A stretch of DNA of 64,000 bases from Phragmitibacter flavus (GCF_005780165.1 NZ_VAUV01000001.1:1-64000); one strand, 5' to 3'. Counted from the first letter of the stretch, positions 1-64,000 are shown. Notes: a model not told the origin generated them from the sequence alone. Numbers and translations: made by a program.

Positions 1-104
1 ACGGGCTCCTTGCATTCCGAGCCCGCCGAAGCAATGATGACCCCCTAACCACGGTGTCACACCTAATGAGTCAACGACACCCTCTTTCCTACACCTCCCC
101 GGTG

Positions 105-512
105 TCATTTACTTTTGAGGCAACAAGAGGCGGAAGTCGGCTTTTGCGTGATGGCCCGACAAGCGAGATGCAACATGATAAACGCAACGCAGGCGGCGGC
201 TGCGATCAGGAGTTCGTTTAGATTGAGCGGAAAGATCATGAAGAAATTTTTGCCCTTGATAAGCGCCGCATAACTGGAAACGCAGAATGGCATCAGGAAC
301 AGCCGAAACACCGTCCAACCATCTGGTTTTGCTGTCTTGGAACTGGTGCTCAACAACAGCGCGGTGCCGATGATGCCGCTCATGCCGACCGAGGAAATCC
401 ACAAGGCCGGCGAGGGATCAAAATGCAGGGTAACGATGGCCACATACCAGCATAGGTAGCACCACAGCACCAGTTTGCCGGTTGAGAGATTTCCTAGGTA
501 TCGAAGCATCAT
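105..512 (-). CDS. small multi-pass membrane protein, unknown function
   Basis: The 135-residue product is mostly hydrophobic and shows about four likely membrane segments (near residues 12-30, 38-55, 67-85 and 95-118), with a short polar C-terminal tail containing two adjacent cysteines. I recognise no family. It is divergent from the alpha/beta hydrolase at 589, with under 80 bases between the two starts, so they probably share a promoter region. Two consecutive ATG codons open the frame and either could be used. That it is a real gene rests on its hydrophobic periodicity and the lack of a better frame on the other strand. Confidence 0.55.
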   Translation of the reverse strand: MMLRYLGNLSTGKLVLWCYLCWYVAIVTLHFDPSPALWISSVGMSGIIGTALLLSTSSKTAKPDGWTVFRLFLMPFCVSSYAALIKGKNFFMIFPLNLNELLIAAAACVAFIMLHLACRAITQKPTSASCCLKSK

Positions 513-588
513 TCAACAAAGCCAACCCGGATCTGAAAACAACCGGGAAAGCCATTTTCACCTGGAGGTTTTGGCGTTAAGATCCGTC

Positions 589-1464
589 ATGCTGACGTTG
601 TTCCGGAGATTTGTCCGTCTTGCACTGGTGGCACTTTCGACGGTCGTGATTTTCCTGCTGCTGGTGCAATGCCGGTTGATGTATTACCCGCGTCCCTATG
701 GCGATGCCGATTTGAAACGCATGCAAAATCTTGGAGGGGAACGGATCGAAGTCATCACCGCACAAGGCAGGCAAACCGCGCATTACCTGCCGGCGGAGGG
801 TTCGAATCGCGATGCTCCTGAGTTCCTGTGGTGGGTGTTTGGCGGCAATGGATCGTTGGCGCTGGATTATCTTGATCATGTGCGTGGTTGGGATCCTCGA
901 TTCGCTTTTGTGTTTGTCGACTACCCTGGTTACGGACTCTGCGAGGGCAACCCCAGTCCCAGTCGCATTGCGGACAGCATTGAGCAATTCAGCAAGCAGT
1001 TAACCCAACGGTTTCGTTGGACCGGAGAGGAGCGGCGTCAGCGAAGCGGGGTTCTCGGGCATTCGCTGGGTTGCGCGGCAGCCTTGATCGCCGCAGAAAA
1101 ACAAAAGATGGATCGAGTGGTTTTGTGCGCACCTTTCACCTCCATGACGGACATGGGACGACAGCTTCTCGGCTGGCCTCTGTGCCATCTCAACCTGCAT
1201 CGATACGACAATGGGGCGCGGCTAAAAAACCTCCCCGCCGATGCCCGCGTCATCGTTTTTCACGGAGTTCAGGATGAAGTCATCCCGGTGAAAATGAGTC
1301 AGCAGCTTGCCGCACAATTTCCTGATCTCATTCAACTCCACGAGATTCCCGAGGCCAGACACAATGATGTGGTCTTGCTGGCCAACGACAGGATCGGCCT
1401 GGCGATGCGTGGGATGGCTGCCTCGAAGACCCCTCTCAATTCCGCCGACGTCGAAGAACGATAG
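589..1464 (+). CDS. membrane-anchored alpha/beta hydrolase
   Basis: The 291-residue protein has an N-terminal membrane anchor (about residues 8-27) followed by an alpha/beta-hydrolase fold. The nucleophile elbow GHSLG puts the catalytic serine at residue 159; the likely acid is Asp229 in HGVQDE and the likely base His258 in ARHND. FGGNGS near residue 85 fits an oxyanion-hole strand, and DYPGYG at 111-116 is typical of the BEM46/YfhR-like subgroup. The substrate cannot be told. The frame is open further upstream, but I chose ATG 589 because it starts directly before the arginine-flanked membrane segment; the GGAGG at 564-568 is rather far away for it. The last 29 bases overlap the convergent gene ending at 1436. 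Confidence 0.82.
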   Translation: MLTLFRRFVRLALVALSTVVIFLLLVQCRLMYYPRPYGDADLKRMQNLGGERIEVITAQGRQTAHYLPAEGSNRDAPEFLWWVFGGNGSLALDYLDHVRGWDPRFAFVFVDYPGYGLCEGNPSPSRIADSIEQFSKQLTQRFRWTGEERRQRSGVLGHSLGCAAALIAAEKQKMDRVVLCAPFTSMTDMGRQLLGWPLCHLNLHRYDNGARLKNLPADARVIVFHGVQDEVIPVKMSQQLAAQFPDLIQLHEIPEARHNDVVLLANDRIGLAMRGMAASKTPLNSADVEER

Positions 1465-2338
1465 CTCCGGCACAAAGGAACAGCAGCATCGCACGCGAAG
1501 GCTCGGGCACCGCCTGCAAAAACTGGCTCGGCAAAAGGACGGTATCGGAGAAGCGAACTTCGTCGATGAGCAGTCCGTAATCGGCAGAGCTGGTCTTGCC
1601 GAAGATGATGGAGGCAAGCGCCTCTTCGAAAGGGCCGGTCAAGGTGCGGGCGCTGCTCGCCACGCCATCCAGATAAACCCGCACTTGATTTCCTTCCTTG
1701 GTCAATGCGATGTGGTGCCAGGAGGTGTCGCTATTCACCCGGATGCCGCCGGCACCGCCGCCATCGGCGTCCTGATACAGGTAGCCAGTCGTCACAGTCG
1801 CCACCTGGTTTTGATTGGGGTTGGGTGTCGGAGGGTCGGTGACAGGCACGACGATCGGAAGATCAAATCGTGCGCGCAAACGACCGAATGCCGTGCTGCC
1901 TACCGCGGGGTTGCCATCAAAATCAATCTGATAACCGCGACCCAATCCGCTGACCGAATCCCGATTGGTGAGGAAGGCATCGTAACTGGCCGGCTGACCG
2001 GTCACCTTGATGAACATTTCCCAGGTGAAATTTTCCTGGGAGAACAGCGCATTGTCGGGCACCACGATGGTTTTGGCCCCTGATCCGCTGGCGTTGTATG
2101 CGTGCGTATTGGCGGTGAAGGTTCCCGCTACCGGGTCAAAAATGGTCGGACCGGGCGTGTCCAAAGTCGAAAAGACACCGCCGCTGGCCGTGCCGCCCAA
2201 GAGGTTGGAGGAGGAGTCCAATGCATTGTTTTCCAGGCGCCAGTATCCAACGGTGGCCGACCAACCGCTGGTGGCAGTTCCCAACAGCAGGGTCAAAAGG
2301 GCGGTGGTGGTCCAGGAAAGAAGGGGAGAGGTTTTCAT
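1436..2338 (-). CDS. LamG-domain exported protein with PEP-CTERM tail
   Basis: The 300-residue protein starts with a signal peptide (about residues 1-26, ending TSGWSA). A concanavalin-like LamG/laminin-G jelly roll follows; its usual signatures are visible, with YWRLENNALD near the start, a WEMFIKV strand, WHHIALTK and VRVYLDGV. The C terminus is a PEP-CTERM sorting signal: VPEPS, a hydrophobic helix, then RRRR. Such proteins are exported and their tail is processed by an exosortase; none is encoded in this window. LamG domains usually bind sugars or matrix. The frame is open upstream of 2338, but that extension runs through the divergent SRPBCC gene and is rejected. The gene converges on the hydrolase at 589 with a 29-base overlap. 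Confidence 0.85.
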   Translation of the reverse strand: MKTSPLLSWTTTALLTLLLGTATSGWSATVGYWRLENNALDSSSNLLGGTASGGVFSTLDTPGPTIFDPVAGTFTANTHAYNASGSGAKTIVVPDNALFSQENFTWEMFIKVTGQPASYDAFLTNRDSVSGLGRGYQIDFDGNPAVGSTAFGRLRARFDLPIVVPVTDPPTPNPNQNQVATVTTGYLYQDADGGGAGGIRVNSDTSWHHIALTKEGNQVRVYLDGVASSARTLTGPFEEALASIIFGKTSSADYGLLIDEVRFSDTVLLPSQFLQAVPEPSRAMLLFLCAGAIVLRRRRN

Positions 2339-2491
2339 GGTTCGAAGCTCACGGGTGAAGGGTTGGCTGGTCGACATCAACCGAGTCGTAAGTGTAACTG
2401 ACTTCCTTCTTTCATCGCAACCTGTAAATACCCTGACCATGCATTTAATGTGCTGCCAGCGATGGGGACGACGCGTATGTTCTCCTGAACC

Positions 2492-2965
2492 ATGGCCATC
2501 CACACCCTTTCCACCACTCAAACTGTCAAAGGCGATCTGGAAACGATCTGGTCGTTTTTTTCTGATCCCCGCAATCTCTCGCGCATCACGCCGAAGGAAA
2601 TGGGGTTCGAAATTCTCTCCGAACTTCCAGAGCGGATGTTTCCCGGCATGATGATCGAGTATCGCGTTCGCCCGCTGTTGGGAATCCCCATGACGTGGCT
2701 GACGGAGATCACCCATGTCGAGGAAGGCCGGTTCTTCGTCGATGAACAACGCGTTGGCCCCTATGCCATCTGGCATCATGAGCATCATTTTCGCGATCTC
2801 GGAAATGGCTTGGTAGAGATGAAGGACCGCGTCACCTATGTGCCGCCATTTGGCATTCTGGGCGAAATGGTCCATCCGATTCTGATCCGTCCGCAGCTTG
2901 AGAAGATCTTCGCTCACCGCGAGAAGACGGTGAATGAGATGTTTGGGAGTGCGGGAGGGCGATAA
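2492..2965 (+). CDS. SRPBCC (START-like) family protein
   Basis: The 157-residue protein matches the SRPBCC/ligand-binding helix-grip fold of the kind annotated as cyclase/dehydrase or as cell-division-inhibitor-associated. The start has the typical strand followed by ETIWSFFSDPRNLSRITP; the middle has FVDEQRVGPYAIWHHEHHF; the C-terminal helix ends IFAHREKTVNEMF. These proteins bind small hydrophobic ligands in a deep pocket and the substrate cannot be told here. There is no signal peptide, so it is cytoplasmic. It is divergent from the LamG gene and converges, two bases apart, on the cytochrome gene at 2968. Confidence 0.85.
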   Translation: MAIHTLSTTQTVKGDLETIWSFFSDPRNLSRITPKEMGFEILSELPERMFPGMMIEYRVRPLLGIPMTWLTEITHVEEGRFFVDEQRVGPYAIWHHEHHFRDLGNGLVEMKDRVTYVPPFGILGEMVHPILIRPQLEKIFAHREKTVNEMFGSAGGR

Positions 2966-2967
2966 CG

Positions 2968-5502
2968 CTATTTTTTCTTCAGCTCAGCGGCAGTCCACGG
3001 AGCAGAACGGGATTTGTGCTTTTCGCGGACTTTCGCCACAAAGGATGTGTCAATGGGCGAGGCGGTGTGCTCCCACTCGCGACGGATGTAGGTCACCACG
3101 GCGGCGATGTCCTCATCGCTCAAATGCATCAAAGGCGGCATGGCGAGATCAAAGGTTTGAGGTCCAACTTTGATCGGACCCGCAACGCCCTGCATGATGA
3201 TTCGCGCCGGAATGTCGGGATTGCCGAGCACCCATTCGCTGTCCACCAAGGTCGGAGCAAGTCCATCAAGCCCCATGCCGTGTGCCTGATGGCAGGCCGC
3301 ACAGTTAATGGTGTAAAGCATTTTTCCTTTCTCAAACTGCTCCTGCTGGGCGGCGGTCAATGGCACGATCTTCGGCGGCGGCGGCGCTCCGGGTTTGCCA
3401 GGCCAGGCAATGCGCTGGTCGATCGACGACAAAAACTTCTTGCCGCTCTTCTGTTTGGCGAAGGCCGCGCTCATCGACTTGATGCTGGCCGGTTCACCCT
3501 CAAACCAGATCAGTTTGATGAGCTTTTTGTCTTTTGGCAGCTCGGCGAGACCTTTCAAAAGCGCGATTTGTGCGGCTCCGGCCACCGGTTGACTGGACGC
3601 CAGCGTCAACAGTTCCTCAAACGGACCCGCCTTGTTCGCACTGGCCACCAGCTTGGCGAGTTCCTCCAAAACCGGACTGAGATTGGCGGCATTTTGATCA
3701 GTCTTGCGTTCGGCCAGCAACAGGGCAAAGGCGGCTTCGCGACCGCGCAATCCGCTCAAAGCACCTTCCCGTGCCAGCGGTTGTTTGCCCGCAGGACCCG
3801 CCATCAGATCCGCCAATGCCGCCAGTGCGTCGGGAAGAGGAATGGAGGTGAATTTGATCGCGAGCTGTGCCACGACCAGGGGCTCGGAATCATTTTTCAT
3901 CGCTCTCAGATCGGACAGCAAATCAAAGCCCGACAACCTCACCGCCGCACTGCGCACATGCACATCGGGGTCTTTCAATCCCCGACGGAGCACTTCGGCA
4001 TTCAGACTACCCAATCCTTCCAGGGTCCACAAAGCATGCAGCCGGGTCAACGGACTGCTCGTTGCGTCATTCAATAGATCCACCAATGCAGGCACGGCCT
4101 TGGTGTCACCGGATTCGACCAACAAACGCTGGGCCGTGTCACGCACCCAGCCGTTGTCGTGTTTCAACGCCGCCACCCGACCAGCGCTGTCAGCAGGAAG
4201 TTTGACCGCAGGTTGGCGTTTTGCCTCCCTCTCTTTGCCGTTGTCCGGGACGATCCTCCAGATGCGGCCCATGTCGATGGGTTGGGCAAGTTTGCGATCT
4301 TCAATGTTGGCGATCAAATAATGCGTCAGGAAGCCCGCATGCTGAATGATGCCGCGATACATGTCGACGATGTAGAGCGCACCATCCGGACCATCGGTGG
4401 CCTGAACCGGACGGAAGCGTTCGTCAGTGGAGGTAAGGAATTCGCGATTCTTCAACACATTCTCGCCGGTCAGAACTCCGCCCTTTTCCGCAATCTTGAA
4501 TCGTTTCACCAGGTTGCCCGCAGGCTCAGGAATGAACGCATTGCCTTTCGCATCCGCCGGCAGCGCGTTGCCGCGATAGATCAAGGCCCCGCAAGTCGCC
4601 GTGCTGCTGCTCATCGTTCCATCGGCGCGCAAGATCGTGCCATAACCGCGGTTCACTCCCGGGGTTGGATGCGACGGCCACACGGTCTGATCCTTCACTA
4701 CTTTTGCGTTGATGCTGGTGGCAGTGCGCAGTTGAGGATTGCGTGAAAGCGCATCGCCCTGAAGAAAATCCGCGCGCAGAAAATCAGAGTTGTAGTTGTA
4801 AAACAAGCGGCCCACATCGTCCTGGCAAAGGCCATACTGACCACGCCCAAGCCCGGCACCTTTCTGCCAGATGCCTCCGGTCAGCCGGAACTTCGTGTTG
4901 TATTTGGCGCTCCAGATCCAGTTGTCCATCGCCCACACTGGCGTGTTGGCCATGTGTTCATGCTGACCGTTAAACGTGCCGTAATCGCTCGCCACAATTT
5001 CCTTGGTGTCCGCCTTGCCGTCGCCATCCGTGTCCTTGCAGAAGAACAGATTCGGCGGTTCCGCCACCAAGGCCCCGCCATTGACCGCCATCACGGATCG
5101 CGGCATGACCAGGTTATCAAGAAACACCGTCGACTTGTCCATTTGTCCGTCGCCATCCGTGTCTTCCAATAGGCTGATGCGTCCGGTGGGCTGCGTTTCC
5201 GTGGAGCCCTGGATGTCATGCATGTAACCGCGCATCTCCACCACATAAAGCCGTCCTTGATCATCAAAGCTGATCGCCACCGGCGCTTCGATAAGAGGTT
5301 CCGCTGCCACCAACTCAATCCGATAACCTTCCTGGATCGCAAAGGTCTTCAAGGCTTCATCAGCCGACAAAGCTTTTGGCGCAGGCAGTTTGAATTTGAT
5401 CTCAAAATCTGCAGGACCCGGATTTTTCTTTTGCTGAGCCATCAGGCCGGGAGCGATGGAGAAGGCGAGAGCGAGAACGGATAAAAAAAGTTTGGATGAC
5501 AT
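2968..5502 (-). CDS. PVC-type membrane-bound dehydrogenase with HEAT repeats and cytochrome c domain
   Basis: The 844-residue protein has a signal peptide (residues 1-22, ending LMAQ). Next comes a six-bladed-propeller dehydrogenase domain of the type seen in Planctomycetes and Verrucomicrobia, with SFDDQGRLYVVEMRGY and two EDTDGDG/KDTDGDG calcium-like loops. A HEAT-like helical repeat region covers roughly residues 430-660. A class I cytochrome c domain closes the protein: CAACH binds haem near residue 733 and the MPP in LAMPPLMHLSDEDI supplies the distal methionine. It should be periplasmic and pass electrons from an unidentified, probably sugar or alcohol, substrate. It stands alone, with a 362-base upstream gap. 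Confidence 0.9.
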   Translation of the reverse strand: MSSKLFLSVLALAFSIAPGLMAQQKKNPGPADFEIKFKLPAPKALSADEALKTFAIQEGYRIELVAAEPLIEAPVAISFDDQGRLYVVEMRGYMHDIQGSTETQPTGRISLLEDTDGDGQMDKSTVFLDNLVMPRSVMAVNGGALVAEPPNLFFCKDTDGDGKADTKEIVASDYGTFNGQHEHMANTPVWAMDNWIWSAKYNTKFRLTGGIWQKGAGLGRGQYGLCQDDVGRLFYNYNSDFLRADFLQGDALSRNPQLRTATSINAKVVKDQTVWPSHPTPGVNRGYGTILRADGTMSSSTATCGALIYRGNALPADAKGNAFIPEPAGNLVKRFKIAEKGGVLTGENVLKNREFLTSTDERFRPVQATDGPDGALYIVDMYRGIIQHAGFLTHYLIANIEDRKLAQPIDMGRIWRIVPDNGKEREAKRQPAVKLPADSAGRVAALKHDNGWVRDTAQRLLVESGDTKAVPALVDLLNDATSSPLTRLHALWTLEGLGSLNAEVLRRGLKDPDVHVRSAAVRLSGFDLLSDLRAMKNDSEPLVVAQLAIKFTSIPLPDALAALADLMAGPAGKQPLAREGALSGLRGREAAFALLLAERKTDQNAANLSPVLEELAKLVASANKAGPFEELLTLASSQPVAGAAQIALLKGLAELPKDKKLIKLIWFEGEPASIKSMSAAFAKQKSGKKFLSSIDQRIAWPGKPGAPPPPKIVPLTAAQQEQFEKGKMLYTINCAACHQAHGMGLDGLAPTLVDSEWVLGNPDIPARIIMQGVAGPIKVGPQTFDLAMPPLMHLSDEDIAAVVTYIRREWEHTASPIDTSFVAKVREKHKSRSAPWTAAELKKK

Positions 5503-5864
5503 GTTCAGGTGAGAAAAAAGGGGACGTCAGGCGGATGCCTTGGTCGGCAGATACAGATACGTCAGCTTCATCACAAAACATGCGAACGAGAGCTTTCTAT
5601 CGATGAGTCCGATGCTGGTCACAAGCCGCTTCCAGCGTGCCACCATCAGATTTTGGGCGCTGTTAAGTTAGGCTGAACACCTTGCAAATCAAGGACAAAC
5701 AAGGTTGCACGGCCAGGCTCACGTTTAAGTAGCTTGATGTCCAATGGCCGATGACCGATCCTGATTTCTCCTCCGCCCACCGGGCATCTCCACTTCTGCG
5801 ACCATCGTTATTCATCGCAACGTCAATCACCAACCCCGACCTTTACCCCAACGCCACCACCGCC
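5503..5864. other. intergenic region between cytochrome and alcohol dehydrogenase
   Basis: This 362-base stretch separates two divergent genes and must hold both promoters. I see no convincing reading frame, hairpin or tandem repeat. The frame of the alcohol dehydrogenase stays open back to 5751 but lacks family similarity there, so that part is probably leader. Confidence 0.4.
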
Positions 5865-6890
5865 ATGTCCACAAACACCACCATCAACGCCTACGCCGCC
5901 ACCTCCGCCAAGGGATCCCTCGAACCCTACAGCTTCGATCCCGGCCCGCTTGGTCCTGAAGAAGTCGAAATCGCCGTCTCCCACTGTGGCATCTGTCACT
6001 CCGACCTCTCCATGCTCGACAACGATTGGGGCATGTCGAACTTTCCCTTCGTCCCCGGCCATGAAGCCGTCGGCACCATCACCGCCCTCGGCGAACAAGC
6101 CAAGGGACTTAAAATCGGCCAGCGCGTCGGAGTCGGCTGGACCGCCTTCAGCTGCCTCAGCTGTCCCCAATGTCTGTCCGGTCAACATAACCTCTGCGCC
6201 AAAGGCCAGGGCACCATCGTTGGTCGCCACGGCGGATTCGCCGACAAACTCCGCGCCCAATGGCCCTGGGTGCGCCCCCTCCCTGAAGCCCTTGACCCCG
6301 CCTCCACCGGCCCCCTCCTCTGCGGCGGCATCACTGTCTTCGCCCCGCTTCTCGTCCATGGCATTCTCCCCACCTCACGTGTCGGCGTCATCGGCATCGG
6401 CGGACTCGGTCACATGGCCCTGCAATTCGCCAATAAATGGGGCTGCGAAGTCCACGCCTTCACCACCAGCGACAGCAAGGAGGAGGAGGCCAAAAAACTC
6501 GGAGCGAACTTTGTTCACAACACCAAACGCGACGGCGCGCTCGATCAACTTGCCGGCAGTCTCGACCTGATCATCTCCACCATCAATGTCCCTCTCGACG
6601 TCCCCGGCCTGCTCGGCACCCTCGCTCCCAACGGACGACTCCACGTTGTCGGTGCCGTCCTGGAACCCCTGCCCGTGCCCGCCTTCGGCCTGATCACCGG
6701 CCAAAAATCCATCTCCGGCTCCCCCACCGGAAGTCCCTCCGCCATCGACCAGATGCTCACCTTCAGCGCCCGTCACAACATCGCCCCGGTGACCGAAAGC
6801 TTCCCCATGTCGAAAGTCAACGACGCCCTCGAACACCTCCGCTCCGGCAAAGCCCGTTACCGCATCGTCCTCGAAAATGACCTCGCGTGA
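5865..6890 (+). CDS. zinc-dependent alcohol dehydrogenase (YahK/Adh type)
   Basis: The 341-residue protein is a medium-chain dehydrogenase that interconverts alcohols or aldehydes using NAD(P)H and zinc. The catalytic zinc site is CGICHSD plus the PGHE motif. The structural zinc site is the cysteine cluster CLSCPQCLSGQHNLC. The nucleotide fold carries GIGGLGH. The length fits the family. ATG 5865 was chosen because homology-like sequence begins there and the upstream 38 codons look non-coding. Fragments of this gene's 3' end recur at 14.75 and 16.39 kb. A second, more distant full-length paralogue lies at 18772. Confidence 0.9.
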   Translation: MSTNTTINAYAATSAKGSLEPYSFDPGPLGPEEVEIAVSHCGICHSDLSMLDNDWGMSNFPFVPGHEAVGTITALGEQAKGLKIGQRVGVGWTAFSCLSCPQCLSGQHNLCAKGQGTIVGRHGGFADKLRAQWPWVRPLPEALDPASTGPLLCGGITVFAPLLVHGILPTSRVGVIGIGGLGHMALQFANKWGCEVHAFTTSDSKEEEAKKLGANFVHNTKRDGALDQLAGSLDLIISTINVPLDVPGLLGTLAPNGRLHVVGAVLEPLPVPAFGLITGQKSISGSPTGSPSAIDQMLTFSARHNIAPVTESFPMSKVNDALEHLRSGKARYRIVLENDLA

Positions 6891-7051
6891 GTTATTCCAT
6901 ATGCTGCACGGGAGAATGGTGCAGCCGGAGATCCGTCAGCTCTTTTGAACGCTCGAAAAACCATGACTAGCTTAGCTTAAATTGTCAGTCAGTCGCAATT
7001 GCGCCTTTGCTTTTGCCATCAAAAATGCCACAAAGGAGCATCATTCCCAGG

Positions 7052-9988
7052 ATGTTCACTTTGCTTCAGCAGTTCTTTATCAGGACGCTTTGCCTCCTGG
7101 CATGCGGACTAGTGTTTGCGATGTCAGGATCAGCACAGGCACAGGAAGCCAGCGGAATTTTGGATCGGGTCTCCCCTTCCGTCGTGGTAATCGAGTCCGC
7201 CGATGTGACTGGTTCTGGGGTGGTGATCTCGGAACAGGGGTTGATCCTCACCAGTCTTCCATTGGTGGCCTCGCGTATTGATTTCAAAGCATACGCAAAC
7301 ATTCGTAGGAACGGTGTGCTGGAAAAAGTGGAGCTGACCGGACTTGAACTGGTGAAAATCCATCCCAAGCTCGATCTCGCCCTTCTTCAGGCCAGGGTGC
7401 CGCAGGGAGCCAGCATGGTGCCTGCCCGCCTGCTTCCCGCGAGAGACATCATTCAACCGGGCACGCGATGTTATGTTGTCGGAACAGCTCCGGGGCCGGG
7501 GACCGGCGTGGACTCTTTGACGATTGGCGAGGGACTGGTCAGCGCAGGCGTGCGGGAAATCGAGGGCAGGGAGTATTTGCAAGTATCCGCACCCATTCAT
7601 GCAAACAGCAGCGGCGCTCCAATTTTCCTGTCCTCGGGACAGGTAATTGGTATTGCTGCATGGAAGATGCAGGACAGTGAGGGAATCGCATTTGCCACGC
7701 CCACCCAAACGATGGCGTTGCAGGATTTTATCCCGCTGGCAAACTCCACGGGAGACGCAGTTCTGGCCGATCAGGCCTCCGCCATGGCCGAGCGGTTCAT
7801 GCGAGACGCCGATTCCGTGAATGGAGATCAGCGGGTGGAGTCACTCATTCAGGCTATCCGTTTCTATCGCGTCATGCTGTCCGCGATGCTGAACAATCCC
7901 ACCCCACTTCACAACATCGGCGTTGCTTATCATCGTTTGGGAGACAAGAGAATGGCCAAAAAATACTTCGAAGCGGCGGTCAAAATTGCTCCCGAGCATG
8001 GTCTGTCTCTGCATCTGCTTGGCATTTACCTGATGCAGGAGCAGCCCCCCAAAGAAGCCGAAGCAATGGAGCTCTGGTTTCGCGCAGTCACCAAAGACGA
8101 AAACAAAATTGGCGCGCGCGCCTGCGCAGAGGATTTGGCGATTGCATTTTTCAACCAGGGACGTATCCGGGCCGCCTCCTACATGCTGCGCTGGGCGGAT
8201 TCCTTGCATGTCTCAGGCGTTGCTGCAGAAACACCGATCTCCAATGGGTTATGGTCGGATCTGGAAAAACTGCTTCCTGCGGATCAGTTTTCAAAAATTA
8301 AAAGTTTCAAAGGCCCTTTTTCCAAAGAGCAGCTCGCTGCAATCAAAGAGACCCCTTCCAACCTGGCGGCTGGCAAAGCGTCATCCTCCGTCACTCCCAT
8401 GACCACATCGGAGTCAACCATGTCTTCCGCGCGGGAGATGGCAGAGGCTGCGGCACGTGCAGCTCAGGATCTCGCCAACGCCGCAGCAAAACCAACCATG
8501 CCAAAGACCAGCTCGGATGTGGACACACTGCAGAAAAAAATGGAGGAAGAAGCGCGCGCCGCCATCGCAAAATCGGCCCGTGAGGAACAAGGTCACATGG
8601 TAACTCAAAAGGAGTATCAACCCGTGGTCAATGCCCGGGACCGACAGGCTCTGGCCGAAGCCTTGACCAAACCCTTTCGTGCACTTGCAACAAGGAAGCC
8701 TGTTCCAGAAGGAGGCGTGACCATTCCGTTGCCGGAGAAACCCGCAACAGTGATCACTGCGAGTGCTGGCTGGCAACTGGTCATGCATTTTCCCAAGCTG
8801 GCAAAGCTTGGCATTTTCAATCTCGCCTCCCAGGAGTTCGATGGCTTCGTGGATGTTGACGAGGAGAAGATTCAATTCGCATCCGGCGGCTCGCATCTCG
8901 TGGTCTACTCCCCGTCCAATCGACAGATGGCCGTCTATGATCTACGCAGCCTTTCTCTGATCGGCTCAAAAGTCATCGTGCTCGACAAAGGCATTTGTCA
9001 TCTTGAAATGGGATTGTTCAACGAAAACGAGGTGTTCGTTCTTTACTCCGGCGATCTGCCGCAGCAGCAGTTTGCTGGTAGGATGGGCTTTGTTCTTCCG
9101 GCCCTGGTCCGCCTGCCGGATCTAGCGGTTTTGCGCCCTTCCATGCGACTAACCGGGCGAGCCACCGGCAAAGCGATGATCTGGACCGAAAACATGCAAC
9201 TTAGCGGCCAATTGGACGAGAGCGGCACGTCTTTCGTCATCCAGCCCATCGGCCACACCGGCTCGTTCAAAAGCTTCACTCGAGTGACAGGAAATCAGGT
9301 GGAACAGGACAGCTCCCCTTTCGGCGAAAGCATTGGTCCCCATGCCCAACCGGTGCTGGAAGGACGCTTGATCATCAGCAAAACCGCTGTTCTGAACATG
9401 GAACAGCCGGAAGACCTTCACCACCGATTGCGCGGATACAGGACGGCTGCTGGCAAACCACTGGATAGTTATTCCCGTTTTTTCACGCCGATCATCGGCT
9501 TCCCTGGCATGCTTGAGGTAACGCCACTGGAACCAAAAGATCCCACCGGCCGTAGATTCCAGATCTTGGGACTTCCGCGCCTCCACCTGCTGAAAGACAT
9601 CCCTCTGCAGGCGAACGAAAGCGGCAGGCTTGTCGCGCCAGACCGTGACGACTTTCTTTTTGCGTCCGCTTATTCTGATCTGATTGCGTGGGTCGCCCCG
9701 CGCAACAATCAACTCACCCTCTTTACCCTTGGTCTTGCAGACAAAGATGGTCGATTAAAACAACTAGGAACTCCTGGGACAATTTTTCAGCATCAGTTGA
9801 CCCTGTCAGAGGGAGTAAAGACCAAATTGGAATTCGGACCACCTGGACTGACAGTAACTGAGAGCGGGAAGATCGAGTGGCCTGTGCCTTCGGAGCAGGA
9901 AACTGGTCAGGTGCTTCACGCGACGTTTCGTCTGCTGCATGAGGACGGCTCTTTTGAGTATCTAAGTCAGGAGGTGGTCTTCCCATGA
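7052..9988 (+). CDS. exported trypsin-like pseudoprotease with TPR and propeller-like domain
   Basis: The 978-residue protein has a signal peptide (about 1-30, ending AQAQ) and an HtrA/trypsin-like domain (about 35-230). Compared with the paralogue at 11213, the catalytic histidine position holds Pro70 (TSLPLV against TNLHVV). Asp109 and Ser187 are kept, but the serine motif is NSSGAP instead of GNSGGP, so it is probably not a working protease. A short tetratricopeptide region lies at about 283-350, then an Ala-rich, probably helical linker with PMTTSES. From about residue 560 comes the domain shared by all four genes of this operon. The last 65 residues resemble an Ig/cadherin-like module. 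AAAGGAG lies 13 bases before ATG 7052. The stop overlaps the next start by four bases. Confidence 0.8.
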   Translation: MFTLLQQFFIRTLCLLACGLVFAMSGSAQAQEASGILDRVSPSVVVIESADVTGSGVVISEQGLILTSLPLVASRIDFKAYANIRRNGVLEKVELTGLELVKIHPKLDLALLQARVPQGASMVPARLLPARDIIQPGTRCYVVGTAPGPGTGVDSLTIGEGLVSAGVREIEGREYLQVSAPIHANSSGAPIFLSSGQVIGIAAWKMQDSEGIAFATPTQTMALQDFIPLANSTGDAVLADQASAMAERFMRDADSVNGDQRVESLIQAIRFYRVMLSAMLNNPTPLHNIGVAYHRLGDKRMAKKYFEAAVKIAPEHGLSLHLLGIYLMQEQPPKEAEAMELWFRAVTKDENKIGARACAEDLAIAFFNQGRIRAASYMLRWADSLHVSGVAAETPISNGLWSDLEKLLPADQFSKIKSFKGPFSKEQLAAIKETPSNLAAGKASSSVTPMTTSESTMSSAREMAEAAARAAQDLANAAAKPTMPKTSSDVDTLQKKMEEEARAAIAKSAREEQGHMVTQKEYQPVVNARDRQALAEALTKPFRALATRKPVPEGGVTIPLPEKPATVITASAGWQLVMHFPKLAKLGIFNLASQEFDGFVDVDEEKIQFASGGSHLVVYSPSNRQMAVYDLRSLSLIGSKVIVLDKGICHLEMGLFNENEVFVLYSGDLPQQQFAGRMGFVLPALVRLPDLAVLRPSMRLTGRATGKAMIWTENMQLSGQLDESGTSFVIQPIGHTGSFKSFTRVTGNQVEQDSSPFGESIGPHAQPVLEGRLIISKTAVLNMEQPEDLHHRLRGYRTAAGKPLDSYSRFFTPIIGFPGMLEVTPLEPKDPTGRRFQILGLPRLHLLKDIPLQANESGRLVAPDRDDFLFASAYSDLIAWVAPRNNQLTLFTLGLADKDGRLKQLGTPGTIFQHQLTLSEGVKTKLEFGPPGLTVTESGKIEWPVPSEQETGQVLHATFRLLHEDGSFEYLSQEVVFP

Positions 9989-11220
9989 GGTTGTATGTCT
10001 TGCAATTGTTGGCGATCATCCTCTCGAGCGCTTTGCATCAACCCGTCAGCGCTCAGGCGCCTGCCGAACCGCATCCTCTGGCCATTGAAGCTGCTGCTGC
10101 CTATCGTCCGCTGCAAAAGGAGCTGCCTGCCGACGGAATCGAGATCCCTTTGCCTGGACCCGTGCAACGCGTTTTATTGGCCGATTCGGGTTGGAAACTG
10201 GTGCTGCATTTCGCCACCTTGGGACAGTTCGGTGTTTTCAACCTCGCCACCAATCAGTTCGACGGCTACATCGCCTCTCCCGATCCATATGCCCTCGTTG
10301 CAACGGGGGGCAAGTCGCTGGTCATCTACCAACCGGAACGTTTGCTGTTGGAGCATTATTCACTGGAAACTTTGAAGCTGCAAAAGTCCTCTGCCATCCA
10401 GATCCGCGGAAGATTGCGCTACATTGGCATGGGCCTGTTCCGTCCTGACCGCGTCTTTGGTCTTTATGAAGAGACACGAAAACCTGGAGCCGTTTTCACC
10501 ATGGGACCACTTAATCCGCTATTGATCAGCCTCCCCACCATGGAGATGACATTTCCGGAACTAAGGGAGCCCTCAGGACGGCAGGCGAGCCGAATCACCG
10601 AGAAAGATCTGTTGGCCATGCAGGGCGTAATGGATGAGGCAGGAACCATCGGCGCGGTCAGTCATCCTGGCGAGAACAGAATTAACAGTCATATCTATCG
10701 TTTGAAAGACGATTATGTGGAACTGAACTTCTCCGGCCTGAAATCAAGAAATCCAAGGGTTCACGCCGAAAGTGATCGGGTGATTTATCAAAACCAGGTG
10801 GCACCAATCGGCGGTGAAAAAGATTTACTCATTCAACATCACGCGCTTCAAGCGGAAAGACACTGGATATTGGCACCCATCGCTGGCTTCTCAGGCCTGG
10901 TAGCCAGACAGCCAAGCCTGGATGCAGGAGCGGAAAATCCGCGTCCTGGCAGGGACATCGGCGGTGGGTTTAAAGTGCTGAAGTTACCCTCTTTGGATCA
11001 CGTGAAAGACCTTCCGGTATCTGCGGATGTGATGAAGACCCTTTCTGAATTTCCCTCTTACTTCAACAGTGAAATGCTGGCCTCCGCTTACAGCGACCGC
11101 TTGATCTACTTGCAGCTACAGGAGAAGCGGATGCTGATCTTTCCACTTGGCCTTAGAAACACGAACTCGAACCCGATTGCGGACGAATCAGGGAAGGAGG
11201 GCAAAACATCCGATGAGTAA
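9985..11220 (+). CDS. stand-alone exported propeller-like domain protein, operon gene 2
   Basis: The 411-residue protein has a signal peptide (about 1-23, ending VSAQ), then only the domain shared with its neighbours. Family marks are GWKLVLHFATL, GVFNLATNQFDGYI, ATGGKSLVIY and, near the C terminus, ASAYSDRLIYL. Short strand-turn-strand units suggest a beta-propeller; this is inference from pattern, with no family recognised. It lacks the trypsin domain of genes 1 and 3 and the C-terminal Ig-like module of genes 1, 3 and 4. ATG 9985 overlaps the stop of gene 1 in an ATGA, and gene 3 starts eight bases before this gene's end, so translation is probably coupled. Confidence 0.75.
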   Translation: MRLYVLQLLAIILSSALHQPVSAQAPAEPHPLAIEAAAAYRPLQKELPADGIEIPLPGPVQRVLLADSGWKLVLHFATLGQFGVFNLATNQFDGYIASPDPYALVATGGKSLVIYQPERLLLEHYSLETLKLQKSSAIQIRGRLRYIGMGLFRPDRVFGLYEETRKPGAVFTMGPLNPLLISLPTMEMTFPELREPSGRQASRITEKDLLAMQGVMDEAGTIGAVSHPGENRINSHIYRLKDDYVELNFSGLKSRNPRVHAESDRVIYQNQVAPIGGEKDLLIQHHALQAERHWILAPIAGFSGLVARQPSLDAGAENPRPGRDIGGGFKVLKLPSLDHVKDLPVSADVMKTLSEFPSYFNSEMLASAYSDRLIYLQLQEKRMLIFPLGLRNTNSNPIADESGKEGKTSDE

Positions 11221-13330
11221 TTTTTCAAAACGATGGGCTCTTGCCCCCAAGGCTTTCCCCTTGGTGTGGGCGCTTCTTTTCTTCTCTCTGCTCCAATCCA
11301 ATCTTCATGCCCTGGATGCCACGGGGGTTTTCAAAAAAGTCAAGTCTTCGACCGTGCTGGTCGAGACCGCTCTAGGTCATGGTTCAGGTGTCGTGTTGTC
11401 GGCACAGGGATTGATCGTCACCAACTTGCACGTTGTGTCCCCGGACATCGACCTGCGGATCCATGCCGACGTCAGCCGTCATGGCAAGATTGTAGCAACG
11501 GAGATTACAGAAGTCGTGGTCCTCAAAGTTCATCCACAGTATGACCTGGCCATCCTTCAGGCAAAAGCTCCACAGGGAGCCAGCTTCATTCCCGCGACGA
11601 TGGCTCCACGCGATCAAGCCGTGTCCAGCGGAGCCAGATGTTATGTGATCGGCAACCCCGCCGGACCCGGCGGCAAGGTGCTTGATCTTAGCATCACAGA
11701 AGGGTTGGTCAGCGCCACCTCACGAGAGGTAGAGAAGCTGGATTACCTTCAGATCTCCGCCCAGATCAACCCTGGCAATTCAGGTGGGCCCGTCTGCAAT
11801 GATCAGGGTCAGGTCATCGGCATTGCGACTTTCAAGGCAATCAGGCTTGAGGGCGTAGGTTTCGCCATACCGAGCCGCAATCTGGTCATGCAAGACTTTG
11901 TCGATCAGGCAAAACGGCCAGTCAAAGAGGCCCTGGCTGGGCATGATTCCGAGTTGCCCGGTATTGATGGCGCTTCACCCATCATCTCCGCCGACACCAT
12001 GCGCGAAGTAGAACAACAGGCCGATAAACATTTTCGTCCGCAATCCACCCCCGTTCCCGAAGAAGGCGTCATTGTTCCGATGCCGGCCGCGGTGGATGAG
12101 ATGCTGGTAGCCAACGCCGGCTGGCAACTCGTCCTGCGTTTTGCATCCATCAACAGCATCGGCGTTTTTAATCTGGCCAATCAAAAGTTCGATGGCTTCA
12201 TCGAATGCGCAGATCCCGACGCTCTCATCGCGACCGGAGGCCGGATGCTGGTGGTCTACCTGCCATCATCCCACCAGTTGGAAGTCTATGACCTTGAAAC
12301 ATTGGAGAAGACAGTCGAAAAGCCCGTCCAATTGGGGCAGGGCATGAAGGCTCTGCAAATGGGAGCATTGAATCCCTCACACCTCCTCGCATTGTATGCA
12401 ACGCCTCCCGGTCGGGGCATGCTCGACAGCTCTCTGCAGCCAGCCATCATCACACTCCCAGATCTTGACGTGAGTGAACTTGAGTTTAAATCACGGCAGC
12501 TTGGCAAAAATGATTTCCCCCATGCGCCTGCATCCCAGAAGCGGTTCGTCGGCTGCATGGATGACTCAGGGACCCAGGTCGCCCTCAGCAATGATTCGAA
12601 CTCCACCTGGCTTTTCCGCCTTCTGGTCGAAGGAGAAGATCGAGGCGTTTATGTAAGTCATCGTCCCATGAACAACTATCAGGGCAGCAGCACGCAACCT
12701 TATCTGCTGGACGAAGGCCGGATGCTGCTCGCATCAAAGAACCTGGTCGCCCTTCACCTGTTGGGCGACAGCCTGGACCTTGCCGGGCGTCCCACGTTAA
12801 GACCTGATGCGGTCCTCGCTCCTGTATGGGGTTTCAAAGCCATCGTCAATTTTACACGTGCCTTCACCTCCCCTGCTGTCCCTGAAATTGAGATCCTTTC
12901 CATTCCGCACCTCAAAAACCTGAACAAACGCACGGTGCCTGAAACATGGCAGGAAACGCTGAAACAAGTTAGTTCCTGGGGTGCTGGTGATGTCACCATC
13001 ATGGCCAGCGCCAAAGCGGACTTGCTGGCTTGCTGGACGGCCGGAGATAAACGACTGCTGCTGGCTCCACTGAACCTGATCAATCACAATGCTCCTGGGT
13101 CTTTCGCCGAAGTCGGAGAAAAATTTGAGCGAACTTTGCGATTCCCGGAAGGCAGTTCTGCGGCGCTGGCCAGTGGCCCCGAGCAGATGACCATTGATGC
13201 CGCCAAGAAAATTCTGCAATGGCAGGTTCCGAGCGGGCTCGAACGACAGCAGACGGTGACAGCCCTTTTACTGATCACGCATCCAGACGGCCATACCGAA
13301 TATCAACTGGAGCACATTCCTGTAAAATGA
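11213..13330 (+). CDS. exported HtrA-like serine protease with propeller-like domain
   Basis: The 705-residue protein has a signal peptide (about 1-33) and a trypsin-like S1C domain (about 35-235) with a full triad: His73 in TNLHVV, Asp111 in YDLAIL and Ser190 in GNSGGP. No PDZ domain follows. From about residue 275 the shared propeller-like domain begins (GWQLVLRFASI, GVFNLANQKFDGFI), and the C-terminal 65 residues form the Ig/cadherin-like module ending EYQLEHIPVK. Unlike gene 1 there is no TPR region. The likely role is periplasmic or surface proteolysis, with the propeller possibly binding the substrate or partner. ATG 11213 is preceded by AAGGAGGG and overlaps the end of gene 2. The frame is open further upstream but lies inside gene 2. 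Confidence 0.82.
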   Translation: MSNFSKRWALAPKAFPLVWALLFFSLLQSNLHALDATGVFKKVKSSTVLVETALGHGSGVVLSAQGLIVTNLHVVSPDIDLRIHADVSRHGKIVATEITEVVVLKVHPQYDLAILQAKAPQGASFIPATMAPRDQAVSSGARCYVIGNPAGPGGKVLDLSITEGLVSATSREVEKLDYLQISAQINPGNSGGPVCNDQGQVIGIATFKAIRLEGVGFAIPSRNLVMQDFVDQAKRPVKEALAGHDSELPGIDGASPIISADTMREVEQQADKHFRPQSTPVPEEGVIVPMPAAVDEMLVANAGWQLVLRFASINSIGVFNLANQKFDGFIECADPDALIATGGRMLVVYLPSSHQLEVYDLETLEKTVEKPVQLGQGMKALQMGALNPSHLLALYATPPGRGMLDSSLQPAIITLPDLDVSELEFKSRQLGKNDFPHAPASQKRFVGCMDDSGTQVALSNDSNSTWLFRLLVEGEDRGVYVSHRPMNNYQGSSTQPYLLDEGRMLLASKNLVALHLLGDSLDLAGRPTLRPDAVLAPVWGFKAIVNFTRAFTSPAVPEIEILSIPHLKNLNKRTVPETWQETLKQVSSWGAGDVTIMASAKADLLACWTAGDKRLLLAPLNLINHNAPGSFAEVGEKFERTLRFPEGSSAALASGPEQMTIDAAKKILQWQVPSGLERQQTVTALLLITHPDGHTEYQLEHIPVK

Positions 13331-14697
13331 CGCGCTCTTTTCAAACACCTGTCATGAGCATGCTGCCAGTTGCTGCTTTTACGGGTTTTCTGCTAATGCT
13401 TCACTCACAAGCCATGGCGGAACCTCCGCCTCACCCACTGAAGGCTCAGCAGATCTCTGTCCCACCTGAGGGATTTGAAACAGCCCTCCCGGACGCCGTA
13501 ACGCGACTTCATCTGGCGGATAACGGCTGGCGTCTGGTGATGCAATTTGCCACGCTGGACAAAGTGGGTGTGTTCAATCTTGCCACCGCCACCTTCGACG
13601 GATTTATCGACCTGCCCGAACCACGCTCGCTGATTGCCACAGGGGGTAGTGTGATAGTGATATTCCGACCTGACAGCAGGGTGCTGGAGGTTTACGAAAC
13701 TTCGTCCCTGCGCAAGATCAAATCCGCCAGACTAAACATTCGCGGCTCACTTCAAACCATGGCCATGGGGCTGAAAAATGCCCGGGAAATTACCGGGCTT
13801 TGTATGGCAGGATCGGGAATCGCAGGAACCACAAACGTCCAGCTAAGTCCTGTGGTCATCCAGCTGCCAACCTTGGAACTTAGCTATCCTGAACTGATAG
13901 ATGAGAACCAACAGACCCATGATTTCATCCACACTTCCGCCTTCGAGCCTCTAGGTTTGAATATGGATGAGTCAGGGAAAGTCGCCGCCATCCAGACAGA
14001 CAGACACAATACCTCGCATTTAACCCTGCTCCGCCATCTCCCGGGCGGGAAGATTCTCATCACCAAGGAACCTTATCAAGCGGACTTCCCTGAACCCATC
14101 CTGGGCGGACAAATCATCGTAACAAAAGGCCACCTCCTGCTTCAGCAACCAGACGGAGAATGGCTGTGGAAACGCCCGTCGGAAAGCTCGCCCGGCAACT
14201 ATTCAAGGATATTCGGTTATTCTGCGGTGCTGGAGCGTTCAGATCGGGGGGTGAATCATGCGGGCTTTCGAGTGCTTGCCCTTCCCCACCTAACCACGCT
14301 AAAGTCCATCAAGCAGTCCCTGGAATCGATGCGTGCGTTCGCTACAGTGACCTCCGATGTGACTCTGACAGCGGCCTCGGCCTACAGTGACCGGTTTGCA
14401 TGCATCGCCCCGGGAAAACGGTCCATGAGAATATGGGAACTAGGACTCAGAGAATCAGCATCCGATGGACATGCGATTCCTGGCATCCTCTTCAAACGCA
14501 CACTTGCCCTACCCGCAGGAATGTCTGCCAAACTGGAAAGTGCCCCAAAGGGCATGAAACTTGACTCATCGAGCATGACTTTAGAATGGGAGCCTCCGCC
14601 AGACCTTGCGAAAGGCAAAGTCATCAAGGTCATCATCCTGCTGACCAAATCTGACGGCGGCAAAGAATACCATATTGAGGAAATTGTCGTGCCATAG
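13327..14697 (+). CDS. exported propeller-like protein with Ig-like tail, operon gene 4
   Basis: The 456-residue protein has a signal peptide (about 1-34, ending SQAMA) and the shared domain (GWRLVMQFATL, GVFNLATATFDGFI, ATGGSVIVIF, ASAYSDRFACI). It ends with the Ig/cadherin-like module (LTLEWEPPPD and a last strand EYHIEEIVVP). It has no protease domain. Its ATG overlaps the gene 3 stop as ATGA. The order in the operon is therefore protease-like, propeller, protease, propeller, as if a two-gene unit had been duplicated. No function is recognised. Confidence 0.75.
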   Translation: MTRSFQTPVMSMLPVAAFTGFLLMLHSQAMAEPPPHPLKAQQISVPPEGFETALPDAVTRLHLADNGWRLVMQFATLDKVGVFNLATATFDGFIDLPEPRSLIATGGSVIVIFRPDSRVLEVYETSSLRKIKSARLNIRGSLQTMAMGLKNAREITGLCMAGSGIAGTTNVQLSPVVIQLPTLELSYPELIDENQQTHDFIHTSAFEPLGLNMDESGKVAAIQTDRHNTSHLTLLRHLPGGKILITKEPYQADFPEPILGGQIIVTKGHLLLQQPDGEWLWKRPSESSPGNYSRIFGYSAVLERSDRGVNHAGFRVLALPHLTTLKSIKQSLESMRAFATVTSDVTLTAASAYSDRFACIAPGKRSMRIWELGLRESASDGHAIPGILFKRTLALPAGMSAKLESAPKGMKLDSSSMTLEWEPPPDLAKGKVIKVIILLTKSDGGKEYHIEEIVVP

Positions 14698-14749
14698 CAG
14701 GTCATGTTGCTCTTTGGTTGTGTGAGTTAGTCAGGCAGTGTTGCGAAGC

Positions 14750-14803
14750 TTCCGCTCCGGCAAAGCCCGTTACCGCATCGTCCTCGAGAACGGCCTCGCC
14801 TAA
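14750..14803 (+). pseudogene. 3' remnant of an alcohol dehydrogenase gene
   Basis: These 54 bases match, with few changes, the last 17 codons of the alcohol dehydrogenase at 5865-6890 and would encode RSGKARYRIVLENGLA and a stop. No more of the gene is present upstream. It lies just past the protease/propeller operon and is best read as the scar of a duplication or deletion. Confidence 0.75.
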
Positions 14804-14811
14804 AAACTTTT

Positions 14812-14838
14812 GGAGTGCGGCGATTCTCGCCGCTTTCC
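14812..14838 (+). repeat. half copy of the GGAGTGCGG repeat element
   Basis: GGAGTGCGG, a short loop region and CCGCTTTCC resemble one arm of the inverted-repeat element at 26648-26755. The core GCGGCGA-TTC-TCGCCGC is itself a seven-pair hairpin. It sits nine bases after the alcohol dehydrogenase remnant. Confidence 0.5.
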
Positions 14839-14898
14839 CGGTGCGTGAGTTGTCATAATTGTCCCAGCAGCACGCAAAACCCCCAACCCAAAAACCCC

Positions 14899-15432
14899 AT
14901 GAAAGCCCTCATCATCGGAGCCACCGGAGCGACAGGAAAGGATCTTGTGCAGGTCCTCTTGCACGACCCAGACTACACCAAGGTTGTCACCTTTGTCCGC
15001 CGCCCCAGCGGGCAATCCCATCCCAAACTCACGGAAATCCTCACCCATTTCAACCACCTGTAGACGGTCGCCGACTCCATCCATGGCGACGTCTGGTTCT
15101 CCTGCCCAGGCACCACCCTCAAAGCCGCCGGCTCCAAGGAAAAGCAATGGCACATCGACCACGACATCCCTGCCAAGTTCGCCCAGATCGCCAAAACCAA
15201 CGGCGTCCCCCGAGCCGTGATCGTCTCCGCCTACGGTGCATCCTCCACCAACAAAGTTTTCTACTCCAAACTCAAAGGCACCCTCGACGAAGCCATCATC
15301 AGTCTCGCCTTTGACACCACCCTCATCTTCCGCCCCGGCTTCCTCCTCTGTTAAGACACCGGTCGCCCCAGCGAACGCCTCATCGCCCAAGGCTTGGAGC
15401 TACTCAACCACCTCGCCATCCTAAAAAATTCC
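14899..15432 (+). pseudogene. NAD(P)-binding atypical SDR gene with two in-frame stops
   Basis: The frame starts MKALIIGATGATGKDLVQVL, a Rossmann glycine motif typical of NAD(P)H-binding reductases of the oxidoreductase HTATIP2/YwnB kind. It is cut by TAG at 15061-15063. The same frame then continues with clear family sequence (FSCPGTTLKAAGSKEKQWHI, AVIVSAYGAS, YSKLKGTLDEAII, LIFRPGFLL) until TAA at 15353-15355, and again for about 25 codons with GRPSERLIAQGLELLNHLAI. Two separate stops in one otherwise intact frame, and the missing last segment, indicate decay rather than a sequencing slip. Confidence 0.85.
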
Positions 15433-15560
15433 GCCCCCTCCCCTCCTGAGTCCTCGCTTCATGGAATTAACCGCCCAGATTTTATGCAGCGATCGAAAGT
15501 TTCGCTGGATTTTTTCCGGATTTCTAGGATGGCAAGCTCACCACACTTAAACTCCCGCCA

Positions 15561-16328
15561 ATGAAACTAGCCGCCACTTTGCTGGCCCTCTCAACCGTCG
15601 CAATCGTCTCCAGCGCATCCTCTCAACAAATCGTCGAGACCGTCGACTTCGCCCCTCTTGAGGGCACCGCCTGGGGTTCCCGGGATTTAACCGTCCGTGT
15701 CAATTTTGGCGAGGGCATCGGCCTTGGCACCCTCACTTTCACCGGGATCAATGGCGGGTTTTTTGCCGTGCCCAATGCGGATTACAAAGGTGAAACTCTT
15801 GCCGGATATGATCTCGAGAATGGCAGTGTGCTCAACCGCACCGAAGAGGTAACCTTCTCCATTAGAAGCGACGCTCCTCCTCCAGTTGGAGAACTAATGG
15901 GCTTCAATCTCACCGTCACCTTGGACAGCGGTGTGTTCCCAACAGGATCCGTTTTCCTTACGCGCAGCCTCGATTGGACCCCAGATTTCCGGCAATACCT
16001 CGAATTGGATCAGGGCCTTGGCTCGCCCACCAACGCCAACCTACCGACGGACTTTGGAAACACCGTTTTCTCCCGTCCGTTGGTGGAGATTTCCCCTGGT
16101 TTGTTTTCTGTGACTGAGCTCGACACCTATTCCTTGGGGAAAGCCTTTCCCATCCTAGGCAATGGGTTCTCCGTGAATTTTTTGACCACCGCATCTTCCC
16201 GTGCCGGACTCGCCTTTTCCATCGCGGTAGCCCCGGTGGCCGCAGTCCCTGAGCCTTCCGCTGCACTGCTGGTCCTATCCGGCTTGGGCCTGTTGATTCT
16301 CGGACCCCGTCGCCGGCGCATTCCCTGA
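15561..16328 (+). CDS. secreted PEP-CTERM protein, unknown function
   Basis: The 255-residue protein has a signal peptide (about 1-21), a beta-rich body of about 200 residues with no recognised domain, and a PEP-CTERM tail: AVPEPSAALLV, a hydrophobic stretch and PRRRRIP. It should be exported and processed by an exosortase. It is flanked by degraded genes on both sides and seems to stand alone. The ATG lies 22 bases after a TAAACT stretch, without a visible Shine-Dalgarno sequence. Confidence 0.8.
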   Translation: MKLAATLLALSTVAIVSSASSQQIVETVDFAPLEGTAWGSRDLTVRVNFGEGIGLGTLTFTGINGGFFAVPNADYKGETLAGYDLENGSVLNRTEEVTFSIRSDAPPPVGELMGFNLTVTLDSGVFPTGSVFLTRSLDWTPDFRQYLELDQGLGSPTNANLPTDFGNTVFSRPLVEISPGLFSVTELDTYSLGKAFPILGNGFSVNFLTTASSRAGLAFSIAVAPVAAVPEPSAALLVLSGLGLLILGPRRRRIP

Positions 16329-16393
16329 GACCATCCGTATCCATCGTTCGTCAGGCGTTTCAGTCCTGAAAAGAGACGACCCGCTGGATCACC

Positions 16394-16473
16394 AACGATG
16401 CCCTCGGACACCTCCGCTCCGGTAGAGTCCGGCAGAACTAGAGACCGTATCGTCTCGAAAACAGAATCGCGTG
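16394..16473 (+). pseudogene. second 3' remnant of an alcohol dehydrogenase gene, scrambled
   Basis: The stretch begins AACGATGCCCTCGGACACCT, close to the gene at 5865 around position 6819, and ends TCGCGTGA like that gene. In between lies an insertion of about a dozen bases, and a TAG interrupts the frame. It is older or more damaged than the remnant at 14750. Confidence 0.6.
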
Positions 16474-16569
16474 AACAGGTCACCCTCCTGGAGTTCGGCG
16501 ACCTTGCCGCTCCCAAAAGCCAAGCCCATTCAAAACCCCATCCCCCTCTTCAATCTACCGACCGGTTTC

Positions 16570-17352
16570 TTAAAGCCTGCCCAGCAGCTCCGCTTTTTTC
16601 GCGCCGAACTCTTCTGGCGTCAGGATTCCCGCATCACGCAACTGGCCGAGTTTTTCGAGGAGGTTCACGATATCGGAAGAACCTGCCCCCGAATTCGTCG
16701 ATGCTGCGTTTGGCTGAGAATAGGGTGCCGGCGTCGAGGGCGCAGCCGGAACCGGAGCCGCAAAGTTGTTCGACGCTTCCTGCTGCGGGAGAAGTCCGGG
16801 GCCGGAGACCAGTGGAAGACTCAGCGTGGAGATGGTGCCGAACTGGCTCGTAAAGGTCAATGAAGAACTGCCGCCCTGTTGTTGGCTGACGCCGGAGATA
16901 TGGTGATTCAGCGTGTTGAAAATCGTGATCTGTCCGTCCCGCTCCACCACCAGTCGCTGCGCTTGTGGAAAAACGGCGTAGCGGATGTTGTTCTGTGCGC
17001 CGGTGCTTGATGGACTCCCCAAATCACCGGGCCACCAGTTGTTTCCACCGCGACCGTTACCACCGCCGTTCGGAGCAGGTTGAAACATCTGGTTGTTGGC
17101 CAATCCGTTGGAAAGTTCCCCGCAAAGGTTGTTCACGGTGTTCTTCAGTCCGTAGTTGGACATGTCGCCAACCATCGTCATCCCGCCGCGCATCCATTGG
17201 CCGCTGCCAAGTTCCGGAATGCTGAACTGCGCCATCGAACCCCCGCCATTGTTCACCGAGATCAACATGCTGACCGTCGAGTCAAAACTCAGGCCGTAGC
17301 GTTGGGAGATATCTTGGACAATGTTCTGTCCGGCAGGAGTCAGGGCTTGCAT
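16570..17352 (-). CDS. SHOCT-domain protein, unknown function
   Basis: The 260-residue protein starts MQALTPAGQNIVQDISQRYG, an N-terminal helix seen in several short-domain-containing bacterial proteins. Gly/Asn-rich segments follow (GGGNGRGGNN), then a beta region with VFPQAQRLVVERDGQITIF and a Pro/Ala-rich linker. The C terminus is a SHOCT motif, LLEKLGQLRDAGILTPEEFG followed by AKKAELL, a helical module thought to mediate oligomerisation or binding. There is no signal peptide. The open frame upstream of 17352 lacks protein-like composition, so ATG 17352 was chosen. Confidence 0.75.
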   Translation of the reverse strand: MQALTPAGQNIVQDISQRYGLSFDSTVSMLISVNNGGGSMAQFSIPELGSGQWMRGGMTMVGDMSNYGLKNTVNNLCGELSNGLANNQMFQPAPNGGGNGRGGNNWWPGDLGSPSSTGAQNNIRYAVFPQAQRLVVERDGQITIFNTLNHHISGVSQQQGGSSSLTFTSQFGTISTLSLPLVSGPGLLPQQEASNNFAAPVPAAPSTPAPYSQPNAASTNSGAGSSDIVNLLEKLGQLRDAGILTPEEFGAKKAELLGRL

Positions 17353-17613
17353 GATTTTTTGGTGTGGGCCCCCATAAAATTTTGAGGGCCGCCAGCATAC
17401 CACGAGGAATCCCCACCACAATCGGTTTCGCCATCGGTGATCCCGACCCCTCTTCCCGCGCTGCCTGACATTAGACAGGGCATTACCTAAGGCGATCAAA
17501 CTTCAACTCCATGCTTTACGCCACTTCCCGTGCGAGCAAAGCGCCCGCCCTTCCAACATTCCGCGCCAGGTCCGCCATTCGCAATCCAACCTCCACCAGT
17601 CTGGCAGTCACCC

Positions 17614-18465
17614 TTACAAGGAGCAGGGCTGTCCGGACACCGTCTCACCTTTGCGCCGGGACGGACGACGCAACAAAAGGATTGCGCCTCCCGCAAGCGC
17701 CAGCATTGCGCTGCCAGCTTCCGGCACCTGATTGAAGACGATGTTCGGAAAGCGCACGTCAAAATCGAGGGGATTAACGTTAAAGAGATCTGTCATACTG
17801 TTTCGAGTGGGGTCTCCAGGTGCCGTGAGTGATGGCGGCACATTGCCTCGAGAGTAGTAAAAGAGTCCGACCGTGCCGGTGTCCCCGATAGGCAAAAGAA
17901 AGTTACTGGCACCGGTCAGCAACATGCTGAACGAGCTGCCGCCCCAGTCATCAGCACTACCACCACCGGATTGGCTGCCTGTCAACTGAAGGTCGCCCGA
18001 AGTCACTTCCCATCCAGCAGCAGATGGAATGCTGGAATCCACCGTAAAGGTGTAATTCGGACTGATCAGGCCATTGCGGGCGCTGTCGCGAACATCGCCA
18101 AGAGCGATCTGTTCCGGTGTCAGAGCCAGCACGTCGCTGACTCTCAGAATCGAACCGTCAGGGGTCGCCCTCACCGGAAATGAGGTCGGTGTTGCGTGGT
18201 CAATGCTGATGAAGCCCATCGGGTTGGTCCCGGCAACATTCGAAATGGGGCTGTAAGTAAGAGTCAAATAAAAGGACGCACCCAAGGGACTTTCCGCCGG
18301 ACTTCCCTGCAAATCGTATCGGATGGTCACCGTGCCGCCGAGCGAGTTGGTGTTGCTGGTATCGATGGAGGGTCGATTGGGGATGTAGGAGACCTGGGCG
18401 GAGAGGGGAAGCGCCGCGGCGAATAAACAGAGGCCGATCAGGGTTCTGAGAATGGAGGTTTTCAT
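17614..18465 (-). CDS. secreted PEP-CTERM protein, unknown function
   Basis: The 283-residue protein has a signal peptide (about 1-24, ending LSAQ), a beta-rich body with a Gly/Ser loop SQSGGGSADDWGGSS, and a C-terminal sorting tail that begins VPEAGSAMLALAGG, has a hydrophobic core and ends in basic residues (RRPSRRK). PEAG in place of PEPS is a tolerated variant. The frame has an upstream ATG at 18489, but the internal ATG at 18465 gives the better signal peptide. It is divergent from the alcohol dehydrogenase at 18772. Confidence 0.75.
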   Translation of the reverse strand: MKTSILRTLIGLCLFAAALPLSAQVSYIPNRPSIDTSNTNSLGGTVTIRYDLQGSPAESPLGASFYLTLTYSPISNVAGTNPMGFISIDHATPTSFPVRATPDGSILRVSDVLALTPEQIALGDVRDSARNGLISPNYTFTVDSSIPSAAGWEVTSGDLQLTGSQSGGGSADDWGGSSFSMLLTGASNFLLPIGDTGTVGLFYYSRGNVPPSLTAPGDPTRNSMTDLFNVNPLDFDVRFPNIVFNQVPEAGSAMLALAGGAILLLRRPSRRKGETVSGQPCSL

Positions 18466-18771
18466 GAGGGGGAGGGTGTTAGGGAGCAATGAATGCCAGC
18501 GTCGGTAAAAGCTGAAGAATCACTAAAATCAATCATCATTATTTGAATCGTCCCAATCCAATGACGAATCGTCCGCATGCCGGCGGATTTCGTCAAAAGC
18601 CTGCCATAGAATCGACCCCGCTAACTCTCCCTTCGGACTATTCAGACGACAGCTCCTCCGCTATGCTCGCAGTCGAGCGCGGACACTTCTGTCCACTTTA
18701 TGTCGGCCCACTCACTGCCAAAACCTGCATTCCTCAACGGCCAAAGTCCCCCCACCAACCGAACTCACGAT
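18466..18771. other. divergent intergenic region
   Basis: This stretch of just over 300 bases separates the PEP-CTERM gene and the alcohol dehydrogenase and must contain both promoters. The part near 18510-18550 is AT-rich and suits a promoter. A small hairpin GGACA-CTTC-TGTCC lies near 18680. No gene is visible. Confidence 0.35.
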
Positions 18772-19839
18772 ATGCCCACCGCCACCGCCAAAGCCTACGC
18801 TGCCTCCAGCGCCACCTCGCCGCTCGCCTTCTCCAACATCCCGCGCCGCGAACCCACGGACCGCGATGTGGAATTGGAGATTCTCTATTGCGGTGTCTGC
18901 CATTCCGACCTCCACCAGGTGCGCAACGAATGGAGCGCCATGCCCACCGTGTATCCCTGTGTGCCCGGTCATGAGATCGTCGGTCGAGTGACCCAAGTCG
19001 GCTCCGCCGTCACGAAGCACCAGGTGGGCGATATTGTCGGTGTCGGATGCCTCGTGGACTCCGACCAAACATGCCCTTCTTGCGAGGCGAACCTCGAACA
19101 GTTTTGCCCGCATGCCGCCTTCACCTACAACTCCCCTGACAAACACGGCACCGCGCCCGTGACCTACGGCGGCTATTCCAGCAGCATCGTCGTGGACGAG
19201 CACTTCACGCTCAAGATTCCCACCAATCTCGAACTCGCCGGCGTCGCTCCGTTGCTCTGCGCAGGCATCACTAGTTACTCCCCCATCCGCCGCTGGGGCG
19301 ACATCAAAGGCAAGAAAGTCGGTGTGGTCGGACTCGGCGGTCTCGGTCACATGGGCGTCAAATTCGCTCACGCCTTTGGTGCCCACACCGTCGTGCTCAC
19401 CACCTCAGCCAGCAAAAAAGACGACGCCCTGCGACTCGGTGCCGATGAAGTCATCATCACCCGCGATGCCGACGAGATGCAAAAACACGCCTTCAGCTTC
19501 GACTTCATTCTCGACACCGTTTCCGCTGATCACGACATCAACGCCTATCTCAATCTGCTCAAAATCGACGGCACCCTCACCCTCGTCGGCGCCCCCGACA
19601 AACCGCTGCCCGTGGCCGCCTTCGGCCTTCTGTTTGGCCGCAAACAACTCGCCGGCTCTCTCATCGGCGGCATCGCCGAAACCCAGGAAATGCTCGACTT
19701 CTGCGGCGCCAATAATATCACCTCCGACGTGGAGGTCATCGCCATCCAGCAAATCAACGAAGCCTACGACCGCCTCGCCAAGTCCGACGTCAAATACCGT
19801 TTCTCCATCGACATGGCCTCGCTGAATAATCCTTCATGA
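18772..19839 (+). CDS. zinc-dependent alcohol dehydrogenase (YahK type)
   Basis: The 355-residue protein has the catalytic zinc ligands of CGVCHSDLHQ and VPGHE, the structural-zinc cysteines in CLVDSDQTCPSCEANLEQFC, and the nucleotide motif GLGGLGH. This subgroup reduces broad aldehydes with NADPH. The start at 18772 (MPTATAKAYAA) matches the usual N terminus; the open frame before it looks non-coding. Its last six bases overlap the end of the HxlR regulator gene on the other strand, a pairing that suggests HxlR-type control by reactive aldehydes or quinones (inference). Confidence 0.92.
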   Translation: MPTATAKAYAASSATSPLAFSNIPRREPTDRDVELEILYCGVCHSDLHQVRNEWSAMPTVYPCVPGHEIVGRVTQVGSAVTKHQVGDIVGVGCLVDSDQTCPSCEANLEQFCPHAAFTYNSPDKHGTAPVTYGGYSSSIVVDEHFTLKIPTNLELAGVAPLLCAGITSYSPIRRWGDIKGKKVGVVGLGGLGHMGVKFAHAFGAHTVVLTTSASKKDDALRLGADEVIITRDADEMQKHAFSFDFILDTVSADHDINAYLNLLKIDGTLTLVGAPDKPLPVAAFGLLFGRKQLAGSLIGGIAETQEMLDFCGANNITSDVEVIAIQQINEAYDRLAKSDVKYRFSIDMASLNNPS

Positions 19840-20217
19840 ACCCACCGGTTTAATCGCGGCGTCCGTGCCCGGTTCCCATTTGAGGCCCCAGTCGCGCAGG
19901 GCACGCAGGATGGGGCGCAGGGCGATGCCTTTGTCAGTCAGTTCGTAGGCAAAGCGTTTGCTGCCATCGGCCACAGGGATCTGGCGAATGACGTCAGCTC
20001 CAAGCAATCGCTCCAGCCGGTCACTGAGAATGTTGGTAGGGATGCCTTCAGGGGAACCGATGAAGTCCTTGAAGCGGTTGCGTCCGAGCACCAGATCGCG
20101 AATGACGAGCAGCGTCCATTTGTCGCCAAAAAGATCCAGCGCACAGGCCACCGGACAGGGAGAGCGGCGTGCGGATGTCGAAGAGGATTTGGACTTCATG
20201 GTATTCGGCATGGCCAA
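19834..20217 (-). CDS. HxlR-family transcriptional regulator
   Basis: The 127-residue protein is a MarR-like winged helix of the HxlR family: CPVACALDLFGDKWTLLVIR, then NRFKDFIGSPEGIPTNILSD as recognition helix region, and YELTDKGIALRPIL for the wing and last helix. The cysteines near residues 21 and 25 could be redox sensors, as in some HxlR/QorR/YodB proteins, which is inference. It converges on the alcohol dehydrogenase, with a six-base overlap. Confidence 0.92.
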   Translation of the reverse strand: MAMPNTMKSKSSSTSARRSPCPVACALDLFGDKWTLLVIRDLVLGRNRFKDFIGSPEGIPTNILSDRLERLLGADVIRQIPVADGSKRFAYELTDKGIALRPILRALRDWGLKWEPGTDAAIKPVGS

Positions 20218-20296
20218 TCAACACGCCTCGCCAACGCTTGCAATTCAAAAGTATTGTCACTTGCGAAAAACAAGTGTTCGGGAAGACTTGCCACTC

Positions 20297-20881
20297 ATGA
20301 GCAAACTCATTGAACCCCGGCTTGCCCCACCAGGCGCAGGATTGCCAGCCGTTGAACTTTTCATTGGCAGACAGCTTTTTGTATTCAAAAGACTGTTCGG
20401 CAGTCGTGAATCTTTTGCGGCAATGTTCGAACAGGAGCGTGCCACCATCCGCCATCTGGTGAATGCCTGCGGGGAATCCAGGCGAGCCGAGCGTGTGCTG
20501 ATCCGACGCCTGCGCGGGCTGGAAGATAGCAGCCGATTTTGGTCGGTGTGGATGACGCTTGACCATCTGCGCATCACCAACTCCGTGTTTGCGATGGTGA
20601 TCACCTCGCTGGCCCGTGGCAAGGTGCCGCAAAGAAAGGCCAGCACGGCGGATGTAAAACCTGATCCCAACGTCACCGCAGCGATGGAAAGAGCCTACGA
20701 AGATTCCTGCGACCAACTGATTGCCAAGATTGCTGCGCTGCCGGATCTGAAAGAGACGGTTCGCTACGCCCACCCTTGGTTCGGACCGCTGGATGCCTAC
20801 GGCTGGCAAGTGCTGTCGGCGACGCACATGGCGATTCATCGAGCGCAAATCGAACGGATCATCGCAGGTCTCAAAAAATAA
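20297..20881 (+). CDS. DinB-like/DUF1569 four-helix protein
   Basis: The 194-residue protein is all-helical with the three metal-binding histidines expected of the DinB superfamily: one in WMTLDHLRI and two in THMAIHRAQIERII. Such proteins include mycothiol- or bacillithiol-dependent transferases; the substrate is unknown here. A frame runs upstream to 19958 but crosses the HxlR gene, so ATG 20297 was taken. It is divergent from HxlR and lies upstream of the YciI/sigma pair. Confidence 0.75.
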   Translation: MSKLIEPRLAPPGAGLPAVELFIGRQLFVFKRLFGSRESFAAMFEQERATIRHLVNACGESRRAERVLIRRLRGLEDSSRFWSVWMTLDHLRITNSVFAMVITSLARGKVPQRKASTADVKPDPNVTAAMERAYEDSCDQLIAKIAALPDLKETVRYAHPWFGPLDAYGWQVLSATHMAIHRAQIERIIAGLKK

Positions 20882-20993
20882 AAATCTACGGAATGTCGAT
20901 TCAACAACCTCTCGCCCGACAACTTGGTGTGCGACGATGATTCGGCGCGCATCCAACATCAACAAAAGATCAAAATCTAAAAACATCATCCCT

Positions 20994-21362
20994 ATGGAAT
21001 ACATGCTCCTTTTTACCGAACCGGCGACAGAGCTTGCCAAGCGCAACGACCCGGCTGAAGCCCCCGCCTACTGGGGTGCCTGGTCGGCCTACTGCAACGC
21101 CCTGGCTGAGTCGGGCATCATGGTCAGCGGTGCCGGCCTCCAGCCGCCCGACACCGCCACCACGGTGCGCATTCGCGATGGCAAACGCACGCTGCACGAC
21201 GGTCCTTATGCGGAAGCGAAGGAAATGCTCGGCGGTTTCTTCGTCATCAACGTGCCGGATCTCGATGCCGCGCTGGAATGGGCGGCGCGCAGTCCGTCTT
21301 CAAGCTACGGCTCCACCGAAGTGCGCCCCGTGCTTCCTCCGCCAGCCCCACCAACCCCCTAA
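20994..21362 (+). CDS. YciI/DGPF-family protein
   Basis: The 122-residue protein has the family hallmark DGPYAEAKEMLGGFFVINV, a DGPF-type motif, after an N-terminal MEYMLLFTEP strand. The fold is a ferredoxin-like barrel. DGPF proteins are typical partners of ECF42-type sigma factors, and the sigma gene starts 13 bases downstream here, so the two are probably co-transcribed. The C-terminal tail is proline-rich. Its biochemical role is unknown. Confidence 0.88.
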   Translation: MEYMLLFTEPATELAKRNDPAEAPAYWGAWSAYCNALAESGIMVSGAGLQPPDTATTVRIRDGKRTLHDGPYAEAKEMLGGFFVINVPDLDAALEWAARSPSSSYGSTEVRPVLPPPAPPTP

Positions 21363-21374
21363 CCGCTGTCACGC

Positions 21375-22598
21375 TTGGACGCCCCTGCTGCGGAGTCGCT
21401 GGATGCCACGGTGCGCCGATCCTACGGAACACTGCTCGGCTACCTCGCGTCCCGCGCAGGCGGCGATCTTGCCGGGGCCGAAGATGCCCTGAGCGAAGCC
21501 CTGCTCGCCGCCGTGCAGCAATGGCCGGTGCAGGGCATCCCCGACAAACCCGAGGCCTGGCTGCTGGCCGTGGCAAGACGCCGACTCACCGATGATCAAC
21601 GTCGCCATGCTGTGCGCGAACGATTTTCCGAAGCCATCCAGCACGCCCTCGAAAGCGCTGAACAATTGGCCGTGAATAGTGATGAATTTCCCGACGAGCG
21701 CTTGAAGCTGCTTTTTGTCTGCGCGCATCCTGCCATCGATGAAGCCATACGCACTCCGCTCATGCTGCAAACGGTGCTCGGTCTCGATGCACAGGACATT
21801 GCGTCCGCCTTTCTGGTTGCCCCTGCCGCGATGGCGCAGCGACTGGTGCGCGCCAAAGCCAAGATCAAGGCGGCGGCCATCCCTTTTGAAGTGCCGGAAC
21901 GCCGCGATTGGGAGGAGCGCTTCAGCTTTGTGCTCGATGCCATCTACGCCGCTTTCACCTGCGGCTGGCAATCGTCATCGGATGATCCAACCGGTCGCGA
22001 CATGGCACGTGAAGCCATCCGCCTAGGCGATGTGGCCGCCACGCTGGTGCCGGATGAGCCCGAAGCGCTCGGATTGCTGGCGCTCATGTTGCATTGTCAC
22101 GCCCGACGATCCGCACGCGTGGATGGGGCAGGCCGCTATGTGCCGCTCGATCTACAAACCACTGCTTTATGGGATCAAGCGATGGTTGACCGCGCCGAGA
22201 CCCTGCTCCGAACCGCCGCAGGCATGGGCCGCCCCGGACGATTCCAGATCGAAGCCGCCATCCAATCCGCCCATGCCCAGCGTCGTGTGACCGGTCGCGT
22301 GGAATGGCCCGTCGTCGCGGCCCTTTATCATTGGCTCATCACCTTCACTCCCGCGCTGGGTGCGCACATCGGCCATGCCATCGCGACCGCCCATGCAACG
22401 GTTCCCGCGCGAGGTTGGGAGTTACTGGAAACCTTGCCAAAGGAACGCCTCGCCAACCACCAACCCTACTGGGCCGCCCGCGCCCACCTGCTTGCCCAAC
22501 TCGGTCGGACAAGGGAAGCCAACCAGGCCTTTGAACGCGCCATGGGTCTTTGCGACGATCCAACGGTGCGGGCTTATCTGCTGTCGCAAATGACCTGA
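21375..22598 (+). CDS. ECF42-type sigma factor with C-terminal TPR-like extension
   Basis: The 407-residue protein begins with sigma region 2 (YGTLLGYLASRAGGDLAGAE, EDALSEAL, AVARRRLTDDQRR) and region 4 (FVCAHPAID followed by a helix-turn-helix, DIASAFLVAPAAMAQRLVRA). A C-terminal helical extension of about 200 residues follows, as in ECF42 proteins; it includes GLLALMLHCHARRSAR and PYWAARAHLLAQLGRT. No ATG lies near the family start; TTG 21375 is the most upstream plausible codon in frame. Together with the YciI gene it forms the standard ECF42-DGPF pair, which acts without a classical anti-sigma factor. Confidence 0.88.
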   Translation: MDAPAAESLDATVRRSYGTLLGYLASRAGGDLAGAEDALSEALLAAVQQWPVQGIPDKPEAWLLAVARRRLTDDQRRHAVRERFSEAIQHALESAEQLAVNSDEFPDERLKLLFVCAHPAIDEAIRTPLMLQTVLGLDAQDIASAFLVAPAAMAQRLVRAKAKIKAAAIPFEVPERRDWEERFSFVLDAIYAAFTCGWQSSSDDPTGRDMAREAIRLGDVAATLVPDEPEALGLLALMLHCHARRSARVDGAGRYVPLDLQTTALWDQAMVDRAETLLRTAAGMGRPGRFQIEAAIQSAHAQRRVTGRVEWPVVAALYHWLITFTPALGAHIGHAIATAHATVPARGWELLETLPKERLANHQPYWAARAHLLAQLGRTREANQAFERAMGLCDDPTVRAYLLSQMT

Positions 22599-22622
22599 CT
22601 TGTTCTCATATTGACAGCCATA

Positions 22623-24812
22623 TCACGGTCGAAGAATCAAGCGATTGAAAGCGCGTTTCAGCCAGGACCGGTTGTTCCAATGATCGACAGCTTCCCTCAG
22701 ACGTTGGTTTTTCCGTTCGGCAGCCGCGTGTTTCTTCTCGAGATCAGCGATCTTTTTCTTGAGTTTTTTCTCCCTTTTTTGGAACTCGTGATGGTGGTGG
22801 TAAAACCAGCGAACCTGACGCGACAACGAATGGACGTCGAGCACCAGATCTTTGTGCCATCCAGAAAGTTGTTCCTGATAGGGACCGATGGCCTGAAGTG
22901 AATTCAGATATTCGGAAGAGACCCGGCTCACGCTTCCAGGCCGGCAACGATAGGCAAAAAGTGCCTTTGGGATCACATCCATTCGATACCCACCGAGGGC
23001 AAGCCGGGCGAGAAATTCCCAATCCTCTGATGCCAGACGGGCGCGGCTGAACCCTCCCAGACTTTGAAAAACCTCACGCTTCACGATAAAATTGGTGTCG
23101 CCAAAAACATTGTCCGTAATTCCTGCTTTGATGCATGGACCAATAGGCGTGTAAAGATACAGATAGTCTTCCGCGAGAAGGTGTTCAGCCGTGTCGAACG
23201 CCTCAAAGTAACACGACAGGCAGTCCAGTCCTGTTTTCTGAATGGCAGATAGGAACGTGGCGACCATGTCGGGTCGGGCGATGTTGTCGGCGTCCATGAA
23301 CATCAGCAACGTGGTGTCCGCCAACTGCGCAGCGTGATTGCGCGCGCTGCCCTGTCCTTGGTTGATCTGTTCCACAAACCGCCAGCCGCGCTTCTTTTCA
23401 TATCGCCCGGCGCACTCCCGAAAAGTTCGAAGCGCATCCGGCGAAGAAGAACCGTCGTCCACGGCAATGAGGGTGAAGCGGTCATCCGTCTGGCATTCCA
23501 ACGAATCCAGCAGTTCACAAAAATGGTTTCCATCGTTGTGATGAGGAACGCAGATCGTGACCAATGGTGACTCAACGGAAGAGACGGCTGAGATAGTTTG
23601 ATCAAACGACAAAGGTCGGAGATGTTCGGCAATCAACTCATCCCAAAGTCGGCCAACCTCATTGGGTAGGTAAGCCGATTTTGTCGCGCCACTGGGCGTT
23701 GAAAGCTTTTGCTCCAGCACTTCGGCCAACCGGGTAGGGACCGGATCAAACAGGCAGGTGGGATCGTCGATCATTTCCGGAATCCCGCCGGTGTTTGCGG
23801 CGATGATGCGCCGGCCTTGTTGCAGGCACTCAAGAACGGCCAATGGGTAGTTGTCCAACAACGACGGCGTCACGATGAGGGCCGCCGTTCTGGTCTGCAA
23901 AACCTTCTGACATTGAAAATGATCAAGGTCAGACAACACCTCAATCTCGAGAAACTTTTCGCTGAATTTCGAATCCGCTCGAAGGGCATCCACATAGTCC
24001 TCAGCGCTACCACTGGCAACCCGCCCATACTTGCCGAGGAAAGTCAGCTTGATGCCGCTGAAATCAAAATGCCGTCGCAACATGAATTCAAGAGCCTGGA
24101 CAAAAAGCTCCAGACCTTTGCGAGTCTCCAACCGTCCGAAAAACATCAGTTCATTTGGCGTGAGAACAGGCACCTCAGTAAACGGCGCGGTCTGCATGGT
24201 ATAAGGCAGCAACCTTTGTTGCGCAGGCAGCTTCCATCCGCGCTGAACCACGTAATCAAACATGTGCCGGGATGGACTGATGGCCACATCGGCATGTTCG
24301 ACGGCATAACGTTCGGCATACTCGAGAAGATGGTGCTCGGGCGTGCAGGAGGGAAGAATATGGGAGCCTTCCTGCTGCCATTGGGTGCTGCTGTGAAGGG
24401 TGACGGTGATGGTCGCGCCAGCCAGGGTGTTCAGCGTTCGCCGTCTTTGCAGGGGGATGAATCCATTGGCCAGCCAGTCTTGAAAATGAATGAAATCGAA
24501 AGTTTCTGATTCAAGCACCTGGGAGACCTGCCAGGAGATTACTCCGAAGTCGACCAGTCCGATCATGGCCGGCGCGTCGACGGGACGTTTCGGCACACAG
24601 CGAAATTCGAATTGAAACTCCTCCAAAAAATAACTGGCCCAATGGCGTTCATCCTGACGCTCGAATGGACCCGTGAACAAGACCGTGACATGATGACCAC
24701 GTGACACGAGATGACGCGCCAGATTCAGACAGGCCGTGCCGATCCCACCGTTTTTGATGGGCCCAGGGAAATCCGGTGTGACGATGCAATGGCGGAGGAT
24801 TTTTTGCGACAT
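22623..24812 (-). CDS. two-domain glycosyltransferase (GT4-like plus GT2)
   Basis: The 729-residue protein fuses a GT4-like GT-B domain (about 1-385; TPDFPGPIKNGGIGTACLNL, FFGRLETRKGLELFVQAL, AANTGGIPEMIDDP) with a GT2 GT-A domain (about 395-640; VTICVPHHNDGNHFCELLDS, VDDGSSS, MDADN as metal-binding DxD-like motif, ASEDWEF as catalytic-base region). The C terminus is a Lys/Glu-rich coiled coil (KREKKLKKKIADLEKK). No membrane segment is seen. It probably builds a surface polysaccharide or glycan. The damaged methyltransferase gene upstream, 58 bases away on the same strand, was likely its operon partner. Confidence 0.88.
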   Translation of the reverse strand: MSQKILRHCIVTPDFPGPIKNGGIGTACLNLARHLVSRGHHVTVLFTGPFERQDERHWASYFLEEFQFEFRCVPKRPVDAPAMIGLVDFGVISWQVSQVLESETFDFIHFQDWLANGFIPLQRRRTLNTLAGATITVTLHSSTQWQQEGSHILPSCTPEHHLLEYAERYAVEHADVAISPSRHMFDYVVQRGWKLPAQQRLLPYTMQTAPFTEVPVLTPNELMFFGRLETRKGLELFVQALEFMLRRHFDFSGIKLTFLGKYGRVASGSAEDYVDALRADSKFSEKFLEIEVLSDLDHFQCQKVLQTRTAALIVTPSLLDNYPLAVLECLQQGRRIIAANTGGIPEMIDDPTCLFDPVPTRLAEVLEQKLSTPSGATKSAYLPNEVGRLWDELIAEHLRPLSFDQTISAVSSVESPLVTICVPHHNDGNHFCELLDSLECQTDDRFTLIAVDDGSSSPDALRTFRECAGRYEKKRGWRFVEQINQGQGSARNHAAQLADTTLLMFMDADNIARPDMVATFLSAIQKTGLDCLSCYFEAFDTAEHLLAEDYLYLYTPIGPCIKAGITDNVFGDTNFIVKREVFQSLGGFSRARLASEDWEFLARLALGGYRMDVIPKALFAYRCRPGSVSRVSSEYLNSLQAIGPYQEQLSGWHKDLVLDVHSLSRQVRWFYHHHHEFQKREKKLKKKIADLEKKHAAAERKNQRLREAVDHWNNRSWLKRAFNRLILRP

Positions 24813-24870
24813 GAGCAGTTAAGCAAAGACAATTCTGCGAGTGAAGAGAAAGCGAGGGCATCAAACCGGC

Positions 24871-25746
24871 TCAAGGCAGGTTGCGCTTTTGCAACACCAC
24901 CCCGGTTTGGTAGGCGTGGCAGCCGGGAACAATATCCAGAACATGAAACCAGCGCTTCCACTGCCGTTTGATGTAGCTGCTGTGTTGAAAGACATTGCAG
25001 TTGTAGTCATGGTGGTCGGCAGCGCTTTCAAATACATGCCTCCCCTTCGGCAGCTCGAGGTGACGGGGATAAAGCCGGTTGAAATGATCATTGTGTTGCA
25101 ACACCGCATGAACGTGGATGTTGGGAAGCAGGCTCCACGTGTGTTCGGTATGCGCCGTGAGGAAGGCGTGACCGGAGGGTTTCAGCACGCGGGCAATCTC
25201 TGCCAGCCAGCTCGTTTCATAGACATCAATGTGGGTGAAGACCGAGAAGGCCATCACCAGATCTTAACAGTTGTCCGGCAGCATCAGCTGCGGCTGGCTG
25301 GAAAGCTTGATCGGACGCAGCCGGGTGGGAAAGTGTTTGGAGACGTAGTCGATGTGATTGATGTTCAGATCGGCGAGCACGACGTTGCATTTTGGGTCGG
25401 CGTTGAGCCAGTGTCGCGCCACCCGTCCAGATGCCCCACCGAAATCCAGGATGCATTGGGCCTTTTTGCTGGCGGGGATCAGTCGCGTGACCATCAATTT
25501 GTCCTGCAAACCGCTCAGCCAGAAGCCGAGATGACATTCGCCATAATACCCTTCGCGATCTTCGGTGCAGGGAACAGGAATTTCGTCCTGCTGTAGAGCG
25601 TTCAGTGTTTCAGGCTGTTGCAACAGGCGATGAAGTTCTGGATGCTCCCTTTCCAGCATTTCTCTCTGGGCAGGGTCATTGGCAAGGTCCGCAACACGGA
25701 TGACAGGCCCCAATTTTCTGCGGAGGTCAAAAGTAGATTTTAGCAT
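24871..25746 (-). pseudogene. class I SAM-dependent methyltransferase split by an in-frame stop
   Basis: The first part (25746-25264) encodes 160 residues with CILDFGGASGRVARHWL, the SAM-binding motif I, and VVLADLN as motif II. TAA at 25266-25264 then interrupts it. The same frame goes on directly with DLVMAFSVFTHIDV and WLAEIARVLKPSGHAFLT, motifs IV-VI of the same fold, and ends at 24871. The single stop replaces what is usually an aromatic residue before DLV. The gene was probably a glycan-biosynthesis methyltransferase paired with the downstream glycosyltransferase. Confidence 0.85.
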
Positions 25747-25928
25747 CTTTGTTAGGATTGCTGGAATGAACCTGAGATCTTAAATATTGCCTCAGTTAAT
25801 CTGACGAGCCGCTAGGAAATCGCAAAGCGAATCCACCCCGTTTTCTCAGGTGGCTGCGGCATTCGTCACATCCTCAGCAACCAGGCGTCCGATTACCCGC
25901 TTCTGGCGAACCCGGATAAACGCAGCGC

Positions 25929-26177
25929 TCACTGCGCCTTCCCACGCAAAAACTCCTTCAACTTATCCGGATTGCGATGCCCAAAAATCGCCACAATCCT
26001 GCCCTCGCGGACCTCAATCGAAATCGCAGACACGAGCACGCCTTCCACCAAAATCAATAGGCCGGGTGCGCCGTTGAAACGTGCTGACCGCATCTCGAAT
26101 TTCTCCGTTTCCAACTGTTGAACGATGTGGATAAAGAATTTGGCAATGGCTCCACGATCTCGCAACACCTCAGGCAC
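25929..26177 (-). pseudogene. C-terminal fragment of an ECF41-type sigma factor
   Basis: The fragment carries the SnoaL-like tail of ECF41 sigma factors: a FNGAPGLLILVEG strand pair, then EVREGRIVAIFGHRNPDKL, where NPDKL is the family's typical end. Regions 2 and 4 are missing. It lies directly downstream of a damaged carboxymuconolactone decarboxylase gene, the usual ECF41 partner, so both are remnants of one module. Confidence 0.65.
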
Positions 26178-26517
26178 GGCGGTGTCTTTGCCATCCCATC
26201 GATACGATGTTCACTGCGGAGTTCTGCGACGACTTCACGTCCCCAACGCCCCTGCACAACCTCGGCAGCAGTTCTGGATCCAGTTCCTCAATGCCCGCAA
26301 CGCCACGCGCGTAGTCATGAATGTCCCGCTGCTCCGCATCCAAGCCCTTGACCCCACGCAGCGCACCCTGGGTCACTTCATCAGACACACCCGCCTCAAG
26401 GGCCATCTTCATATTCAGTTCCGTGCACGGTCCGCAATCCTGCGCACGCATCGCCGCGATCTTGGCAATGAACAGCGCTTCAGTCGGCACGGCCTACTTG
26501 ACACCAACCATCGGCAT
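26170..26517 (-). pseudogene. damaged carboxymuconolactone decarboxylase-like gene
   Basis: From ATG 26517 the frame reads MPMVGVK and then a TAG; it continues with FIAKIAAMRAQDCGPCTELN, which has the redox CxxC of AhpD-like proteins, and ALRGVKGLDAEQRDIHDYA. Near 26260-26200 the family sequence (GRWGREVVAEL) is found in another frame, showing a frameshift, and the last helices are lost. A nonsense codon plus a frameshift mark it as dead. The GTG at 26490 could start a shortened product, but the C terminus would still be wrong. Confidence 0.7.
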
Positions 26518-26647
26518 CGCCGCCTCACATGGGTATCAGTTCTTCCGAAAATTCGTCTCGCAGCGGTGTCGCCCAAGTGGTGCGAGACAATCTCGGTCCA
26601 GGTATTCCACACTTGATAGGCACAGTGGGAACGGTGCGCAAAATCAT

Positions 26648-26755
26648 GGAGTGCGGGGCTTTGCACCGCTTTGGAGGGGATAGAATAGGAGCAGCTCACG
26701 ACCTGTCGGAAATAGTAACGAAGCCAATCCAAAGCGGTGCTGAGCCCCGCACTCC
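26648..26755. repeat. 108-bp element with 28-bp inverted terminal repeats
   Basis: The left arm, 26648-26675, starts GGAGTGCGGGGC and ends CACCGCTTTGGA. The right arm, 26728-26755, is its reverse complement with only two mismatches in 28. About 52 bases lie between. No coding capacity is seen. The form suggests a small non-autonomous element or a REP/BIME-like unit. Half an element occurs at 14812-14838. It lies 29 bases beyond the treS stop and could act as a strong hairpin at the end of that transcript. Confidence 0.8.
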
Positions 26756-26784
26756 AAAAAAACCCCAACACCGTTTGCACCCCA

Positions 26785-29700
26785 TCACTCCTTCGGCTTG
26801 ATCATGCTCACCGCTGCACGCAATGGGATGACCGCGAACTCTGGACGATAACTCAGTTCATAACCCACCTCATAGATCGCCTTCTCAAGCATGAACACTT
26901 CCAACAAACAATTCAGGTCGTCTCGATCCTCGGGCAGGAAAGATGCCTTGCCTGCTCTTTCCAGATAAGCCGCGACAAACTTCTGTTGCACCCAAGTGAC
27001 CCATTGCGCCAGCCAGGGCGACAACATGGCCGCATCATCCGCGTCTTCGCGCCGCAACGCCTCTGCCGCTGCGTAATCAAACGACCTCAACATGCCCGCC
27101 ACATCTTTCAACGGTGAACGCTTCAATCGTCTCTCACCCAATGACAGGCTCGGCTCGCCTTCGAAATCAATCACCACAAAATCGTTCCCGGTGTTCAGCA
27201 CCTGACCAAGATGATAATCGCCATGAATGCGGATCTTGTCGGTAACCATAGGTTTGCTGCGCACTTCCGCCAGTTTGGCATACGCTTTGTCTTTCAAGCT
27301 TAACAGGGTCTCGACCAGTTCGCGCGACGATTCATCCATCAAATCTTTCTGGGCCGCCAGCTGACGGAACGCCTTTCCCGCCGCCGTTCGCATCCCCTGG
27401 TTCAACGAGCGCTGGTAATGCATGCTGAACGCCTCAGGCGCAAAGTCTTTGCGCGTCTCTCCCGCCTTCAGCAACGCCAGATGCATCTCCGCCGTGATCA
27501 CCGCCAGCTGCTCCACTCGCATCGCGAAAAGCGGTCCAATCATCTCTTCCAACGACGCTCCCGACGGATCCGCGCGATTCTCCAGAACGCGATCACAAAA
27601 ACCCGCCACCTCGTCCAGCACATAGGTCCAGCCGGGACCCTGATGCGGCGTGTATCGGCACAACATCGTCGCTGCACCCGAACCTTCCGCGTCCATCAGC
27701 TTCAGCGCGCCAAGATACTCAGGAACGTGTTCAAACTCACCGGTATCATGCAGCACGGACGTCATCTCCTGATCAGGATGAACCCCGCTCTCGAACTTGC
27801 GAAAGAACTTCATGAAAAACAAATCACCGTAGATGATGGACGTGTTTGATTGCTCCAAACTCACCACCCGTGATTGCTTCAACGCTTGTTCCAGCTGTTC
27901 CTTGTTCAAACCCCTGGCCGGCTCGCCCACCAACCGCGCCTCATTGCCGCCCACGCTGGTTGATCCGGCAATGTGTTGCAATAACTCAACACGGAACTCC
28001 GCCAGATAAAACGCGTCACACAACACCTCATCGCCTGCAAACTTGCCAATCACCGATTGCGGGTGCGCGGCTGACAACACCCTCGCCTCTTCGCCCTGCA
28101 ACACCGCCAGCGGCAGCAAATATTTCTCGGCAAGACCTTCGAGGAACATCACTTCGACCACCAGCACCCTGACCGCAGGCGTCTCCACATCGATCTCCTG
28201 GCTTACAACAATATCTCTCACACGCCGCCCTTTCCCGCCAAACCATCGGCAGGTGGGCAAGTAAAGTGGAAGGATGCTCGTCTCGATCTCACGCACCAAC
28301 GCTGGCGTCCATTTGGCACCTGCGCGCATGAGCGTCGGCTCCCAGGTCAACAGCCCCGATTGATAAGTGTTCGCTGGTTGCAGCTTGAACCAATAAAATC
28401 CATGCGGTCCCATCATTACCGACATCGGATTCTGATCAATGGCTGGCCAACGATGACGACCAAACATCTCCTCTGGCACCAGTCCCGCGAAGTCCATGAG
28501 GTTCAATTCCACATGCTGCGCAAACCGCGAAAGGTTCGCCACCACCAGGATCGTCTCGTCTTCATGCCGACGCACAAACGCCAGCACCTTGGCATTGTCC
28601 GGCTGGAGAAAAGTGATGTCGCCACGGGCAAACGCCGTCGATTGCGTGCGCACCCTCACCAACCTGCGCATCCACCAAAACAGCGAGGACAAATTGCTCT
28701 GCTGATTCTCCACATTGACCGCCTCATAATGGTATTCGGGATCAATGATCGTTGGCAGATAAAGCTTCTGCGGATTGCACTTCGAAAAGCCCGCATTGCG
28801 ATCCGCGTTCCATTGCATCGGCGTGCGCACGCCATTGCGATCGCCCAGATAAAAATTGTCACCCATGCCAATCTCGTCGCCGTAGTAAATGATCGGAGTT
28901 CCCGGCATCGAAAACAGCAGCGAATTGATCAACTCAATCTTCCTGCGGTTGTTTCCGAGCAAAGGCGCAAGGCGTCGACGAATGCCCAAATTCAACCGCG
29001 CATTCGGCTCTTTCGCATATACGCGATACATGTAATCGCGCTCTTCATCCGTCACCATCTCCAGCGTCAACTCATCATGGTTGCGCAAAAACAACGCCCA
29101 CTGACAGCCATCTGGAATCGCCGGTGTTTGATCGAGAATATCCGTGATCGGAAACCGGTCCTCCATCTGCAGCGACATGAACATGCGCGGCATCAACGGG
29201 AAATGGTAAGCCATGTGGCACTCGTTATCGTCACCAAAATAATCGACCGAATCCTCCGGCCATTGGTTTGCCTCCGCCAGCAACATGCGTCCCGGATATT
29301 TCTCATCCATATGTGCCCGCAACTTCTTCAGAAAGGCATGCGTCTCCGGCAGGTTTTCGCAATTGGTTCCCTCGCGCTCAAACAGATAAGGAATCGCATC
29401 CAAGCGCACACCATCCACGCCAAAGCCCAGCCAGAAATCGAACACCCGCATCACCTCCGCCTGAACCTCAGGATTTTCAAAATTTAGATCAGGCTGGTGT
29501 GAATAAAACCGGTGCCAGAAGTAAGCCTTCGCCACCGGATCCCATGTCCAATTGGAGGTCTCAAAATCCTGGAAAATGATGCGCGCTTCCTTGTATTTTT
29601 TTGGATTGTCCGTCCACACATAAAAATCGCGTTCTGGAGAACCCACCGGCGCACGGCGGGCACGCTGGAACCACTCACACTGATCCGAGGTATGATTGAC

Positions 29701-30003
29701 GATCAACTCCGTGATCACCTTCATTCCGCGACGATGCGATTCGTCCAGCAACTCACGAATGTCTTCAATCGTGCCATACGAAGGATTCACCGAATAATAA
29801 TCCGAGATGTCATACCCGTCATCGCGCAAAGGCGAAGGATAAAACGGCAAAATCCAGATCGCGGTAATTCCGAGATCCGCGAGATAATCCAGCCTTTGAA
29901 TCAGACCGCGGATGTCGCCGACCCCGTCGCCATTGCTGTCCTGAAAACTTTTGATCGGCACTTCATAGATGACCGCATCTTTAAACCATTGAGGGGAATT
30001 CAT
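26785..30003 (-). CDS. treS: trehalose synthase-maltokinase fusion
   Basis: The 1072-residue protein has an N-terminal GH13 domain of trehalose synthase type (about 1-550): WFKDAVIYEVPIKSFQDSNG, GVDGVRLDAIPYLFEREG with the nucleophile Asp, AEANQWPED with the acid Glu, and FLRNHDELTLEM. A C-terminal maltokinase domain (about 580-1072) has CRWFGGKGR, IHGDYHLGQVL as the Brenner motif and VIDFEGEPS for metal binding. TreS interconverts maltose and trehalose; the kinase makes maltose 1-phosphate, the GlgE substrate. GlgE is not in the window. It is divergent from treY across 234 bases, which should hold both promoters. Confidence 0.95.
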   Translation of the reverse strand: MNSPQWFKDAVIYEVPIKSFQDSNGDGVGDIRGLIQRLDYLADLGITAIWILPFYPSPLRDDGYDISDYYSVNPSYGTIEDIRELLDESHRRGMKVITELIVNHTSDQCEWFQRARRAPVGSPERDFYVWTDNPKKYKEARIIFQDFETSNWTWDPVAKAYFWHRFYSHQPDLNFENPEVQAEVMRVFDFWLGFGVDGVRLDAIPYLFEREGTNCENLPETHAFLKKLRAHMDEKYPGRMLLAEANQWPEDSVDYFGDDNECHMAYHFPLMPRMFMSLQMEDRFPITDILDQTPAIPDGCQWALFLRNHDELTLEMVTDEERDYMYRVYAKEPNARLNLGIRRRLAPLLGNNRRKIELINSLLFSMPGTPIIYYGDEIGMGDNFYLGDRNGVRTPMQWNADRNAGFSKCNPQKLYLPTIIDPEYHYEAVNVENQQSNLSSLFWWMRRLVRVRTQSTAFARGDITFLQPDNAKVLAFVRRHEDETILVVANLSRFAQHVELNLMDFAGLVPEEMFGRHRWPAIDQNPMSVMMGPHGFYWFKLQPANTYQSGLLTWEPTLMRAGAKWTPALVREIETSILPLYLPTCRWFGGKGRRVRDIVVSQEIDVETPAVRVLVVEVMFLEGLAEKYLLPLAVLQGEEARVLSAAHPQSVIGKFAGDEVLCDAFYLAEFRVELLQHIAGSTSVGGNEARLVGEPARGLNKEQLEQALKQSRVVSLEQSNTSIIYGDLFFMKFFRKFESGVHPDQEMTSVLHDTGEFEHVPEYLGALKLMDAEGSGAATMLCRYTPHQGPGWTYVLDEVAGFCDRVLENRADPSGASLEEMIGPLFAMRVEQLAVITAEMHLALLKAGETRKDFAPEAFSMHYQRSLNQGMRTAAGKAFRQLAAQKDLMDESSRELVETLLSLKDKAYAKLAEVRSKPMVTDKIRIHGDYHLGQVLNTGNDFVVIDFEGEPSLSLGERRLKRSPLKDVAGMLRSFDYAAAEALRREDADDAAMLSPWLAQWVTWVQQKFVAAYLERAGKASFLPEDRDDLNCLLEVFMLEKAIYEVGYELSYRPEFAVIPLRAAVSMIKPKE

Positions 30004-30237
30004 GAATTATTGAAAAAGGTTGATGAAAGGGAATGCACGCAAACGCGACAAGTCCCGCGAAGAACAGGCGTGAAATGTTGTAGGCCACTAAGTCCCATAA
30101 AAGCAAACGTCATGATCGACAAACCAACAGGTTGTTCCGCAGGCGCGCCATGCCGCCATTCCTTTTCATCGAAACAACCTGCTCCCATGGATGTCTCCGA
30201 GTTCCCGCCAGCAACCCGTCCACTTATTCCTTGATCC

Positions 30238-33042
30238 ATGAGCAAACAAAATCCCATCCGCTGCACCTACCGTCTCCAGCTGCACCAGGGCTTCACCTTC
30301 CAGCAGGCGCGTGAACTGGTGCCCTACTTAAAAAATCTTGGCGTGAGTCACGTGTATGCATCGCCCTTTTTTCGCGCCACACCCGGGAGTCAGCATGGTT
30401 ACGACGTCTGCGATCATAACGAACTCAATCCTGAAATCGGCACCCATCAGGATCTTCGCGACTGGGTGGAGGAACTGCATCGCCACGGTTTAAAATTAAT
30501 CGTCGATTTCGTCCCCAACCACATGGGCATCGCCGATCTCGGCAATTTCCGCTGGCGCGATCTGCTCGAAAACGGTCCCGCCTCACCCTATGCGCGTTAT
30601 TTCGACATTGAATGGAGCCCCATCAAACCAGCACTGCAAAACAAGGTCCTGCTGCCCGTCCTCGGCGAGCAATATGGCGTCGTCCTGGAAAGCGGCGGAC
30701 TGCAACTCCACTGCAACGAGGACGAAGGCACTTTCGCCATTCACATTCATGGTTTCGAACTGCCCGTCGCCATCCGCAGCACCATTCCTGTGCTCCGTCA
30801 CGTCGCGTCCAAGATGACCGAAGTGCCCGATGAACTGCTCAGCATCATCTCCGCCATCGACCATCTGCCTCCGCGCACTGAAGCCACGCCCGAAACCATC
30901 GAAGAACGCACCCGCGAAAAAAACATCATCCGGTCGCGCTTCAAAAAACTCTGCATCGACCAGCCCGAAGTGCTCAGCGTGCTCAATGACGTCCTCGCAG
31001 AATGGAACGACAACACCAAGGAAGAAAGCCTCGATCGACTCGACCAGTTGATCTCCGAACAGCCCTATCGGCCCAGCTACTGGAAAGTCGCCGCCGAAGA
31101 AATCAACTACCGCCGCTTCTTCGACGTCAACAGCCTCGCCGCCATCCGGGTCGACCTGCCGGAGGTGTTTGAGAACACCCATCAACTGCTCTTCCAACTG
31201 TTCCGCGAAGGCCTGCTGGATGGCGTGCGCATTGATCACATCGATGGCCTCGCCCTGCCCGCTGCCTATCTCGACCAACTGCGCCAACGCATCACTGAGT
31301 GTATGCCCGGCGATGCCACCGATCCTGCATCGGCGGTAATTTATGTCGAGAAAATCCTTGGTCCGGAAGAAGCGCTGCCACAAGAGTGGCCGATCGACGG
31401 CACCACCGGATATGAATTTGGCAATCAGGGCATGAACGCCCTCCTTCATCCCGACTACGCCCCGGCGATGACCCGAACCTACGAGCGTTTCATTGATGAA
31501 CGTCAGAGTTACAAACGGATCGTCTATGACAGCAAGTTGCTCATCATGCAACTGTCAATGGCCAGCGAGATCAACATGCTCGGCACCCTGCTCAGCCGGC
31601 TCGCGGAAAGCCATCGGCGCTCTCGCGACTTCACTCTCAACGCCCTCACCGCCGCCATTCGTGAAGTCGTTGCCGCCTTCCCCGTCTACCGCACCTATCT
31701 GGTGCGCGACGAACCTCCCGGCGAACGCGACATCAAAGTCATTCAGTTCGCCGTTTCACTGGCCCGCCGACGCAATCCCGCCCTGGAAAGGTCGGTGTTC
31801 GAGTTCCTGCGCTCGGTGCTTATCCTGAACCCCGATCAGAGCCCGCCATTGAACGAAGACATGCGCTGGGCATTCGTGCGGAAGTTTCAGCAATGCACCG
31901 GACCCATCACCGCCAAGGGCATTGAAGACACCACCTTCTATCGCTACAACCGCCTCATCGCATTGAACGAAGTCGGCGGCGAACCGGGCAACTTCGGCGA
32001 CTCCGTGGAAACGTTTCACCATCACTGCATCCAACGCGCCAAAGACTGGCCCTCTTCCCTTCTCGCCACTTCAACGCACGATACCAAACGCTCCGAAGAT
32101 GTTCGCGCCCGAATTCTCGCCCTCAGCGAACTCGCACCTGCGTGGTCCAAAGCCGTCAACTCTTGGCGGCGGCTGAACCAACGTCACAAGACTCTCGTCG
32201 ATGGCGTGCCCGCGCCCGATGCCAATGAGGAGTATTACCTTTATCAAACACTGGTAGGCACCTGGCCATTGCATGAGATGAATGCAGATGAGCTTGCCGT
32301 TTACATAAAGCGCATTCAGGAACACCTGATGAAAGCCCTTCATGAGGCCAAGGTCAACAGCAGTTGGATCGACCCCAATGCCGATTGGGATCAAGCCGTC
32401 GAACAATTCATCGAGCGTATTCTATCGCCAAAAAAGAACGCCCGTTTTGTAACCTCGCTCAACGAGTTTGCCAATCGCGTCGCCCCCCTCGGTGCCATCA
32501 ACTCGCTTTCGCAAACCGTGATCAAACTGACAGTTCCAGGTGTCCCGGATATCTATCAAGGCACCGAGCTTTGGGACTTCAGCCTGGTCGATCCCGACAA
32601 TCGTCGTCCCGTGGATTTTGATGTTCGATCCAACGGACTCGCTGCCTTCAAACCCACTCCCGAATTACTCGATCAGTGGCGCGATGGTCAGATCAAACTC
32701 TTCACCATCCAACGCCTGTTGAGCCTTCGCGCAGAACATCCCGACTTGTTTGCCAACGGTGATCATGTGCCTCTCCACGTTTCCGATTCGATGGAGAACC
32801 ACATCGTCACCTATCTGCGTCAGCACGGAAAGCAGAAGCTCTTGGTGATCGTGCCGCGGCTCACCTCCACACTCGGTTTCCCGGCCATCGGTTCATGTTG
32901 GAAGGATGCGACCCTTGACGTCCCCGGCGGTCAGTGGACCAATATCCTTACCGGTGCCACCCATCAAGCCGAAGCTTCGCTGCCACTCTCCGAACTGCTG
33001 GCGGATCTGCCGTTCGCCGTTCTTATCAATGTGGCCGGGTAG
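30238..33042 (+). CDS. treY: malto-oligosyltrehalose synthase
   Basis: The 934-residue protein is a GH13 TreY that turns the reducing end of a maltodextrin into a trehalose unit. Marks are TYRLQLHQGFTFQQARELVP at the start, VDFVPNHMGIA, INYRRFFDVNSLAAIRV, DGVRIDHIDGLALP with the nucleophile, QCTGPITAKGIEDTTFYRYN, and LSQTVIKLTVPGVPDIYQGT near the end. The length fits the family's larger members. It ends one base from the stop of treZ on the opposite strand. Confidence 0.96.
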   Translation: MSKQNPIRCTYRLQLHQGFTFQQARELVPYLKNLGVSHVYASPFFRATPGSQHGYDVCDHNELNPEIGTHQDLRDWVEELHRHGLKLIVDFVPNHMGIADLGNFRWRDLLENGPASPYARYFDIEWSPIKPALQNKVLLPVLGEQYGVVLESGGLQLHCNEDEGTFAIHIHGFELPVAIRSTIPVLRHVASKMTEVPDELLSIISAIDHLPPRTEATPETIEERTREKNIIRSRFKKLCIDQPEVLSVLNDVLAEWNDNTKEESLDRLDQLISEQPYRPSYWKVAAEEINYRRFFDVNSLAAIRVDLPEVFENTHQLLFQLFREGLLDGVRIDHIDGLALPAAYLDQLRQRITECMPGDATDPASAVIYVEKILGPEEALPQEWPIDGTTGYEFGNQGMNALLHPDYAPAMTRTYERFIDERQSYKRIVYDSKLLIMQLSMASEINMLGTLLSRLAESHRRSRDFTLNALTAAIREVVAAFPVYRTYLVRDEPPGERDIKVIQFAVSLARRRNPALERSVFEFLRSVLILNPDQSPPLNEDMRWAFVRKFQQCTGPITAKGIEDTTFYRYNRLIALNEVGGEPGNFGDSVETFHHHCIQRAKDWPSSLLATSTHDTKRSEDVRARILALSELAPAWSKAVNSWRRLNQRHKTLVDGVPAPDANEEYYLYQTLVGTWPLHEMNADELAVYIKRIQEHLMKALHEAKVNSSWIDPNADWDQAVEQFIERILSPKKNARFVTSLNEFANRVAPLGAINSLSQTVIKLTVPGVPDIYQGTELWDFSLVDPDNRRPVDFDVRSNGLAAFKPTPELLDQWRDGQIKLFTIQRLLSLRAEHPDLFANGDHVPLHVSDSMENHIVTYLRQHGKQKLLVIVPRLTSTLGFPAIGSCWKDATLDVPGGQWTNILTGATHQAEASLPLSELLADLPFAVLINVAG

Positions 33043-33043
33043 T

Positions 33044-34978
33044 CTAACTTAATCTTTGTGCCACCAACACCAACGCCGACTCCGCTTCTAGCGGAAGTCC
33101 GGTGGTGGGCACGAAGTCACCGATGACCAGTCCGCCGTTGCCACCGCCATAGTCTGGAGTCTCGCTGCTCCACCCAATTTTCCACTGCCAACCCGCCGGC
33201 GGTGCCAGCAACGGATCGGGTGCCGACAAAATTGAATCATTGCCTAGATTAACCAGCACCAGTCGATCACCCGTCACATCATCGCCGAAATAACGCAAGG
33301 CCATCGCCTTTGGACCAATCACCGCAGCGTCGAAACTACACCGTTGGCATTTGCCAATCAAAGGATCCGCATTGCGCAGGTGAATCAAATCGCGATGCAG
33401 TCGGTAGGTTGTTGCATGCTCATGCCTCTCCTCGTGATTTAGCTTGCAGGCCAGGAAGGTGTCGTGTTCCTGCGGCTGAAACGGGTAAGAACGCGCATGC
33501 TCTTCCGCGAATCGTGCGAACGGGTGCAGCAGTTTTTCCCGTCCCAGTGTGATCGCCTGCGCCAGGGCCGGATCATGATTCAGATCCGAAAAATACACAA
33601 ACGGTGACGACGACGCAAACTCCTGTCCTTGAAACAGCATCGGCATGTTTGGACCCAGCAACAGCCACGCCGTCACCGCGCGCAATGCTCCCGGCGTGAC
33701 CAATCCATGCAGACGTCGTCCCCAAGCCGGATTCGCGACCTGATCATGGTTCTGCAAAAACACCACGAAGTTCCACGGCTCGAGATCCAATGATGTGGTT
33801 CCTCGCGGCTGTCCCGACCATCGCGAACACTGTCCCTGATAAAGAAAACCCCACTTGCTTACCGAAATCAGCTCCTGTGCCGATCCATCGTAGTCCGCAA
33901 AAAACAGATCATTCCTTCCCGTCAGCGACACCATCGTGCTGTGATGAAAGTCGTCACTCCAAGACCCATCCAATCCAAAACCTCCACGATCAACCGCCCT
34001 CGCCAAATGCCCCTGCTGATGTTCATTTTCCGCGACCACCAAGATCTTCCGATCTCCTGCGGCGAACTTCGCCGCATGCGTCAATTCTTTAAGCAAATGT
34101 TCATCCGACTCATCAAAGATTTGGTGCACCGCGTCCAGCCTCAAGCCATCCAGATGATATTCACTGATCCAGTGCGCGGCATTTGAACAAAACAACTCAC
34201 GAACCGGACCTGAACCTTGATCGTCAAAGTTGAGCGTATCTCCCCAATCGGAAACCTGAGCTTTGTGAAAATAGTCTTCGGAATATTGCGGCAGATAGTT
34301 TCCATCCGGTCCCAAGTGATTGTAAACCACATCAAGCATTACCCCCATGCCCAGCCGGTGGGCCTCATCCACAAATTCGCGAAAGTCATCCGGAGTGCCA
34401 TACAAACGCGTAGGCGCAAACAGATTGACCCCATCGTAACCCCAGCCTCGCAATCCCGGGAATTCTGCTACCGGCATCACCTCAATCATCGAAACCCCCA
34501 GCTCCGCAAGCTCAGGCAAACGAAGCATGGCGGCATTCCAGGTGCCTTCCACCGTGTAAGTGCCGATGTGCATCTCGTAAATCACATCTCCCTTCAATGA
34601 CTTGGCTGAAAAGTCTTGATCCGCCCATTCAAACGCGGCCGGATCCACCAACTGTGAAGGTCCGTGCGGACCAAAAGGTTGAAACCGTGAAGCCGGGTCC
34701 GGAAAACATCCACCATCCAGTCTCAATCGATAAAGCATGCCCGCCTCAGCCATCGGTGCCATGCCTGAAAAATATCCTTCGCCCTCTTCTTCAGCCGATA
34801 AGTCTACCATCCACTCATACCCCGCCTCGGCCCCCTCGCCCCCAAGCAGGACCTTCACTGTTGTGGAACGTGGAGCCCATACTCTGAAATGAAACCCTCC
34901 GCCCGGCATCACTTCAGCCCCAACGGGCAGCCGTCGGAAATGGTGTCCTGATTCCTTGTTCGCGTATTTCATCTCCAC
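33044..34978 (-). CDS. treZ: malto-oligosyltrehalose trehalohydrolase
   Basis: The 644-residue GH13 protein cuts trehalose from the product of TreY. An N-terminal CBM48-like domain (PGGGFHFRVWAPRSTTVKVL) is followed by the barrel: YEMHIGTYTVEGTWNAA, MLDVVYNHLGPDGNYL, YHLDGLRLDAVHQI with the nucleophile, VVAENEHQ with the acid, FLQNHDQVANPAWG, and LFQGQEF. It is convergent with treY rather than in one operon with it. A paired TreY-TreZ route plus TreS gives two ways to make trehalose here. Confidence 0.95.
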   Translation of the reverse strand: MEMKYANKESGHHFRRLPVGAEVMPGGGFHFRVWAPRSTTVKVLLGGEGAEAGYEWMVDLSAEEEGEGYFSGMAPMAEAGMLYRLRLDGGCFPDPASRFQPFGPHGPSQLVDPAAFEWADQDFSAKSLKGDVIYEMHIGTYTVEGTWNAAMLRLPELAELGVSMIEVMPVAEFPGLRGWGYDGVNLFAPTRLYGTPDDFREFVDEAHRLGMGVMLDVVYNHLGPDGNYLPQYSEDYFHKAQVSDWGDTLNFDDQGSGPVRELFCSNAAHWISEYHLDGLRLDAVHQIFDESDEHLLKELTHAAKFAAGDRKILVVAENEHQQGHLARAVDRGGFGLDGSWSDDFHHSTMVSLTGRNDLFFADYDGSAQELISVSKWGFLYQGQCSRWSGQPRGTTSLDLEPWNFVVFLQNHDQVANPAWGRRLHGLVTPGALRAVTAWLLLGPNMPMLFQGQEFASSSPFVYFSDLNHDPALAQAITLGREKLLHPFARFAEEHARSYPFQPQEHDTFLACKLNHEERHEHATTYRLHRDLIHLRNADPLIGKCQRCSFDAAVIGPKAMALRYFGDDVTGDRLVLVNLGNDSILSAPDPLLAPPAGWQWKIGWSSETPDYGGGNGGLVIGDFVPTTGLPLEAESALVLVAQRLS

Positions 34979-35100
34979 TCCTATCGGCTTTCTCCAACGT
35001 TGAGGATGGATGAATCTCCGTTACTTCAAAGTTCCTTCCACTCGAGTTACCACCAAGCATGCATCCAATCCCAGCCTGCCCACCGATGCATTGGTTACCC

Positions 35101-35991
35101 ATGCGCGCCATCTGGAAAGGTTCCATCAGTTTCGGGCTAGTGAACATTCCCATCGCTTTGTTCCCCGCGACCAAAACCGAGGACATCAAGTTCCGCCTTT
35201 TGCGGGACAAGGACATGAGTCCTGTCAACTACAAGCGTGTAGCTGCCGCCGATGGCAAAGAGGTCCCTTGGGCGAATATCGTGAAAGGTTACGAGCACGA
35301 GAAAGGCAGCTTCGTGGTTCTCAAAGACGACGACTTCAAACGGGTGGACATCGAAGCCACTCAAACCGTGGACATCCTGTCATTTGTGCAACTCGGGGAC
35401 GTCAATCCGGTGTTTTTCCACAAACCCTATTACATGGAGCCCCTCAAAGGTGCCGACAAGGCTTACGTGTTGCTTCGCGATGCGCTGCGCGACAGCGGCA
35501 AAATCGGCATCGCCAAAGTGGTGATCAAAACCCGACAACATCTGGCCGCCGTGAAACCGCAGGAAGAGGGTCTGATGTTGGAATTGATGCATTATGCCTC
35601 CGAGTTGCGTGACCTCGACGAGTTCCGGCAGCCGAAGGAAACGCAGCCCAGCAAACGCGAGTTGGACATGGCCAAGGCGCTCATCAAATCCATGAGTGAC
35701 GAATGGAATCCTGAAGGTTATCAGAATGAATACCGCGATGCTCTGGAAGAGATGATCGAGGAGAAAATCGCTCGCGGATCAAAACCCGCGCCCAAAGCCA
35801 AGGCACGCAAGCAGCCCTCCAATGTCATCGACCTGGTGGCCGTATTGGAAGAAAGTTTGCGTGGCTCCAGCTCCGCATCAGCCAAGACGAAGAAGAAGAC
35901 TCCCGCGAAAAAGGCGGCGAAAAAAACCACCGCGAAGAGAACCAAAAAACGTGCGCCTGCAAAAAAACGCAGCCGCACCAAGGCGGCTTAA
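35101..35991 (+). CDS. ku: Ku protein, double-strand-break end binding
   Basis: The 296-residue protein has the prokaryotic Ku core: MRAIWKGSISFGLVNIPIAL, a middle with DFKRVDIEATQTVDILSFV and the conserved KPYYMEPLKGADKAYVLLRD. A very basic lysine-rich tail closes it (KKKTPAKKAAKKTTAKR), as in Ku proteins that bind DNA through extended tails. It forms a ring on broken ends and recruits LigD. The frame is open 14 codons upstream, but ATG 35101 matches the family start. LigD genes follow within 12 and 7 bases, so this is an end-joining operon. Confidence 0.95.
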   Translation: MRAIWKGSISFGLVNIPIALFPATKTEDIKFRLLRDKDMSPVNYKRVAAADGKEVPWANIVKGYEHEKGSFVVLKDDDFKRVDIEATQTVDILSFVQLGDVNPVFFHKPYYMEPLKGADKAYVLLRDALRDSGKIGIAKVVIKTRQHLAAVKPQEEGLMLELMHYASELRDLDEFRQPKETQPSKRELDMAKALIKSMSDEWNPEGYQNEYRDALEEMIEEKIARGSKPAPKAKARKQPSNVIDLVAVLEESLRGSSSASAKTKKKTPAKKAAKKTTAKRTKKRAPAKKRSRTKAA

Positions 35992-36002
35992 ACTAAACCG
36001 CC

Positions 36003-37562
36003 ATGTCGCTCACCGAATACCGGCGCAAGCGCGATTTCAATCGCACCGCAGAGCCTGACGGTAGCGGAAAAGGTGGTTCGTCAAAAGCCCGCCACTTTGT
36101 CATTCAAAAACATGCAGCCTCCAGCCTGCACTTTGACTTCCGACTTCAACTTGGTGGCACCTTGGTATCTTGGGCAGTTCCCAAAGGCATGCCCATGAAG
36201 AAGGGCGAAAAAAGACTGGCCATCAAGGTGGAGGATCATCCGCTGTCCTACATCAATTTCGAGGGCATCATTCCCAAAGGAGAATATGGCGGCGGCACCG
36301 TTCAGGTATGGGAATACGGCACTTTCAAACCTCTGAGTCGTTCGCCGTTAAAGGAGCTGTCCGGCGGAAAACTTCATGTCATTCTCACAGGAACCAAGTT
36401 GAATGGAGAGTGGTATCTGGTCCGCCTGCGCGAAGAAAACCAATGGCTGATCATTCGCGGTGGTGAAGATCATCCCAAGCTCACCAAGGATCAAATTTCA
36501 CAATCTGCTCTTAGTGGAAAAACGTTGCAGGAACTCGCCAAACCCTCCAGCAAAACCAAAACGAAGTCGCCACCAGCTGTTCCGGTGACATTCGAGTTTG
36601 TGGAACCCATGAAGGCGGTTTCCGTGAAGACACCTCCAACGGGTGACTGGATCTATGAGGTGAAGTTCGACGGCTTTCGAATTGGCGCTTACAAACACGG
36701 CGATGAGGTTCGTCTGCTGTCGCGCACCCAACATGACCTGACCGATCGCTTTATCGAAATCGCCGATGCCATCAGGGCACTAAAAGTCGATCAAGTCATC
36801 ATCGACGGGGAACTGGTCGCCCTAGACGAACAGGGCCGGTCATCTTTCCAAAGCTTGCAGGCCTCCGAATTGGGCCGCGAACAACCGCAACTGCGTTTCT
36901 ACGCTTTTGATCTTATCTCGCTCCATGGGAAATCGTTTATTCAACAGCCTTTGGAGAAACGGAAAAAGAAGCTCCAATCGCTCCTGCCCGCGCGCTCGTC
37001 CTTGTTGAGCTTCTCCACATCGCTGGGCTCCGATGCGGAACTGCTGCTCAAAAAAGCCAGCGAATTGGGATTCGAAGGCATCATCGGTAAGCGCGCCAAA
37101 TCCATTTATGAGTCCGGACAGCGCAGTGGCGCATGGATCAAATTGAAACTGGTGTCCGAACAGGAGTTTGTTATTGGAGGTTACACCGAACCCTCGGGCA
37201 CCCGTCAGCACTTCGGAGCCATTCTTGTGGGGGTCCATGAAAAGGGCAAACTGGTTTGCGCCGGCAAAGTCGGCACCGGCTTCAATTCCGCCAGCCTTCT
37301 TGACCTGTTTCGCCGCCTCTCCAAGTTATCGCGTCAGTCTTGTCCCTTCGTCAATCTCCCCGAAGAAACTCAAGGTCGTTATGGACAAGGCATCACCGCT
37401 TCGGTCATGAAGAAATGCCACTGGGTGCAACCCAAGCTCGTCTGTCAGGTCAAGTTCGCTGAATGGACCCGCGACGGCAAACTGCGCCATCCTGTCTATC
37501 TCGGATTGCGGGCGGACAAGCCCGCTAAAGAAGTCATCCGCGAACCCCATTCCCGATCTTAA
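36003..37562 (+). CDS. ligD: LigD phosphoesterase-ligase
   Basis: The 519-residue protein has an N-terminal 3'-phosphoesterase domain (about 1-165): HFVIQKHAASSLHFDFRLQL, WAVPKGMP, IPKGEYGGGTVQVWEYG. An ATP-dependent DNA ligase follows (about 195-510), with the adenylated lysine in YEVKFDGFRIGAY, motif III-like IIDGELVALDE, motif IV EGIIGKRAKS and motif V GAWIKLK. The polymerase domain normally joined in LigD is a separate gene, 37569, seven bases downstream. Confidence 0.94.
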   Translation: MSLTEYRRKRDFNRTAEPDGSGKGGSSKARHFVIQKHAASSLHFDFRLQLGGTLVSWAVPKGMPMKKGEKRLAIKVEDHPLSYINFEGIIPKGEYGGGTVQVWEYGTFKPLSRSPLKELSGGKLHVILTGTKLNGEWYLVRLREENQWLIIRGGEDHPKLTKDQISQSALSGKTLQELAKPSSKTKTKSPPAVPVTFEFVEPMKAVSVKTPPTGDWIYEVKFDGFRIGAYKHGDEVRLLSRTQHDLTDRFIEIADAIRALKVDQVIIDGELVALDEQGRSSFQSLQASELGREQPQLRFYAFDLISLHGKSFIQQPLEKRKKKLQSLLPARSSLLSFSTSLGSDAELLLKKASELGFEGIIGKRAKSIYESGQRSGAWIKLKLVSEQEFVIGGYTEPSGTRQHFGAILVGVHEKGKLVCAGKVGTGFNSASLLDLFRRLSKLSRQSCPFVNLPEETQGRYGQGITASVMKKCHWVQPKLVCQVKFAEWTRDGKLRHPVYLGLRADKPAKEVIREPHSRS

Positions 37563-37568
37563 TCAGTC

Positions 37569-38504
37569 ATGGCCGCACGCAAGTCCACCATTGAAGTCGA
37601 GAACAGGACCCTCGAAGTCTCCAATCTCGACAAAATCTATTATCCCAAGACCAAGTTCACCAAGGGGCAGATGATCGACTATTATGTGAAGATCGCGCCG
37701 GTGCTTCTTCCTCATTTAAAGTCGCGAGCCATCACTTTGAAGCGATATCCCGATGGAGTGGAAGGCGAATTTTTCTATGAAAAGCAGTGCCCCTCGCACG
37801 CTCCCAAATGGATCAAAACCACCAAGGTCAAAAAATCCGACGGCGAAGTCATCAATTACTGTGTGATTAACGATCTTCCTTCTCTAGTGTGGGCCGCCAA
37901 CATCGGCAACCTCGAGCTGCATCCTTTTACGCATCGGACCACCGCACCCAAACGGCCAACGGCGTTGGTGTTTGATTTGGACCCCGGTCCTCCTGCCGAC
38001 ATCATTCAATGTGGTGAAGTGGCCGTTTTGATTCGCGACTTCTTCCTCGCGCTGGACCTCAAAAGCTTGGTGAAAACTTCCGGATCAAAGGGCTTGCAAC
38101 TGGTGGTCCCACTGAACACCCCAACGAGTTATGAGAAGACCAAAGCTTTCGCGCACGCTCTGGCAGATACCTTGTCAAAACGCTTTCCTGACAAGATCGT
38201 TTCCCTCATGAAGAAAAGTCTTCGCAACGGTAAAGTGTTCATCGACTGGAGCCAGAACGACGATAAAAAAACCACGGTCTGCGTTTATTCCCTGCGCGCC
38301 AAAGGTCATCCTTCGGTCTCTGCTCCCATCACCTGGAACGAACTTGAAAAAGCTATCAAGTCTGGCACCTCCAAGCTTCTATCTTTCAGTCCCGATCAAA
38401 CATTAAAACGAAGCGCCAAGGATGGAGATCTTTTTGAAGAAGTGCTCACCTTAAAGCAAACCCTTCCCAATCTCCATTCCTTGGCGCGAACGGCTTCGAA
38501 TTAA
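37569..38504 (+). CDS. LigD polymerase/primase domain as a separate protein
   Basis: The 311-residue protein is the archaeo-eukaryotic primase-like polymerase of LigD. Marks are VSNLDKIYYPKTKFTKGQMI, ITLKRYPDGVEGEFFYEKQC, VFDLDPGPPADI with the metal-binding aspartates, KTSGSKGLQLVVPL, and VFIDWSQNDDKKTTVCVYSL with the third aspartate. It adds nucleotides at joined ends. It completes the Ku-LigD set in three genes. It converges on the DUF892 gene, six bases away. Confidence 0.94.
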   Translation: MAARKSTIEVENRTLEVSNLDKIYYPKTKFTKGQMIDYYVKIAPVLLPHLKSRAITLKRYPDGVEGEFFYEKQCPSHAPKWIKTTKVKKSDGEVINYCVINDLPSLVWAANIGNLELHPFTHRTTAPKRPTALVFDLDPGPPADIIQCGEVAVLIRDFFLALDLKSLVKTSGSKGLQLVVPLNTPTSYEKTKAFAHALADTLSKRFPDKIVSLMKKSLRNGKVFIDWSQNDDKKTTVCVYSLRAKGHPSVSAPITWNELEKAIKSGTSKLLSFSPDQTLKRSAKDGDLFEEVLTLKQTLPNLHSLARTASN

Positions 38505-38510
38505 GTTAGC

Positions 38511-39011
38511 TTAGGCAACCTCAGCGGCTTCAAGATTTACCACGGTCTCTGCAAGCTCCGTCAGCTTTTTGTCGGTTGCCCCCTCTTCATCGAGTGTCAT
38601 CTGAAGTAGCTTCTCAGCATCTGTCTCTCCCAGTTGCCTGGCAAAGGTGCGGGCTGTTCCATAGGCAGCGATCTCATAGTGCTCGACGCGTTGCGCAGCC
38701 CCGATCAGCATGGCATCCATGATCTCTGGTGGGGCTTCCGCCTCCATCAACTCTGAGCCTTCCGCGATCAACCCTTCCATGGCTTTGCATTTTTCCACCC
38801 GGGAAAAGGTTTCGTCCAGGGACGTAAGAATTTTCTCCAGACGAGCGGCATGTTCCTGGGTCTCGGCAAGATGTTCCTTAAAACCCGCCACGAGTTTTTC
38901 GTTGTGGCTGGCTTTGGCCATTTTGGGCAGTGCTTTGATCAATTGTCTCTCCGCACTGAGCAGATCTTTCAGTTCGTGCACGAAGGCATCGTTCATGGTT
39001 TCAATTTTCAT
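38511..39011 (-). CDS. DUF892/YciE-YciF ferritin-like protein
   Basis: The 166-residue four-helix protein begins MKIETMNDAFVHELKDLLSA and has the DUF892 metal-site-type motifs: ERQLIKALPKMA, HLAETQEHAARLEKI, RVEHYEIAAYGTARTFARQL and DEEGATDKKLTELA. Members are linked to osmotic or oxidative stress and may bind iron. ATG 39011 was preferred over 39035 as it matches the family start. It may serve stress survival together with the neighbouring trehalose and end-joining genes, which is inference. Confidence 0.9.
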   Translation of the reverse strand: MKIETMNDAFVHELKDLLSAERQLIKALPKMAKASHNEKLVAGFKEHLAETQEHAARLEKILTSLDETFSRVEKCKAMEGLIAEGSELMEAEAPPEIMDAMLIGAAQRVEHYEIAAYGTARTFARQLGETDAEKLLQMTLDEEGATDKKLTELAETVVNLEAAEVA

Positions 39012-39218
39012 AGTCTTGATGGATCGCCATTCCATCCAGCCATGGACTCTGATCGTTTACCCCCCGAGTGCACCGTCGGGGCCGCGCCTGAGAGAAGCTT
39101 GGAATGCTTTTAGAAACTTTGAATAAAGCCCCGGCCCCTCTCATCGAAGCTCATGAACCGCCGCTGTGATGAGCAACCAGCCGGAACGAAATTTAACCGG
39201 CTCAACAGAAAATCTAAC

Positions 39219-39524
39219 ATGAAAACCAACCCCAACCTCAAATCATCCGTGCGCAAATGGTTCATCCCTTTGTTTGCCATCATTGCCGCCGTCACTTTCT
39301 CAAGCAGTGCTGAAGCCAGGGATCGGCATGATCACGACCGCGATCATGATCATGGCCGCGGCAATAAAGACCGTCGCGAACATCGTCACGGTCACGGACA
39401 TGACCGCGATCACGGCCATCATCACCATGTGCAAACCCGCTCCTGCGACAGCCATCGCCATCACCACGCTCATATCTGGGAAGGCCGCCATCACCAGATG
39501 TATCGCTGCCAAGGCCACGATTAA
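39219..39524 (+). CDS. exported histidine-rich small protein
   Basis: The 101-residue product has a signal peptide (about 1-33, ending SSAEA). The mature part is dominated by His, Asp and Arg in HDHDRD-type runs and contains two cysteines (SCDSH, RCQGHD). This composition suits binding of nickel, zinc or copper in the periplasm, which is inference. The frame is open upstream of 39219, but that ATG gives the signal peptide. A strong terminator follows at 39557. Confidence 0.72.
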   Translation: MKTNPNLKSSVRKWFIPLFAIIAAVTFSSSAEARDRHDHDRDHDHGRGNKDRREHRHGHGHDRDHGHHHHVQTRSCDSHRHHHAHIWEGRHHQMYRCQGHD

Positions 39525-39556
39525 GCCGATTGCCACCAGATTTTCCAGTCCATCAA

Positions 39557-39590
39557 CCACTGCCCACTTCGGGCAGTGGTTTTTCGTTTT
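39557..39590 (+). terminator. rho-independent terminator
   Basis: The nine-pair stem CCACTGCCC / GGGCAGTGG closes a five-base loop and is followed by TTTTTCGTTTT. It ends the His-rich protein transcript before the ammonium transporter. Confidence 0.85.
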
Positions 39591-39725
39591 GCAAGCCGCT
39601 TCCATTGATGGTCCATGCAACTTGAGTTGTATGGCACGCAACCTGCTGGAGGTGCCCTTGATTCATCGACTCAAACAAAAACGCGCTTCCTGCAATCAAC
39701 CACAACCTCAGGAGACCAACTATCC

Positions 39726-41135
39726 ATGGAAGAAGATGCTGTTAAATTTTTGGGCACTTTCGTGTCTGAATCCTTTTATTACTGGGCCAGTGTAATCATG
39801 CTCATGATTCACGTTGGCTTCCTCGCCTACGAAGGAGGCGTTGCACGAACGAAAAACGTGCTCGCCACCATGACCAAAAACCTGCTCACCCTCTGCAGTG
39901 TGGGCATCTCGTTCTTCCTCTTTGGCTGGTGGGTCTACAATGCCTTTCCCCTGTTCCCATTCGGTCCGCTTCTCGGACCGTGGACGGATGCCGAAAGCCT
40001 TTCTGACTCAGGCAAAGCCGCCATGGGACTCGTCGAAGCCTCCTATCCATGGTCACCCGCCGTTGGTCCCAATCCCGGTGACCACCTTACCGGCGTTTTC
40101 GTGTTTGCCTTCGCGCTGTTTGCCATGACCACCGGTTCCATCATGTCAGGAGCCCTTATCGAACGCGCCAAAATGGGCGGCTACCTCATCCTCTCGGTCA
40201 TCCTCGGCTCCGTCTGCTGGGTCATCGGTGGTGCCTGGGGCTGGAACCCCTACGGCTGGTTCTTCACCAAACTCGGCTACCATGACTTCGGTTGCTCGGC
40301 CGTCGTTCACGGCATCGCCGGATTCTTCACCCTTGGCGTGCTCATGGTGCTCGGACCGCGCATCGGAAAATACGTCAACGGCAAACCCGTCGCCATCCTC
40401 CCACACAACCTGCCCCTCACTCTCGTTGGTCTGATGTGCATCTTCGTTGGTTTCTTCGGTTTCCTCGCCGCCTGTGCGATCATGCTTCCCGGCCAGGCTG
40501 GGATCATCACCATCTACGGCACCCCCATGACCCTCTCCTCCATGGGCCTCAACACCCTCCTTGCCCTCGCCGCCGGAATCATCGGAGCCTACATCTCCTC
40601 AAAAGGTGATCCCTTCTTCACCATTTCCGGCGGACTGGCAGGCATCATCACGATCGGCGCCGGCATCGATCTCTATCAGCCCGCGCTCATCATTGTGCTC
40701 GCTTTTGCAGGCGCGTTCCTGATGCCTAAAATCGCCATGTTCATTGAGAAGAAAGGGGTCGATGACGTCGTCGGGGCCGTCGCCGTTCACGGTTTCTGCG
40801 GTTTCATCGGAGCGGTGTTACCCGGCATCTTTGCCGCTGGTTATGTGCAGGGTGAGGGCATCCCTCCAATCAGCTTCGTCGGGCAGCTCACCTGCGCCCT
40901 GGTCTGCTGTGTCATCCTCGGTTTCCTCCCCGGCCTCGGTTCCGCCTACGTGCTGCAAAAATTCGGCCTGCTGCGGGTATCGAAGGAAGAAGAAATCGAG
41001 GGCCTGGATCTCGCCGATTGCGGATACGGAGCCTACCCGGAAGCAGGTGTCAGTGGCATCACCATGAAGCCAGCACCCGATCCAGAAATCGTTGCCACCG
41101 CCCCTGCTACCAAGCTCGCCACGGAATCCGCCTAA
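39726..41135 (+). CDS. amt: ammonium transporter
   Basis: The 469-residue Amt/MEP/Rh protein has about eleven membrane helices. The twin-histidine pore motifs are CSAVVHGIAGFF and AVAVHGFCGFIGA. The Phe-gate and ligand region follows family order (FALFAMTTGSIMSGALIERA, WNPYGWF). The C-terminal tail of about 60 residues is longer than needed and ends with an Ala/Thr-rich stretch. AGGAG ten bases before ATG 39726 settles the start. No GlnK follows; instead a 51-residue membrane protein gene comes next. Confidence 0.94.
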   Translation: MEEDAVKFLGTFVSESFYYWASVIMLMIHVGFLAYEGGVARTKNVLATMTKNLLTLCSVGISFFLFGWWVYNAFPLFPFGPLLGPWTDAESLSDSGKAAMGLVEASYPWSPAVGPNPGDHLTGVFVFAFALFAMTTGSIMSGALIERAKMGGYLILSVILGSVCWVIGGAWGWNPYGWFFTKLGYHDFGCSAVVHGIAGFFTLGVLMVLGPRIGKYVNGKPVAILPHNLPLTLVGLMCIFVGFFGFLAACAIMLPGQAGIITIYGTPMTLSSMGLNTLLALAAGIIGAYISSKGDPFFTISGGLAGIITIGAGIDLYQPALIIVLAFAGAFLMPKIAMFIEKKGVDDVVGAVAVHGFCGFIGAVLPGIFAAGYVQGEGIPPISFVGQLTCALVCCVILGFLPGLGSAYVLQKFGLLRVSKEEEIEGLDLADCGYGAYPEAGVSGITMKPAPDPEIVATAPATKLATESA

Positions 41136-41192
41136 CTAGCTCATCGCAAAATCTCACCCTGTCACTTAGCTAACTTTAAATTCTCAAAACTT

Positions 41193-41348
41193 ATGTCATT
41201 TCCCTTCAAAGACTTCGCCGAGTTCAGCGCCTCAGAAGGCCCCATTTATTCGTTTGCGCACATCCCCTGGGTCACCCCCGTGCTGCTCATCTTGTCCACC
41301 CTCTTGTTCATCTGGTTCATGATCGCCCCGTTCAAGATCAAGCACTGA
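41193..41348 (+). CDS. 51-residue single-span membrane protein beside the ammonium transporter
   Basis: ATG 41193 opens a 51-codon frame. The first 25 residues are polar with aromatic residues (MSFPFKDFAEFSASEGPIYS), then comes one membrane helix (about 27-45, VTPVLLILSTLLFIWFMI) and a basic end, KIKH. It starts 57 bases after the transporter and ends just before a strong terminator, so it is very likely in the same transcript. The one-span shape with a terminator right behind makes it credible as a small accessory subunit; no family is recognised. Confidence 0.68.
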   Translation: MSFPFKDFAEFSASEGPIYSFAHIPWVTPVLLILSTLLFIWFMIAPFKIKH

Positions 41349-41397
41349 ACAAGGTCCGCTCCCCTTCATTCATCAATCATCATCAGTCAGGGTTGTT

Positions 41398-41431
41398 CCC
41401 GTTCCGTCCAAGTGGCGGAACGGGTTTTTTT
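41398..41431 (+). terminator. rho-independent terminator after amt and the small membrane protein
   Basis: The stem CCCGTTCCG / CGGAACGGG has nine pairs around a nine-base loop and is followed by seven T. It separates the rightward amt transcript from the leftward ethanolamine cluster. Confidence 0.88.
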
Positions 41432-41447
41432 GTGCCCGCCCCATCAC

Positions 41448-42674
41448 TTACACACTCTTGTCGATGTCGTAGTAAGTGGAATAAATCGCCGTCACGCTCT
41501 CCACCGCTTCATCGAACGTCATGCGCTCATGCGCCTCCTGATACCTCGCGACCTCCATGCCCGGCACCGGCATCGATGGCCTGCCATCACTGATCCAGTC
41601 CGCCATGAACCTGCCGACGCCTCCCGACCCTGAAACCCCGTGCGCACAGAATCCACACGCCGCCCACAAGCCCTTCTTCTGCGGAAACGGACCCAACAAA
41701 AAATGCCCATCCGGCGTAAACGACTCAATTCCGTTCAACGTCCTCGACCACTTCATCGCCTTATCGCGCAACGCCGGCACCCGCACCTTTCCGTTGGTCA
41801 ACAATGACTCAAAATGCTCGGCATCGAACACCTGCTCCGTCGGTTTCGCCACTCCTGCGCGAATGGATCGCGGATCAAACGCCCGCGGATCACGTTCATA
41901 CCCGCCCAACACCAACTGCCTCCCTTTCTGCCTGAAATACACCAACCCATCCGGGTCGCGCAAGTTCGGCAATGGCCGATCCTCATCCAGCCACGGCAAG
42001 TCTTCCGACCACACCACCTGATGCTGCATCGGCACCACCGGCAAATAAACCCCTGCCAGCTCCGCCAACGGCCACGACCACACCCCCGTTGCCATCACGA
42101 TCACCGGCGCAAACAGCCATTCGTCGTCATCACCCACCCTCACCGAACCTTCACCAAACGCCGTCACCCGACTCTGCGCCCGAAACTCCACTCCCGCTTC
42201 CAGCGCGCGTGTCCGAATCGCCAACGTCAACGCCACCGCATCCGCCGAGCCATCCTCTGGAACCCACAGTGCCCCCTGCACCGACTCCGCATCGAAATAC
42301 GGAAACTTCTCCAGCGCCTGTTCCGTGCTCAACAACTCACACGCCAATCCCGCCTCATCCGCTTGCGCCTTCTGCTTCAAAATCTCCCGCCACCTCGCTT
42401 CACTCGCCGCCAGTCGCAAACTCCCCACCGCCTGATAACCCCCATCGCCATGCTCCGCATAAAATGCCACACTCTCACGCAACAACCGCATCAACGCCGG
42501 ATCAGCCCGCAACTGCCCCACCAATCCCGGCGCGTGCGAAGTCGTGCCGCTGCAAATCGCCCCTTGCTCCAGCACCAGCACCCGACCCGCCCCACGCTGC
42601 TTCAAATGAAACGCCGTGCTCGTTCCACAAATTCCGCTGCCGATGATGATGACGTCAAAATGTGAATCATTCAT
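41448..42674 (-). CDS. FAD-dependent oxidoreductase (DAO, sarcosine/dimethylglycine oxidase-like)
   Basis: The 408-residue protein has the Rossmann motif IIGSGICGTSTAFHL with the following acidic residue LVLEQ, the DAO-type second strand SGTTSHAPGLV and a C-terminal FAD contact, CGFCAHGVSGSGGVGRFMAD. It corresponds to the N-terminal oxidase domain of dimethylglycine/sarcosine dehydrogenases without their folate domain. It likely oxidises an N-methylated amine or amino alcohol. Its ATG overlaps the stop of the kinase-like gene by four bases, so the two are coupled. It is the last gene of the leftward ethanolamine cluster. Confidence 0.86.
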   Translation of the reverse strand: MNDSHFDVIIIGSGICGTSTAFHLKQRGAGRVLVLEQGAICSGTTSHAPGLVGQLRADPALMRLLRESVAFYAEHGDGGYQAVGSLRLAASEARWREILKQKAQADEAGLACELLSTEQALEKFPYFDAESVQGALWVPEDGSADAVALTLAIRTRALEAGVEFRAQSRVTAFGEGSVRVGDDDEWLFAPVIVMATGVWSWPLAELAGVYLPVVPMQHQVVWSEDLPWLDEDRPLPNLRDPDGLVYFRQKGRQLVLGGYERDPRAFDPRSIRAGVAKPTEQVFDAEHFESLLTNGKVRVPALRDKAMKWSRTLNGIESFTPDGHFLLGPFPQKKGLWAACGFCAHGVSGSGGVGRFMADWISDGRPSMPVPGMEVARYQEAHERMTFDEAVESVTAIYSTYYDIDKSV

Positions 42675-43591
42675 AAAGTTATCTCTACCTTTTCCAACCA
42701 ACTGTTAAATCGCGCATCTTCCGCATGGTGAAGAAACCGCCGCAAATGTTTGTTCCCATAACCCATAAAATCCTCCTCCAGATCCGAAATCCCCGCCTGC
42801 AAAAAACCCCACATCGACTCCCGCAAATCGGAACACAACCTCATCAAGTGCAGATGCGCGAGGTCGGCTTCCGTTGCCCCTTCTCCGCAATAAAGCTCCA
42901 CCAGCTTCTCACAGGCAGCATCGTCAAACTCCAGATTCACCGCCAGATTCCCCAGATCGAAAAATCGGTCGCCCATCCCCGCATATTCCCAATCCAGCAA
43001 CCACACCCAATCACCTTCCAAACCCCGTAGAAAATTCCCCGGCAACAAATCATTATGACAAGGTGCCAGCCCCATCCTCTCCACCCGCCCAAACAGCGCC
43101 GATTCGATCCTTTGTAAAACCTTCAGCGCCAGCTCCACTTCCTGCGGCAACTCCACACCGGCTCGAACACTTTTCGCCACATAATCCGCCACCACCTCAC
43201 CCGTGATGAACCTTCCCCCCAGCCCCGGCGACTGATGAAAATTCCGCAGCGCCTCCACAATGCACTTCAAAGTTCCCCCCTCCACCGCCGTCTTCGGACA
43301 TAAGGCAATCCCTTCACCAAACTCGCTCACCATCACTTTCACCTCCGGCCACCAAGCCACCACCGGCGCACCAAACCCCAACTCCGCCGCCCGCACCGCC
43401 GACGCATGTTCCACCGCACGATCAATTCCCAACTCCTCCGTCCTCACCCCCGCCTGCCGCGCCACCCAACGCCGCTCCCCATCCACCAAAATCAGATGAT
43501 TTCGATTCGTAATCCCGCCCGCCAATGGCAACGCTTGCAGATCCGCCGCCACCCCAAGGTTCATCCTTTCGCGTATCATTTCGCAAACCAT
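42671..43591 (-). CDS. choline/ethanolamine kinase-like phosphotransferase
   Basis: The 306-residue protein belongs to the APH/choline kinase fold. The catalytic loop is LAPCHNDLLPGNFL and the metal motif is WLLDWEYAGMGDRFFDLGNL, which is close to choline/ethanolamine kinase and LicA. The N-terminal lobe has LAGGITNRNHLI. Beside eutBC, a role in capturing choline or ethanolamine by phosphorylation is plausible but not proven; thiamine or aminoglycoside kinase are alternatives. ATG 43591 was chosen over the upstream codon at 43624 because family-like sequence begins just after it. Confidence 0.82.
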   Translation of the reverse strand: MVCEMIRERMNLGVAADLQALPLAGGITNRNHLILVDGERRWVARQAGVRTEELGIDRAVEHASAVRAAELGFGAPVVAWWPEVKVMVSEFGEGIALCPKTAVEGGTLKCIVEALRNFHQSPGLGGRFITGEVVADYVAKSVRAGVELPQEVELALKVLQRIESALFGRVERMGLAPCHNDLLPGNFLRGLEGDWVWLLDWEYAGMGDRFFDLGNLAVNLEFDDAACEKLVELYCGEGATEADLAHLHLMRLCSDLRESMWGFLQAGISDLEEDFMGYGNKHLRRFLHHAEDARFNSWLEKVEITL

Positions 43592-43696
43592 GACATGACC
43601 ATTTCGCTGCAAAGGCCATGCCAAACAAAACTTTACCTCGTCAAGGTTCCGTCATCGACCCAATTTCGAGCATGGAATTTCTGCCTTGCCCCGGCA

Positions 43697-44635
43697 TTAA
43701 AAGGGCATTCCGCAGCATTTTTTGTATTTTTTCCCGCTGCCACATGGGCACGGATCATTCCGGCCAATCTTGGGTGCTTCGTTGCGAATCGGCTGCGTAA
43801 CGGACTCGAAAGCAGACGGAGCATAGGAAGGGGGCAAGACCGTTTCCTCGTCAAACAAACCAAAATCATTCCCGGCAGAATCCTTCCCAATCTCACGCTT
43901 AGGCTGGAAGTAGGGCCAGCCTTTCAATTCTTCGAGAACATCAATCTCTGCAAAGCGTTGCTCCCGACGATATCCCATCCAGGGATCGCGGCCCTCCATC
44001 GCAATCTCAATGTTGGACAGCCCGGCATAAGTCTCATCGCACAGACCCTCTGCGAACGCCTTGCGAACCTCCGGCAACAGACGAGTCATGCAGAGATCGC
44101 CACACAGATTCGTCAGCTCATTCCAAACATGATTCTCCTCCCGTTCCAGTCCCCCATGAAACAAATCGGCAAAAAATTGCTCCACCGACTCTTTCGACAA
44201 ATGTCCCTGCTGAAGCAGTGCTGTCATGGCACTCAGCGCCACTGCACGGGCAAATTGATCCGCCTCACGATCCTTCACCAACAGCTTGAGCGGCTCCAAA
44301 TCTCCAGAAAAAGTTGCCGCCATTGGCCTCGCGTTGTCGAAGACATCATCCGCAAACAAAAAATCCAAAACCACCTCATCCTTGCGACAAATCGAAACGA
44401 TCAACTCATGCGCCTGCGCCTCACGAAACTCCCCCAAAAGCAGTATCGCAATCCCTGGGCAGATCCAGTCACCTTCCTCCATCATCACGGCAGCGTCTGT
44501 ATCCCAACGCCTTAGCAAACCAAGCAGGTGGGGCGTTATGGTCTCGCGTTGTTCCCGCGCCGCAATGATCGCCTCCAACGGTGGTTCGTGTTCCTTGGCA
44601 GTTCTGAAAGCGTGTAAAATTTCCTCATCGGTCAT
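43697..44635 (-). CDS. DUF1186-like protein with C-terminal SEC-C zinc motif
   Basis: The 312-residue protein is mostly helical, with a DUF1186-type repeat body ([34 protein letters not shown]). It ends with a SEC-C zinc motif, [20 protein letters not shown], as found at the end of SecA, where it binds SecB and ribosomes. The function of stand-alone SEC-C proteins is unclear. It sits between eutC and the kinase on the same strand with gaps of 45 and 105 bases, and need not belong to the pathway. Confidence 0.88.
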
Positions 44636-44680
44636 GTGCTAGTCACCATTTGCCGCCGAACACAGAATTCAAGCACAACC

Positions 44681-45466
44681 TCAGCCACCATCCCCCACCG
44701 TGCCCAAAGAGGATGTCTCTTCCCCTCTCTCCAACAACGGCGACTCATCCTTCAACTCCACCCCGCTCAACTTCAGCTCCCGCGAAGCATTCAGCAGATA
44801 ACACAACTTCACCGCTGCCGCCGCCAACGGCAATCCTTCCGGCCGGATGTTGGAAACGCAGTTGCGATCTGCATCCGATCTCCCCACTTTCGGCTCATAA
44901 GTAAAATAAGCCCCCAAACTGTCCGGCGACCCCAGCCCCGGTCTCTCGCCCAATAACATCAAACTCACCTTCGCATTTAGTATCTCCCCGATCTCATCCT
45001 GCACCGCCACCCGTCCATGTTTCACCACACAAATCGGCGCCAGCTTCCACCCATCGCGTCTCAACATCGGCAGCAAAATTTCCAACAACGGCACCGCCTG
45101 TTTCATCACCGCACTGGTCGACAATCCATCTGACAACACCAGCACCAGATCCGCCTCCTCATTCTCCCGCTCCTTCAACAACCTCGCGGAATCCTCATCC
45201 AACCTCCGGCCATAATCCGGCCTGCGCAGATAGATCGCCCGATCCTCCGCCCCGCTTTGCAGTAGCACCACCTCTTCCCCCAACGCTTCCAGTTCCGTCC
45301 CCAACACCTCTGGCTCAAACGGCGTCAACACGGCATCCCGCGCCCGCGCATGCGACAACCGAAAATCCAACAACGGCCCCGTCGGCACACTTCCTCCCAC
45401 GCGACCCAGCGCAATGCGCGCCGCCGTGAACTCTTTCAAATGCGTCCACGCATCCTTCACCGCCAC
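44681..45466 (-). CDS. eutC: ethanolamine ammonia-lyase small subunit
   Basis: The 261-residue protein has the EutC order: FTAARIALGRVGGSVPT, LDFRLSHARARDAV, LVLVLSDGLSTSAV, ICVVKHGRVAVQDEIG, LMLLGERPGLGSPDSLGAYF and DADRNCVSNIRPEGL. With EutB it forms the adenosylcobalamin-dependent lyase that turns ethanolamine into acetaldehyde and ammonia. The most upstream plausible start is GTG 45466, which overlaps the end of eutB by ten bases; a GTG two codons later is also possible. The tail after ELKLSGVELK looks unconserved. Confidence 0.95.
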   Translation of the reverse strand: MAVKDAWTHLKEFTAARIALGRVGGSVPTGPLLDFRLSHARARDAVLTPFEPEVLGTELEALGEEVVLLQSGAEDRAIYLRRPDYGRRLDEDSARLLKERENEEADLVLVLSDGLSTSAVMKQAVPLLEILLPMLRRDGWKLAPICVVKHGRVAVQDEIGEILNAKVSLMLLGERPGLGSPDSLGAYFTYEPKVGRSDADRNCVSNIRPEGLPLAAAAVKLCYLLNASRELKLSGVELKDESPLLERGEETSSLGTVGDGG

Positions 45467-46845
45467 ACCCCTTCCCCTGCCGCCAGCAACGCATGCCGCT
45501 CATTGATGTTCTCCAGCCGGTTGCCCCGATCCATGATCCGCATCCGCTCCAGCCATTCCTCAAACTCCGGCGCCGGTCTCAATCCCAAAGCCTGACGCGC
45601 AAAATGACTGTCATGAAACGACGTCGATTGATAATTCAGCATGATATCATCCGCCCCTGGAATCCCCATGATAAAAGTCACTCCCGCCACGCCCAGCAGC
45701 GCGATCAAGTTATCCATGTCATCCTGATCCGCCTCCGCATGATTGGTATAGCAAATGTCACATCCCATCGGCAAACCGAGTAACTTGCCACAAAAATGAT
45801 CCTCCAATCCCGCGCGGATGATCTGCTTGCCATCATACAAATACTCCGGCCCGATGAAACCCACCACCGTGTTCACCAACAACGGCGCAAACTCCCGCGC
45901 CACTGCATACGCCCGCACCTCACACGTTTGTTGATCCATCCCATGATGCGCATTCGCCGAAAGACACGAACCCTGACCCGTCTCAAAATACATCACATTA
46001 TCCCCCACCGTCCCGCGCTTCATCTCCAATCCCATCCCGTGCGCCTCCCTGATCAAATCCAGCGAGATCCCAAAACTCTTGTTCGCCATCTCCGTCCCTG
46101 CAATCGACTGAAAAATCAAATCCACCGGTTCCCCACGCTCCATGCATAGCATCGTGTTCGTCACATGCGTCAGCACACAGCTCTGCGTCGGAATCTCATA
46201 CTCCGTGATCAACCTGTCCATCAACCTCATCAACGCCCCCGCCGCGCCCGGATTGTCCGTGGCCGGATTGATCCCGATCACCGCATCCCCACACCCGTAG
46301 AGTAAACCGTCCAGCATCGACGCCGCAATTCCCTTCACATCATCGGTCGGATGATTCGGTTGCAAGCGCACACTCAACCTCCCCGGCAATCCGATCGTGT
46401 TGCGAAACTTCGTCACCACCGAGCACTTCTTGGCCACCAGCATCAAGTCCTGATTGCTCATGATCTTGCTCACCGCCGCCACCATCTCCGGCGTCAAACC
46501 TGGCGACACCGCCGTCAACACCTCCGCCGTCGTCCCATACCCCAACAACCACTCGCGAAACTCCCCCACCGTCAGCCCCGCCACCGGCGCGAACGCCTTC
46601 CCGTCATGCCGATCCGCAATCAACCTTGTCACCTCATCCTCATCATACCCCACCAGCCACTCTTCCAAAAAAGTCGTCAACGGCACCTCCGCCAATCTCA
46701 TCTGCGCCGCCACCCGCTCCGCCGCTGAAGCCGCCGCCACTCCCGCCAGCTCATCCCCCGACCGCAACGGCGTTGCTTTCGCCATCAGCGCTTTCAAATC
46801 AGGAAACGAATAGAAATCGCGTCCGAGCTGCAAGTGATACGCCAT
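45457..46845 (-). CDS. eutB: ethanolamine ammonia-lyase large subunit
   Basis: The 462-residue protein is the catalytic, cobalamin-binding barrel subunit. Marks are KATPLRSGDELAGVAA, IMSNQDLMLVAKKC, TTFRN-type VTKFRNTIGLPGRLSVRLQP, HPTDD, DAVIGINPATDN, GSCLSANAHHGMDQQTCE, and MGCDICYTNHAEADQDDM. ATG 46845 was chosen since EutB proteins begin with MAY at this place. No shell proteins, EutA reactivase or aldehyde dehydrogenase are nearby, so this is a non-compartment system. The LysR gene lies 56 bases upstream on the same strand. Confidence 0.96.
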   Translation of the reverse strand: MAYHLQLGRDFYSFPDLKALMAKATPLRSGDELAGVAAASAAERVAAQMRLAEVPLTTFLEEWLVGYDEDEVTRLIADRHDGKAFAPVAGLTVGEFREWLLGYGTTAEVLTAVSPGLTPEMVAAVSKIMSNQDLMLVAKKCSVVTKFRNTIGLPGRLSVRLQPNHPTDDVKGIAASMLDGLLYGCGDAVIGINPATDNPGAAGALMRLMDRLITEYEIPTQSCVLTHVTNTMLCMERGEPVDLIFQSIAGTEMANKSFGISLDLIREAHGMGLEMKRGTVGDNVMYFETGQGSCLSANAHHGMDQQTCEVRAYAVAREFAPLLVNTVVGFIGPEYLYDGKQIIRAGLEDHFCGKLLGLPMGCDICYTNHAEADQDDMDNLIALLGVAGVTFIMGIPGADDIMLNYQSTSFHDSHFARQALGLRPAPEFEEWLERMRIMDRGNRLENINERHALLAAGEGVWR

Positions 46846-46901
46846 ACCTCGTTTGGAAGCATGTTTCATTCCATGCAACCTCGATTGCGTCGTCAGGCCG
46901 C

Positions 46902-47804
46902 TCAACCCACCTCATTCTTCGCCAGCCAGTCGACCGTCACCGCCCGAAACGCTCCCGCCGCCGGATTGCTCTGCTGCGGACTCCACACCATCACCAAATC
47001 CGCCTCCAGCAACGGATGCAACGGTTTGAAAACCAGATCCGCACGACCGCTCAGCGTCTCCACCGTTTCCGGCACCACGCCCACCCCGGCCCCCGCTTCC
47101 ACATACGTCAACACGGTGCCGATCACACTCGGCGTATGCGCAATCTTCGGCGAAAACCCCGCCTCATGACACCCGATCAGCATCTGATCATGCAACCCCA
47201 CCCCCTCGCGCCGCGCCAAAACCACCAAGCTCTCTCCCCTCAACTGCTTCCATTCCAGCTTCTTCACTTTTGCCAGCGGATGATCCTTCAACAATACCGC
47301 ACACATCGCCTCCTTGCGCAGCGGCAACGTCGACAACCCAATCCTCTCCCCGCCCGCCACCGGCCGCGTGATCCCAATATCCAGCCGATCCTTCGACACC
47401 ATCTCCCACACCCGCTCCGGAGTCCGCTCCTCCAACTGCACCGTCACCTTCGGATGCAGCCGACCAAACTCCTTCAACAACCTCGCCAAAAACGACTTCG
47501 TTGGCGGCCCGATAAACCCCAACCGCAACTCCCCCTCCTGACCCCGCGCCGTGCGCTGCACCTTGCGCACCGCCTCTTCACACAACCCCAGCAGGAGCCC
47601 CGCCTCACGCAACATCACCGCCCCTGCCGCCGTCAACTTCACACTCCGCCGCGTCCTCAGCAGCAGTTGCGCCTCCAGCTCCGCCTCAAGTTCCATCACC
47701 GCCCGACTCAGTGCCGGCTGTGCCACCCGCAGCTTCTGCGCCGCCTTGGAGAAACTCAATTGCTCCGCCACCGCTTGGAAATATCGCAGGTGACGGAGAT
47801 CCAT
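46902..47804 (-). CDS. LysR-family transcriptional regulator
   Basis: The 300-residue protein has an N-terminal winged helix (MDLRHLRYFQAVAEQLSFSK, AAQKLRVAQPALSRAVMELE) and a C-terminal periplasmic-binding-like effector domain (GELRLGFIGPPT, DIGITRPV, GAGVGVVPE). It lies directly upstream of eutB on the same strand, unlike the usual divergent LysR layout, yet is the obvious candidate regulator of the ethanolamine genes. ATG 47804 gives the canonical start, and the gene follows the AlgX-like gene by 16 bases. Confidence 0.92.
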   Translation of the reverse strand: MDLRHLRYFQAVAEQLSFSKAAQKLRVAQPALSRAVMELEAELEAQLLLRTRRSVKLTAAGAVMLREAGLLLGLCEEAVRKVQRTARGQEGELRLGFIGPPTKSFLARLLKEFGRLHPKVTVQLEERTPERVWEMVSKDRLDIGITRPVAGGERIGLSTLPLRKEAMCAVLLKDHPLAKVKKLEWKQLRGESLVVLARREGVGLHDQMLIGCHEAGFSPKIAHTPSVIGTVLTYVEAGAGVGVVPETVETLSGRADLVFKPLHPLLEADLVMVWSPQQSNPAAGAFRAVTVDWLAKNEVG

Positions 47805-47820
47805 AATCACTCAAAAATGC

Positions 47821-48861
47821 TTACTTCTTCTTCACCTGCACCGGCAGTTCCTTCCATCGCCCCTGCGTAAACTCCCGCGCCGTAAACACCCAAATCACCA
47901 CCTTCTTGTTGGCCCAAAACTCTGGATTCGCCGCCGTTGCCCTTGCCAGATTGCGACGCGGACCATCGGCTCCACCCGCCTGCATCGAAAATTCCTCTAC
48001 ACTCAGCTTCAGCTTTTCCTGGAGATGATCAATGAACCCCGCCTGCGTCGCCAGCATATTGCCGCCCCGACGAAACACCTGCAAATGACTGTCACCGATC
48101 CCCACAATCGGTCCGCGCGGATCGCTATCCACCGTCCCCACCTGCCCCGGTTTCGCCGGATCCACCTTGCCCGCCCGCTGCATGGGCAATCCCTCTTTGG
48201 CCACCCCCGCCGCTGCGCCACTTGCCACCAAATCTCCCAAAAACTCTAGCTTCTCCTCGGGCAGCACGCCGAAACTCGGATTCGGCATTGTCAGCGCCTG
48301 ATACTTTTTCGCCACCACATCCGCCACCAACTGCGCCGCATAAGGCGACCAATGGGAGTCCGTCGCACAATACAACTGCTTGTCCGGATTCTCCGCCAAC
48401 TGCGCTTTGAAAAGCGTTTCCAGATCCAACACCTCCACCCCCGCCGCCTGCAACTTCCCATAAAATGGCACCAAGCTGGGCACCGTTGCCACATCCACTC
48501 CGGCATTCAACTTCTGCGGATACACCGCCGCTTTCGGAGGCACCGGCACCAGCAACAAATCCACGCCCAGCGCCTTCAAATCCGCCGCATACTTCGCAAT
48601 CACCGGCAGCGGATCGGTCTTCTCCTTGTTCACCACCGCCAGATTCACCGTCGACAAATCGCCAATATCCAAATGCTCCAGCTCACGACGCAGGAACAGC
48701 CAGTTCGGATCCGCCCCCGGCACCGCCAGCGTCGTCGCCTGCGAATTCGCCAACACGTCCTTAACCACCACCGAAAAATCCTGACCCATCACCATCGAAC
48801 TGGAACTGCCCGCTGCCAGCGCGAGCAAAGACAAAACCGAGCGTTTCAAAGCAGCATGCAT
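47821..48861 (-). CDS. AlgX/AlgJ-like SGNH acyltransferase-type protein
   Basis: The 346-residue protein has a signal peptide (about 1-26, ending MVMGQ) and an ALGX-type SGNH-hydrolase-like domain: LLVPVPPKAAVYPQKL, CATDSHWSPYAAQLVAD with the Asp-His pair, and GPIVGIGDSHLQVF with the likely nucleophile serine. Such periplasmic proteins move acetyl groups onto exopolysaccharides together with an MBOAT protein; no MBOAT gene is in the window. It heads the leftward LysR-eutBC group. Confidence 0.82.
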   Translation of the reverse strand: MHAALKRSVLSLLALAAGSSSSMVMGQDFSVVVKDVLANSQATTLAVPGADPNWLFLRRELEHLDIGDLSTVNLAVVNKEKTDPLPVIAKYAADLKALGVDLLLVPVPPKAAVYPQKLNAGVDVATVPSLVPFYGKLQAAGVEVLDLETLFKAQLAENPDKQLYCATDSHWSPYAAQLVADVVAKKYQALTMPNPSFGVLPEEKLEFLGDLVASGAAAGVAKEGLPMQRAGKVDPAKPGQVGTVDSDPRGPIVGIGDSHLQVFRRGGNMLATQAGFIDHLQEKLKLSVEEFSMQAGGADGPRRNLARATAANPEFWANKKVVIWVFTAREFTQGRWKELPVQVKKK

Positions 48862-48924
48862 GAATCAACCTAAAGGCCCTTCCTCAAACTCTCAAGACAG
48901 GAATTAAGAGGATTGCCATCGAGC

Positions 48925-49407
48925 CTACCTCATCTGTTTCAGCATCCGCGCCACATGCTTGTGCTCCCGTCGCGGATACAACACCCGCCAGCTTTCCCGC
49001 GGATCCCCCCAATGCAGAATCTGCAAATTCACCCGCCTCACCCCCCAGGCATTCATTTGTGACCGGTCCGGCTTGTAGAGATCAATCGTGTTGGTGCCCG
49101 ACAACGCCCAGCCATAATCATCCACCTGATACAATTGCCCCGTCTCCATCACCCGAAACACCGTCCCCGCCGGCCAACGCGACCAGTCCGCCGCCGCACT
49201 GTTCATCTCCCCCGCCCGCAACGGCGTCCCCAAGGCCGAACGCCGACCATACTTCCAGTGATCCCGTTCACTGTGCGTGTAAGCCGTTGCCCGAACCTGT
49301 TGAAACGGAGCCCGTTGCATCGGCGGCTCAAACGGCGGCAACGACCGACCACATCCCGTCAGCCACCCTATCAAACAAAAACCCAAAACCAAGCGCCCCA
49401 TCGACAT
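48925..49407 (-). CDS. lipoprotein with 3D (MltA-like) domain
   Basis: The 160-residue protein has a lipoprotein signal with lipobox LTGC (Cys19). The 3D-type double-psi barrel is marked by VRATAYTHSERDH, a GTVFRVMETG strand, and DDYGWALSGTNTIDLYKP, where the aspartates resemble the catalytic ones of MltA-like lytic transglycosylases. It may cut or bind peptidoglycan from the outer membrane. The frame continues upstream to 49881 but there it lies opposite the GAF gene, so the start at 49407 is preferred. Confidence 0.85.
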   Translation of the reverse strand: MSMGRLVLGFCLIGWLTGCGRSLPPFEPPMQRAPFQQVRATAYTHSERDHWKYGRRSALGTPLRAGEMNSAAADWSRWPAGTVFRVMETGQLYQVDDYGWALSGTNTIDLYKPDRSQMNAWGVRRVNLQILHWGDPRESWRVLYPRREHKHVARMLKQMR

Positions 49408-49497
49408 TCCCCATCCTAACCCAACCACCCTCAACAACTCAAGCAACACCCTCGGGAAAGCTTGACCCACAAACCCTAAATCAGGTAAAATTCCTTC

Positions 49498-49956
49498 ATG
49501 TTCCCCACCTTGCCCGATCTGCTCAGTCATGAACCCGTCGACTGGCAGGCCGTCCTCGACGCCACCATCGAAGACTTCGACTGCACCACCGGCACCCTGC
49601 ACCGTCTTCATGCCGACACCCAGATGCTCCACCTCGTCGCCCAACGCGGCATCCCTGAGCAGATCATGCCCATGGTCCTCGTCATCCCCGTCGGCAAAGG
49701 CATCGCCGGGGTCGCCGCCGAAACCCGCCAGCCCGTCGAACTCTGCAACCTGCAAAAAGATCTCGGCGGAGTCGCCAAAGACGCCGCCCGCAAAACCAAC
49801 GTCCAGGGCTCCCTCGCCGTTCCCGTTCAGGAAGGCCCCGATCTGTGCGGCACCCTCGGCATCGGCAAAATGACCCCCCACGATTTCACCGCCGCCGAAA
49901 AAGACCGCCTCATGTCCATCGCCACCGAGATGGCTCCCTACCTCGCGCTCGACTAA
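49498..49956 (+). CDS. stand-alone GAF-domain protein
   Basis: The 152-residue protein is a single GAF domain: LDATIEDFDCTTGTLHRLHA, LHLVAQRGIPEQI, IPVGKGIAGVAAETRQPVEL, LAVPVQEGPDLCGTLGIGK and FTAAEKDRLMSIATEMAPYL. Such proteins bind small ligands or sense redox state; the two cysteines near residues 29 and 83 would allow the latter. No output domain is attached. It is divergent from the 3D lipoprotein. Confidence 0.9.
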   Translation: MFPTLPDLLSHEPVDWQAVLDATIEDFDCTTGTLHRLHADTQMLHLVAQRGIPEQIMPMVLVIPVGKGIAGVAAETRQPVELCNLQKDLGGVAKDAARKTNVQGSLAVPVQEGPDLCGTLGIGKMTPHDFTAAEKDRLMSIATEMAPYLALD

Positions 49957-50013
49957 AGCCAGATAAAGTTCCGATTCACAAGTCGGTGGAAAAATGTTAA
50001 CCTCACCACCAAC

Positions 50014-51669
50014 ATGAGTCCGGGCCGTCTACCCAATTTCACGTCGCTCACCGTAGGCTTCCTCGTCTCCACCTCGCCAATCATGGCCACCGCCGCTTCT
50101 CCTGCACCCCGCCCACTCGCCGAAGCCGCCCAAATCTCCCTCAAATCCCTCCCAAAAAACCAAGGCATCATCGTCACCGCCGAAACCGAAGGCGACCAAC
50201 CCACCGTTACTTCCCTCGCTGGCACCTCTCCACCCAAAAACGTCCCGCCCGAAAAAATCCTCTTCGAAATCGGCTCCATCACCAAAGTCTTCACCGGACT
50301 GCTTCTCGCCCAAGCCGTTGCCGAAGGAAAGACCACCCTTGATACCTCTCTCAAACGCGTCTTTGGCATCAAACAGGAGTTCGCTGATCCACGCGTGGGA
50401 GAAATCACCCTCAAACAACTCGCCACCCACACCAGCGGCCTTCCCCGCCTTCCTGCCAATCTTGACGTCGGCGCCGATCCCAACAATCCCTACGCCCACT
50501 TTGATCGCACCCAACTCTGCGACGCCCTCAAAGCCGCCAAACTCCCCTCCGACGGCCCCTTCCCGATCGACTACTCCAACTTCGGCGTTGGCCTCCTCGG
50601 CGAAGTCCTCGCCTGCCTCTACGAAAAGACCTGGGCCGACCTCATCGCCGAAAAAATCACCGGCCCCCTCGGCATGAAGGACACCGTCACTCTCCCCGAT
50701 AAATCCCAAAGAAAGCGCCTTGCCCCTCCCTACGACAACGACAAAAAAGCCCAGTCCTGGAATCTCAATGCCCTCGCCGGAGCCGGGGCGCTGCGCTCCA
50801 CGACCGCCGACCTCACTCGCTTCGGACGCGCCTTGCTCCATCCCGACAAAACCCCCTTCCCCCAAGCCATCAAACTCCTCCTCCAACCCCACACCCCCAG
50901 CGGCGAAATCGGCCTCGGCATCTTCCTCGGCAAAATCGACGGACAACCCATCTACGAACACAGCGGCGGCACCGGCGGTTACCGCAGTCTTTTCCGTCTC
51001 CATCCCGACAGCAACCAACTACAGATCGTCCTCATCAACAACACCGCCATTGACGCCATGGAAGTCGTCAACGCCACCCGTCCCCAAATTGCGCGCAAAA
51101 CCGACTCCACAAAAGTCCTCACCGAACAAGAACTCGATGCCTTCACCGGCATCTATCAGGACGGCCCGGCCGCCTTCACCATCATTCGACACAACGACCA
51201 CCTCAAAGCCCGCCTCAGCGGTCAGACTTTTCTCAAAATCCATCCCCACGAAACCACCGATCGCTTCTTCTACAAAGCCGTCCCCGCCGAGCTGCAGTTT
51301 ACCCGCGATCCTGCGACTCAGAAAATCACCACCCTCACCCTGTTCCAAAACGGTCGCGAAATGCCCTTCAAAAAATCCGAAGACCCCATTCCCACCATCA
51401 AATTCCGCACCGACAAAGAACTCGCCCCCTACACCGGCACCTACACCCTGCTTATCGGCGGCGAATTTCAAATTCAGGTGCTCCACAACACCCTACTCGC
51501 CAAACTCACCGGCCAAACCTTCCTCCCCGTTTTCGAAACCAAGGACGACTGGTTCGACTACGACATCATCAAAGCCTCCCTCCAGTTCGAACGCGATGCC
51601 GAAGGAAAAATCACCGCCCTCTACCTCCACCAAAACGGCCTCGTCCAACGCGCCGTCAAAAAGCCCTGA
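50014..51669 (+). CDS. serine hydrolase, beta-lactamase/AmpC-like, with DUF3471-type repeats
   Basis: The 551-residue protein has a signal-like N terminus (about 1-28) and a class C beta-lactamase fold: SITK with Ser88 and Lys91, DYSNFGVGLLGE with the Tyr motif, and YEHSGGTGGYRS as the third box. Two lipocalin-like modules follow (about 365-455 and 460-551), each starting with a LDAFTGIYQ or LAPYTGTYT strand. It may be a peptidase, esterase or D-amino-acid amidase in the periplasm; resistance cannot be inferred. Confidence 0.88.
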   Translation: MSPGRLPNFTSLTVGFLVSTSPIMATAASPAPRPLAEAAQISLKSLPKNQGIIVTAETEGDQPTVTSLAGTSPPKNVPPEKILFEIGSITKVFTGLLLAQAVAEGKTTLDTSLKRVFGIKQEFADPRVGEITLKQLATHTSGLPRLPANLDVGADPNNPYAHFDRTQLCDALKAAKLPSDGPFPIDYSNFGVGLLGEVLACLYEKTWADLIAEKITGPLGMKDTVTLPDKSQRKRLAPPYDNDKKAQSWNLNALAGAGALRSTTADLTRFGRALLHPDKTPFPQAIKLLLQPHTPSGEIGLGIFLGKIDGQPIYEHSGGTGGYRSLFRLHPDSNQLQIVLINNTAIDAMEVVNATRPQIARKTDSTKVLTEQELDAFTGIYQDGPAAFTIIRHNDHLKARLSGQTFLKIHPHETTDRFFYKAVPAELQFTRDPATQKITTLTLFQNGREMPFKKSEDPIPTIKFRTDKELAPYTGTYTLLIGGEFQIQVLHNTLLAKLTGQTFLPVFETKDDWFDYDIIKASLQFERDAEGKITALYLHQNGLVQRAVKKP

Positions 51670-51683
51670 CCAAAAAAAAGTAG

Positions 51684-51702
51684 AAGGCTCGTCCCGAGCC
51701 TT
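51684..51702. terminator. probable terminator hairpin
   Basis: The perfect eight-pair stem AAGGCTCG / CGAGCCTT has a three-base loop. Rightward it is followed by TGCTCTTA only; leftward it is followed by CTAC and eight T. It may serve leftward transcripts leaving the cassette region, and weakly the serine hydrolase gene. Confidence 0.5.
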
Positions 51703-51786
51703 GCTCTTAATGCGCCGTTGAACCCAGCATGACCGGTCACCTGTAGGGTGAGTCAGGATCGATCAGCAGACCTCTTCTCTTCCGAG

Positions 51787-52022
51787 TTACGCCATCCGCA
51801 TCTCTGCCACCTCTCGGTCCGAAAACACCCGGTCTCCCCAGATATTTTTAAGCCGTTCCGCAAAGTCAATCTTCGGCATGGGCTCCGCCGCCGCTCTCGC
51901 GGAAGGAATCAACGTAGCAAAGTGTTGCCCTCTCTTCCTGATTTCTACCGACTCTCCGTCGGAATCCAAGAAGCGATGAGACCGAAATTGTTCCTTGAAT
52001 CCGAAACTTTGGCGGTTTTCAT
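51787..52022 (-). pseudogene. frameshifted Phd/YefM-type antitoxin
   Basis: From ATG 52022 the frame reads MKTAKVSDSRNNFGLIASWI, a typical antitoxin DNA-binding start, but then meets a stop. In the next frame the same protein goes on with DSDGESVEIRKRGQHFATLI and a toxin-binding tail, DFAERLKNIWGDRVFSDREV. A frameshift near 51960 splits it. No PIN-type toxin gene follows on the left. It is an orphan remnant near the distal end of the cassette array. Confidence 0.7.
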
Positions 52023-52130
52023 GAAGGAGAATAATCCACTTCGCAGAACTCCGCCAGCCTGCACTGCGCTTCACTGGAAAGTGTGGTCAACCTAGTCCCT
52101 ATCTCCCACGACCTTCATGGGCGATCAAGA

Positions 52131-52688
52131 TTAACTTGAGGGTGCGGCCTGCTTCGTGCCCTCGATTTCGTCGCTTGGTTTTGGGTCAGTGCCATACTCA
52201 CTCAAGGACGGCGAAAGTGCCAGCCTCAGACTCGTGCATGGGTAACCGGCGTTCGATCCTTGGGAGGTGCGAACAATCACAAAGCCCTCGCTCTCATACA
52301 GGCTTCGAGCGCGAAAGTTATCTGCCAGAACGACTGTCCATGCATAGGGTCCAATGAGATTTACTGCAAATCGCAGTAGCGCCCGCCCGATGCCTCTCCG
52401 GTAGTAAGAGGGATCGACATACAACCATGAAAGGTAAGCACCGTCGATCCCCACAAAGCCGACAATCTCGTCGCCCCAAGTTGCGACAAACTTCTTTGAG
52501 CGCTGAAAACTGGGGGCATCTTCTTGATCATCTGCCAACGGAATGAAAGCGCGTGGATCGCATGACCCGGAGAGTTCGTCCGGCCTTGCTCTGTCATGCA
52601 CTGAACAAACCGCAAACCAATCGGCAGGGTGGTAGTCACGAATGGCGAACCTGTCAGGCTGCGAGAGATTATTCATGTCATTGGACAT
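52131..52688 (-). CDS. GNAT-family N-acetyltransferase
   Basis: The 185-residue protein has a GNAT fold: FAIRDYHPADWFAVCSVHDR at the start, AYLSWLYVDPSYYRRGIGRA with the acetyl-CoA loop RRGIG, and VLADNFRARSLYESEGFVIV as the typical end. The acceptor is unknown. ATG 52688 lies 11 bases after an attC-like site. The tail ends EGTKQAAPSS, resembling the tails of other cassette genes here, but a clear attC on its left was not found. Confidence 0.88.
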   Translation of the reverse strand: MSNDMNNLSQPDRFAIRDYHPADWFAVCSVHDRARPDELSGSCDPRAFIPLADDQEDAPSFQRSKKFVATWGDEIVGFVGIDGAYLSWLYVDPSYYRRGIGRALLRFAVNLIGPYAWTVVLADNFRARSLYESEGFVIVRTSQGSNAGYPCTSLRLALSPSLSEYGTDPKPSDEIEGTKQAAPSS

Positions 52689-52698
52689 TGTTTCATGA

Positions 52699-52790
52699 TT
52701 GAACGCTTGCAACCAATCGAAGGCGAGAGGGAAGCACCGATGACAAGACAAGTGCCATCCGAGGCGTTGCCTACGCCCGTTTTGTTTGCA
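52699..52790 (-). repeat. attC-like site, type 2
   Basis: On the minus strand it opens GCAAACAAAACGGGCG and closes with a GCGTTCA end. It shares long stretches with the sites at 60673 and 62445. The upstream gene's stop lies inside it. Confidence 0.6.
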
Positions 52791-53013
52791 CGATTGTTGT
52801 CTGCGTATTCTGCAAGCGGCTTTGGTGTGTAAAAATGAATGCTGATCTCTTCGATGTCGTCCTTGAAGAGGCCAATATTGAGCGGAATGCGCTGCCCTTG
52901 AAATACCAATATCCAAGGATGAAGACCCCAAAAGCGACTGCCGCAAACCAATTACGTTGATCCAACGCCAGCAATGCTCCGAAGACTATAAGGGCGAGAC
53001 CGATCCACTTCAT
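52771..53013 (-). CDS. small membrane protein, cassette gene
   Basis: The 80-residue product begins MKWIGLALIVFGALLALDQR and has two likely membrane segments (about 3-16 and 22-37), then a basic polar tail. The final codons (TIVQTKRA) and the stop lie inside the attC-like site, as is usual for cassettes. The frame is open to 53058, but ATG 53013 begins right at the membrane segment. No family is recognised. Confidence 0.5.
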   Translation of the reverse strand: MKWIGLALIVFGALLALDQRNWFAAVAFGVFILGYWYFKGSAFRSILASSRTTSKRSAFIFTHQSRLQNTQTTIVQTKRA

Positions 53014-53157
53014 GCGCTGTAGTGCTGGGTGAAGGATGAGCACGTGCACCACTACCAATGGGAGCGCGCGTCAATCACGGGTTGGGGTTCTAATTAGTTG
53101 AAATCATTGAAACTGAACGGCCGGTAGTAGTTGCTCGATGCGGCTTGATGGGCCTCT

Positions 53158-53724
53158 TCATGAGTTTAAGCCTTCGAGGATCCGGTCTGGTTTGCCATCA
53201 CGAGGAATAATCCATGTTACCTTGTAACTTCCTGCCCCTCCGCCCCCATAGCTGACAATCAAAAGTGTCCTGCCTGAGTCTGAAAGCCTTGCATTGGTGG
53301 TTCCCCATCGACCTTCATGCTTCGGGTCATTGAGCTGATCTTCGGACCACAAGAACAAATGGAAGCAATCTCGCCACAAATCCTCAGGTAATTCGATTTG
53401 CTTCCCGTCCCAGACAATCGAGAATGATTCAAGCTCATGACCAGGAATCCCCATATCAGTTCCGAGCGCCTCCCTTCCATTTACACGTAAAGGATGTGGA
53501 CTATTGGGCGTAGCAGGCTTCCAGACTCCATCAGATTCGTATTCAACCTTATTCTTTGTCCAGTCGAACTTGCGCATCTTGATCTTGATTTGGATCTTGG
53601 TGGTCTTGTCCTCAATCGTCTCAGTATAGATCATGGGGAAGTCGCGGTATTCATCCGGCACATTTTCTGCGAAGGATGCCGCAGCTAATACGAAAGCGAG
53701 AAGCGATGCGTAGAGGCAGTTCAT
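53158..53724 (-). CDS. exported protein of unknown function, cassette gene
   Basis: The 188-residue protein has a signal peptide (about 1-19, ending SFAEN) and a soluble part with IQIKIKMRKFDWTKNKVEYE and a Gly-rich turn, SYGGGGAGSYKVTWIIP. I recognise no family. ATG 53724 lies seven bases after the attC site at 53732, which supports the start. It is the first of a run of small leftward genes separated by closely related sites. Confidence 0.65.
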   Translation of the reverse strand: MNCLYASLLAFVLAAASFAENVPDEYRDFPMIYTETIEDKTTKIQIKIKMRKFDWTKNKVEYESDGVWKPATPNSPHPLRVNGREALGTDMGIPGHELESFSIVWDGKQIELPEDLWRDCFHLFLWSEDQLNDPKHEGRWGTTNARLSDSGRTLLIVSYGGGGAGSYKVTWIIPRDGKPDRILEGLNS

Positions 53725-53731
53725 TTTGTTT

Positions 53732-53819
53732 GCCTATCGTATAGGCCACTGACGGCGGGGATGGAAGCCCGAATTCGAAGAAGGACGTTACCCGCCGTTG
53801 GATGAGCCGGCTTGTTGTG
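53732..53819 (-). repeat. attC site, type 1 copy 1
   Basis: On the minus strand it opens CACAACAAGCCGGC and closes GGCCTATACGATAGGC. The arms around AACGGCGGG / CCCGCCGT pair. The closing GTT is changed to GAT, so recombination at this copy may be weakened. The MBL-fold gene ends inside it. Confidence 0.8.
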
Positions 53820-54501
53820 CTTCTTGGATTCTGCGGTTGATTGCCACAAGCCGCCGAAGATGAACCTCAGGCGATGAGCGATCACAATGATTGGGCAGGA
53901 TGCCGACCAAATCAAGCTCAAGGGCCGTAGCCACGCTGTTGGGGATGTCTGCCCCGGAGCTATTGAAAATTGTGGGTGGCAAGTGTGAGAAACATCCGTA
54001 GCTCGCGAACAAGTCCGAACAGAAGAGCAACCTGCGGCGCTCGCAATAGAATCCTGAATGCCCTGCTGTGTGTCCAGGCAGGTGAATCACTGTCAAGCCA
54101 TGCCAAATGTCCAAAAAATCCCCGTCGTCGAGAAAGCGTGTCGGAGTGAACTTCCGAAATCCAAGGAGTGGTCTCCCAATCCCTTCAAGGCATCCAGTAA
54201 TCTTCGCTGCACCATGATACGACGGGCAACCTTCGTAGTGCGATGCGTCTTGTCGTGGGGCTGCAATCCACGCTCCGGTCTCTTCTGCAATCCTTCCGAT
54301 ATTCAGAATGTGATCAAGGTGGCCATGCGTAACGATGATCCCGACGATGCGCTCGCTATCCCATCTTCGCTTAATCAATGAGTGCCGCAAAAGGTGGCGA
54401 CCTCCGATGAATCCCCCGTCGATGAGGTAGAGTCCTTTCGAGTCACGCAAGACGTAAAAGTTCACACCGAGTGAGCGAACTTGTAAAAGGTCTTCTTGCA
54501 T
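53788..54501 (-). CDS. metallo-beta-lactamase-fold hydrolase, cassette gene
   Basis: The 237-residue protein has the metal motif VTHGHLDHILN, a second histidine in HLPGHTAGHSG, an aspartate in LLFCSDLFASYG and a last histidine in GILPNHCDRSSP. It belongs to the general MBL-fold hydrolase group (glyoxalase II-like); antibiotic hydrolysis cannot be inferred. The tail AQQAGSSNGG and stop lie in the attC at 53732. ATG 54501 lies ten bases after the next attC. Confidence 0.9.
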   Translation of the reverse strand: MQEDLLQVRSLGVNFYVLRDSKGLYLIDGGFIGGRHLLRHSLIKRRWDSERIVGIIVTHGHLDHILNIGRIAEETGAWIAAPRQDASHYEGCPSYHGAAKITGCLEGIGRPLLGFRKFTPTRFLDDGDFLDIWHGLTVIHLPGHTAGHSGFYCERRRLLFCSDLFASYGCFSHLPPTIFNSSGADIPNSVATALELDLVGILPNHCDRSSPEVHLRRLVAINRRIQEAQQAGSSNGG

Positions 54502-54510
54502 TTCATTTCT

Positions 54511-54598
54511 TGCACAACGTATAGGCCATCCACGGCGGGGAGGGAAGCGCGAATTGAAACAAGAGCGTTACCCGTCGTTGGTTGGCACGTCTTGTTCT
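54511..54598 (-). repeat. attC site, type 1 copy 2
   Basis: On the minus strand it opens GAGAACAAGACGTGCC and closes GGCCTATACGTTGTGC. The central arms are near-identical to the other type 1 copies. The preceding gene ends inside it. Confidence 0.85.
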
Positions 54599-54924
54599 CC
54601 GATGGGTTCTAATGTCGGGCTGGCAATCACTTCGATCAAGAATCCACAATCAGCGGATAGCGCCGCTAGATCACACGGGATTCGCAGTCCATGCACTTCG
54701 TCAACGCTCGCTGCCAAGTGTAGGGTGTAATCAGATCCACCCGCTGAAAGAGACCTCAGCAGGGAGCGCTCTGCTGCTAGAGCGTCGACAATCTCTCTAA
54801 AACTCTCGGGAAGCTCGAAAACCCAGAGGCCAAGATCAGCTCTCACTAGTTCGAAGCACCTCTGTGCAAGATCGTCTTTTCTCGTGCACCTCAGGAGTGC
54901 ATGCGTGATGATGGCTTCGCTCAT
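54568..54924 (-). CDS. small soluble protein of unknown function, cassette gene
   Basis: The 118-residue protein begins MSEAIITHALLRCTRKDDLA, is mixed alpha/beta in pattern and has no signal or membrane segment. No family is recognised. Its last residues, EQDVPTNDG, are encoded by the attC site at 54511. ATG 54924 is seven bases after the short attC at 54932. Confidence 0.6.
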   Translation of the reverse strand: MSEAIITHALLRCTRKDDLAQRCFELVRADLGLWVFELPESFREIVDALAAERSLLRSLSAGGSDYTLHLAASVDEVHGLRIPCDLAALSADCGFLIEVIASPTLEPIGEQDVPTNDG

Positions 54925-54931
54925 ACATTTT

Positions 54932-54987
54932 TAGGCGAAGTGACTCGCGCCACGGGCAGCCGTAGCGTCGACCGCCTTGTTCGGCTC
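54932..54987 (-). repeat. short attC-like site
   Basis: On the minus strand it opens GCCGAACAAGGCGGTCG and closes CGAGTCACTTCGCC. At about 56 bases it is among the shortest here. The GTT of the closing end is replaced by CTT, so this copy is imperfect. Confidence 0.6.
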
Positions 54988-54992
54988 ATGGT

Positions 54993-55319
54993 TCATTTTG
55001 GTATATTCAACTCATTTCCCTCTTTTGTGCCAACGATGATAGACCGGACCCGATCGCGTGGGACAATATATGACGCATTCTTGCGATTCAGTAGCTTGAC
55101 TATCACCCAGTCATTTCGCACTTCCACATAGACGTCCTCTTTGGCCATCGTTGATGTGCCAGGAAGCCCCTTCTCAAAACGGGTAAATCCGGAGACCAAA
55201 TCATTCTGATTGAGGTAGTAGAAATACTCAACCCGTCCTGAGAATAGAAGTTTCGCATTCTGCTCTCCACATCCTGTGAGCAACACGAGTGAGATCGAAA
55301 AGATGAGTAGCTGTTTCAT
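54993..55319 (-). CDS. small lipoprotein, cassette gene
   Basis: The 108-residue protein has a lipoprotein signal with lipobox LTGC (Cys17) and a beta-rich mature part (VEYFYYLNQNDLVSGFTRF, VYVEVRNDWVIVKLLNR). No family is recognised. ATG 55319 lies eight bases after the attC at 55328, and the stop lies five bases before the short attC. Confidence 0.68.
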   Translation of the reverse strand: MKQLLIFSISLVLLTGCGEQNAKLLFSGRVEYFYYLNQNDLVSGFTRFEKGLPGTSTMAKEDVYVEVRNDWVIVKLLNRKNASYIVPRDRVRSIIVGTKEGNELNIPK

Positions 55320-55327
55320 ATGTTTTC

Positions 55328-55452
55328 TGCCGAATGTCGAATCCTCCTACGCCTGATCGGAGGCGACGCTTCGACTGCGGATTGAGGTTGTATTGATCAT
55401 GAGGGCTGGAACTGGCAGCGAGTCAGGCGTTGGGAGTGACGTCTTGTTCGCG
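55328..55452 (-). repeat. attC site, long unique form
   Basis: On the minus strand it opens CGCGAACAAGACGTCACTCC and closes GGATTCGACATTCGGC. The outer arms pair over CCAACGCCTGA / TACGCCTGATC with one extra base in one arm, as attC sites require. At about 125 bases it is the longest here. Confidence 0.78.
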
Positions 55453-55890
55453 TTGTCTTGGGTCAAGCTCGACGCCAAGGCTGTATCTACCGGAGTCTTC
55501 AAAAGGCTTTAACTTGAGGCAATCGACAAAAGCATGTTCCAGTAACCTTGCGAGCGCCTCAGGTTCGATCGGGGCAACATTGAGTGACCTCAGTTGACCA
55601 TCAAGCAGAGACTCCAGATTGATTTCCACCATCTGTTGGAGCTGGTCGAAATCGAGATCGGCGTTGTCGAAGGTAAGAAACCCACCGTCGATGTGCGCAT
55701 CCTCAATGCGATACGAATCGAGTCGCCCACCTTGTCCTTGCCATGAGACGAGGAGTCTTGTGTTAGAGTATTTGCTGCGGTGAACAGTGATACCGTCCAC
55801 CAGTGCTTCAATCAAGGAGCGGTCAGTGGAATCCGGGTGCTCCGCGAGAGGCTCCGGCGGAATCTGTTTCTTGCTCGAGAATGGCCACAT
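55423..55890 (-). CDS. soluble protein of unknown function, cassette gene
   Basis: The 155-residue protein begins MWPFSSKKQIPPEPLAEHPD and has an alternating strand pattern in the middle (SYRIEDAHIDGGFLTFDNAD). No family is recognised. The frame is open to 55920, but those codons belong to the neighbouring attC, so ATG 55890 was chosen; it lies just after the site. The tail QDVTPNA ends inside the attC at 55328. Confidence 0.6.
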   Translation of the reverse strand: MWPFSSKKQIPPEPLAEHPDSTDRSLIEALVDGITVHRSKYSNTRLLVSWQGQGGRLDSYRIEDAHIDGGFLTFDNADLDFDQLQQMVEINLESLLDGQLRSLNVAPIEPEALARLLEHAFVDCLKLKPFEDSGRYSLGVELDPRQREQDVTPNA

Positions 55891-55897
55891 AATTCTG

Positions 55898-56021
55898 TGC
55901 AGAACGTCGAGGCCTGGCACCCGCTACCGGGAGCGCCCCTCCGCCTCAAGTTGAGGTTTGTCGCTACCCTCCGACTTCGACTTGGGGCGGGTAGCGGGTT
56001 GTCCAGTGCCCCCTAGTTCGG
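55898..56021 (-). repeat. attC site, type 3 copy 1
   Basis: On the minus strand it opens CCGAACTAGGGGGCACTGG and closes GGCCTCGACGTTCTGC. The arms ACAACCCGCTACCCGC and its partner pair with an extra base. It is nearly the same as the site at 63584 and encodes the last 30 or so residues of the gene at 55924. Confidence 0.82.
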
Positions 56022-56463
56022 TCCTCTTTTCTTGCGGCAAGACCTGCGGCTTTGGTCTGAACTGATTCACTGGGAAGGGTATCCAATCGACTTCCCGAAG
56101 GCTCTCCTCCAGATCATCCGGTATGCGCATCCCACGGAGCCTAAGGCGCAATTGCTTCTCCCTGACACGAGCCAATTTCGTGACAAACTGGCTACGTTCG
56201 CTGAGCAAAGTGCCGAGAGCCCAATCGAGATGATGATCACGGTTCTGATCGCCTAGATGATGGAGGTGACAGCGTCCAATCTTGGCTTGAAGTTGGGATT
56301 CGCCGATCCAGTAGAAACTCTCGTAACGTGTTAGCGTCTCTTGGTATGAGAGTCCACATCCCTTGCAGTAGATGGAAACGCAGCTCCGGAAGCGGCTTTG
56401 GCGCTGCCAAAACGGCCGACTGGAGTCGATAGCCTCGCTAAACTGCTGATTGAATGTGCTCAC
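55924..56463 (-). CDS. protein with cysteine/histidine cluster, cassette gene
   Basis: The roughly 179-residue product has a CSIYCKGCGLSY segment and HLHHLGDQNRDHH, a possible zinc-binding cluster, which is inference. The C-terminal part, GTGQPATRPKSKSEGSDKPQ onward, is encoded by the attC site and recurs in the gene at 63609. The frame is open upstream to 56637, but that crosses another attC and another gene. After cassette insertion only codons past the GTT of the site at 56472 belong to this cassette, so GTG 56463 is the best start. Confidence 0.5.
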   Translation of the reverse strand: MSTFNQQFSEAIDSSRPFWQRQSRFRSCVSIYCKGCGLSYQETLTRYESFYWIGESQLQAKIGRCHLHHLGDQNRDHHLDWALGTLLSERSQFVTKLARVREKQLRLRLRGMRIPDDLEESLREVDWIPFPVNQFRPKPQVLPQEKRTELGGTGQPATRPKSKSEGSDKPQLEAEGRSR

Positions 56464-56471
56464 AAATTTGT

Positions 56472-56561
56472 GACCGAACGTATAGGCCATCCACGGCGGG
56501 GAGGAAAGCCCGAATTCAAAGATGGATGTTACCCGCCGTTGGATGCGCCGACTTGTTCTGC
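56472..56561 (-). repeat. attC site, type 1 copy 3
   Basis: On the minus strand it opens GCAGAACAAGTCGGCGC and closes GGCCTATACGTTCGGTC. The central arms match the other type 1 copies. Confidence 0.87.
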
Positions 56562-56915
56562 TTCTTGTTTGGACGGTGGCGGCCAAAGAACTGTCTTGGA
56601 TCTCGCAAATGGCTCCGCCACCACGGACGGCTTCCAAGCATCTAGGTTCGGGAACCTTGCGAGGACTGTCTCTGCCGCTGTCATGACGCTCCGAAATCCA
56701 TCATCATCTTCGCTGACGTCAAATGGTTTGCCTGACTCGGTGTAGAAACTGATTCGAACCTGATCGAATGAGAACAGATCGATCTTGTATGCGACGACCC
56801 GCGATACGTCGCTCCATCGGAACCTTTGCTCGGTGGCATCCTTCAATCGATGGACAACGACCTCCTCAGCAGTTGCGATGAGCCGATTCTCCTTAAGATT
56901 GCTGCTTATGCTCAT
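56529..56915 (-). CDS. soluble protein of unknown function, cassette gene
   Basis: The 128-residue protein begins MSISSNLKENRLIATAEEVV and contains a strand-rich centre (RVVAYKIDLFSFDQVRISFY) that may be a PH-like fold, which is only a pattern impression. The tail EAEQVGASNGG ends in the attC at 56472. ATG 56915 lies ten bases after the attC at 56926; the open frame beyond it belongs to that site. Confidence 0.58.
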   Translation of the reverse strand: MSISSNLKENRLIATAEEVVVHRLKDATEQRFRWSDVSRVVAYKIDLFSFDQVRISFYTESGKPFDVSEDDDGFRSVMTAAETVLARFPNLDAWKPSVVAEPFARSKTVLWPPPSKQEAEQVGASNGG

Positions 56916-56925
56916 CGTATTTCTT

Positions 56926-57015
56926 GGCAGAACGTCTAGCTCATCCACGGCGGGGATGGAAGCCCGAATTCAAACAGGAGCGTTACCCGCCGTTGGATGG
57001 AGCGGCTTGTTCGCC
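56926..57015 (-). repeat. attC site, type 1 copy 4
   Basis: On the minus strand it opens GGCGAACAAGCCGCTCC and closes GAGCTAGACGTTCTGCC. The arms ATCCAACGGCGGG and CCCGCCGTGGAT pair with one extrahelical base, the textbook attC form. Confidence 0.9.
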
Positions 57016-57507
57016 TTCGGTTTGCTTTTCTTGGGGGGGTGTCTTCTCGCCCTTGGCTAGAATGAATGTCTCTTGGTGCTTGAGTGATCTGACCTGGAGA
57101 ACGGCACTGCCATCCTCCTTAATCGTGATGATGGTCTTCCAAGTTGGGTGATCTGACCAAATCCTGTATGTCAGGGTGTTCTCTGTGACCTCAGTAATTG
57201 TGATTCCCTTGCTCTTGATGACCTCGCCCCCTTGCTTCGTCCAGACCTGTTGTATTGCCCCACTTTCGTGGCGGCGAAACGCTATCTCTTGTGGGGACGC
57301 GAACTTTCCTTGCGGGCTTTCTTCTCCGAGTGATGTGTAATCGACCTCACCCTCTCGAAGCAATCTGAAGTAGTGGCGCTTCACGCTCCACGTTCCCTGA
57401 AACCTAGCGTCGGGCACATCCGTCGCGGATTGGGCACGTCCAGTCACCTGCAGCAACGCCAAGCACAGCAAACATATGAGGATGAGGCGTCGGTGCAACA
57501 GATTCAT
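56983..57507 (-). CDS. exported lipocalin-like protein of unknown function, cassette gene
   Basis: The 174-residue protein has a signal peptide (about 1-27, ending RAQSA), then FQGTWSVKRHYFRLLREGEV and repeated strands (TLTYRIWSDHPTWKTIITIK) that resemble lipocalin-like or DUF-type beta barrels reporting a GTW start. The tail EGEQAAPSNGG lies in the attC at 56926. ATG 57507 is six bases after the next attC. Confidence 0.65.
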   Translation of the reverse strand: MNLLHRRLILICLLCLALLQVTGRAQSATDVPDARFQGTWSVKRHYFRLLREGEVDYTSLGEESPQGKFASPQEIAFRRHESGAIQQVWTKQGGEVIKSKGITITEVTENTLTYRIWSDHPTWKTIITIKEDGSAVLQVRSLKHQETFILAKGEKTPPQEKQTEGEQAAPSNGG

Positions 57508-57513
57508 TTTAAT

Positions 57514-57601
57514 GGCGAACGTCTAGCTCATCCACGGCGGGGAAGGAAGCCCGAATTCAAACTGGAGCGCTGCCCGCCGTTGGATGGAGCGTCTTGTTGG
57601 C
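57514..57601 (-). repeat. attC site, type 1 copy 5
   Basis: On the minus strand it opens AGCCAACAAGACGCTCC and closes GAGCTAGACGTTCGCC. It is close to copy 4 in both arms and spacer. Confidence 0.9.
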
Positions 57602-57608
57602 TTTGTCT

Positions 57609-57968
57609 TCATTCTGGCTTGTCTCCGTGAAAATGCTCCCAAGCTGCACCTTCAAGCTCTCCGCCTGTCAGCAAGGTTCCGTCATCGGCGCGCAACTCGT
57701 AGTCGCTCTGAAGGCCGCCGATAGACGCCGCGCCATCAAGACCGAGAAGTAATGTGTAGAATGCGTCTGTCAGTGATCCATCTAAAATAGTTCTTAATGC
57801 CTTCGCTTGTCCGTCGGAAAGCCCCATTGCTGCAATCTGTGTTGCAACCGCCGCGCCGGATTCAGGATCGAAGTATGTCGAAAGCATGTCCTCCTTCTGG
57901 CGGGCGACACAGGCTGCGAATTCGTGCGGAGTCATGTTATTCTTAGCCAACATACAGATAGTCTGCAT
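57609..57968 (-). CDS. soluble protein of unknown function, cassette gene
   Basis: The 119-residue frame begins MQTICMLAKNNMTPHEFAAC and has a helical first half and a short acidic C terminus. No family is recognised. ATG 57968 overlaps the first CTGC-N6-GCAG palindrome; the ATG codons at 57950 and 57935 are equally possible starts. No attC lies close to its right, so it may carry its own promoter in the palindrome region. The stop lies seven bases before the attC at 57514. Confidence 0.58.
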   Translation of the reverse strand: MQTICMLAKNNMTPHEFAACVARQKEDMLSTYFDPESGAAVATQIAAMGLSDGQAKALRTILDGSLTDAFYTLLLGLDGAASIGGLQSDYELRADDGTLLTGGELEGAAWEHFHGDKPE

Positions 57969-58084
57969 TTTTGCAGGAAAATCTACAGCTCTATAGTCTG
58001 CGTTTTTGCAGACTAATTCCGGATTCTCAATAGTGACAATGCAGGTTTTTGCCCGAAATAGGGCGTTAGGCTGCGAAAATGCAG
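57963..58084. promoter_or_regulatory. cluster of CTGC-N6-GCAG palindromes, possible operators
   Basis: Three short inverted repeats occur in 122 bases: CTGC-ATTTTT-GCAG at 57963, AGTCTGC-GTTTTT-GCAGACT at 57995-58014 and CTGC-GAAAAT-GCAG at 58071. The form resembles clustered repressor sites more than terminators. They lie just upstream of the leftward gene at 57609 and about 320 bases before the RelBE remnant. Confidence 0.5.
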
Positions 58085-58408
58085 GAATATCCCGGACTAT
58101 TGGGGATTTCCTTCAAGACAAGTTTTGAGCCGTGACTTGAGGTGGATCTTGTCGAACAAGCTCTTCAGGAAAACGGGAGGGTGGGAGGTGAGTTGCCCGA
58201 GGTCAAGTCTGCGTCGGGTGGGGATTTTAAGATGTCGGCCAAAGATTCGTCAGCGTATCGTGACAATTGGAAAATCTGGGACTGCTGTCATTAGACCTGG
58301 TATCGAGTCCCGTTCTGTGAGGCTTTAGCCGGCCAAGTCTCGCGGGTCTCCGCTTGGAAGGTGCTGAGTAATGATGATTGAAGGGTTCTATGGGCAACTT
58401 CGGAAGAA
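58085..58408. other. gap without recognisable gene
   Basis: This stretch of about 320 bases lies between the palindrome cluster and the toxin-antitoxin remnant. Short frames exist on both strands but none has recognisable protein character. A perfect GTTAGGC heptamer lies just before it, at 58065, but no paired arm was found. Confidence 0.35.
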
Positions 58409-58735
58409 ATGCAATCCATCCCGCCTTCGTCGGGTGTGGTGGAGGTGTTCTTCCATTCTCCCGCCTCATCAATCTTAGAGCGTTTGGCCAGGAAGACCGG
58501 ACGCACCAAGACTTTCCATGCTCGCGAGGCGATTCTCGAACACCTTGTCGACCTGGAGGACATTTATCTGGTTTCTCAACGTCTGAAGCGCCCGGCCAAA
58601 ACCTACTCCGCAGAGGAAGTGGAACCTGGGCTGGGTCTATGGGTTCGACGAACGGGCATTAAAGGAACTCCGAAAGCTCGGCAAACAGGCCCAACGCGAC
58701 ATCATCACCTACCTCGACAAGCGGATTTCCAGTGA
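58409..58735 (+). pseudogene. RelB-type antitoxin, fused into the toxin by a deletion
   Basis: The frame encodes a ribbon-helix-helix antitoxin: LERLARKTGRTKTFHAREAI, EHLVDLEDIYLVSQRL and TYSAEEVEPGLGL. A normal family member stops just after LGL. Here the stop is missing and the frame runs on, out of frame, through the start of the toxin gene. The N-terminal 20 residues also look atypical. A small deletion at the gene junction explains both features. It is one of the few rightward genes in the array. Confidence 0.72.
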
Positions 58736-58892
58736 CGACGATCCCCGCCGTTTTGGCAAAGGCCTCAAGGCGGACATGGTCGGACTGTGTCGCTACAGAG
58801 TCGGAGATTACCTAATCCTTTGCCAGATCAAGGACGGGGAGCTTTTGATGCTGGTGGTCGCCGTCGGACATCGTCGCGATGTTTACGAGTAG
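58623..58892 (+). pseudogene. RelE-type toxin without a start codon
   Basis: The frame reads WVYGFDERALKELRKLGKQA, then DDDPRRFGKGLKADMVGLCR, YRVGDYLILCQIKDGELLML and GHRRDVYE, a nearly complete RelE/ParE-fold mRNA-interferase-type toxin. Upstream in frame there is a TGA at 58584 and no ATG, GTG or TTG between it and the toxin body. The start was lost in the same junction deletion that removed the antitoxin stop. A CTG at 58626 could start it weakly. Confidence 0.75.
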
Positions 58893-58970
58893 CGATGCCG
58901 CAATATTCAAAGGTTGCTCAAAGGGATAGACTCATTTTGGCAGCGGATCACCGTCGGCTGCCTATATCCG

Positions 58971-59453
58971 TTAATTTGGGGAGTTTCCTCTAGGTTGTGA
59001 TCTCAAAGTGAACATCACAATTAATGCCGTTACAAAAGCGTAGTAAATACAATTGTATGGATACAGAAGATTTCCTTTAACTCCTGAATACCACGGCATT
59101 GGATGCATGTCTGATAGGTTGAGCGAAAAAAGATTCTTTAATGCCCTGTCTCTTTCAGCGGCTGTTGGAAATATCTGCTTGAAACCATCTGAGCTTCTTA
59201 CGACAAAATAGTCATCAGCAGTCTTCCCAGTAAATATAGACCCGGACATCAAAAATTCGGTTACGTCAGGAATTTGAAAATGAGGGGTGTCGGGTAAACC
59301 ACGATTTCTGAAATTTAGCGAGAGAGGTGCGTTTACCCATGGGGCGATCAGTTTGGAATTGGCATCCAGATACAATGACGGATCTCTGTTAAGACACCCA
59401 TCAAACAAGAATACAGGCAATACGAAGATAGCCAGTAATTTTAAAGCTCGCAT
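58971..59453 (-). CDS. small lipoprotein with C-terminal membrane helix, AT-rich cassette gene
   Basis: The 160-residue protein has a lipoprotein signal with FDGC (Cys20), a soluble middle (PHFQIPDVTEFLMSGSIFTG) and a C-terminal membrane helix (about 135-150, IYYAFVTALIVMFTLR). No family is recognised. The gene is visibly richer in A and T than its surroundings, which suggests recent acquisition. A CTACGTTCG end, as in attC sites, lies 18 bases before ATG 59453, matching the spacing of the other cassettes. Confidence 0.62.
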   Translation of the reverse strand: MRALKLLAIFVLPVFLFDGCLNRDPSLYLDANSKLIAPWVNAPLSLNFRNRGLPDTPHFQIPDVTEFLMSGSIFTGKTADDYFVVRSSDGFKQIFPTAAERDRALKNLFSLNLSDMHPMPWYSGVKGNLLYPYNCIYYAFVTALIVMFTLRSQPRGNSPN

Positions 59454-59663
59454 TTTGTGATACCTTTACGAACGTAGATGTTCCCAGACATTCCGGGAGT
59501 TTATTGTCTTCATCATGCTAATGATAGTGTAGCGTATCAAAGATCTTTTTCAAAAAAGCTGAGGTGTTCTAAGAGACGGCGACTTCATCCCTTTGGCGCT
59601 TCGCCATGTTGGACAATACCCTCTCCGATGATCACAGACGTGATCGGTGCTGCTAAGTTGTGT

Positions 59664-60644
59664 TCAATCGTCGTGCTTCAGCGTGATGATGACATTTCCC
59701 CTCTTGCGTCCGGTATCGACGTAGCGGTGAGCCTCCACCATCTGTTCGAACGGATAGCGCCGATCAATGACTGGTCTGAACTCTCCTGCCTCCGCCAGTC
59801 CCGCAAGAAAACGCAAATCTTCCACCCGCACGGCTGCTGGCCCGGCGATGATTTTTTTGCGGCTCGTCATCGACACCCATGGAATCTGAAGCATTTGGGG
59901 CAGCCCCGCCAAAACCAAGAGAAGGCGTCCCCCTTCCTTCAACGAACCTTTGCTGCGGGAAAACGGAGCCGTGCCGACCGTATCCATAATGACATCATAG
60001 GATTCACCATTCTGCGTGAAGTCTTCCTGGGTGTAGTCGATGACATGACTGGCCCCCAGAGTTCTCACCAGGTCCATGTTCGCGGTGCTGCACACCCCGG
60101 TGACGTCTGCTCCGAAGTGTTTGGCAAGCTGGACCGCCGCGGTGCCCACCCCTCCGGAAGCGCCATTGATGAGCAATTTCCCCCCGCTCTGAAGTTTTCC
60201 TCTTCTCAAAAAATCCAAGGCTGTCGTTCCACCAAAAGAGAGCGCGGCGGCTTCGTCGTAGGACAGGTTGGGCGGTTTGACCACCACCGCACCGTCTTGC
60301 GGCAAACATTGGTATTCGGCATGACAACCCATGCTGACATCGCTGAACGCAAAAACCGGGTCACCGACTTTGAACTTGGTGACGTCTTTGCCGACCGACT
60401 CAACCACCCCGGCCAGCTCCGACCCCAATATGGATTGCCTGGGTGTCCAAATTCCAAATACCAAACGCGTGAGGAGCCCGAAGCCAGCAGGCACATTGAG
60501 ACTTCGCACCCTCCAGTCGCCTGATGTAACCGTTGTCGCGTGGATTTTGATCAAGACCTCATGGTTTTTGGGGCTGGGCTTTTCGACCTCCTTCAACTGA
60601 AGCACCTCGGGCGGGCCGTATTTTTCATAAATAACCGCTTTCAT
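59664..60644 (-). CDS. NAD(P)-dependent quinone oxidoreductase-like MDR protein
   Basis: The 326-residue protein is a zinc-free medium-chain dehydrogenase. Marks are MKAVIYEKYGPPEVLQLKEV, TTVTSGDWRVRSL, LGSELAGVVESVG, the nucleotide motif INGASGGVGTAAVQLAKHFG and ASHVIDYTQEDF. It likely reduces quinones or enones with NADPH. It is larger than most cassette genes but has their orientation. ATG 60644 lies 28 bases after the attC-like site at 60673. Its own downstream attC could not be defined. Confidence 0.92.
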   Translation of the reverse strand: MKAVIYEKYGPPEVLQLKEVEKPSPKNHEVLIKIHATTVTSGDWRVRSLNVPAGFGLLTRLVFGIWTPRQSILGSELAGVVESVGKDVTKFKVGDPVFAFSDVSMGCHAEYQCLPQDGAVVVKPPNLSYDEAAALSFGGTTALDFLRRGKLQSGGKLLINGASGGVGTAAVQLAKHFGADVTGVCSTANMDLVRTLGASHVIDYTQEDFTQNGESYDVIMDTVGTAPFSRSKGSLKEGGRLLLVLAGLPQMLQIPWVSMTSRKKIIAGPAAVRVEDLRFLAGLAEAGEFRPVIDRRYPFEQMVEAHRYVDTGRKRGNVIITLKHDD

Positions 60645-60672
60645 AAGTTAGCTTTTCGACCTTGAGGGTGAT

Positions 60673-60787
60673 TTGAACGGCTGTCATCCGTGTTGTCCAT
60701 CGCTTTAGATCAGGCGACGGAGAGCGGGAAGCGTTGATGACACGACCGATGCCATACGATCCGTTGCCTGCATCCGTTTTGTTTGCC
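60673..60787 (-). repeat. attC-like site, type 2
   Basis: On the minus strand it opens GGCAAACAAAACGGATGC and closes with a CCGTTCA end. About 60 bases are almost identical to the site at 62445. The outer arms pair less well than in type 1. Confidence 0.62.
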
Positions 60788-60800
60788 GTTGTTTGGTGAT

Positions 60801-61247
60801 TCAGCCATCGAATCTTACCTCTGTCACCCTCAAGTCAGAATCAAGTCCGAGATCAACATCAAGGTGGTTGAAGGCAGCTGTTCCGGAATACCACAGATGC
60901 GCGCTTCCATCGGCGTAAAAGCAAACCAGCCGAAGAGACAGTTCAGAGAGAAGGTCCTCTGAAGTCCTCTTCCATCGGTCGCCGAAGTATGCTTGATGCT
61001 TGTGATGGATTTCCGTTGCGAAATCTCTGAGCATTCGGGTCTCGTGAGCCATCAGGAGATGCCAGGCCGCCTCGCTCATCTGAAGGAAGTCTGCCCAATC
61101 GAGCGTCCTCTCCGAATCGCCAACTAATGCCACCTCAATCTCGTTTTCTGGGTGACCTCGATAGACGCCGTCAAGAGTCGACCACTCCGGTAGCTCATTG
61201 TCCCAAACGAACTGCTCAAAGATCTGGCTATGGGGCACGGGAGGCAT
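60801..61247 (-). CDS. soluble protein of unknown function, cassette gene
   Basis: The 148-residue protein begins MPPVPHSQIFEQFVWDNELP and ends with FYADGSAHLWYSGTAAFNHL and a DLGLDSDLRVTEVRFDG strand. The pattern suggests a compact alpha/beta domain; no family is recognised. ATG 61247 lies eight bases after the short attC at 61256. Confidence 0.62.
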   Translation of the reverse strand: MPPVPHSQIFEQFVWDNELPEWSTLDGVYRGHPENEIEVALVGDSERTLDWADFLQMSEAAWHLLMAHETRMLRDFATEIHHKHQAYFGDRWKRTSEDLLSELSLRLVCFYADGSAHLWYSGTAAFNHLDVDLGLDSDLRVTEVRFDG

Positions 61248-61255
61248 CCGTTTTC

Positions 61256-61315
61256 GGGGAACGTCGCCGCTCAGCCGCCGAGCGAAGCGATGTTGGCTGG
61301 ACCGGCTGTTTCGGC
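61256..61315 (-). repeat. short canonical attC site
   Basis: On the minus strand it opens CCGAAACAGCCGGTCCAGCC and closes GGCTGAGCGGCGACGTTCC. The arms pair with one extra base and enclose an 18-base centre. At 60 bases it has the classic size of mobile-integron attC sites. Confidence 0.85.
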
Positions 61316-61681
61316 GTCTGTATTTATTATGTTCACAAGTTGAAATTCATATCCGATAAACTCGAAACCATCTCCGGGATCATTGAAATACTGAACATGG
61401 TCGGCCCTGAATTCTTCGGCAGAGTTGTTGGTTTCCCCTCTCCACAACCACTCTGGAATATTATCCCACTGGCACAGACGAATCGATGTCATTCGAATCG
61501 TGCATCGGGGTATTCTGTGAGAATCGCAAACGGTATAAATCGATCCAACTTCCAAGGCGCTGTCCCATTCATCCACTTTGCCCTGTTTCTGTATCCATTC
61601 CGCACTCGCTCTCTTGCGACCTTCAATGATCTGGGCGACAAGGCGGTCTGAGGTGAACGACATTCGATTGGATTCTTTCAT
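61271..61681 (-). CDS. ASCH-domain protein, cassette gene
   Basis: The 136-residue protein is an ASCH domain, a beta-barrel related to PUA thought to bind RNA or modified nucleosides (some hydrolyse N4-acetylcytidine). Marks are AEWIQKQGKVDEWDSALEVG, CDSHRIPRCTIRMTSIRLCQ and a final EFIGYEFQLVNI. Its last residues (PANIASLGG) and stop lie in the attC at 61256. Two ATG codons, at 61681 and 61663, could serve as start. No attC lies directly to its right; 145 bases separate it from the next. Confidence 0.75.
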   Translation of the reverse strand: MKESNRMSFTSDRLVAQIIEGRKRASAEWIQKQGKVDEWDSALEVGSIYTVCDSHRIPRCTIRMTSIRLCQWDNIPEWLWRGETNNSAEEFRADHVQYFNDPGDGFEFIGYEFQLVNIINTDAETAGPANIASLGG

Positions 61682-61826
61682 TTGTTTTTGCTACGTCGAA
61701 GTAATGGCAAACCCACTAGAGGGAGCCAGGGCGCGGGAATGGCCGGATGTCCCCCATCGGGAAAAAGCGCAATGGCGCTCTGACAAGTTCGTAAACGTGG
61801 AGCCATGTCATATCGCAACAATTTTC

Positions 61827-61881
61827 TGCACAACGTCAAAGAGATGGCAGGCGAAGCCTTGCCATCCTCGTCTTGTTCGCC
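61827..61881 (-). repeat. short attC site
   Basis: On the minus strand it opens GGCGAACAAGACGAGGATGG and closes CCATCTCTTTGACGTTGTGC. The arms GATGGCAAGGC / GCCTGCCATC pair with one extra base. Confidence 0.82.
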
Positions 61882-61914
61882 CTCCGTTCTGTCGTGGTTT
61901 CCATCATGGACGAA

Positions 61915-62427
61915 TCAAAATGTAACATGGAGAACGCCAAACTGGGAAGGCGAAACTGCTCGGAGCCAATCACAACGAATCCGATGTGTCTCTCCCGGGA
62001 GCGCCCCGTAAGCGGCTCGGTCGTGGCCCTGCTCGGACGAGAGCTCGGCCAAAGTAGTATCGTCGGGAGTGTGGGACTCAAGATGGCCGAGCAAATCCTG
62101 CGCGAGTTGATGGTCTAATGTGAAATAGTGAGCGTCCTTCGATGTGGCATCACCGAAACGTTGCTGAAGCGCATCAGGGACCTCCGTCAGAACATAAGCC
62201 AGCAAGTAGTCAACCATTGCAAATCCGGAATGGGGAAAGTCGTGCTGAGCGTCCGCCTGCTCGCCAAGGAACTTCCAAAGCGGACGACCGGGAGTTTCGA
62301 CACTTTGAGAACCGAGCAATCCAAACAAACGGGGCTTCTGTGTGATGATCGTCTCCGAAGCCTGCGCCGTAGCGTAGGAGTCCTTCTTGTGGATGGGTAT
62401 CAGATAAAATGTGGCGATGCTGGACAT
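61915..62427 (-). CDS. protein of unknown function, cassette gene
   Basis: The 170-residue protein begins MSSIATFYLIPIHKKDSYAT and contains GFAMVDYLLAYVLTEVPDAL and HYFTLDHQLAQDLLGHLESH. It has the look of a DUF1877-type cytoplasmic protein, but I cannot confirm this. The frame is open to 62586, but those codons lie within the attC-like site at 62445, so ATG 62427 was chosen. It ends 34 bases before the attC at 61827. Confidence 0.6.
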   Translation of the reverse strand: MSSIATFYLIPIHKKDSYATAQASETIITQKPRLFGLLGSQSVETPGRPLWKFLGEQADAQHDFPHSGFAMVDYLLAYVLTEVPDALQQRFGDATSKDAHYFTLDHQLAQDLLGHLESHTPDDTTLAELSSEQGHDRAAYGALPGETHRIRCDWLRAVSPSQFGVLHVTF

Positions 62428-62444
62428 GGATCGTGACGAAGTTT

Positions 62445-62540
62445 GGGGCGAACGTCCCGGATCAGATGATGGCCGAGAGGGAAGCGTCGATGACACGACC
62501 GATGCCATACGATCCGTTGCCTGCATCCGTTTTGTTTGCC
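62445..62540 (-). repeat. attC-like site, type 2
   Basis: On the minus strand it opens GGCAAACAAAACGGATGC and closes GGGACGTTCGCC. Its middle is nearly identical to the site at 60673. Confidence 0.68.
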
Positions 62541-62792
62541 CGGGTTTGGGCGTGCTTGGTTTCAGATCATTGGAGAGGTTTTTCATATCGGATCATGAGG
62601 CAGAGCCCGGCCAGTGGGGCTGGTCGATGTCACTGCTGGCCTGATGATTGCTGCTGAATCTGCATTCCGGCAAAACCCGTGCAACGCTGTAGAGGCCGAA
62701 TCGTCCGGGGAAATCATGCTGGGCAACCAATAGCGGACCATGTCCACAACGTGGGGGTGAGTGGTGCACCGCTCCCCCAGAAGGCGAAGCGT

Positions 62793-63095
62793 CTAGCGAG
62801 GGCCGAGCTTGGTGACGGCGAACTGACACCATGCCTTCGTCCGCTGGGAGTCTGCATGTGTGATGGCAACGAATGCGGTCTGGGAGATGGACAATGACTC
62901 TCCTGAGTTGTTGATCGCGGATGTAGCCAATCGTGTGGGAATCGGCGGCAGGTGGGACCAATGGCAAATGAAGCACACACGCTCCGCAGAATCAGCCTGC
63001 CAAAGCCCAACCAAGCCAAACCAAGCCAAGATGCTGTGGAAATCCGCCTACTCCATCCGGTCATGCATCAACTCGTCTGGAGGCCCATTTGGCAT
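62793..63095 (-). pseudogene. possible cassette gene with an early nonsense codon
   Basis: ATG 63095 lies about 16 bases after a GTTCGCC end, the spacing seen for other cassettes. It reads MPNGPPDELMHDRME, then TAG, and the same frame continues open with SHLPPIPTRLATSAINNSGE to a stop at 62793. Protein-like sequence may go on in another frame towards 62541. No family is recognised. Sequence between 62541 and 62793 holds only weak frames. Confidence 0.35.
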
Positions 63096-63128
63096 AGCGT
63101 GCGGTCTTGGGCGAACGATTGATGCTAC

Positions 63129-63572
63129 TCACGGACGCCCGGGGCGCGGCTTCTGCTCTGCGGGAGGCGTGACGGGGGCAGCCGTTGAATCGACCGGCTG
63201 GTTCGGCTCCGTCGCAAGGCCCTTGTAGGACGTCCAAGGAGCCTCAGCAATTCCAGTGACGAAACAGCTCACTTCGAGCAGCAAGTCGTCTTTGTATACT
63301 ATCCGAACCCCCTCAACAATTGGTTGCCTCTTTAGTGGTAACTCTTCTGGCAGTCTCAAAACGTATTTGGTGGCACCCCCAGTATCAATTCCTTCGCCGA
63401 GCAGGAGTTCGATTTTCTCTCTTTTGCCGAGCAGGAGCACAACTCGTTTTAGGCGACTTGCCTCAATCACCAATGTAGGCGCTCCTGGAGTCGGATCCTG
63501 ACGTGAGGTCGTTTCTGCGCCTGCGGATAGGGCGACCATTCCAGTAAGCGCGAGATAGGCGATGATGTTCAT
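63129..63572 (-). CDS. exported protein of unknown function, cassette gene
   Basis: The 147-residue protein has a signal peptide (about 1-19, ending LSAGA), a beta-rich middle (RLKRVVLLLGKREKIELLLG) and a proline-rich tail, AAPVTPPAEQKPRPGRP. No family is recognised. ATG 63572 lies 11 bases after the site at 63584. A degenerate site with a CAGAAGCCGCG opening and a GTTCGCC end may lie at about 63108-63165 over its 3' end. Confidence 0.6.
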   Translation of the reverse strand: MNIIAYLALTGMVALSAGAETTSRQDPTPGAPTLVIEASRLKRVVLLLGKREKIELLLGEGIDTGGATKYVLRLPEELPLKRQPIVEGVRIVYKDDLLLEVSCFVTGIAEAPWTSYKGLATEPNQPVDSTAAPVTPPAEQKPRPGRP

Positions 63573-63583
63573 TGTTGTGTTTT

Positions 63584-63700
63584 TGCCGAACGATGGGACC
63601 TGGCACCGCTACCGGGAGCGCCCCTCCGCTTCAGGTTGAGGTTTGTCGCCACCCTCCGACTTTGTCTGGGAGCGGGTAGCGGGTTGTCCAGTGCCGACTT
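63584..63700 (-). repeat. attC site, type 3 copy 2
   Basis: It matches the site at 55898 over most of its length, including ACAACCCGCTACCCGCT in one arm, and closes with TCGTTCGGC on the minus strand. The opening GAAC of copy 1 is altered here. Confidence 0.75.
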
Positions 63701-64000
63701 CTTCTGCTTTCTGTTTTTTGAGTTGAGCCAGCGCTCTTTCCAAGATCGTTGCATCCAGCTTCTCTTCCTTGAAGCCCTTGATGGTGTGCTCCAGATGCTC
63801 AATGGCCTTTAAATACTCGACATAGCGGAAATCTTGATGCTTCGCCTGATCCACGGGATAGCGCTTCGCTGTCACTTCCTGAGTCTGATCCCAATAGACG
63901 ACAACCTTGATCGGATAGTCACGATCAGCTGCGCCGCCATGCGAATCCCATTGCCACCACTCCATGCCAATCAACTCGTATGCGGCTACCTGAGGACCGA
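63609..64000 (-). CDS. protein of unknown function, 5' end beyond the window, cassette gene
   Basis: The visible part reads from the right edge without a stop through GPQVAAYELIGMEWWQWDSH, then DYPIKVVVYWDQTQEVTAKR and a charged helix with HLEHTIKGFKEEKLDATILE. The tail GTGQPATRSQTKSEGGDKPQ is encoded by the attC site, as in the gene at 55924. A TTG at 63974 and an ATG at 63965 could act as starts, but the open frame to the edge makes a truncated gene more likely. Confidence 0.55.
   Translation of the reverse strand, partial: GPQVAAYELIGMEWWQWDSHGGAADRDYPIKVVVYWDQTQEVTAKRYPVDQAKHQDFRYVEYLKAIEHLEHTIKGFKEEKLDATILERALAQLKKQKAEEVGTGQPATRSQTKSEGGDKPQPEAEGRSR

Follow-up and report, generated by a model that had tools for sequence, protein, structure and literature searches.

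Four overlapping genes of Phragmitibacter flavus (Verrucomicrobiota) raise the question of how a trypsin-like protease is used when it is encoded together with several exported-looking proteins that share a domain without a name. HtrA proteases are the standard quality-control enzymes of the bacterial envelope, and the PDZ domain is taken to be their usual substrate-gating part. The locus was analysed within a window of 64,000 nucleotides, meaning the whole stretch of DNA studied (GCF_005780165.1 NZ_VAUV01000001.1:1-64000). The genes and their products, P1 to P4, are laid out as follows.

7052..9988, + strand: gene 1, P1, 978 aa; signal-like N-terminus, trypsin-like domain (predicted pseudoprotease), TPR segment, Ala-rich linker, propeller, Ig-like tail
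7211..7654, + strand: P1 trypsin-like domain (Pfam Trypsin_2 8e-17; alignment; codons)
7907..7999, + strand: P1 TPR match, residues 286-316, within a longer segment homologous to the G528 relative
8696..9748, + strand: P1 predicted beta-propeller
9764..9985, + strand: P1 Ig-like (He_PIG-type) tail, aligned to the L017 tail
9985..11220, + strand: gene 2, P2, 411 aa; signal-like N-terminus and propeller without Ig-like tail; its ATG overlaps the gene 1 stop by 4 bases
10117..11166, + strand: P2 predicted beta-propeller
11213..13330, + strand: gene 3, P3, 705 aa; signal-like N-terminus, trypsin-like protease predicted to be intact, propeller, Ig-like tail; 8-base overlap with gene 2
11381..11824, + strand: P3 trypsin-like protease domain (Pfam Trypsin_2 9e-29; alignment; codons)
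12047..13084, + strand: P3 predicted beta-propeller (AF2 model of residues 281-624; best Z 17.3 against 7-bladed WD40 propellers)
13100..13327, + strand: P3 Ig-like tail
13327..14697, + strand: gene 4, P4, 456 aa; signal-like N-terminus, propeller, Ig-like tail; 4-base overlap with gene 3
13453..14469, + strand: P4 predicted beta-propeller (AF2 model, mean pLDDT 75.5, best Z 16.6)
14482..14694, + strand: P4 Ig-like tail

The genes start at 7052, 9985, 11213 and 13327, and the successive overlaps of 4, 8 and 4 bases agree with the reading frames and the 4-8-base overlaps given in an initial annotation of this DNA. A purine-rich, Shine-Dalgarno-like stretch lies 5' of every ATG (4/4). By inspection, all four products begin with a hydrophobic, signal-peptide-like segment, so that export, as the annotation had it, is the prediction. 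A scan of the operon for promoters and terminators gave no result above chance.

The four proteins have one domain of ~350 aa in common, with pairwise identity of 28-34% over ~350-430 aa. The two signatures by which it had been noticed, GWxLVxxF and G[VI]FNLAxxxFDG[FY][IV], are both present in 4/4 proteins. A profile of the four domain rows returned 0 matches at E<=10 among 3000 shuffled control sequences, which together with the level of identity indicates that the shared domain reflects real homology. Within the source genome, it is confined to P1-P4. Searches of Pfam and NCBIfam gave no convincing match, and at the sequence level the PDB gave none at all. Because neither Pfam nor NCBIfam holds a model for it, its members go unrecognised by both. 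The domain thus remains without a named family, let alone a well-studied one, but its fold is a familiar one. Specifically, AF2 models of the P3 and P4 units match seven-bladed WD40 propellers across nearly the whole domain (VIA Z 16-17). The shared domain is therefore predicted to be a beta-propeller of an unnamed family, with ~7 blades, a number taken from the matches to seven-bladed structures rather than counted directly. The models were built from four sequences, and some of the propeller domain falls below pLDDT 50. In the model of whole P3 (mean pLDDT 53), the propeller is the best part and the remainder is poor.

In P1, P3 and P4, as had been proposed, the propeller leads into an all-beta, Ig-like tail, which P2 lacks. 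In P1, a TPR segment precedes the propeller. The three tails score below the Pfam He_PIG (PF05345) cut-off, yet they align with the homologous tail of a fused relative (L017), which exceeds it (24.6 vs 24 bits). The L017 tail retrieves 'putative Ig domain' proteins on plasmids (tblastn); the matches of the plasmid tblastn searches are chiefly generic trypsin-like/HtrA and Ig-like.

Trypsin_2 is confined to P1 and P3 among the four proteins (Pfam), which bears out the assignment of trypsin-like domains to genes 1 and 3; as a protease, however, P1 is predicted to be dead. P3 keeps the triad, with His73 (11429-11431), Asp111 (11543-11545) and Ser190 (11780-11782). P1 keeps Asp108 (7373-7375) and Ser187 (7610-7612), but the position of the catalytic His is occupied by Pro70, codon CCA (7259-7261). 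Around these residues, TNLHVV of P3 corresponds to TSLPLV in P1, and NPGNSGGP to HANSSGAP. Since CCA is at least two base changes away from any His codon (CAY), one sequencing error does not account for the substitution. His, Asp and Ser are kept in 6/6 relatives aligned with P1 and P3 and likewise, read by eye, in the G528 relative; no pseudoprotease was seen among the aligned relatives. On these residues, P1 is a putative pseudoprotease with its catalytic His lost and its GNSGG motif broken, and P3 is the sole operon subunit in which a catalytic triad appears intact.

P3 resembles HtrA/DegP proteases (MEROPS S1C) in its Trypsin_2 domain with intact triad and, judged by eye, in its signal-like N-terminus, and among NCBIfam models the Do/DegP family scores best (2.7e-28). 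That match reaches 99 vs 416 bits, far under every NCBIfam HtrA cut-off. Unlike HtrA/DegP, the operon proteins have propeller and Ig modules instead of a PDZ domain: Pfam detects none at E<=1 in either P1 or P3, and other domains fill the remaining length. The operon protease is not filed as an HtrA, although its protease domain is HtrA-like, because it lacks a detected PDZ domain. A protease is also joined to a beta-propeller in prolyl oligopeptidase (S9) and in tricorn. S9 enzymes are alpha/beta hydrolases and tricorn is an S41 protease, whereas the operon catalytic domain is trypsin-like (Trypsin_2), another fold. Beta-propellers occur in the membrane-coat-like proteins of the same (PVC) superphylum as well, but there an alpha-solenoid lies C-terminal to the propeller in place of the operon's Ig-like beta domain (PMC2799638). 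The placement of P1 beside P3 recalls that of MamO beside MamE, a magnetosome pair of an active HtrA-like protease and a degenerate partner that has lost catalysis, in which the dead MamO activates MamE-dependent proteolysis (PMC4794232). The analogy is one of arrangement: no propeller or Ig domains are described for MamE and MamO, the operons are unrelated, and the pseudoproteases arose independently. The open-access literature searched yielded no account of a system built in this way, in line with the initial annotation.

We propose, with confidence a little short of even, that the four genes specify an exported proteolysis module, HtrA-like but PDZ-less, in which the beta-propeller and the Ig-like tail do the binding. 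Propeller/Ig docking modules would take the place of PDZ domains, and the propellers would hold substrate proteins or one another. Cutting would be carried out by P3, given its triad. P1 would pair with P3 through its protease domain and act as a non-catalytic regulator or scaffold, while its TPR segment might recruit partners. P2 and P4 would serve as docking subunits free of enzyme.

Relatives show how the same parts are distributed elsewhere. Profile searches covered 56 near relatives, 388 genomes across the phylum, 193 of the class of G077 (a genome with a fused gene, below) and 384 of the window's class; the large searches scored a few best candidates per genome, so the counts are lower bounds. 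Among the 56 near relatives, the window genome alone is positive. Fused protease-propeller-Ig genes occur in at least four distant Verrucomicrobiota genomes: G340 (L017), G070 (L018), G077 (L019) and G528 (L097). The G528 gene has the order of P1 (protease, TPR, propeller, Ig), and its similarity to P1 runs nearly the full length through all four parts. A split form occurs in at least four genomes of the same order: G350 (L022), G046 (L070), G042 (L071) and G729 (L099). Here a ~1200-aa protein has two propeller regions with an Ig-like region between them, and its gene adjoins a trypsin-like protease gene on the same strand. The proteases of G350, G046 and G042 are 522-538 aa in frame, with a TPR segment, an Ig-like tail and an intact triad; the frame of the G729 protease extends beyond the fetched locus, which leaves its tail outside view. 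With the propeller profile A3, E values are 2.5e-11 to 1.7e-6 for the twin-propeller proteins and 5e-7 to 2e-6 for the Ig tails of the split proteases. By inspection, the twin-propeller proteins of G350, G046 and G042 have a lipobox-like N-terminus. The N-terminal part of the twin-propeller proteins also looked by eye as if it might hold the remnant of a trypsin-like domain, which Pfam does not support.

The exact four-gene set was found in no second genome among the relatives searched by profile, and contig scans of named genomes with A1 and P3 found nothing. The pairing of protease and propeller is not, in turn, peculiar to P. flavus: fused or adjacent, it is rare but recurrent in other Verrucomicrobiota. 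Fusion in one lineage together with adjacency in another is classic evidence for functional linkage, which argues that protease and propeller work together. Other lineages would then divide the same parts differently, as one fused gene or as a twin-propeller protein with a protease-TPR-Ig gene. G641 and G800 have propeller-Ig genes that stand alone, with no protease gene next to them, and the module thus has further uses. Similar propeller sequences are presumably present in Planctomycetota.

Side by side with these forms, twin-propeller genes of G070 and G077 adjoin a gene whose ~700-aa product looks helical and begins with a signal-like segment. Copies of this family, each beside a propeller gene, lie at L018:3158-5230, L019:3590-5740, L020:3218-5317 and L020:11748-13847 and are 19-33% identical to one another. 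In G077, a helical-partner gene and a TPR-TM-propeller-Ig gene form two tandem units (L020:3218-15872); the propeller therefore also occurs membrane-anchored.

In the protease tree, P1 and P3 are sisters (96/93) and G528 comes next (93/92). The propellers of P1-P4 group in a single clade (100/98), to which G528 is external (100/99), and the best propeller tree is (P1,(P3,(P2,P4))). The suggestion that a two-gene unit had been duplicated, which calls for the groupings (P1,P3) and (P2,P4), is neither demonstrated nor rejected: P2 and P4 group with modest support (86/82), while a P1+P3 propeller grouping is absent from the best tree, though not rejected (p-AU 0.218). As the simplest reading of these sequences, the operon would have grown from a G528-like single gene through tandem duplication; P2 and P4 would have lost the protease, P2-P4 the TPR segment, P1 the His and P2 the Ig tail. 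The same history allows a tentative alternative that we consider clearly less probable than even: the duplication was lineage-specific, the copies shed domains, P3 alone works, and P1, P2 and P4 are decaying or are independent exported binders that form no complex. Monophyly of the window propellers with single-gene G528 outside, the losses from P1 and P2, and propeller-Ig proteins that stand alone elsewhere with no protease nearby are all consistent with it. Decay sits poorly, however, with four intact frames bearing Shine-Dalgarno-like sites and tight overlaps, and with copies that have diverged to ~30% identity without stops; moreover, other lineages also place separate propeller genes beside proteases.

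Adjacent protease and propeller genes would also be expected if P3 were a maturation enzyme clipping P1, P2 and P4, with these as the true effectors, for example binders of surface ligands or polymers. The second-ranked Foldseek match, an archaeal S-layer protein in which a YVTN propeller is likewise followed by an Ig-fold (PKD) domain (PDB 1l0q), and the stand-alone propeller-Ig proteins without a protease point the same way; 1l0q itself has no protease and only ~10% identity to the operon domain. Nevertheless, protease and propeller form a single polypeptide in several lineages, which fits docking better than clipping in trans, and we regard the maturation role as unlikely.

Bacterial conflict systems repeatedly feature trypsin-like and propeller domains, and their trypsin domains are often inactive (PMC7159879); the operon could be seen in that light as a conflict or anti-phage system. 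Against this, all four proteins have signal-like N-termini, and the PADLOC match is limited to the protease domain. The flanking genes encode alcohol dehydrogenases, cytochrome c/HEAT, SHOCT and Laminin_G proteins (Pfam); the MoxR, vWA and STAND partners of such systems are absent from those scanned. A conflict system is thus very improbable here.

With respect to the proteolysis module that we favour, the recurrence of protease with propeller suggests an envelope proteolysis module that is so far undescribed. A recurrent PDZ-free propeller/Ig design, fused or adjacent, would be another targeting route for an HtrA-like protease, and an active/inactive P3/P1 pair would add an independent case of bacterial pseudoprotease regulation. 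More speculatively, Verrucomicrobiota may possess a hitherto undescribed family of complexes for envelope proteolysis, whose HtrA-like protease relies on interchangeable adaptors for its substrates: propeller-Ig subunits, some of them acting in trans, and, in the window, also a dedicated pseudoprotease; some lineages would add the ~700-aa helical partner.

A horizontal origin of the operon was considered and set aside because its composition is unremarkable (GC 0.53-0.55; GC3 0.57-0.60 vs a mean of 0.66, SD 0.06, for 15 other window genes). No empty site for an operon insertion was shown. Upstream, on the other strand, lies a DUF7133, cytochrome c, HEAT-repeat protein (2968-5502). Directly downstream, 14899-15430 holds the decayed remains of an SDR-like, NAD(P)-binding gene, interrupted in frame by two or more stops. 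The operon is also bracketed by repeats: 49 bases of the 3' end of the upstream alcohol dehydrogenase (adh) gene (6838-6886) recur as a 94% identical copy just past the operon (14751-14799), and a decayed further copy lies at 16395-16431. Elsewhere in the genome, an adh paralogue of 60% identity has a 3' end (G000:C31:15165-15233) that is 93% identical over ~70 bases. These repeats suggest that the surroundings of the operon were once rearranged or received an insertion. The short repeat TTTGGAGTGCGG, followed by an inverted repeat, is found at 14809-14822 and 26745-26758 and also past the adh paralogue on C31; the two window copies compare with 0.15 expected by chance.
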